This document shows positions 1 through 23,486 of a stretch of 23,486 nt of DNA, one piece after another (position 1 is the stretch's first letter; every line of letters begins with the position of its first letter). The position numbers and the translations under genes were made by a program. The stretch spans positions 1-23,486 of the IMG/VR virus record IMGVR_UViG_3300045741_000064; one strand, 5' to 3'. Under the pieces are notes generated by a model that saw nothing but the letters and a program-made list of their open reading frames with translations, was not told the DNA's origin and did not search any database. This stretch comes from a virus.

Positions 1-1
1 G

Positions 2-682
2 GGCGCGCATAACTCGGACTTCAACAAGACCAGCGCAAGACTGGTAAAAGGCGCGTCGTGGAAGAAGCAGCGCATTGTCGTAATCTTGCCCGCCGCCGAC
101 ATGATCCCGGCCAAAGTCGCTCTTACCCATTGGAACCTTGCCTTCCCGCCGAACAACGGGGTGGTGAGGATTCTGGCTCAGGGCATGGAGGTAGGCGATG
201 CGTACAGTCAGGCGATAGAAGGTGTTTTGGCCCATCCTGATCTCTCTCAGTGGGAATACATATTGACCATCGAGCACGATAACTGCCCGCCGGGAGACGG
301 GGTCTTAAAGCTCTGCGAACAGATGGAGCAGCATCCGGAGTTTTCCTGTATCGGCGGGCTTTATTTCACCAAGGGAGAAGGCGGGGTTGCCCAGATTTGG
401 GGAGATGTCAAAGACCCTATACCCAACTTCCGCCCTCAGATGCCGGTGGAAAACCAGTTGGTCGAATGCTGCGGGACGGGAATGGGTTTCAACCTGTTCA
501 GACTCAAGATGTTCAAAGACCCGAAACTCAGAAAGCCCTGGTTTCATACGCAGAAGGAAAACGGGGTGGCGACGCAGGATTTGTATTTCTGGTCAGACGC
601 AAGAAAACACGGCTATCGCTGCGCTATCGACTGTGCGGTGAAAGTCGGCCACTACGATCACGTCAACGACTTTACATGGTGA
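2..682 (+). CDS. Glycosyltransferase-like protein, 5' end missing
   Basis: The reading frame is open to the left edge, so the gene starts outside the window; the residues before the first internal ATG (position 101 region) read as a normal beta-strand start (RIVVILPAADM). A GT-A-like layout is visible: an N-terminal strand, a DXD-like acidic motif in ILTIEHDN, a central CCGTGMGFNLFR segment resembling the acceptor region, and a C-terminal QDLYFWSDARKHGYRCAIDCAVKVGHYDH that resembles the (E/D)D-x-F-x-x-R-x-x-x-G-Y motif of family 2-type glycosyltransferases. The product would move a sugar from a nucleotide sugar to an unknown acceptor in the infected cell. It sits 3 nt before a methyltransferase gene, which suggests the two work on the same target. 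The fold assignment is moderately sure; donor and acceptor are unknown. Confidence 0.6.
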   Translation, partial: GAHNSDFNKTSARLVKGASWKKQRIVVILPAADMIPAKVALTHWNLAFPPNNGVVRILAQGMEVGDAYSQAIEGVLAHPDLSQWEYILTIEHDNCPPGDGVLKLCEQMEQHPEFSCIGGLYFTKGEGGVAQIWGDVKDPIPNFRPQMPVENQLVECCGTGMGFNLFRLKMFKDPKLRKPWFHTQKENGVATQDLYFWSDARKHGYRCAIDCAVKVGHYDHVNDFTW

Positions 683-685
683 ACA

Positions 686-1246
686 ATGGCTAGGACAAAA
701 CTGAAGGTCGAGAAAGCCCCCAAGATTATTCGCCTTGACTTGGGATGCGGCAAGAATAAGCGCAAAGACGGCGAGTGGGTGGGTGTGGATGCGATCAAGT
801 TCGAGGGCGTAGATGTCGTATTGGACTTGGGAAACGGTATATGGCCGTGGGAAAATGACTCGGTGGATGAGGCCCATTGCTCCCACTTTGTCGAGCATCT
901 GGATGCAGAACAGCGTATTCACTTCGTCAACGAGCTATACCGCGTCATGCGAAAAGATGCAAAAGCTACCCTTATCACCCCTCACTGGGCTTCCAACCGG
1001 GCTTATGGGGACTTGACCCACAAGTGGCCGCCTGTATCGGAAATGTGGTTCTATTACCTGGACCCCGATTGGAGAGCTGTAAACGCGCCGCATAATGACT
1101 TCTACAAGTGCAACTTCGTCTGTACATGGGGTTACAGTCTGCATCAAGCTATCGTTAACCGGAACCAGGAATACCAGCAGAACGCGCTGTCATTCTTCAA
1201 GGAAGCCGCCCAAGACATCGTTTGCACGATGGTCGCAAGGAAGTAA
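686..1246 (+). CDS. Class I SAM-dependent methyltransferase
   Basis: This 186-residue protein has a short Rossmann methyltransferase layout. Motif I is LDLGCG (residues 17-22), the motif II acidic position is in VGVD (32-35), and the region DEAHCSHFVEHL (61-72) followed by ELYRVMRKDAKATLITPH (83-100) matches the post-motif IV/V region of methyltransferase type 11 proteins. The substrate cannot be read from the sequence; there is no NPPY or PPC motif, so it is not an evident DNA methylase. It follows the glycosyltransferase-like gene by 3 nt and precedes small phage genes. A sugar, lipid or small-molecule target is an inference from that pairing. The ATG at 686 has only a weak upstream ribosome-binding site. 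Confidence 0.8.
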   Translation: MARTKLKVEKAPKIIRLDLGCGKNKRKDGEWVGVDAIKFEGVDVVLDLGNGIWPWENDSVDEAHCSHFVEHLDAEQRIHFVNELYRVMRKDAKATLITPHWASNRAYGDLTHKWPPVSEMWFYYLDPDWRAVNAPHNDFYKCNFVCTWGYSLHQAIVNRNQEYQQNALSFFKEAAQDIVCTMVARK

Positions 1247-1249
1247 ACC

Positions 1250-1672
1250 GTGATCGGCGGATTCCAGCCGGCAGCGTTCCAGACTAATTTTCAGCAGCAA
1301 GGCACAGTTACCCAGCCGTTCGTCGGTGGCGGGGGATGGTTTCGCCCTCCGATAAAGAAGAAAAAGAAGCCGGAGAAGATAACCGAGCTTGCAAACGTTG
1401 CGGTTATTCCGGCCCAACCGGAAGACCTCAATAGGGTTTATACCTATATCGGCGATCTGGGTCCGGAACTGACCAACATCCGCATCAAGATGATGGAGAT
1501 GCGAGATGCCTTGGCCTATGCCAGAGAGCAAAACGCGCTCATACAGAAAGCCAAAAACCTCGATGATAACGACGGAGAATTTCTGATTATCGTCGCCATG
1601 ATCGAAGAAGAAGAAAAGCCGATCAAGGAAGAAATGCGCAGTCTCATATCGAGGATTAAGACGATGTTATGA
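1250..1672 (+). CDS. Conserved phage hypothetical protein, Lys-patch and acidic C-terminus
   Basis: The start is a GTG preceded by AAGGAAG about ten bases upstream. The 140-residue product begins with an aromatic/Gln segment (GGFQPAAFQTNFQQQ), then a Gly-rich linker and five lysines (residues 36-40), and ends in a predicted helical, strongly acidic region (EEEEKPIKEEMRSLISRIK). N-termini of the type FQPxAFQ are common in small proteins encoded just before phage head genes, which is recalled from other phages rather than shown here. The alternation of basic and acidic helical parts could suit an assembly or DNA-binding role, but no domain is recognised. Its stop overlaps the next start as ATGA. 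Confidence 0.7.
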   Translation: MIGGFQPAAFQTNFQQQGTVTQPFVGGGGWFRPPIKKKKKPEKITELANVAVIPAQPEDLNRVYTYIGDLGPELTNIRIKMMEMRDALAYAREQNALIQKAKNLDDNDGEFLIIVAMIEEEEKPIKEEMRSLISRIKTML

Positions 1673-1863
1673 GCAAATACACAGAACTGCGGGAGCATCC
1701 GTACTTTCAGGAGCTGGTGAAATCTCTCCAGGAGAAAGTCCCGATAGTCCCCGATTACAACCCCGAAGACCCGCTTTCGGGGGAACGAATGAAAGCCCTG
1801 TCCCTTAAAAGACAGGGTTTTTTACTTGCACTGACTCTTTTCACAGGAGAAAGAAATGACTGA
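1669..1863 (+). CDS. Small protein whose 3' end runs through a terminator
   Basis: The ATG overlaps the previous stop (ATGA), which supports translational coupling. The first 40 or so residues (MSKYTELREHPYFQELVKSL onward) look like a normal helical protein. After residue 42 the codons pass through a strong stem-loop with a T-run at 1796-1823 and then through the ribosome-binding site and first codons of the next gene. The C-terminal stretch (LKRQGFLLALTLFTGERND) is therefore encoded by what looks like intergenic regulatory DNA. A lost stop codon or a small frameshift near 1790 would explain this. No function is recognised. Confidence 0.55.
   Translation: MSKYTELREHPYFQELVKSLQEKVPIVPDYNPEDPLSGERMKALSLKRQGFLLALTLFTGERND
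1796..1823 (+). terminator. Intrinsic terminator upstream of the scaffold/capsid genes
   Basis: A perfect 7-bp stem CCCTGTC/GACAGGG (1796-1802 and 1811-1817) closes an 8-nt A-rich loop and is followed directly by six T residues. This is a canonical Rho-independent terminator on the + strand. It lies 33 bp before the scaffold-like gene and inside the 3' part of the upstream small ORF. It would separate the upstream accessory genes from the capsid transcript or reduce read-through into it. A promoter for the capsid genes would then be expected between 1823 and 1856, but none is convincing. Confidence 0.8.
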
Positions 1864-2524
1864 GACCGTACAGGCTCAAGAGATGCCTGAAACCGATTCG
1901 TTGGAGAAGATTACGAAAGACTTCAATATCGAAGAAACCGCAACGCAGTTCCGGAGCCAAGTCGCTCCCCAGCAGGAAGTGCAGCCCCGTCAGGAGATTG
2001 CCCCGAAATCAGACGTGCCCGATCCGTTCGACACGGACGCGCACAAGGCTTACCTCACGCGGATTGCGCAAGGGCAAAGCGCCCTCGAACAAACACTCAC
2101 GCAAGCGATGGCGAAAATCTCCGGTTACGAGCAGAGAGCGCAACGCGAGGCGTTGGAGTCGGATATCGGCAAGGCCGTTAATGCAGTCAACGAGATCGTT
2201 CAGCACCCGAACCGGAAAATGGTCGAAGTAGCCCTCGAACTTGAGGCCCGCGACGATCCGAAGTTCAAAGCCATCTGGGATAACCGGCAGAAAAACCCTC
2301 AGGCGCTCGAAAGAGCCTTGAAGGTCGTCGGCAACAAGCTGGCCGAGCAGTTTTCCATGAAGGTCGATCCGAAACTCGTTGCCTCTCAACGCGCCCTGAA
2401 ACTCTCTCAATCTCAGACGGCGACGACCACCACGAAAGAACCGGATGCCAATGAAGCGTGGGAAGGACTCTCTGAAGAGGAATTCCAGCAGAAGTGGGCC
2501 AGATCAGTCGGTGGAGGGTACTAG
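1856..2524 (+). CDS. Putative capsid scaffolding protein
   Basis: The 222-residue product has the make-up expected of a phage scaffold. It has a charged, Gln/Glu-rich, apparently disordered N-terminus (1-60), a long helical middle (about 65-170, including QGQSALEQTLTQAMAKISGYEQRAQREALESDI), and a flexible Thr-rich linker before a short acidic C-terminal helix (WEGLSEEEFQQKWARSVGGGY). Position is the main argument: it lies directly before the major capsid gene, with only 22 bp between them. AGGAGAAAG lies 5-11 bp before the ATG. It would act inside the procapsid and be lost or cleaved on maturation. No enzyme motif is seen, so a protease role is unlikely. Confidence 0.65.
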   Translation: MTETVQAQEMPETDSLEKITKDFNIEETATQFRSQVAPQQEVQPRQEIAPKSDVPDPFDTDAHKAYLTRIAQGQSALEQTLTQAMAKISGYEQRAQREALESDIGKAVNAVNEIVQHPNRKMVEVALELEARDDPKFKAIWDNRQKNPQALERALKVVGNKLAEQFSMKVDPKLVASQRALKLSQSQTATTTTKEPDANEAWEGLSEEEFQQKWARSVGGGY

Positions 2525-2546
2525 CCGCAATTAAAGGGCTTTTATC

Positions 2547-3632
2547 ATGGCAACACGTGTAGCAACGCTGGCAACCGACGTACCGGCCCCAGTCAACTTT
2601 GTGTTGATGAAGGGTCTGTTGCAGGCTGCTCGCAAGAAACTCCCGTACTTCAACGGCACCCTTCCGGGGCAGTTGGACAAGAACGGCGGTTCCGCTTCGG
2701 TGAAGTGGGAACGCATCAACAACCTGACCGCCAATACAACGGCATTGGGCGAATTTCAGGGCAATGCGGCTTATCTCTATGGCCGTGCCCTGGTAACGCC
2801 CACGGTCTCCAACGTCACGGTGGCAATGGCGAAATACGGCCAAGCCATCCAGCTGACGGAGGAAATCGACATCTACAACGTCAATACGCGAGCCATGAAG
2901 TTCATGGACACGCTGGGCGCGAATGCGGGCGAATCGTTGAATGCCCTGATGTTTGCCGTGTACCAAGGCGCTACCAACATCCGCTATTGCAACAACGCTG
3001 CGGGTGGAGCGGCATCGCTGTCGAACGTGGCCTTTACCGTGGCTCTGACCGACATCAAGTACGCGGTGAACACGCTGAACAACAACGCGGCCATGCCTTA
3101 CACGCCGCTGGGAACCGGGTCTGTCAACATCGGAACGCTTCCGATCCGTTCGTCCTACTATGGCATCTGCCATGTGGACGTGGAGGAAGACATCCGGGGC
3201 CTAACGGGCTTTGTCGCGGTGGAGCAGTATGCAGGCTACACCGAGACCATGCCGTTCGAGTTTGGCGCGGTAGGCGGTGTTCGTTGGGCATCCACACAGG
3301 TCAGCACCATCGCTTCTCAGGCCGGCAAGAAAACCGCAACCGGCATGCGCGGCGGCTCGCAAATCCTGAACGACGTGTACGACTCCTTTATCTATGGCAA
3401 GGAAGCCATCGGTACCGTGGGTCTGGGCAACATGCATGCGGCTAACAGCTATGAGATGTACAACCCCAAGGCACCTCCGGCAGTCGAACTGATCTACAAG
3501 AATCTGGGTTCGGCGGGCGCGGGAGACCCGTTCAATGAAATCGCATCTCTGGCGTGGAAAGCCTTCTTCGCCGGGAAGATTCTGAATGCGAACTGGGTTG
3601 TGAAACTCCGCTCCACATCAGCGAAGGTGTAA
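2547..3632 (+). CDS. Major capsid protein, N4-gp56-like family
   Basis: This 361-residue product has hallmark segments of the N4-gp56-type HK97-fold capsid family. Residues 52-61 (VKWERINNLT) are the strand and basic-aromatic motif that precedes the E-loop. Residues 95-108 (AKYGQAIQLTEEID) correspond to the 'xYGxxxxLTDxI' signature at the start of the spine helix. The P-domain and A-domain follow, with CHVDVEEDIRGL near residue 209 and a Gly-rich C-terminal half. It would build the icosahedral shell. An AAGGG ribosome-binding site precedes the ATG, the scaffold-like gene is directly upstream, and a strong terminator directly follows the stop, as is usual for the most highly expressed late gene. 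Confidence 0.88.
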   Translation: MATRVATLATDVPAPVNFVLMKGLLQAARKKLPYFNGTLPGQLDKNGGSASVKWERINNLTANTTALGEFQGNAAYLYGRALVTPTVSNVTVAMAKYGQAIQLTEEIDIYNVNTRAMKFMDTLGANAGESLNALMFAVYQGATNIRYCNNAAGGAASLSNVAFTVALTDIKYAVNTLNNNAAMPYTPLGTGSVNIGTLPIRSSYYGICHVDVEEDIRGLTGFVAVEQYAGYTETMPFEFGAVGGVRWASTQVSTIASQAGKKTATGMRGGSQILNDVYDSFIYGKEAIGTVGLGNMHAANSYEMYNPKAPPAVELIYKNLGSAGAGDPFNEIASLAWKAFFAGKILNANWVVKLRSTSAKV

Positions 3633-3637
3633 CCAGG

Positions 3638-3666
3638 AAGGGGGAGGGAAACTTCCCCCTTTTTTT
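3638..3666 (+). terminator. Intrinsic terminator after the major capsid gene
   Basis: AAGGGGGA (3638-3645) pairs with TCCCCCTT (3654-3661), leaving a loop of 8 nt, followed by a T-run that ends at 3666. It begins 5 nt after the capsid stop codon. The T-run ends directly against the ATG at 3667, so the next gene has no spacer between the terminator and its start codon. The GGAGGG within the stem/loop is the only Shine-Dalgarno-like sequence nearby and would be partly hidden by the hairpin. Confidence 0.9.
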
Positions 3667-4386
3667 ATGACGATCATTGTCCAGGGCTCCGGCCTTACCT
3701 TCCTCGATGCGGTCAATCGCATCCTGAGGATTCAGGGATTCATCCGTGGAGACACCGATGTACTCACTTCTTTCTCAGATACCAATCACAACGCGACCTC
3801 GAACATCTGCCAGATAGCCATCCAGTCCGAGATACAGGACTTGATGTCGAACAGCCTGCTGTCTTACGAACGGGCCACGGGCACGATCACTCTGCTTACA
3901 AGCACGCGTACCTATTCTCTCGCCAATGACTTCGTTCGTTTCTACGGCGACCCTCCATTTATCTATGACGCTACGCAGAATTATCAGATCTGGGAATACC
4001 GTGGCGGCGAAGATCAGTTGAGGAAGGAAATTCTCACCTACAAGACCGACCTCGGAGCGCCCAACTGGTATTACGACCCCAATCTCACGGTCTGGTCGGT
4101 TGGGTTTTATCCCGTTCCCGATGCGTCGGTTAACAACCGGGTATTGAGCTACGAGTACGAAAAGACCATTACCCCCGGGATAGCGACCGATCTCATGCCG
4201 TTCCAGACGCCGGACGAAACTTATGCCTTCTGCGATGCCGCAGCCCGGAGGTTCAAGTATCTGTACGAAGGGAAAAACGACATTCCCGTTTCTCAAGACC
4301 CGGTGTGGAAGGAATCCATGTCCCGGCTCATGGCGATGATGCGCGGCAAGAATCCTTCGAAGCGTTACGGCAGGGACTATGCCTGA
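3667..4386 (+). CDS. Putative head-tail adaptor / tail tubular protein A-like
   Basis: The 239-residue product begins with a helical part (FLDAVNRILRIQGFIRGD), continues with helices around residues 45-65 (AIQSEIQDLMSNSLLSYERATG), and then has alternating strands with a TRTYSLANDFVRFYG motif. That motif resembles the strand-rich middle of podovirus adaptor or tubular A proteins, where a short-period '…TYxLPxDFxR…' segment is common. The C-terminus is helical and basic (KNPSKRYGRDYA). It would sit between portal and tail. The position after the capsid gene and before a large beta-rich tail protein supports this. The ATG abuts a terminator T-run and lacks a spaced ribosome-binding site, so its expression is probably limited. 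The family call is by pattern and context. Confidence 0.6.
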   Translation: MTIIVQGSGLTFLDAVNRILRIQGFIRGDTDVLTSFSDTNHNATSNICQIAIQSEIQDLMSNSLLSYERATGTITLLTSTRTYSLANDFVRFYGDPPFIYDATQNYQIWEYRGGEDQLRKEILTYKTDLGAPNWYYDPNLTVWSVGFYPVPDASVNNRVLSYEYEKTITPGIATDLMPFQTPDETYAFCDAAARRFKYLYEGKNDIPVSQDPVWKESMSRLMAMMRGKNPSKRYGRDYA

Positions 4387-5992
4387 TCAGATAAGACCGG
4401 GTTCGAGCTTCGAACTGGTTTCGACTTTTGGATTGAATGAAAATCCAAACCCGGACATCACGGAATGCACGCAAGGTTATAACTTCGACATCGCGGTGGA
4501 TCAGACATGGTTTACCCCGCGAGACCAGTTCGACCTGAAAGGCACGGCGACCAACGCGCAGGCCATTACCGGACTGATGCAACTGCTAAAGCGCGATGGA
4601 ACCCAGACGACTCTGGTCTGCGCCGGGACGACGGTCTATCTGTGGGATGGTTCGAGCACCTGGACCTCCAAGGCGTCAGTAGCCTCGGGGTCGTTGTTGC
4701 GAGACCTCAACTGGTCGTTGGGGGATTACCTCCTGATCACCGACGTCTCGCTGCAAAACGTGTTGAAGAAGTGGGACGGGACGACGTTTTCCGATGCGCC
4801 CACCGGGTTAGGGGGCACGCCGCTCTATGCCAAATACGGCGCGGTCCATCAGAACCGGGCGTGGTTGTTCAATGTAACCTCGAATACCGCCACCCCGCAT
4901 CTGATTGTCGCCTCCACGTTCGAAGACCCGACGAACTTCAACCTGACCAATCGTGGCGGGCCGACGGCTTATGGCGGCGCGGCGTTTTCGACCGGGCTGG
5001 AGCCGTTCTACATGACGACACCGGACCTGAAACCGATCAATGGGGTGGCGGAATTTCAGAACACGCTGATCATCTCCACCCTGAACGGCAGGATGTTCCA
5101 GTTGATCGGCAGCAGCGCGAAGGACTTCCAGTGGATTGACTTTTACGATGGTTCGCCATCGGTGGGCAACGAATCCATTGCGAACATCGGCAACGATGTG
5201 ATCTTCATGCGTCAGGGCGGGCATATCAACCTCCTGTCCGCAACCCAGACCTTCGGCAATGCAAGAACGGATGAATTGACTCGCTGGCTCAGAAACACGA
5301 TTGCCAACCTGTCCGGTGCAAACCAGATCGTCTACGACATCGGCAACCAGAAAATACTGGTGTTCATTCCGAACAAGGTCATGGTGCTGTTCAAGGACTT
5401 TCTCTCGCATGACAGGTATCAGTTGAGGGACTCGAAAAGCCCGTGGAGCGTTTATACCACCCAACACCCCAGCGCCTTCAACACCCAGGCGGCGAAGTAC
5501 ATGCTGATTCCCGGAACGACGAATTACTCGGTGTTCTGGGGAGATGCCAATGGGAATGTATTCGACATGAACGGAACCGCCCAGTCGGGAGATGCCAACG
5601 TCTATCCGCTGATGTATCTGAGGCGATCCAGTCATATCGGTCCGGAGCTGTTCCAGGGACAGTGGCCATGGAACCAGAAGAACCTGGAAGGCTCCGTCGA
5701 ATATCGAAGGGTTGGGACTTCACAAGTCAATCTGACCTTCGAGTGGGATGACGAATACAACACCACGGTCAGCACCATCAACCTGAAAGGCCCGGCTGGT
5801 GGAGATTCCGCCGCGTATTTCGGGGGCAATTTCTATTTCGGCAACAGCACGTACTTCAATCAGGGCTTTACCGGAGCGCAGCGGGTTTCCGACTACGACT
5901 TCACTCCCGGAGGGAAAGGGCCTGGGTTCTATGTCAGCGTGCAATCGACAGGCACGACGTTATTCCAGATAGACAGCATCCAGATCAAATGA
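4379..5992 (+). CDS. Putative tail nozzle / stabilisation protein (beta-propeller-like)
   Basis: The 537-residue protein is almost entirely short strands with repeated turn motifs of the type TTVYLWDGSSTW, LLITDVSLQNVLKKWDG, NTLIISTLNGRMFQLIGSS and GNDVIFMRQGGHINLLS. This periodic pattern matches the beta-propeller-like body of podovirus tail nozzle or stabilisation proteins (the functional class of T7 gp12 and P22 gp10). A C-terminal beta-sandwich-like segment follows (about residues 430-537). It would be an extracellular structural part of the short tail. Its start overlaps the upstream adaptor-like gene by 8 nt, and its stop overlaps the next gene as ATGA, so it is made from the same transcript. 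Confidence 0.65.
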   Translation: MPDQIRPGSSFELVSTFGLNENPNPDITECTQGYNFDIAVDQTWFTPRDQFDLKGTATNAQAITGLMQLLKRDGTQTTLVCAGTTVYLWDGSSTWTSKASVASGSLLRDLNWSLGDYLLITDVSLQNVLKKWDGTTFSDAPTGLGGTPLYAKYGAVHQNRAWLFNVTSNTATPHLIVASTFEDPTNFNLTNRGGPTAYGGAAFSTGLEPFYMTTPDLKPINGVAEFQNTLIISTLNGRMFQLIGSSAKDFQWIDFYDGSPSVGNESIANIGNDVIFMRQGGHINLLSATQTFGNARTDELTRWLRNTIANLSGANQIVYDIGNQKILVFIPNKVMVLFKDFLSHDRYQLRDSKSPWSVYTTQHPSAFNTQAAKYMLIPGTTNYSVFWGDANGNVFDMNGTAQSGDANVYPLMYLRRSSHIGPELFQGQWPWNQKNLEGSVEYRRVGTSQVNLTFEWDDEYNTTVSTINLKGPAGGDSAAYFGGNFYFGNSTYFNQGFTGAQRVSDYDFTPGGKGPGFYVSVQSTGTTLFQIDSIQIK

Positions 5993-6663
5993 ACAGAAAG
6001 ACACTGTTCCGCAAGAGCAAGCCGGTATTGAGGCAGTTCGTAACGCATGAAGGACAGGAGTTGTCTTCCGACATGGGCATTCTCTGGGCCGCGCACAAGC
6101 GCGAGTCCTTCCCGATGCCGGAGATGGATGAACGAGCCTTCACCGACTTCGTTCTTCAGTGGCTTTCCGGCTTCGGGCTGGTTCTGATGATGGAGGACGA
6201 GAACGCCGGATTCCGCAAAGGTGTCGGCCCGGTATGTTTGATCTGCGTCAGTTCGAACGGCTGGATGATCTGCCCGCAGGTCTTCTGGTTTTCCTGGGCA
6301 ACGCCTAGAAACAAACTCAGGTGTTCAGTCGCCTTCGTGCAGAAAACGAAGCACGACAAGACGGTTGGCGCGTGCGAATTCAGGACAGAACATCTCGGCG
6401 TGAAACTGGCGCAGCACATTTGTAAGTTCGTTCCCACATGGAGGTATGTCGGAAAGATATGGTTCGGCACGCCTTCCGGCGATCAGTTCATCTTCTCAAT
6501 CAAAGGAGCCAAGCATGCCGGGACTAATGGGCGTGGACAGAATGCAGACGGGGTACACCGGGACGGTGAACGTGCAGGGACAGCCGGTGGAAGTGAAGAA
6601 CGGGAAAGCGTCGTTCCAGAACCGGACGTTCAAGGTGTCGAAGAACGGGATGGTCACGGCTGA
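5989..6663 (+). CDS. Phage GNAT-like acyltransferase fold protein with an over-long C-terminus
   Basis: Residues 1-173 form a compact protein with the layout of a phage N-acetyltransferase-like fold: a helical N-terminus (DERAFTDFVLQWLSGFGLVLMM), a strand pair around GPVCLICVSSNGWMICPQV, a WATPRNKL turn, and a closing strand pair WRYVGKIWFGTPSGDQFIFSIKG. Small proteins like this lie between tail and ejection-protein genes in several podovirus-type genomes, which is recalled. The last 50 residues after FSIKG are Gly/Glu/Arg-rich and are encoded in the region that holds the ribosome-binding site and most of the next gene (149 bp overlap). They look like a read-through tail caused by a lost stop. 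Catalytic residues cannot be assigned, and the substrate is unknown. Confidence 0.55.
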   Translation: MNRKTLFRKSKPVLRQFVTHEGQELSSDMGILWAAHKRESFPMPEMDERAFTDFVLQWLSGFGLVLMMEDENAGFRKGVGPVCLICVSSNGWMICPQVFWFSWATPRNKLRCSVAFVQKTKHDKTVGACEFRTEHLGVKLAQHICKFVPTWRYVGKIWFGTPSGDQFIFSIKGAKHAGTNGRGQNADGVHRDGERAGTAGGSEERESVVPEPDVQGVEERDGHG

Positions 6664-6748
6664 TGGACATCTGGTAGGACAGGTCATCAATGGACAATTC
6701 CAGCCAAGCCCTGAGAGCGGCATGGGAGTCGGCCAGGGACCGATGTGA
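6515..6748 (+). CDS. Small beta-rich phage protein
   Basis: The ATG at 6515 is chosen over in-frame upstream codons because AAAGGAG lies 7 bp before it. The 77-residue product has a repeated strand pattern (GTVNVQGQPVEVKNGKASF then TFKVSKNGMVTADGHLVGQVINGQF), consistent with a small beta-sandwich or an assembly or decoration accessory. It has no signal peptide and no cysteines. It is nested between the two acetyltransferase-like genes, so a structural role in the virion is possible. No family is recognised with certainty. It shares 149 bp with the 3' tail of the upstream gene, and it ends 1 nt before the next start. Confidence 0.65.
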   Translation: MPGLMGVDRMQTGYTGTVNVQGQPVEVKNGKASFQNRTFKVSKNGMVTADGHLVGQVINGQFQPSPESGMGVGQGPM

Positions 6749-6749
6749 T

Positions 6750-7070
6750 GTGGACTTCGAGGACTTTGCCATGGCGGTCGAGGACTGGAATGTTCATCCG
6801 GTCCGGGTCGCCGGAAAGATCGTCGGGGCGATATTGACCCACCGGGAGCAGATCCATGCCTGCATCAAGCCGGAGGCATTCGGCAAATGGGTGGGAATGA
6901 AAGAGGTCAATGTCTTGAATGACGTGATCGACAGATACGGCAGGGCAGTGACTTCCGTATCTCATGGCAACGAGGTCGGTAGAAAATTCGTGCAAGGGTT
7001 GGGTTTCTCGCTGGTGGAAATCCGTAACGGCGTGGACTGGTTTGAACTGGACAGAAAATATGGGCATTGA
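6750..7070 (+). CDS. GNAT-like N-acetyltransferase, phage type
   Basis: I chose the GTG at 6750 because it lies directly after the upstream stop, has an AGGGA site about ten bases upstream, and gives a protein starting MDFEDF; the ATG at 6690 is in frame and would add 20 residues overlapping the previous gene. The product (106 residues) shows a GNAT-like core: VHPVRVAGKIVGAILTHREQIHACI (strands 1-3), then a helix, DRYGRAVTSVSHGNEVGRKF as the acetyl-CoA-binding turn and helix, and QGLGFSLVEIRNGVDWFELDR as the terminal GF strand pair. It would transfer an acyl group to an unknown target. Two acyltransferase-like genes so close together suggest a shared task. Confidence 0.6.
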   Translation: MDFEDFAMAVEDWNVHPVRVAGKIVGAILTHREQIHACIKPEAFGKWVGMKEVNVLNDVIDRYGRAVTSVSHGNEVGRKFVQGLGFSLVEIRNGVDWFELDRKYGH

Positions 7071-7920
7071 AACTGCTGCAATAGGACTAGGAGCCGCCGG
7101 CTTATTTGCCGGCGCAGACTCGGCCAGACGATCCGCCAACATTGCCGGAGACGCCGCCAGTCAGGCCAACCAGCTTGCCTTGATGCCCAGATCCACCGGA
7201 TTATCGAACATCAATCCCCGTGGGGGCACGGTTTATATCGACCCTCGCATCCGGGCGATGCGGGAACAGTCCCTTGCCAACATCCCAGGCTATCAGCAGC
7301 AGTTGAGCGGAGCCTACGGCAATTACATGGGCCAACTGGGAGGCTTGTACAACCAACTGGGAAGCAATGCCAATCCGTTCCTGCAAGCCCAGACCGCTCC
7401 ATTGATGCAGGCGCAGGCGCAGGCATCTGGAAACCTGACCCGGGATCAGGGCATGCGAGGTATCTCAGGGTCCAGTTTCGGCGATCAGGCATTGACCAAC
7501 CTCAACACCGATTACGGACGTGCCATAGGAAATGCCGGAGCATTGGCGACACAACAGACTATCGGCGCGCAGGAAGGTCTTGCCGGTCAGATGTTCGGGG
7601 CTGCGGGCACGAATGTCGCCGCGCAGCAAGGCTTGCAAGGCCAATATGCAAGTGTTGCTAATCAGAACTTGGCGCAGGAACTATCAGCCTTGGGTCTATC
7701 ACAAGCCGACATCGGCTCCATCCTGCAAGGTGGGCAGTTGGGCGCAAGTGCACAGGCTGGCTATGGTCAAGCGATTGGTCAGGGATTGGGTTCGATGGGC
7801 CAACTCATGTACGGATTGAGTCCGTATTACCGGAATCTCGGATCGAGTACCAACGTGGGGCTGGGGCAATCGGCGAGTCTGAATACTTCCGGTCTGGGCG
7901 GATTCTGGGGGAATGAATGA
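7060..7920 (+). CDS. Putative internal virion / DNA ejection protein 1
   Basis: The ATG at 7060 overlaps the upstream stop by 11 nt and is preferred to an in-frame codon at 6964, because the extra 32 residues are only a shadow of the upstream gene. The 286-residue product begins with a hydrophobic, small-residue segment (AAIGLGAAGLFAGADSARR) that could enter a membrane. It continues as a long Ala/Gly/Gln/Asn-rich helical protein with loose repeats such as YNQLGSN, QAQAQASGN, GQMFGAAG and LQGQYASVANQN. This is the usual make-up of podovirus ejection proteins, which leave the virion and line a channel through the cell envelope. It is the first of three adjacent genes of this kind, so the call rests on composition and context. 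Confidence 0.65.
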   Translation: MGIETAAIGLGAAGLFAGADSARRSANIAGDAASQANQLALMPRSTGLSNINPRGGTVYIDPRIRAMREQSLANIPGYQQQLSGAYGNYMGQLGGLYNQLGSNANPFLQAQTAPLMQAQAQASGNLTRDQGMRGISGSSFGDQALTNLNTDYGRAIGNAGALATQQTIGAQEGLAGQMFGAAGTNVAAQQGLQGQYASVANQNLAQELSALGLSQADIGSILQGGQLGASAQAGYGQAIGQGLGSMGQLMYGLSPYYRNLGSSTNVGLGQSASLNTSGLGGFWGNE

Positions 7921-9545
7921 TGGACGACCTCAATCCTCTTGGTGCAATCGGTCTTGGACTCTCGGCGGCAGGCGGGGCGCTCAATCAGAACGTCTACAAC
8001 CAGAATGCCGATTTCTATTCGCAGCAACAAGCGCAGCGTGCGCAGAAGCAGAAATTCATCGCCGACCTCCTGACCGATCATTTTCAGAAGGGCACGCTCA
8101 ATGCGCAAGCCTATCAACAGGCCATGGCCAAGAACGGAACTCCCGTTCCGCCCATGCAACAGCCCATGGATTATGCGTCCGAAGCTGCCGATGTCATGGA
8201 GAAGTTCGACCGGCAAGAGCAGAGGCCATCGGCAGGACTTGGGCCTTCCGATGCTCTGAGAACTCCTGCTACACCTGCCTTGGACATAAAGACGGAAGGC
8301 GTGGACCAACCGAAGCCATTGGGTGTCAATGATGTGCCGATGGGCGATACCAAGGAAGTCTCCGGCATCCGCACCACGGTTTACGGACCAGAGGAAATGA
8401 ATGCCAGGATTCACGCCTATGCGGACGTATTGAAAAAAAGCGGCGGGAGTGCGAAGGAAAAACGCCAGGCGATGAACGACTTCGTAAACAAGATGAAATT
8501 GGAAAACAGCACGCAGTTGAAAGAAGCCGCGTTGCTTCAGCAGATTCATCATCAACAGGCGATGGAGGGAAAGCAGAATCGCCCAGCCATATTGCAGGAG
8601 CTGGATGAGTTGGGAAAGCTGGACCCAAAATCTCCGGCCTTCAAGATATTGCGCGACCGTGTTGTGGGTTCCACGGCGATCATGAAGACCATCGAAGCAC
8701 TTGCAGATGCAAAACATCTCAAGCCAGGCACCGAGGAACGGAACGATTTCATCAATGCGGAATTGAGCCAATGGATCAAAAAGAAAACAGGCACGACTGA
8801 GACAGTTGAACCTCTGACGCCGAAAGGACTTAAAGTTGCAGAGGAATTTATCAGGGCCAACAAACCTCTTCCTGGCGGGTGGAGCAAAACGGGACAAAGC
8901 CGCGGGAATGCCATTCTTAACAAGATGGGAGAAGACGAAGAGGGCGGGGCTGGTTCTGGCAGCATAGTGTCTGGACAGGCAACGTTCCATGCCGATCAGG
9001 CATCACTGACCAAACTCACGGCGCAATACGATAACGTAACCGCATTCGAAAAGAATGCCGGTCGCCAAGGCAAGGTATTGATGGCTCTCGGTGACAAGGT
9101 AGACAGCACGGGAACTCCCGTCATAGAGCGATGGATTCGTGGCGGCATGAAAGCCATTGGCACCCCGGATGTGGATGAATTCAATGCGCAGATGCAGATC
9201 TACCGCACGGAAGCCGCAAGGATATTGACCAATCCCAATCTTGTTGGCGTGCTGTCGGATACCGCAAGGAAAGAAGTCGAGGAGTTCATGTCCGGCAAAA
9301 TGTCAGCGGCCAGCATCAGGAGAGTGGTCAGCCGGCTCAACAACGACTTCGATGCCAGAAAGGTAACTCTGGAGCAGCAGATGGATGCTGTGACCAAAAG
9401 ACTCTCAGGAAAGCGTCGTGCGACGGACAAAATGCCAGAGATGTTCCCGCCGGAGAAGAATGCAAAAGGTTGGGTATTGCATGAGGATGCCAAGGGGAAT
9501 CGGGCTTATGTCGGTCCTAATGGCGAGGTAGAGGAAATCAAATAA
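7917..9545 (+). CDS. Putative internal virion / DNA ejection protein 2
   Basis: The 542-residue protein starts with a Gly/Ala-rich hydrophobic segment (LGAIGLGLSAAGGALNQN), then a Gln-rich helical part (YNQNADFYSQQQAQRAQKQKF) and a charged, mostly helical body. The body includes long coiled-coil-like runs near residues 160-220 and 350-480. The C-terminus (GWVLHEDAKGNRAYVGPNGEVEEIK) is a small strand-turn-strand motif seen at the ends of several phage structural proteins. No lytic transglycosylase motif is seen. It would be packed in the head and ejected with the DNA. The stop overlaps the next start (TAATG), and the start overlaps the previous stop (ATGA). Confidence 0.65.
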   Translation: MMDDLNPLGAIGLGLSAAGGALNQNVYNQNADFYSQQQAQRAQKQKFIADLLTDHFQKGTLNAQAYQQAMAKNGTPVPPMQQPMDYASEAADVMEKFDRQEQRPSAGLGPSDALRTPATPALDIKTEGVDQPKPLGVNDVPMGDTKEVSGIRTTVYGPEEMNARIHAYADVLKKSGGSAKEKRQAMNDFVNKMKLENSTQLKEAALLQQIHHQQAMEGKQNRPAILQELDELGKLDPKSPAFKILRDRVVGSTAIMKTIEALADAKHLKPGTEERNDFINAELSQWIKKKTGTTETVEPLTPKGLKVAEEFIRANKPLPGGWSKTGQSRGNAILNKMGEDEEGGAGSGSIVSGQATFHADQASLTKLTAQYDNVTAFEKNAGRQGKVLMALGDKVDSTGTPVIERWIRGGMKAIGTPDVDEFNAQMQIYRTEAARILTNPNLVGVLSDTARKEVEEFMSGKMSAASIRRVVSRLNNDFDARKVTLEQQMDAVTKRLSGKRRATDKMPEMFPPEKNAKGWVLHEDAKGNRAYVGPNGEVEEIK

Positions 9546-11314
9546 TGGCCTTCGACCTTTCCACCGCAAAGCCCGTCAGGAAGAATTCAGACCGATTCGA
9601 TGTGTCCACCGCTCGACCTGTCAGCGAAGGTCAAGAATCTTTCCTGACAAGAGAGGCTCCCGCCATCGGCGGCATGGTTGGCGGCATTGGCGGGGCGATA
9701 TTCGGTGGCGGAATTCCTGGGGGAATTGCAGGAACAGCCGCCGGGGCCTCTCTAGGGAACTTGTATCAGGACTTGCAGCGCCAAGGAACCCCACAAGCCC
9801 CGCAAACCTCTTACGAGGCAGCAAAGAAAGCCGTGGGCATTGTCGGATGGAATGTCATTGGACAAGGCGCTGGAGATGTTGCCGGGAATCTTGCCACCAG
9901 AACATTGATTGCTCCGTCTGCAAGATCATTGATTCGTCCTACGCAGGACGCCACCGAAGCGCAAAGAATCCTGCAACGTGGTGGCGGCTCCTTGTCCATG
10001 TCTCAAACGACGGAGAATCCGATGGTTCATGCCATCGAGGATATTTCCAGGGTAGGCATTACAGGAAAAGGCGTGTGGACTGCCCTTGATGCAAAAAACA
10101 AGATCGCCCTCATTGCAGAGCATGATCGAGTATTGAAGAGTTTGACATCCTTTCCGGCAGATCAGGTTCCCAAGCGAGGGGGATTGAGCTTACAGCGGGC
10201 CATCAGCGCGGGTGAAGAAGGATTCTCCAATGCCTCCAGAACGATGTATGCGGATTTGGATAAGGAAGTCCAGTTGGCGACCGGCGGACAACAAGTGGTC
10301 GATAACTCGGCGGTTAAATCATGGGCCTCCAAAGAGGCGGACAAATACATCAGAAACAATAAAGTAATTCCATCCTCATTGCAGGAAGCCATGAATCTTC
10401 CTGAATTCACCACGTTTGCTGATGCTCAATTCAACAGGACGCTCGCCCTGACAAGACAAAGAGACCTTGAGCGCGGGGTGCAGAAGGACTCCATTGCTCA
10501 TGCCTTATACCAGCAAACGCAATCAAAAATAGCCCAAAGCATGGATGAGGCGGCGGCAAAGCTTCCGGTGGACATTTACTCAAAATATCGCAGAGTTTCT
10601 GAATTCTACAAGAGGGGGAAAGACGCCTTTACCAACGACATTGTTGCGAAGGTAATGGAGAAAGACCCGGCCAGGGTTGCGGAGTATCTATTCGCAAAAG
10701 GCAACGAGAGGGAAATAGTTCAGGCCAGGACGACGCTGAGGCAGGCGGCAAAGATGGATCCGTCCATCGACTCTGCAAAAGTATGGAATAACATGCGCGC
10801 TGCCTATGTTGAAAACCTGTTGGGTACCAGGGCTGCGCAGACTACGGAAGGCGCTATAGCAGGTGAGAATGTGATGAAGACTCTCAACGAGCTAAAAGCG
10901 TCTCGTACTTTCAGGGCCGCGTTTACCGATGTCTCGCAAAGAGAATCCATTACCAAATTCCTCCAAGCCGCCTATCTCTCGCAGCGCGAACCTACAATCA
11001 AGGCATTGTCGGTTGCTGTACCGATTTTTCAGGCAGGGGCAATCGGCGGTCTGGTCGTTTATCCGTGGATGGAAGGAAGCGCGGGAACCGGAGAGTCGGC
11101 GGCAAAAGCCGTCGGCATCTTGGTCGCTCCAAGGATTCTTGCAAAAATGATGACAAGCCCACGGACGGTTAATTTATTGACAAAGGCAATGGACGTTCCT
11201 TATGGGTCGTCGATGGCAGGAGGAATATCGGCAAAGATTCTGCTGGAGCATGAAAGAATAAAACAAGAAACCGCTGTCGAAGATAGCCAGAAAAATGAGA
11301 CTTTTGCTCATTGA
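9545..11314 (+). CDS. Putative internal virion / DNA ejection protein 3 with N-terminal motif repeat
   Basis: The 589-residue product opens with two near-identical motifs, FDLSTAKPV (3-11) and FDVSTARPV (18-26). A glycine-zipper hydrophobic stretch follows (about 40-71; IGGMVGGIGGAIFGGG and GGIAGTAAG), suited to membrane insertion. The middle is a long helical, charged region, and a second hydrophobic segment lies near residues 495-515 (IFQAGAIGGLVVYPWM). Repeats of the D-x-STAKPV type occur at the N-termini of phage virion proteins (recalled). The layout fits an ejection protein that is threaded through the tail and spans the envelope. The last 20 nt overlap the ATP-grasp gene. Confidence 0.65.
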   Translation: MAFDLSTAKPVRKNSDRFDVSTARPVSEGQESFLTREAPAIGGMVGGIGGAIFGGGIPGGIAGTAAGASLGNLYQDLQRQGTPQAPQTSYEAAKKAVGIVGWNVIGQGAGDVAGNLATRTLIAPSARSLIRPTQDATEAQRILQRGGGSLSMSQTTENPMVHAIEDISRVGITGKGVWTALDAKNKIALIAEHDRVLKSLTSFPADQVPKRGGLSLQRAISAGEEGFSNASRTMYADLDKEVQLATGGQQVVDNSAVKSWASKEADKYIRNNKVIPSSLQEAMNLPEFTTFADAQFNRTLALTRQRDLERGVQKDSIAHALYQQTQSKIAQSMDEAAAKLPVDIYSKYRRVSEFYKRGKDAFTNDIVAKVMEKDPARVAEYLFAKGNEREIVQARTTLRQAAKMDPSIDSAKVWNNMRAAYVENLLGTRAAQTTEGAIAGENVMKTLNELKASRTFRAAFTDVSQRESITKFLQAAYLSQREPTIKALSVAVPIFQAGAIGGLVVYPWMEGSAGTGESAAKAVGILVAPRILAKMMTSPRTVNLLTKAMDVPYGSSMAGGISAKILLEHERIKQETAVEDSQKNETFAH

Positions 11315-12614
11315 CTCCGATGGCAATGCTTTGGACCTAGCCCTCAGGACATTGGCCTACGGCCATGAGGTCAAGTGGTTCGTCTCCAATCACAAGGACG
11401 GCACGCCTTCCAAGGTCGGTCTAGGTCTGGTAGAGCGCATCTCCGACTGGGAGAAGTGGATGCAATGGGCGGACTGCATCTTCCTCACTGGGAACGACAA
11501 GTACATCGACCGGCTGGAAGACTTTCGAAAACTCGGCTATCCGATATTCGGTCCATCGAAGGCATCCGCCCAACTGGAAATCAATCGCCAGATCGGCATG
11601 AAGAGCCTGGAGAAGTTCGGCATTCAATGTCCGCCGTACAAGTCGTTTTCATCGTTCGATGATGCTGAGCGGCACGTCTGGAAGACCGAAGGCAGGTATG
11701 TATTCAAGACACTCGGAGACGAAGAGGACAAGTCCATGTCCTACGTTTCCAAAACGCCAGCGGACATGATCAACAAGATTCGTGAGTGGAAGAAGAACGG
11801 TTCGAAGCTCAAGGGTCAGTGCATGTTGCAGGACTACGTTTCCGGCATAGAGATGGGCGTGTCCTGCTGGTTCTCGCCGAAAATGGGATTTGGTCAGTGG
11901 AAGAACATCAACTTCGAGCACAAGAAATTAATGTCAGGCAACTTCGGGCCAAATACCGGAGAGCAGGGCACGGTCATGCAGTACACAAAGAAGGATAAGC
12001 TCTTCGACAAAGTACTCAAGCCGCTGGAATCGTTCCTGGGTCAACTGGGTCATGTCGGGGACATCGACGTGGGCTGCATCATTGATGAATCCGGCAAACC
12101 GTGGCCGCTGGAGTTCACTGCAAGGGCGGGATGGCCAGCCTTCTACATCATGCAGCGCGAACATATCGGCGATCCTCTGACATGGATGATCGACCTCATG
12201 GATGGCAAGGATACATTGGACGTTACCCAGGAGGTTGCTGTGGGCTACGTGCTCACCCAACCGGAATATCCCTATACCACCGACAAGAACATGCGCTCCG
12301 TGGGAAATCCGATCTACGGAATCACCGATGAGAACTGGGACCACATCCACCCTGCCGACATGATGAAAGGAAAGGCGGTGGACATGAAGAACGATCATCC
12401 TGCGGAACAGGATATGTTCGTGTCCTCGGGAGAATATGCTTTGGTGATTTCAGGGCTGGGAGATACGGTGAGAAAGGCCATCAAGGACGCCAAGAAAGTG
12501 GTAGATGAAATCTGCCTCTCCGATGGGCAGATACGCGACGACATCGGGGAGGAACTGGAAGAGCAATTGCCGATCCTTCATTCGCACGGGTACGCTATGA
12601 GCATGGAATACTGA
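11295..12614 (+). CDS. PurD-like ATP-grasp ligase
   Basis: The 439-residue length equals that of GAR synthetase (PurD, about 430). The landmarks are in PurD order: an N-domain beginning MRLLLIDSDGNALDLALRTL, GPSKASAQLE (86-95, the same turn as in PurD), the ATP-grasp strand VFKTLGD (136-142), LQDYVSGIEMGVS (178-190), GNFGPNTGEQGT (215-226, equivalent to the TGPNTGGMG loop), and WPLEFTARAGWP (270-281, equivalent to the EFNxRFGDPE metal site). PurD joins glycine to phosphoribosylamine with ATP. Here the metal-binding Asn of EFN is Thr275, and the adenine-side loop is reduced, so the substrate may differ. It lies between ejection-protein and tail-fibre genes, which is not a nucleotide-metabolism context. 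The ATP-grasp ligase call is firm; GAR synthetase activity is not. Confidence 0.8.
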   Translation: MRLLLIDSDGNALDLALRTLAYGHEVKWFVSNHKDGTPSKVGLGLVERISDWEKWMQWADCIFLTGNDKYIDRLEDFRKLGYPIFGPSKASAQLEINRQIGMKSLEKFGIQCPPYKSFSSFDDAERHVWKTEGRYVFKTLGDEEDKSMSYVSKTPADMINKIREWKKNGSKLKGQCMLQDYVSGIEMGVSCWFSPKMGFGQWKNINFEHKKLMSGNFGPNTGEQGTVMQYTKKDKLFDKVLKPLESFLGQLGHVGDIDVGCIIDESGKPWPLEFTARAGWPAFYIMQREHIGDPLTWMIDLMDGKDTLDVTQEVAVGYVLTQPEYPYTTDKNMRSVGNPIYGITDENWDHIHPADMMKGKAVDMKNDHPAEQDMFVSSGEYALVISGLGDTVRKAIKDAKKVVDEICLSDGQIRDDIGEELEEQLPILHSHGYAMSMEY

Positions 12615-12615
12615 C

Positions 12616-14007
12616 ATGGGAACGAAATACTCCAACACGACGGTCTCCGGATACAATGCATCTCCGCCTCCCGACGATGGATCCACGACCGCCTCCAACA
12701 AGATCAACTGGGCGACCATCAAGCAGAAGCTCTCGGACCCGCTCAACAGCTTCGATACTGCCATCAATTCCGCGCTGCTGAATGCGCTGGATACTTCAAG
12801 CAACAACATCACCGGCACCTACGCAACCATTGCCTCGGACAATGCTCGGACGCTGCAATGCTCCGGGACGTTTACCGTGTCTCTTGGAGATGCTGCGACC
12901 ATGGGACAGGGTTGGTGGTGCAACATCGTCAACGTCGGATCAGGGACGATTACGATAGGCAGGGCCACAGGCGGGAATACGATAGCCGGAGTCGCGGCAA
13001 ATATCACGCTCGCGCCTTTGCAGGCCACCACCGTCATCGTCAATCAAGCCAATAACGGCTTCAACCTGACGGACTGCAACAGCCTGATTGTCGATAACAC
13101 CGACCCAACCAAGCAGGTCCGGTTCGATGCCAGCGCACTCACGACCGGGACAACTACGGCTCTCAAGGTCTCCGTCGCGCAGCAGATAGAAACCCAGCAA
13201 GGGGCGAATATCGCTTCCGCCTCCACGATCAACCTGGATACTGCCACGGGAAGCTATGTCCATGTGACGGGCACCACGGACATCACTGCGGTAACGTTGG
13301 CGCAGGGCAGGATCAGAACCGTTGTATTCGACGGCGTGTTGAACTTAACCAACGGAGCCAGTCTTATCCTTCCGCCGGCAGGAAACATCCGTACCATAGC
13401 CGGAGATGTAGCGATATTCGCCGGAGAGGCGGCAGGGGTAGTCAGGTGTGTCTCCTACCAGCGTGCCGCACCAGTCGCCTTCCTTGCCAAGAAAACCCTG
13501 ACCGGGGCAAGCTGCATATTCACGACCGAATTCGACTGGTCTACGTTTGACTATTACGAGTTCGTTCTTTACCGTGCCGTTCCTGCCAATAATGGCGCGG
13601 TCATAGACTGCTCGTTAAGCGAGGACGCGGGCTCTACCTATCTCGGCGGGACCAACTACAGCTATCAGGCGACCAGCACAAGCTCCGGCGGAACAACACG
13701 AACCATCTCCGGCAACAGCACGAATGTCTTCCGCTTCCCGGAAATAGCAGCACAAGGCATAAGCAATTCTGCCACCAATAATGGCTTTAATGGCCGAGTT
13801 ACATTGTGGGCACCGAGTTCCACGCTGAGAAAACAGATGAACCTGTCGGACATGAGCTATTTTCCGGGGGCCACGGACAACTCGGCTTCCGGTTATGGCG
13901 GCGCAATGGTTATCAGCACGGCAGCCGTGACTGGAATCAAGTTCGCTCCCAGCACGGGCAACTGGACTTCCGGAACCATCTCAGTCTTCGGCCATAAGGC
14001 TTCCTGA
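12616..14007 (+). CDS. Tail fibre-like protein
   Basis: The 463-residue protein begins with a short polar segment (YSNTTVSGYNASPPPDDGS) followed by a helix (NKINWATIKQKLSDPLNSFDTAINSALL). Several beta-rich modules follow. Residues about 85-150 have a WCNIVNVGSGTITI strand repeat, and residues about 205-280 (STINLDTATGSYVHVTGTTDITAV…) are a module widely shared among phage fibres, where a Val-rich strand leads to a gas- or ligand-like hydrophobic core. The C-terminal half is Ser/Thr/Gly-rich with aromatic strands, as in host-recognition domains. It would attach to the tail and touch the cell surface. The gene starts 1 nt after the ATP-grasp stop and its stop overlaps the tailspike start (TGATG). 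Confidence 0.75.
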   Translation: MGTKYSNTTVSGYNASPPPDDGSTTASNKINWATIKQKLSDPLNSFDTAINSALLNALDTSSNNITGTYATIASDNARTLQCSGTFTVSLGDAATMGQGWWCNIVNVGSGTITIGRATGGNTIAGVAANITLAPLQATTVIVNQANNGFNLTDCNSLIVDNTDPTKQVRFDASALTTGTTTALKVSVAQQIETQQGANIASASTINLDTATGSYVHVTGTTDITAVTLAQGRIRTVVFDGVLNLTNGASLILPPAGNIRTIAGDVAIFAGEAAGVVRCVSYQRAAPVAFLAKKTLTGASCIFTTEFDWSTFDYYEFVLYRAVPANNGAVIDCSLSEDAGSTYLGGTNYSYQATSTSSGGTTRTISGNSTNVFRFPEIAAQGISNSATNNGFNGRVTLWAPSSTLRKQMNLSDMSYFPGATDNSASGYGGAMVISTAAVTGIKFAPSTGNWTSGTISVFGHKAS

Positions 14008-15590
14008 TGCAACAATACGCCAACAATATCGAGGACAACGCGCACAACGCGGTTATCGGCGCGTCCATCCAGATTTATCTGGGCGGCACGACGACGGCTG
14101 CAAGCCTGTTCTCCGACTCCGGCGGGGTAACGCCGAAAACCAATCCGTTGACCTCAGACTCGGGTGGCAATTTCTCCCTCTATGCGGCGGACGGCACTTA
14201 CGACGGCGTAATCACCAAGATCGGCATCACGACCAAGACATTCACCTTTACGCTGGATTCCACGACGCAGTTCGTTACCACGACCGCACTTGCCGCCTCC
14301 TCCGGAGCCTCGTTGGCGGGGTTCATCCAGAGCGGGGCGGGAGCGGTAGCAAGAACAGTACAGAGCAAAAGCCGGGATATTTTTAACGCCTTCGACTATA
14401 TTCCAGTTGCCGATAACGCGGCCATTACCGCCGGGACCAGCACGGTTGATGAGGCGTCGCATATCATGGCGGCATTAGCGGCCTTGCCCGCCAGTGGCGG
14501 GATGGTCGAATTGCCTGCCGGGCAGATCCAGATCAATTCATCGATCACCCTATCCCGGGGACAACATCTTGTTGGAAGGGGATTCAGCGCGGCTTCGGGC
14601 GTTAACCGGGGCACGACCTTTCTCAAGCATGGAAACTTCGATGGATTGATCATCTCCGCGCCTGAATGTGGTTTGCATAACCTCGGCATTCGCGGAGACG
14701 CCGGAAACGGTGGGGACGGCATTTACATCAAAGGCCCCGACTTCGTCCTGGAAGGCGTTTCAAGCACCGATCATGGCGGCGTGGGCTTGCGTGTGGGAGA
14801 CAAGACAGCCGCCAGTAATAGTTCCAATTCTGGCATAGCGAAGTCAGTTCACTTGATTGGTAATACCTCCCATGGTCTTTTGATTCTTGACGCCAATGCC
14901 GGCCCTAACGCGAATGTCGGTATCTACGAGGGCGTGGATTCCCGATCCAACGGCGGGGATGGAATCCAGGTCGGCAATGCACTGGACAACGTGTTTATTC
15001 TTCCTGTCTGCGAAACCAACACAGGTTATGGAATTCACCTGGCGACAGGAGCGAACGGTCAGGAAATCCTCTTTCCCTATACGGAAGCCAACGTGACTTC
15101 CGACATTATTTTCGATGCCGGGACCAATCGAAATACGCTCTTCGGGGTTCGATACGGATTTGCAACCGTCACAGACAACGGGACCGACAATACCCTCATC
15201 ACCAGGGTGAGCAATATCACCGGCTGCCTCCAGTTCATCAATCTCTGGCTGCAAAACATGAATGTCAACAACGGCAGCGCCGCCGGAAAGCTCGTCCTTT
15301 CTCAAACGGGCGTCGGGGCTTATTTGTTCCGCCACAGCGGAGCCAGTCAGATAGCAACGACGACCTTCGACAATCCCGGGTTTACGCATCAGGTCAAGGT
15401 GGACGGCGTGATCCTGACTGCTGCGGCCAATTCGGGACAGGTGGCCGCGGGTCAGGTGATGTTCGGATCAACGCATCAGACTACGATAGGCGCCAATGGG
15501 GCGGCAAGCGCACTAACGGCGAATCCGGTCGGATACCTGAAAATATCCGTTGATGGTGCCGATAAAATTATTCCCTACTATAACGCATGA
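14007..15590 (+). CDS. Tailspike with right-handed beta-helix
   Basis: Residues 1-100 form a compact beta domain (NIEDNAHNAVIGASIQIYL, FSDSGGVTPKTNPLTSDSGG), typical of a virion-attachment module. Residues about 130-400 form a right-handed beta-helix of the pectate-lyase type: it opens with an ELPAGQIQINSSITL motif, then repeats turns such as HNLGIRGDAGNGGDGIYIKG, LEGVSSTDHGGVGLRVG and NGGDGIQVGNALDNVFIL. Spikes of this kind bind, and often cleave, surface polysaccharide. Catalytic acids cannot be assigned, although Asp-rich turns line the helix. A C-terminal beta domain closes the protein. It forms the host-range module with the upstream fibre gene, so both may change rapidly. Confidence 0.8.
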   Translation: MQQYANNIEDNAHNAVIGASIQIYLGGTTTAASLFSDSGGVTPKTNPLTSDSGGNFSLYAADGTYDGVITKIGITTKTFTFTLDSTTQFVTTTALAASSGASLAGFIQSGAGAVARTVQSKSRDIFNAFDYIPVADNAAITAGTSTVDEASHIMAALAALPASGGMVELPAGQIQINSSITLSRGQHLVGRGFSAASGVNRGTTFLKHGNFDGLIISAPECGLHNLGIRGDAGNGGDGIYIKGPDFVLEGVSSTDHGGVGLRVGDKTAASNSSNSGIAKSVHLIGNTSHGLLILDANAGPNANVGIYEGVDSRSNGGDGIQVGNALDNVFILPVCETNTGYGIHLATGANGQEILFPYTEANVTSDIIFDAGTNRNTLFGVRYGFATVTDNGTDNTLITRVSNITGCLQFINLWLQNMNVNNGSAAGKLVLSQTGVGAYLFRHSGASQIATTTFDNPGFTHQVKVDGVILTAAANSGQVAAGQVMFGSTHQTTIGANGAASALTANPVGYLKISVDGADKIIPYYNA

Positions 15591-16024
15591 ACCTCTCCGA
15601 ACACTTCACCCTTGAGGAAATGACGGTCTCCGAATCCGCCGAGAGACTGGGCATTTCCAACGAGCCGACGCCGGCCATCATCGCCAGACTCACCTTCACG
15701 GCAACGCAGATGGAGAAGGTCCGCAACCTCCTTGGCAAACCGATTTCGGTCAACTCGGGCTATCGCAGCCCAGAACTGAATGCCGCCATCGGCGGGGCTC
15801 CTACCTCGCAGCATACCAAGGGCGAGGCATGCGATTTCATCTGTCCCGCCTTCGGAACACCCAAGGACATTGCGAGGCTTTTGCAGATGAACTGGAACGA
15901 GCTTCAGTACGACCAGTTGATCTTCGAAGGGTCTTGGGTGCATGTGTCCTTTGTGGAGGATAGCCAGCCACGCGGGGATGTTCTGACTTGGACCAGGGCG
16001 GCGGGATACACGAAAGGAATTTAA
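15587..16024 (+). CDS. Endolysin, peptidase M15 (D-Ala-D-Ala carboxypeptidase-like)
   Basis: The 145-residue product matches the M15A/VanY-like zinc peptidases. The zinc ligands are visible in the family spacing: His76 and Asp83 in SQHTKGEACDF, and His119 in WVHVSF, with a GYRSPELNAAIGG substrate-loop motif (58-70) before them. It would cleave cross-links or the D-Ala end of peptidoglycan. There is no signal peptide, so it needs a holin to reach the wall; small membrane-protein genes follow at once. The ATG overlaps the tailspike stop (ATGA). Length and motif order are normal. Confidence 0.9.
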   Translation: MNLSEHFTLEEMTVSESAERLGISNEPTPAIIARLTFTATQMEKVRNLLGKPISVNSGYRSPELNAAIGGAPTSQHTKGEACDFICPAFGTPKDIARLLQMNWNELQYDQLIFEGSWVHVSFVEDSQPRGDVLTWTRAAGYTKGI

Positions 16025-16330
16025 GTGCAAACCAGTAAGTTTGACGGAATAGACCGAAGGAAATGGCACATCAACAAGGAACTCTCCATCGGGGATATTA
16101 TTTCTTTCGCTGGTGCTGTCGGGGTTATTTTCCTCGCATGGCTCACGCTCCATGATGAACAGCTGGTCATGAAAGGACAGCTGGCGGAACTTGGCCAGCA
16201 TGATATTTCCATCCGGGAAGAGTTCAGGGAGTGGAAGACAGAGGTACTTTTAAGAATGACTCGGCAGGAAGACAAACTGGACCGTGTTCTGCTTTATTCC
16301 GAACAAAATCTTAAGAGGACGCATGAATGA
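16025..16330 (+). CDS. Membrane protein with one TM segment and coiled coil (spanin- or holin-like)
   Basis: The GTG start at 16025 has AAAGGA about seven bases upstream and follows the endolysin stop directly. The 101-residue protein has a basic N-terminus (DRRKWHINKEL), one hydrophobic segment (about 22-42, IGDIISFAGAVGVIFLAWL) and then a predicted coiled coil to the end (AELGQHDISIREEFREWKTEVLLRMTRQEDKLD). This N-in topology with a coiled-coil outer domain resembles an inner-membrane spanin, but holin accessory proteins can look alike. The location right after the endolysin supports a lysis role. No sequence signature settles it. Confidence 0.55.
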   Translation: MQTSKFDGIDRRKWHINKELSIGDIISFAGAVGVIFLAWLTLHDEQLVMKGQLAELGQHDISIREEFREWKTEVLLRMTRQEDKLDRVLLYSEQNLKRTHE

Positions 16331-16758
16331 AATGGCTATTTATTGCGCTGTTGCTGTTTTCCTCCGGGGCCTACGCCCGTGGTTGCGGTAGCTCTGGCGG
16401 TCATGGTGGGCCTTCAGGTGGGCATGGCGCTCATGGGTCAGGACATTCACCCGGCCCTGCTCCTGGCCCTGGGCCTAGCAGCAATGGACCTGGCGGCGGT
16501 GCGGGTAGTCCGGGGCACAACTCCCCGGTGGATGGATGGGGAAATACGATAAGGAGCACTTATGGAAAACTGGATAACGTCGAATCCTCTGGTGACTTAT
16601 ATCATCGTATCCCTCGCGGGCGCGATGATTCACTGGGCGCAGAAAGTACGGCGTGGAGAAGCAAGCGCGGACTTCATCACCTATTGGTTCACCGAAACCC
16701 CAGGTTACAGCATCGGGACTGCCGGTGCACTTGGCGGGGGATGGTTTGTTCTTCTTGA
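16327..16758 (+). CDS. Exported Gly/His/Pro-rich protein
   Basis: The first 18 residues are a clean signal peptide (MKWLFIALLLFSSGAYARG), with an AYA-type signal peptidase site. Residues 20-75 are nearly all Gly, Ser, His and Pro. There is a cysteine at residue 20, but no lipobox precedes it (ARGC), so it is not a standard lipoprotein. From about residue 78 the frame overlaps the ribosome-binding site and 196 bp of the holin-like gene at 16562. That tail is probably an extension caused by a lost stop. The secreted, low-complexity part may act in the periplasm during lysis, but this is only an inference from position. A frame between 16343 and 16552 is also open, but it looks like a shadow. 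Confidence 0.45.
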   Translation: MKWLFIALLLFSSGAYARGCGSSGGHGGPSGGHGAHGSGHSPGPAPGPGPSSNGPGGGAGSPGHNSPVDGWGNTIRSTYGKLDNVESSGDLYHRIPRGRDDSLGAESTAWRSKRGLHHLLVHRNPRLQHRDCRCTWRGMVCSS

Positions 16759-16867
16759 ATCTGGCTCGCTTGCAAACTTAAGCCTGCCAATGCTGCTGTC
16801 CTCGGCCTTTACCTTCGGGTTTGCCATTGACAGCATGGTATCGCCCAAAGCCGCGCCTAAAGCATGA
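16562..16867 (+). CDS. Holin-like membrane protein
   Basis: AAGGAG at 16551-16556 precedes the ATG by 5 bp. The 101-residue product has three hydrophobic segments: about 10-26 (LVTYIIVSLAGAMIHWA), 51-67 (IGTAGALGGGWFVLLES) and 71-91 (LANLSLPMLLSSAFTFGFAID). A charged loop with KVRRGEA lies between the first two, and the C-terminus is short. Three-segment topology and size fit class I holins. Holins form holes in the inner membrane and let the cytoplasmic M15 endolysin reach the wall. The gene is in the run right after the endolysin. Family identity is not recognised, so the role is by topology and context. Confidence 0.6.
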   Translation: MENWITSNPLVTYIIVSLAGAMIHWAQKVRRGEASADFITYWFTETPGYSIGTAGALGGGWFVLLESGSLANLSLPMLLSSAFTFGFAIDSMVSPKAAPKA

Positions 16868-17094
16868 ACCGCCTAACCCAGTTGCTAATCGGCGGATTCT
16901 CAGCCGGATTGACGCAACTGGGCGTGCTGTACGCGGCTGGCATCACGAACCTGCTTCCGCTAGCTGTCGGCTCATTGGCAACGATGGGCACCACGATGGC
17001 TGGCTTGGCTAAGCAACTACCCAAGCGGCAGTGGACGCTGGCCGAGCGAAGACGTAAACTTAAACTTAAACGCAAACCAAAGGAGAAACGATGA
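16864..17094 (+). CDS. Small membrane protein with basic tail (class II holin or antiholin candidate)
   Basis: The ATG overlaps the upstream holin-like stop (ATGA). The 76-residue product has two hydrophobic segments (about 6-26 and 30-48, rich in Gly, Ala and Leu). It ends in a strongly basic tail (LAERRRKLKLKRKPKEKR) that would sit in the cytoplasm. Two-segment proteins with charged tails include class II holins and antiholins. Its coupling to a three-segment membrane protein suggests a holin/antiholin pair. The order of activity cannot be told from sequence. Confidence 0.55.
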   Translation: MNRLTQLLIGGFSAGLTQLGVLYAAGITNLLPLAVGSLATMGTTMAGLAKQLPKRQWTLAERRRKLKLKRKPKEKR

Positions 17095-17285
17095 CCATAT
17101 CTATCAATGTGAGCGTGAATGGTAACTACAAGGTTCCAGTCACAACCAAATACGACGACAAAGAACCGACTACCGAAGTTATCTCTGGACGCGGCCTAAA
17201 TGTACCGTTCATCAAGCATATCCCAGCGTATCATGACAAGATTACAACCGTTACCGTCGGTCCAGAAGAACAGGACAATGGTTGA
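17091..17285 (+). CDS. Small beta-rich protein of unknown function
   Basis: The ATG overlaps the upstream stop (ATGA), with AAAGGAGAA just upstream. The 64-residue product has no membrane segment or signal peptide. It is likely a small all-beta protein: ISINVSVNGNYKVPVTTKY, then GRGLNVPFIKHIPAYHDKITTVTVG. The pattern resembles short phage proteins that ride along in lysis or tail operons, but no family is recognised. Its stop lies 11 bp before the lipoprotein start. Confidence 0.6.
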   Translation: MTISINVSVNGNYKVPVTTKYDDKEPTTEVISGRGLNVPFIKHIPAYHDKITTVTVGPEEQDNG

Positions 17286-17296
17286 AAGGAGAGACG

Positions 17297-17638
17297 ATGA
17301 TCGCATTACGAAAGTACTGGTTACTTCTGCTATTGCTGACTGGCTGTGCGCAGTTGGGTCTGACTCCGCCACAGACGTTCGAGCAAAAACTAGCTTACGG
17401 CTATGCGCAGGTCGGTGGAGTAAGAGTCTCGGCAGCCAATGCGCTGTCTACCGGAGTCATCACGGTCGCCGATGCGAAACAAGTTCAGACCTTGGCGGAT
17501 GAAGCCAGGGCAGCCCTGGATGCGTCCAAGCTCGCCAGTTCGACCGGAGATACCACCACCGCTCTTGGGAAGCTGACGCTGGCTAACGGCATCCTGACGC
17601 AGTTGGCGGCCTATCTCAACTCTAGAGGAGTCCACTAA
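17297..17638 (+). CDS. Lipoprotein (outer-membrane spanin candidate)
   Basis: The start is placed at the ATG at 17297, with AAAGGAGA a few bases upstream; an in-frame TTG at 17282 lies before that site and is not favoured. The 113-residue product has a classic lipoprotein signal: a basic N-terminus, a run of leucines, then lipobox LTGC (14-17), with Cys17 the lipidated residue. The mature part is helical, with ALA/QTLADEARAALDASKLASS repeats. Lipoproteins in lysis regions can be outer-membrane spanins, with the coiled-coil gene at 16025 as possible partner, but those are usually shorter and Pro-rich. Its stop overlaps the next start (TAATG). Confidence 0.65.
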   Translation: MIALRKYWLLLLLLTGCAQLGLTPPQTFEQKLAYGYAQVGGVRVSAANALSTGVITVADAKQVQTLADEARAALDASKLASSTGDTTTALGKLTLANGILTQLAAYLNSRGVH

Positions 17639-17847
17639 TGGGAGCCGCCGAAGCTATCGTCATGCTGGCGAACCTGACCAGCGCCGCAATTCAACTGTTG
17701 CAGAACTCGCAACTAGTAAGCGGAATGATCCAGAAAGCAACCGCTGAGAACCGCAACTTCACGCCCGAGGAATGGGCGCAGATTGTGTCCTTGGATGACA
17801 CGGCCCGCATTACTCTCGCGCTCGCTATCAAGAAGGCGGGAGGGTGA
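17638..17847 (+). CDS. Small helical protein of unknown function
   Basis: This start overlaps the lipoprotein stop (TAATG), with GAGGAG about eight bases upstream. The 69-residue product is predicted to be fully helical, with a hydrophobic first helix (AAEAIVMLANLTSAAIQLLQNS). This helix is too amphipathic for a clear TM segment. An NRNFTPEEWAQIVSLDDTARITLALAI segment follows. The FTPEEW turn resembles small helical caps seen in several phage proteins. No role is recognised. Its stop overlaps the GTG of the next gene. Confidence 0.6.
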   Translation: MGAAEAIVMLANLTSAAIQLLQNSQLVSGMIQKATAENRNFTPEEWAQIVSLDDTARITLALAIKKAGG

Positions 17848-18113
17848 GATACCTGCTCATCCTCGCGGTCGCCCTCATGCTGATGGGGGCATCATCTGAG
17901 CGCATCACGCAGGAGAAGGGATGTCAGGCCATTGCCAACTGGGCCGCCGGAGTGTTCGACATCATCAACGAGAATCCGATGGTAATACTCAACGGCATGG
18001 ACGAGCGTGATACCGTGGCCTTCGAGTTCATCCGGCAGTGGATCAACGACGGCAAAAGCCGCGAGGAACTTAAAAGTTACACCAAGAACACCTGCATGGG
18101 AACGACGGTGTAA
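17844..18113 (+). CDS. Small secreted protein with two cysteines
   Basis: GTG start overlapping the upstream stop. The 89-residue product has an N-terminal signal peptide (RYLLILAVALMLMGASS) with a likely cleavage after Ser. The mature part is helical, with cysteines at 27 and 84 that could form a disulfide in the periplasm (GCQAIANWAAGVFDIINEN and KNTCMG). It ends the + strand operon, 12 bp from the convergent gene at 18126. No family is recognised. It resembles small secreted helical proteins in prophage lysis regions only in a general way. Confidence 0.6.
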   Translation: MRYLLILAVALMLMGASSERITQEKGCQAIANWAAGVFDIINENPMVILNGMDERDTVAFEFIRQWINDGKSREELKSYTKNTCMGTTV

Positions 18114-18125
18114 CAAGGTTCAGCA

Positions 18126-18323
18126 TCATGATATTTTCCTGTTAATCTCTCTGGCATTCTCCCGGTCGATCTGCCGACTATCCACAGCCACCGACCAGTC
18201 TGGCGGCTCCCGATCCTCATCTTGTTCAATGAGCCAGTCCCGGGCAATATCCATCTCATCCGGCTCGCCATCCCCATCGCATTCGGCGAGGTATTCTTCC
18301 ATGCTTTGGGTTGGCTTATCCAT
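18126..18323 (-). CDS. Acidic small protein of unknown function
   Basis: The ATG at 18323 is favoured because GGAGACGTG places a Shine-Dalgarno site 5 bp upstream; a longer form starting at 18356 is open in frame but starts inside the previous gene. The 65-residue product is strongly acidic (YLAECDGDGEPDEMDIARDWLIEQDEDREPPDW), with a basic helix at the end (SRQIDRENAREINRKIS). It is the last gene of the - strand block, convergent with the structural operon. Its first 8 bases overlap the end of the upstream short gene. No function is recognised; acidic, DNA-mimic-like composition is noted but not assigned. Confidence 0.55.
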   Translation of the reverse strand: MDKPTQSMEEYLAECDGDGEPDEMDIARDWLIEQDEDREPPDWSVAVDSRQIDRENAREINRKIS

Positions 18324-18453
18324 CACGTCTCCATTGCGCATGGCCGGTGACCTCACCGAATGCGAGAATCACATCGCCCGCCAGTTCCTTTGCCGCAGTC
18401 GGAACTTCGGAAACTTTCACCAACGTCACATCACCTTGCCTGTAGATCATCAT
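18316..18453 (-). CDS. Short QGDV-type phage protein, probably truncated
   Basis: This 45-residue gene has AGGAGA 6 bp before the first of two ATG codons. Its sequence reads MMIYRQGDVTLVKVSEVPTA, followed by AKELAGDVILAFGEVTGHA and a short unrelated end. That start is the N-terminal signature of a larger phage protein family (QGDVLLV… followed by RVVLAxGEVTGHAHA), which I recall as more than twice this length. Here the frame is lost right after EVTGHA, and the stop overlaps the start of the next gene. It may be a decayed remnant joined by deletion to the downstream gene, or a working short form. Confidence 0.55.
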   Translation of the reverse strand: MMIYRQGDVTLVKVSEVPTAAKELAGDVILAFGEVTGHAQWRRDG

Positions 18454-18466
18454 TTGAATCTCCTGT

Positions 18467-18595
18467 TCAGTGAGAAAACATCATTGTATAGACCCGGAAC
18501 CACTCCATCGCCCGCAGTCCCACATCGCCCATCGCCAGCAGCAGGAGGGCGAAGGGAGCGCAGTCGATCCACCAGAGGAAGCGGTAGGTTTTCAT
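18467..18595 (-). CDS. Small single-TM protein, module copy 1
   Basis: The start overlaps the stop of the gene at 18592-18900 (ATGA). The 42-residue product reads MKTYRFLWWIDCAPFALLLL with AMGDVGLRAMEWFRVYTM after it: one hydrophobic segment (about 10-24) with a basic/aromatic N-terminus. It is likely an inner-membrane miniprotein. It is paralogous to the product at 19084-19212, with the same length and most residues shared. Function is not known. Conservation of protein sequence between the two diverged copies suggests that it is translated. Confidence 0.6.
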   Translation of the reverse strand: MKTYRFLWWIDCAPFALLLLAMGDVGLRAMEWFRVYTMMFSH

Positions 18596-18618
18596 TTCTC
18601 GCGCTCGGCTAGCATGGC
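18580..18618. repeat. 39-bp identical direct repeat, copy 1
   Basis: This stretch is identical to 19197-19235. It covers the end of the MKDGGPAF-type gene and the start of the small membrane gene. It lies within a wider region (about 18497-18620 against 19114-19237) that is clearly similar, so it marks the best preserved part of a tandem duplication. Confidence 0.9.
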
Positions 18619-18900
18619 GTCGGCGCGCTTGTATCGCAAAAAACAGATAATCTCCTCCCGTTCTCTGAGTCGCGGTTTGTAAGAGTCGTTGTGTGGATTC
18701 TTTCCTCTGTCTATTGACTGTTCGCGGGTGATATCCTCTATTGACGGCTCTGGTGCTTGTGCCGCAAAGTAATCACGCAGGGACATGCCGCGTTGAGCTG
18801 GGACCACGGCGTTACCGAACTCTGGCCTCTGCACTCCATGCTCGTCAACCGCCGGACTTAACCATGCCGGTATTGCAAACGCCGGTCCGCCGTCTTTCAT
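18592..18900 (-). CDS. MKDGGPAF-type small phage protein, module copy 1
   Basis: Start at ATG 18900 with AAGGAG about nine bases upstream. The 102-residue product begins with MKDGGPAFAIPAW, has a central GMSLRDYFAAQA motif, and ends with ADAMLAEREK. This beginning-middle-end pattern is common in small early phage proteins of unknown role (recalled). The 73-residue product at 19209-19430 is a paralog with the same three segments; this copy has a longer middle (VDEHGVQRPEFGNAVVPAQR and a basic PRLREREEIICFLRYKR insertion). Its transcript would carry the pentamer array just upstream in its leader. Confidence 0.7.
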   Translation of the reverse strand: MKDGGPAFAIPAWLSPAVDEHGVQRPEFGNAVVPAQRGMSLRDYFAAQAPEPSIEDITREQSIDRGKNPHNDSYKPRLREREEIICFLRYKRADAMLAEREK

Positions 18901-18993
18901 GATGGTGTTCTCCTTAAAGTATTCCATACAACCCCGCCGCTATCAGCAACGGCGCCACCTCGCACCGTCCATACCGCACCAGCAGTCCGATGT

Positions 18994-19083
18994 ACCGCCG
19001 CACCCCGCCTTACCCTGCCTCGCCCGACCACACCTTGCCGTGCCTGGCCCCGCCACACCTTGCCTTGCCGCGCCCGACCACAC
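18994..19083. repeat. Array of 18 degenerate CNNRC pentamers
   Basis: Read on the + strand in steps of five, this 90-bp segment gives 18 units in perfect phase. The fifth base is C in all 18, the fourth is a purine in all 18, and the first is C in 17. Units include CTTGC (three times), CACAC (three), CCGAC (two) and CCCGC (two). On the - strand the units read GYNNG. A 12-bp block (GCCCGACCACAC) occurs twice, 50 bp apart, which is ten units. Phasing breaks down to the left of 18994. The array fills the gap between the two module copies and would lie in the 5' leader of the gene at 18592-18900. Confidence 0.85.
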
Positions 19084-19212
19084 TTAACCAGCAAACATCG
19101 TCGTATATAGCCGGAACCATCCCACCGCCCGCAGCCCCACGTCGCCCAGCGCTAGCAGCAGCAGGGCAAACGGGGCGCAGTCAAGCCACCAGATGGAGCG
19201 GTAGGTTTTCAT
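19084..19212 (-). CDS. Small single-TM protein, module copy 2
   Basis: The start overlaps the stop of the gene at 19209-19430 (ATGA). The 42-residue product reads MKTYRSIWWLDCAPFALLLL with ALGDVGLRAVGWFRLYTTMF after it. It has one hydrophobic segment (about 10-24) and a conserved Asp-Cys pair (11-12). About three quarters of the positions match copy 1 at 18467-18595, and both end at residue 42 without gaps. The changes that differ are mostly conservative (Leu/Ile, Leu/Met, Leu/Val), which suggests selection on the protein. Function is not known. Confidence 0.6.
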   Translation of the reverse strand: MKTYRSIWWLDCAPFALLLLALGDVGLRAVGWFRLYTTMFAG

Positions 19213-19235
19213 TTCTCGCGCTCGGCTAGCATGGC
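19197..19235. repeat. 39-bp identical direct repeat, copy 2
   Basis: Second copy of the direct repeat at 18580-18618, same orientation, 617 bp away. It spans the same junction: the AEREK stop of one gene and the MKTYR start of the next. Recombination between the copies would delete one module together with the pentamer array. Confidence 0.9.
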
Positions 19236-19430
19236 ATCGGCCATTTCATATGCATGCTTTGCGGTTATGTCTGGAAGATAATCAGACCAATCACCGTTTC
19301 GTTCATCGCTACAATGCAGCGCAATCATCGCCTTCGCCGCAAAGTAATCGCGCAGGGACATGCCTTCGCCAATCCAAGCATATGACATTTCGCTTTGACT
19401 CTCTGGAAACGCCGGTCCGCCGTCTTTCAT
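19209..19430 (-). CDS. MKDGGPAF-type small phage protein, module copy 2
   Basis: ATG at 19430 overlaps the stop of the previous gene, with GAGGAGAA upstream. The 73-residue product has the segments MKDGGPAFPESQSEMSYAW, GEGMSLRDYFAAKAMIAL and AYEMADAMLAEREK. The GMSLRDYFAA core and the AMLAEREK end are shared with the longer paralog at 18592-18900. This shorter form is nearer to the usual arrangement I recall for such proteins (core, then a helix with a Tyr before the ADAMLAERE end). Role unknown; probably an early, non-virion protein. Confidence 0.7.
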   Translation of the reverse strand: MKDGGPAFPESQSEMSYAWIGEGMSLRDYFAAKAMIALHCSDERNGDWSDYLPDITAKHAYEMADAMLAEREK

Positions 19431-19570
19431 GATTTATTCTCCTCGTCGTACTTCGCCAATTCCTCCAGCACCACCGCTCGCCGGTAGTGATACCGTGCCG
19501 CTTGCCTTGCATGACCTTCCGCCCGTCTGGCGTACCAGTCTCTAAGCCATAGCAGCCAGCGGCGCTTCAC
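19427..19570 (-). CDS. Small basic Arg/Trp-rich protein
   Basis: A GTG start overlaps the stop of the HTH gene, with GGGGAG six bases upstream, and the stop overlaps the next ATG as ATGA. These two couplings are the main evidence. The 47-residue product reads MKRRWLLWLRDWYARRAEGH, then ARQAARYHYRRAVVLEELAK, and ends with an acidic tail (YDEENKS). It is predicted to be one or two amphipathic helices with many arginines, so nucleic acid or membrane contact is plausible. No family is recognised. Confidence 0.6.
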   Translation of the reverse strand: MKRRWLLWLRDWYARRAEGHARQAARYHYRRAVVLEELAKYDEENKS

Positions 19571-19785
19571 TTCGGCTCCCCAAGGTAAACATACTTCGCC
19601 ACCAGCGTGACCTCGCCGTACCGATTCGTGACCGCTGTCATATCCGTGCGGATGCGATACCCCTTGCAGCGCAACTTATGCACCGGGTCCGCCACGCGGT
19701 AGATGCCAAGCTTCATCGCCGCAGCCAGCGGGAAGATGTAGCGATGCATCCGGAGGTAGGTGAGAAGGCGGTCGGGTTGGGTCAT
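19567..19785 (-). CDS. Helix-turn-helix DNA-binding protein
   Basis: The 72-residue product has the layout of the small winged-helix proteins found in phage early regions (HTH_39-like): helix 1 TQPDRLLTYLRMHRYI, helix 2 FPLAAAMKLGIYRV as the helix-turn-helix with recognition part ADPVHKLRCKGYRIRTD, and a wing made of the strands MTAVTNRYGEVTLVAKYVYL. It would bind DNA and may regulate or help replication. It begins one base after the DUF1064 gene stop, and its own stop overlaps a GTG start. Family assignment is from the pattern and is fairly sure; the binding site is unknown. Confidence 0.7.
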   Translation of the reverse strand: MTQPDRLLTYLRMHRYIFPLAAAMKLGIYRVADPVHKLRCKGYRIRTDMTAVTNRYGEVTLVAKYVYLGEPK

Positions 19786-19786
19786 C

Positions 19787-20095
19787 TCATGTCTCGGTTA
19801 TTTCGATGCCGTACACGGCCTTCATCAGCTTCTTCTTGATGCGGTAGATCGGCGTCTTGAATCCCTTGCAGTCCTCAACTGTGCGCCAGCGGGCATCTCG
19901 CTTGAGATAGGTGAAGTCCGCTACATAGTCACAAATGTGCTCATTATTCACGTCTAACTTGAATCGCACTTGTGTGTGAATATCGGAGATTTCTCCAGCC
20001 TTCTCCAGTAACAGCAATTCCTTGTACCTTGCCGCCTCTTTCTTGGAAGCGAAGCCCTCTGTCCTGACGTTGCGGTACTTGCTCACCTTTCCCAT
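19787..20095 (-). CDS. DUF1064 nuclease-like protein
   Basis: The 102-residue product matches phage DUF1064 proteins: KYRNVRTEGFASKKEAARYKEL at the N-terminus (with Glu20), then strands around IHTQVRFKLD, YVADFTYL (Asp60), and WRTVEDCKGFKT with the D75-x-K77 pair. E…D…(D/E)xK is the PDDEXK nuclease layout, and the usual YRIKKKLMKAVYGIEI end is present. The likely role is cutting branched or damaged DNA in phage recombination, in keeping with ERF, NinB and HNH genes upstream. Length is normal. Activity on Holliday junctions is an inference from the fold. Confidence 0.8.
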   Translation of the reverse strand: MGKVSKYRNVRTEGFASKKEAARYKELLLLEKAGEISDIHTQVRFKLDVNNEHICDYVADFTYLKRDARWRTVEDCKGFKTPIYRIKKKLMKAVYGIEITET

Positions 20096-20238
20096 TCTGC
20101 AACCTCTACCTTGTGCCGCTTGACCACAAGCGCATATGCCTTCGGGCGGTTGTGATACAGCCAGGACAGATACACACTGCGAGCGTGCATGGTCAGGATC
20201 ATGGCGTAGTAAGCGGCGTAGTGTTCATCCGTGCTCAT
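20083..20238 (-). CDS. Small protein between the HNH and DUF1064 genes
   Basis: The 51-residue reading frame starts inside the end of the HNH gene (14-nt overlap) and ends inside the start of the DUF1064 gene (13-nt overlap). The product reads MSTDEHYAAYYAMILTMHAR, then SVYLSWLYHNRPKAYALVVK and a basic end. It fills a gap that would otherwise hold no gene, and overlap lengths match the rest of the block. Predicted to be helical with many aromatics. No family is recognised. The ribosome-binding site is weak, so coupling to the upstream gene would be needed. Confidence 0.55.
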   Translation of the reverse strand: MSTDEHYAAYYAMILTMHARSVYLSWLYHNRPKAYALVVKRHKVEVAEWER

Positions 20239-20491
20239 GGAGTTGCTTGTTGACCATGGCGAGGAGGTCTACGTCAGATAGTTTGTAGGTCGCCGCAAAT
20301 ACCTTGCGCGACATCCCATGCACTCCCGTTGCCCCTCGATGATGCTCGACGCACAGAGGCACGCAGGCATACGCACTCAGGGCGTCCCTGACGAACTCAA
20401 GATGATGAAGCTCGGAGGGCGTGTCTCCGTAGCCCAAGTGCCGGCAGAGCAGGCAGGGAAGGGCGCGGACCAGGGATTCGTAACTATTCAC
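20225..20491 (-). CDS. HNH-type zinc-binding nuclease (Ref-like)
   Basis: The 88-residue product has a treble-clef zinc site, PCLLC (Cys13, Cys16) with Cys47 in PLCVEHH, and catalytic-type histidines in ELHHL (29-30), EHH (50-51) and GVHG (58). This matches small phage HNH proteins related to the Ref/DUF968 group, which cut or enhance recombination with RecA-type proteins. It lies directly after ninB (8-nt overlap), the usual company of such genes. Homing or packaging HNH roles are less likely at this size and location. Confidence 0.7.
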   Translation of the reverse strand: MNSYESLVRALPCLLCRHLGYGDTPSELHHLEFVRDALSAYACVPLCVEHHRGATGVHGMSRKVFAATYKLSDVDLLAMVNKQLHEHG

Positions 20492-20855
20492 TCAGACTCC
20501 ACTTGACGTTATGCTCCGCTCCGAAGGCCTGAATCAGGTCCAGCAGTTCGGAGAATTCTGCCTTACCCATTGCACTCGTACTCTGCCCGACCACCACAAA
20601 ACCGCCGTTGATGCCTGGCACCACTCGCTCCTTCTTGAGCGCCGCAGTAAATACCGCCTTCCAGTCGTCCTTGTCCATCTTCTGACCGTACCAGTCCACT
20701 TGGCGCGCAATGTCGGTAAGCAGGGGCCAGAGCTTCGCATTCTGGTCGAGCGTGCGCGTTGCATCAGTCAGTCGCACAATCCACCCGTCCGGCGCCTTCA
20801 TGATCGCCGCAATGGCGTTGTTTCGTGCCGGCGAGTTGGTGAGCTTGAAGATCAT
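20484..20855 (-). CDS. ninB: NinB recombination protein
   Basis: The 123-residue product has the NinB family pattern: RTLDQNAKLWPLLTDIARQVDWYG, then KMDKDDWKAVFTAALKKERVVPGINGGFVVVG, QSTSAMGKAEFSELLDLIQAFGAEHNVKW. In lambdoid phages NinB (Orf) is a mediator that helps load annealing or RecA-type proteins on single-stranded DNA coated with SSB. It is about 20 residues shorter than lambda NinB, mostly at the ends. The gene is downstream of ERF by way of a small gene, so both steps of the annealing pathway are together. ATG overlaps the previous stop (ATGA). Confidence 0.88.
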   Translation of the reverse strand: MIFKLTNSPARNNAIAAIMKAPDGWIVRLTDATRTLDQNAKLWPLLTDIARQVDWYGQKMDKDDWKAVFTAALKKERVVPGINGGFVVVGQSTSAMGKAEFSELLDLIQAFGAEHNVKWSLSE

Positions 20856-21016
20856 TTCTTCAGTTTGTTGCGTTCTCGCATTTGTTCTAGCCGTTTTTCT
20901 CTGCGCTGCCCAGGAGTCAAATGATCATCGGCACCGTATACGCGCATGCAGAAATGAACAAAGGAGATGTTCTTCGGCCTTGGTGGTCTGGGGGGCCGGA
21001 AAAGATCAAGCAGCAT
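20852..21016 (-). CDS. Small Pro/Arg-rich protein between ERF and NinB
   Basis: The ATG at 21016 overlaps the end of the ERF gene by 11 nt, with GGAGG seven bases upstream, and the stop overlaps the ninB start (ATGA). The 54-residue product reads MLLDLFRPPRPPRPK, then NISFVHFCMRVYGADDHLTP, and a basic helix GQRREKRLEQMRERNKLKK. Proline/arginine repeats followed by a basic helix suggest binding to nucleic acid or a partner protein, possibly ERF or NinB. No family is recognised. Coupled starts on both sides support translation. Confidence 0.6.
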   Translation of the reverse strand: MLLDLFRPPRPPRPKNISFVHFCMRVYGADDHLTPGQRREKRLEQMRERNKLKK

Positions 21017-21743
21017 TCGCCGCCTCCGTTGCTTGTCCCGCTTTCTTGATCCCGCTCCTAGTCTTGGAGTCCAGCAACGACCATAGCGCCGTTACTTCGC
21101 GTTCGTCGGCATCTTTTTTGAATGCTGTCCAGGAACCTAAAGCCGCTTTCGCCCCGATGGTCAGGAAGTCGCCCATGATCCGCATGGCTTCTATCCGTAA
21201 TGCCTTGACCATCTCCGGGGTCATGCCGTCGATGGAGAGTTCGGTGTCCACTATCTGGCCGGGAGTTTCCTGTTTTGTAATTGTCGTTTGAGTTACAACG
21301 CCGTCAGGGCCGCTGATTTGGAATCCCTCCGTGGCAACCTTTTTCGGAGGATTCTTCGCTGCCGCATTTCCATCGTCATCCTCAGGAGCCACACCAAAGG
21401 CCGCGGACAAGCCATACCTGCGAGCGTAGGTCATGGCCGACCCGAACCCCTGTGCGTCAGCCTTGCTCACTGGGACGCTTACAGCGCCGCAGGAAAGCCA
21501 CTCCCCGGAGTTATGCAAAATTAGGGTTTCAATCTTTGCGGAGTTATCCGAGTCGTGGGCAATTTGCACATAAGACAGGCCATGGACTGCCAGCGGCCCC
21601 CGTATAGCCTCTACAACACTGGAAAGGTCCGCGTATTTGCTCTTGAAGAACGGGTTGGCCGAGTCCTTCAGGGCACCCTTGATCTCCCCCTGTGCTTTCG
21701 CTAACGCGGTTGCCAGTTCCTTGATGCTCTCCGACTTTTCCAT
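21006..21743 (-). CDS. erf: ERF-family single-strand annealing protein
   Basis: The 245-residue product has the ERF family core: ALAKAQGEIKGALKDSANPFFKSKYADLSSV (14-43), VHGLSYVQIA (53-62), and the signature FGSAMTYARRYGLSAAFGVAPEDDDGNAA (100-128). ERF forms rings on single-stranded DNA and anneals strands during genome circularisation or repair, as in P22. The C-terminal third after residue 150 is less conserved and likely contacts other proteins. GGGAGATGG lies about five bases before the ATG. It is upstream of ninB and the HNH gene in the same transcript. Confidence 0.9.
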   Translation of the reverse strand: MEKSESIKELATALAKAQGEIKGALKDSANPFFKSKYADLSSVVEAIRGPLAVHGLSYVQIAHDSDNSAKIETLILHNSGEWLSCGAVSVPVSKADAQGFGSAMTYARRYGLSAAFGVAPEDDDGNAAAKNPPKKVATEGFQISGPDGVVTQTTITKQETPGQIVDTELSIDGMTPEMVKALRIEAMRIMGDFLTIGAKAALGSWTAFKKDADEREVTALWSLLDSKTRSGIKKAGQATEAANAA

Positions 21744-21797
21744 GTTCCATCTCCCACAGTTGTTGAAGTCCTACCTGGACGTACCATTGCATGTCAC

Positions 21798-22067
21798 TCA
21801 TTTAGCCGCCTCTGATGCCATCAACAACATAAAAGTGCGGTATTCCCTCAGTCCCCAGCGAACTGATTTAGCCGCCGCTCTAACGTGGAGCGTATGAAGG
21901 TCAAGGCTACCATCGGGCTTCATGAGCATTGCGTAATCGTTCATCGCTCCGTATCCATTAGGATCAACAGATGGACTTACTTCCTCAACGGCTGCGCATG
22001 AGTAAAATGAGGATTTTCCATCGCTCATTCGTATAGCGGCCTCGTAAAAAATGTCTGACAAGTTCAT
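21798..22067 (-). CDS. Hypothetical phage protein
   Basis: The start at 22067 is placed 1 nt after the methyltransferase stop; the frame is open further up to 22295, but that part only shadows the methyltransferase gene. The 89-residue product reads MNLSDIFYEAAIRMSDGKS, with a Cys-Ala pair (SCAAVEEV), a middle YGAMNDYAMLMKPDGSLD and a helical end SVRWGLREYRTFMLLMASEAAK. No domain is recognised. It has no signal peptide or membrane segment. The stop overlaps a possible short reading frame that leads into ERF (ATGA at 21798-21801). Confidence 0.65.
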   Translation of the reverse strand: MNLSDIFYEAAIRMSDGKSSFYSCAAVEEVSPSVDPNGYGAMNDYAMLMKPDGSLDLHTLHVRAAAKSVRWGLREYRTFMLLMASEAAK

Positions 22068-22068
22068 G

Positions 22069-22710
22069 TTATCTAACCAACTGATGATTGAATGGAGGAT
22101 CGCGGTCAACCTCGATGTCATATCTTTCTTCTTCCATGAAAGGATTTCCCCACTGTTCAGCCATTGCTTTTGCGATTCCTGGGAATGTCCTGCTGGCAAT
22201 CCGTGCGCGTTCTTCTTTTCTAGTCCCGGAAGTAATGTGAGACCATGCGGACATCCTTGCGCCGTTTGCCTTTGTATAGAACTTTCCACGGCCAACTACA
22301 TTCGTTGGAACCAATGGAGGAAGGTTCTTCAGCCATAGGCATGTCGGCTTGTTTGCTTCATGCCCGAACTGCCACGGCTGGATTAGTTGGTCTGCCTTCC
22401 TAATCCTTGTTCCAATGCACCCAACTGGGTTTTCGATAGCGATGCGATGAATGTTCGATTGCATAAGTATCTGCGGAATCCGCTCGGGCCTTTTCTTGTT
22501 CCACCATAGGCCCATGCTGCAAAGGTAGGTACAAGGAGGAAAAGCAATCATCAAATCCCACTTATCAGTTAACCTAAAAGCTACGTTATCTTGGATGTGA
22601 GGCCCTGGGCGTTCACTCGGAATCAGGTCACAGGAATAAGCATCATGTCCTTCTGCTAAAAAAGCGTCCCTAACAATCCCCGAGAACTCGCACGCAACCA
22701 AAACCCGCAT
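22069..22710 (-). CDS. C5-cytosine DNA methyltransferase-like protein
   Basis: The 213-residue product has C5-methyltransferase landmarks: motif I ACEFSGIVRDAF (6-17), the motif II acidic end SCDL (26-29), motif IV FPPCTYL (57-63) with nucleophile Cys60, and motif VI-like AIENPVG (91-97). It would methylate cytosine in phage DNA, perhaps to resist host restriction. It is much shorter than bacterial enzymes and lacks a clear target-recognition domain. The spacing from PPC to ENP (about 33 residues) is tight compared with the similar small phage enzymes I recall. A hairpin and GGAGGG leader precede its ATG. Confidence 0.75.
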   Translation of the reverse strand: MRVLVACEFSGIVRDAFLAEGHDAYSCDLIPSERPGPHIQDNVAFRLTDKWDLMIAFPPCTYLCSMGLWWNKKRPERIPQILMQSNIHRIAIENPVGCIGTRIRKADQLIQPWQFGHEANKPTCLWLKNLPPLVPTNVVGRGKFYTKANGARMSAWSHITSGTRKEERARIASRTFPGIAKAMAEQWGNPFMEEERYDIEVDRDPPFNHQLVR

Positions 22711-22744
22711 CTCTCATCCCTCCATTGCCGTCAGGGACGGCGTT
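22711..22744 (-). promoter_or_regulatory. Hairpin leader before the methyltransferase gene, copy 1
   Basis: On the - strand, directly after the zinc-ribbon stop codon, a perfect 6-bp stem GCCGTC/GACGGC with a 3-nt loop (22727-22741) is followed by AATGGAGGGATGAGAG and the ATG. The GGAGGG is the Shine-Dalgarno site. There is no T-run, so it is not a standard intrinsic terminator. The same hairpin and site occur at 23195-23232. It may set translation level or mRNA processing. Confidence 0.75.
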
Positions 22745-22931
22745 AATCTTTGGCTAAATGAAACTTGTCGGTACAAAGGAACGCCACTCCATGAACCACC
22801 AGTGCAGAGCGCCAATCATTCGGCAACTTGCAAGTTGGGCAGACGATCTGCGAAGAACAGTTTGGAAGATGTTTGATCTCGCCCAAATCTTGCGCCCCTT
22901 GTTGACAGATATAGCAGCGGTAGTAATTCAT
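22743..22931 (-). CDS. Small zinc-ribbon protein
   Basis: The 62-residue product has two CxxC pairs, C6-x2-C9 (YRCYICQ) and C31-x2-C34 (VCPTCKLP), plus Cys25, Cys53 and His58 as further candidates for zinc. It is a typical small zinc-ribbon of phage early regions and could bind nucleic acid or a host protein. The ATG overlaps the previous stop (ATGA). The stop is the first base side of the hairpin leader of the methyltransferase gene. No specific function is recognised. Confidence 0.65.
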   Translation of the reverse strand: MNYYRCYICQQGAQDLGEIKHLPNCSSQIVCPTCKLPNDWRSALVVHGVAFLCTDKFHLAKD

Positions 22932-23194
22932 GTGGCTTTCTTGATGGCGGCACGGGCGGCTATAACTTGCGTGGGGACATCTCGTCCACGTTCCCAGCTT
23001 GCGAATGCGAGCAAATCCTGCAACGATTTCAGCAGTTCCGCATTCTCGACTTCCAGTTTTCGGGCGAAGTCCACCACATCAATAATGGCTTCGTAGCTCC
23101 ACTTACTAGGCAAGGCCCAACCCTTCTGCCCGTTGTCTGGAGATTCCCGGTCGGAAACCTCGTCATAGAACTTGTCTGTGCGCGGGGTGTTCAC
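22928..23194 (-). CDS. MNTPRTD-type small phage protein
   Basis: The start is a GTG at 23194, with GGAGGG upstream in a hairpin leader; an ATG five bases upstream is out of frame. The 88-residue product begins MNTPRTDKFYDEVSDRES, has a Trp-rich turn (GWALPSKWSYEAI), and a long helix (VVDFARKLEVENAELLKSLQDLLAF), then ends in a basic helix (AARAAIKKAT). N-termini of the type NTPRTD followed by a DFARxLExE helix are common in small phage proteins of unknown function (recalled). A coiled-coil role is possible. Confidence 0.7.
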   Translation of the reverse strand: MNTPRTDKFYDEVSDRESPDNGQKGWALPSKWSYEAIIDVVDFARKLEVENAELLKSLQDLLAFASWERGRDVPTQVIAARAAIKKAT

Positions 23195-23232
23195 TTCATC
23201 CCTCCATTTGTTTGCCGTCAGGGACGGCGTCA
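23195..23232 (-). promoter_or_regulatory. Hairpin leader before the MNTPRTD-type gene, copy 2
   Basis: The 19-base sequence ACGCCGTCCCTGACGGCAA, with its 6-bp hairpin at 23214-23228, is the same as in copy 1. It again follows a stop codon directly (TGA at 23230-23232). After five extra bases, ATGGAGGGATGA is also shared, and the GGAGGG serves the GTG at 23194. The hairpin-to-start distance is thus a little longer here. Confidence 0.75.
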
Positions 23233-23340
23233 GTCAGCAAGCTCAACTGTGAACCGATGCCCAGATGCACTTGTCAGCCCGGTTCTCATGCACGCGCAAA
23301 TCGCCTCGGCGCACAACTTGGTCATCTCAAGGTCGGTCAT
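23230..23340 (-). CDS. Short MTDLE-type phage protein, possibly truncated
   Basis: The 36-residue product reads MTDLEMTKLCAEAICACMRT, then GLTSASGHRFTVELAD. The first 14 residues match the start of a common phage small-protein type (MTDLELTKLCAEAMG…) that I recall as being longer. The remainder does not continue that pattern, so a frameshift or deletion near residue 14 may have shortened it. The ATG overlaps the end of the upstream frame. The stop lies directly before the hairpin leader. Confidence 0.5.
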   Translation of the reverse strand: MTDLEMTKLCAEAICACMRTGLTSASGHRFTVELAD

Positions 23341-23486
23341 GACGAGCTTTCCACCAGCACTTTGGGCACATTATCCCCGCTGGATCCGCAGCCGTAGAGC
23401 GCGAGCATCAGGGCCATGCCGACGCAATCTTGAAAGGCGTGAAGGGCAAGCGGCTCATGTATAAGACAGCTCTTAGCTGATAGTCC
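23337..23486 (-). CDS. Hypothetical protein, 5' end outside the window
   Basis: A frame open to the right edge encodes 49 residues and ends with TGA overlapping the next ATG (ATGA). It includes QDCVGMALMLALYGC, where LYGC could be a lipobox if translation starts at the ATG at 23417, and a polar end (GSSGDNVPKVLVESSS). If translation instead comes from outside the window, the hydrophobic part would be internal. No ribosome-binding site is seen before 23417. Another frame here encodes MCPKCWWKARHDRP, which could be a small zinc-binding product. Neither is sure. Confidence 0.35.
   Translation of the reverse strand, partial: GLSAKSCLIHEPLALHAFQDCVGMALMLALYGCGSSGDNVPKVLVESSS

Follow-up and report, generated by a model that had tools for sequence, protein, structure and literature searches.

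What does a gene resembling purD do among the virion genes of a phage? The window, by which we mean the whole stretch analysed, is an IMG/VR virus record of 23,486 bases with a late virion operon on the plus strand. The operon holds genes for a major head protein (2547..3632; phrog_1357, E = 6e-34), an SU10_adaptor-like adaptor (3667-4386) and, judged by position, a connector/stabilisation-type protein (4379-5992). Three further genes precede the ligase gene: an Ala/Gly/Gln-rich internal-type protein of 318 aa in third place upstream (6964..7920), a protein of 542 aa in second place (7917..9545), whose family is common to 35 loci, and a protein of 589 aa immediately upstream (9545..11314). The PurD-like ATP-grasp ligase gene itself (11295..12614, plus strand) opens with ATG and encodes 439 aa; it is followed by two fibre/spike-type genes (12616..15590; 463 and 527 aa), the second with a weak tail-spike match, and by an endolysin gene (15587..16024; phrog_894, E = 6e-39) that ends the late block. 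A first-pass annotation reported that the ligase gene overlaps its upstream neighbour (9545-11314) by 20 nt and is separated by 1 nt from the gene at 12616, and both statements are correct. So is the place that it gave to the ligase gene, between ejection and fibre genes, with the term 'ejection' being a label by position alone (past the connector and before the fibre genes); no family model named the genes upstream of the ligase labelled ejection-type. The AlphaFold model of the 542-aa protein is mostly helical, but its pLDDT of 64.8 is too low to support a search by fold.

The likeness of the 439-aa protein to PurD is far from chance, since it matches PurD structures at E = 2e-20 (phmmer). 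All three motifs previously read in PurD order, GPSKASAQLE, GNFGPNTGEQGT and EFTARAGWP, are found in it. Structure prediction and superposition, proposed earlier as a check, gave an AlphaFold model with a pLDDT of 94.6 (59-sequence alignment) whose closest solved structure is PurD 2yw2 (Z = 36.9, 393 residues aligned). The top 13 solved-structure matches are all PurD (Z 31.5-36.9); PurT, PurK and PylC, which have the same superfamily fold, rank next with a far weaker match (Z about 23-24, about 10-14% identity). The model thus predicts a complete, full-length PurD fold. By contrast, the PurD equivalog model (TIGR00877) gives the protein 69.3 bits against a cut-off of 288, in a setting where all 14 control genomes give a match and 13 of them exceed the cut-off, and the Pfam GARS domains stay under their gathering thresholds. 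The databases supply no name for the protein, because PHROGs has no family for it and BFVD yielded no PurD-like viral structure (best TM <=0.45 among the top matches).

The window ligase belongs to a paralogue family of PurD with members in phages, prophages, bacteria and archaea. We define this family here by the signature TGE[MQ]GT ... E[FW]TxRxG[WY]P and by a clade apart from PurD; the window ligase carries the signature and falls within the clade. In PurD, ATP is bound by K103, K143, E185, E192 and K214, glycine by D212, R287 and E292, and Mg by E100 (PMC8880213, Bacillus-type numbering). These positions were mapped onto the window ligase through the PurD alignment, and conservation was read from 61 family members (27 viral, 11 prophage and 23 cellular) set against 26 PurD sequences.

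On the ATP side, K143, E192, K214 and E100 of PurD align with K138, E186, K210 and E95, and the glycine-carboxylate arginine R287 aligns with R277. Within the family R277 is invariant, and E95, K138, K146, E186, K210 and E273 are invariant or nearly so. Three further swaps are invariant in the family: K103 to R98, E185 to Q179 and, at the glycine site, D212 to E208. Along the gene, E95-x-x-R98 (11577..11588) pairs the equivalent of the Mg-binding Glu with an Arg in place of the ATP Lys103; K138 to K146 (11706..11732) spans the ATP Lys and the nucleotide-side loop; Q179 and E186 (11829..11852) form the ATP-binding pair; and EHKK (11916..11927; DHKR in PurD) holds E208 and K210. The nucleotide-side loop had been described as reduced, which is wrong: it is as long as in PurD, K138-K146 aligning without gaps with the Lys-to-Lys stretch (144 to 152 in Listeria), and what has changed is its composition, GLAAGKG having become GDEEDKS with the glycines lost and the Lys kept. 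Loss of the ATP-binding residues, which the first-pass annotation had named as a sign of inactivity, is not seen; they are kept or conservatively swapped. The basic residues R98, K138 and K210, the acidic residues E95, E186 and E273, and the fold together place the protein in the ATP-grasp superfamily.

The glycine side is different. TGEQGT (11955..11972) replaces the PurD motif TGGMGA and is the family signature, with Glu223 in place of an invariant Gly. EFTARAGWP (12111..12137), compared with EFNxRxGDP of PurD by motif and family alignment, keeps the metal Glu (E273) and the glycine-carboxylate Arg, has Thr for Asn and Trp for Asp, and lacks the Glu that follows. Thr275, which takes the place of PurD N285, had been noted from the window alone; Thr occupies this position in all 61 family members and Asn, within EFN or EYN, in all 26 PurD sequences. 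The Asp of GDPE (PurD Asp290) is Trp or Tyr in nearly all family members, and the R[LF]GDPE motif (PROSITE PS00184) is absent, its Asp replaced and its following Glu gone in 61/61 members. The ATP side is therefore preserved, with conservative swaps, whereas the residues for the amino group of glycine are altered or lost and their pocket is rebuilt. The protein therefore shares with PurD (TIGR00877; PDB 2yw2, 2xcl, 1gso) its fold, domain order, ATP/metal scaffold, carboxylate Arg and the C-domain motif R-x-D-I-G (RDDIG, 12534..12548), and differs from it in its TGE[MQ]GT, EFT and G[WY]P motifs, its clade and its place in a virion operon. By analogy with PurT and PurK, the arginine of R-x-D-I-G may contact a substrate phosphate.

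In an approximate maximum-likelihood tree built from 87 sequences, the viral, prophage and cellular relatives group together, and a branch 2.06 substitutions per site long (support 0.99) divides them from the 26 PurD sequences; close clustering with bacterial PurD, which would have pointed to a plain acquired purine gene, is not seen. Within the family, a deep divergence lies between the viral and the cellular sequences; the cellular group has a support of 1.0, and a group of all sequences from viruses and prophages is only weakly supported (0.159). The cellular relatives are 29-34% identical to the window ligase and sporadic in distribution (Acidobacteria, Omnitrophota, Patescibacteria, Nanoarchaeota, haloarchaea and others), with a member in 5 of the 149 genomes of one phylum sampled. 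True PurD is also present in 21 of the 26 member-carrying genomes, scoring 396-585 bits where the members themselves score 65-122; its absence from the other five is uninformative, since small or draft genomes are among them. Cultured Paraburkholderia and Glaciimonas carry family members in prophages. In the literature on 'PurD-like' proteins we found only a 2011 archaeal note, whose authors judged that rrnAC0307 and Hlac_1553, two haloarchaeal 'extra PurD-like' proteins without the GDPE Asp, are not GAR synthetases (PMC3261824). They resemble our family, by description rather than by sequence comparison, in standing beside a true PurD and in having lost that Asp, and differ in being chromosomal archaeal genes with no function assigned to them, described with no phage branch or late-operon position. 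A haloarchaeal locus in our cellular clade (L195, Halorarius) likewise lacks the GDPE Asp. The phage branch fixed in a late operon appears to have been undescribed so far.

Could the gene nonetheless be a phage GAR synthetase, an auxiliary purine gene that boosts purine supply during replication? PurD is its best structural match and has the same fold, the C-terminal R-x-D-I-G is conserved, and purD/GART is counted among virus-encoded auxiliary purine genes in published viral surveys. Against this stand the miss of every PurD cut-off, the family-wide changes at the glycine site and the separate clade on a long supported branch. Furthermore, three prophage hosts (G001, G002, G004) each have a PurD of their own, 19 viral records with lengths of 37-63 kb all lack PurF, and the gene sits among late genes, not replication genes. 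We therefore consider it unlikely that the protein is a GAR synthetase with a purine-supply role. It is highly probable that the window ligase is a non-GARS ligase of the TGEMGT/EFT PurD-paralogue family, and the annotation 'purD' for this late phage gene is probably wrong.

The position of the gene among related phages bears on its role. A profile scan of IMG/VR recovered 310 related viral stretches. So as not to condition on the ligase gene, contigs were also fetched with two connector-protein baits, which were narrower sequence sets (the 13-sequence connector profile being too diverse for scanning). The ligase gene is present in 36/37 and 26/26 of the bait contigs with >=7 kb downstream of the bait, lying, where present, 4.2-8.5 kb downstream; these counts describe the lineage of the baits only, because the baits were derived from ligase-bearing loci. 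The survey of phage genomes for a ligase gene beside ejection and fibre genes, which the first-pass annotation had recommended, thus found it after the last ejection-type gene and ahead of the fibre gene in 62 of the 63 bait contigs showing the slot, a figure that applies to one lineage, not all podoviruses, and includes some contigs common to the profile-scan set. Coupling to the upstream gene is tight: a co-directional gene ends between -30 and +10 nt of the ligase start in 100 of the 106 loci with >=2 kb upstream of the ligase gene, and a 4-nt stop/start overlap occurs in 79 of 129 loci. Close pairs have dN/dS values of 0.03-0.17 where dS is finite, with some dS values near saturation, which indicates purifying selection. 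In one locus, L263:11406-19590, the whole connector-ejection-fibre module is present with no PurD-like gene: an 873-aa gene stops at 17745 and the fibre gene starts at the next base, 17746; this clean absence, a natural null, shows that the ligase gene is dispensable there.

Two explanations can be weighed on these data. The first is that the gene was acquired recently as an accessory gene and stands by chance at a tail-fibre hot spot, as its patchiness in cells (5/149 genomes of the phylum above), its absence from L263 and two divergent loci (L059 and L063) with the ligase gene within other virion-module layouts might suggest. Occupation of a single slot in nearly all informative contigs, despite an identity of only 42-54% between the window protein and diverse members, and the deep divergence of viral from cellular sequences make this quite improbable. 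The second is that the protein is a dead enzyme retained as a structural part of the virion or as an assembly factor. Its place among virion genes and the changes in the metal Asn and glycine site would fit; yet the ATP-binding residues are retained, stand-alone cellular relatives outside virion operons have the identical invariant active-site residues, and L263 lacks the gene although the neighbouring virion genes are present, so that we regard a dead enzyme as very improbable.

Our preferred reading, to which we assign a probability of about 0.6, is that the gene encodes a predicted active ATP-grasp carboxylate-amine ligase, other than GAR synthetase, that acts on a late product rather than on purine supply. 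Its computed basis is the PurD fold, the ATP and metal residues, the changed glycine site, a clade with cellular members and the fixed coupling to the late operon. Given the altered active site, the ligase probably couples another acid and amine, late in infection. In the proposed mechanism, a carboxylic acid would be held by Arg277 (PurD Arg287) and phosphorylated by ATP-Mg, and an amine would then attack the acyl phosphate to yield an amide. Glycine is probably not the acid, given the loss of Glu292, the change of Asp290 to Trp or Tyr and of Asp212 to Glu, and the newly gained Glu223; conservation of R-x-D-I-G at the C terminus suggests that the amine partner may still bear a phosphate. The metal-ligand change from Asn to Thr could weaken catalysis. 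The first-pass claim of a PurD-like ATP-grasp ligase in the virion operon is thus borne out, and its proposal of substrates other than glycine and phosphoribosylamine holds as probable.

The ligase would be produced late in infection alongside the ejection and fibre proteins, and its target is more likely to be a late product than the purine pool, most likely a virion peptide or protein, or a small molecule used in assembly or lysis. An enzyme packaged in the virion, ejected with the neighbouring ejection proteins and active at the start of infection, would account for the fixed slot right behind the last ejection-type gene and for the usual stop/start overlap. We consider packaging unlikely: the protein has no added domain or extension compared with its cellular relatives, co-expression by itself is not enough to demonstrate packaging, and the gene is cleanly lost in L263. 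Returning to a ligase acting on a late product, a more specific form is that this so far uncharacterised, PurD-related amide-ligase family of bacteria, archaea and phages, fixed near-universally and late in a large podovirus-like lineage, puts a new covalent modification on virion proteins, whether of ejection or fibre type, or is itself delivered along with these, accompanied in some relatives by a GNAT and an Asp/Asn beta-hydroxylase; we put this forward tentatively, as possible but doubtful.

Neighbouring genes offer clues to partners. A nanoarchaeal paralogue (L190:9144-10949) carries a GNAT domain fused at its C terminus (Acetyltransf_1, E = 1.3e-8), the next gene in three proteobacterial loci is a GNAT (Acetyltransf_6) with a 4-nt overlap, a woesearchaeon has a GNAT gene 29 nt after the paralogue, and small GNATs follow it in three Bacteroidetes/Flavobacteriaceae loci. 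A phage GNAT family lies upstream of the ligase, mostly four genes away, in 26/73 loci; these phage GNATs are not closely related to the cellular ones. An Asp/Asn beta-hydroxylase-like family (cluster 15; L021:5094-5828) is found in the late operon in 20/73 loci; this is an unusual location for a protein-modifying enzyme. These GNAT and hydroxylase neighbours are best read as associations, not proof. Over 69 loci, cellular relatives show no conserved operon save for the GNATs in a minority, and a phosphoribosyltransferase-domain gene and a DeoC-like aldolase gene lie downstream of the paralogue in three acidobacterial loci only (L162, L175 and L209). The acyltransferase partner suggested by the first-pass annotation gains some support from the GNAT fusions and operons of relatives and from the upstream GNAT in about one-third of related phages, whereas no homologue of the phage GNAT could be detected in the window phage. 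The link to glycosyl- and methyltransferases suggested with it finds no support in the loci of relatives, where the corresponding position lies beyond most of the fetched 10-kb flanks. Glycosyltransferase-like (phrog_12406) and methyltransferase-like (phrog_6636) genes lie upstream of the head genes, at 2-1246 of the window.

A phage-encoded ATP-grasp ligase with a proposed role in amide-bond formation is also known from the amidoligase/ATP-grasp/GATase peptide modules (Iyer et al. 2009; found in PA11, LUZ24-like UFV-P2, phiRIO-1 and phiM6). The UFV-P2 ATP-grasp protein has 291 aa and is encoded in the early region with amidoligase and glutamine amidotransferase genes, whereas the window ligase is a 439-aa PurD-type protein of the late virion block, with no amidoligase or glutamine amidotransferase among the first 25 neighbour families of the tally (the window being a fragment).

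An apparent 'purD auxiliary metabolic gene' thus becomes a likely different enzyme, and the two-motif test (TGE[MQ]GT/EFT versus TGGMGA/EFN) can be used on viral and metagenome annotations. The analysis pinpoints a late gene that is present almost without exception in a widespread lineage of little-known tailed phages, represented by hundreds of contigs; the Paraburkholderia and Glaciimonas prophages and the naturally gene-less L263 offer systems for testing its function. GNAT fusions and operons give a clue to the cellular relatives, which the 2011 note had recorded in haloarchaea without explaining them.

In INPHARED, the metagenome-derived MW202796 is the only phage-like record with the ligase. 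All other matches that were examined proved to be bacterial purD genes, mostly beside purH, and not phage homologues, so that the records concerned, filed as phages (AFYI01000006, CAKLQH020000004, OR845008, OQ572412, MT838306, MT837288 and OR848139; loci L131-L137), contain bacterial DNA. On the minus strand of the window lie genes for an Erf-like annealing protein (21006-21743) and a DNA methyltransferase (22069-22710; phrog_757), which probably belong to the early/replication arm of the phage.
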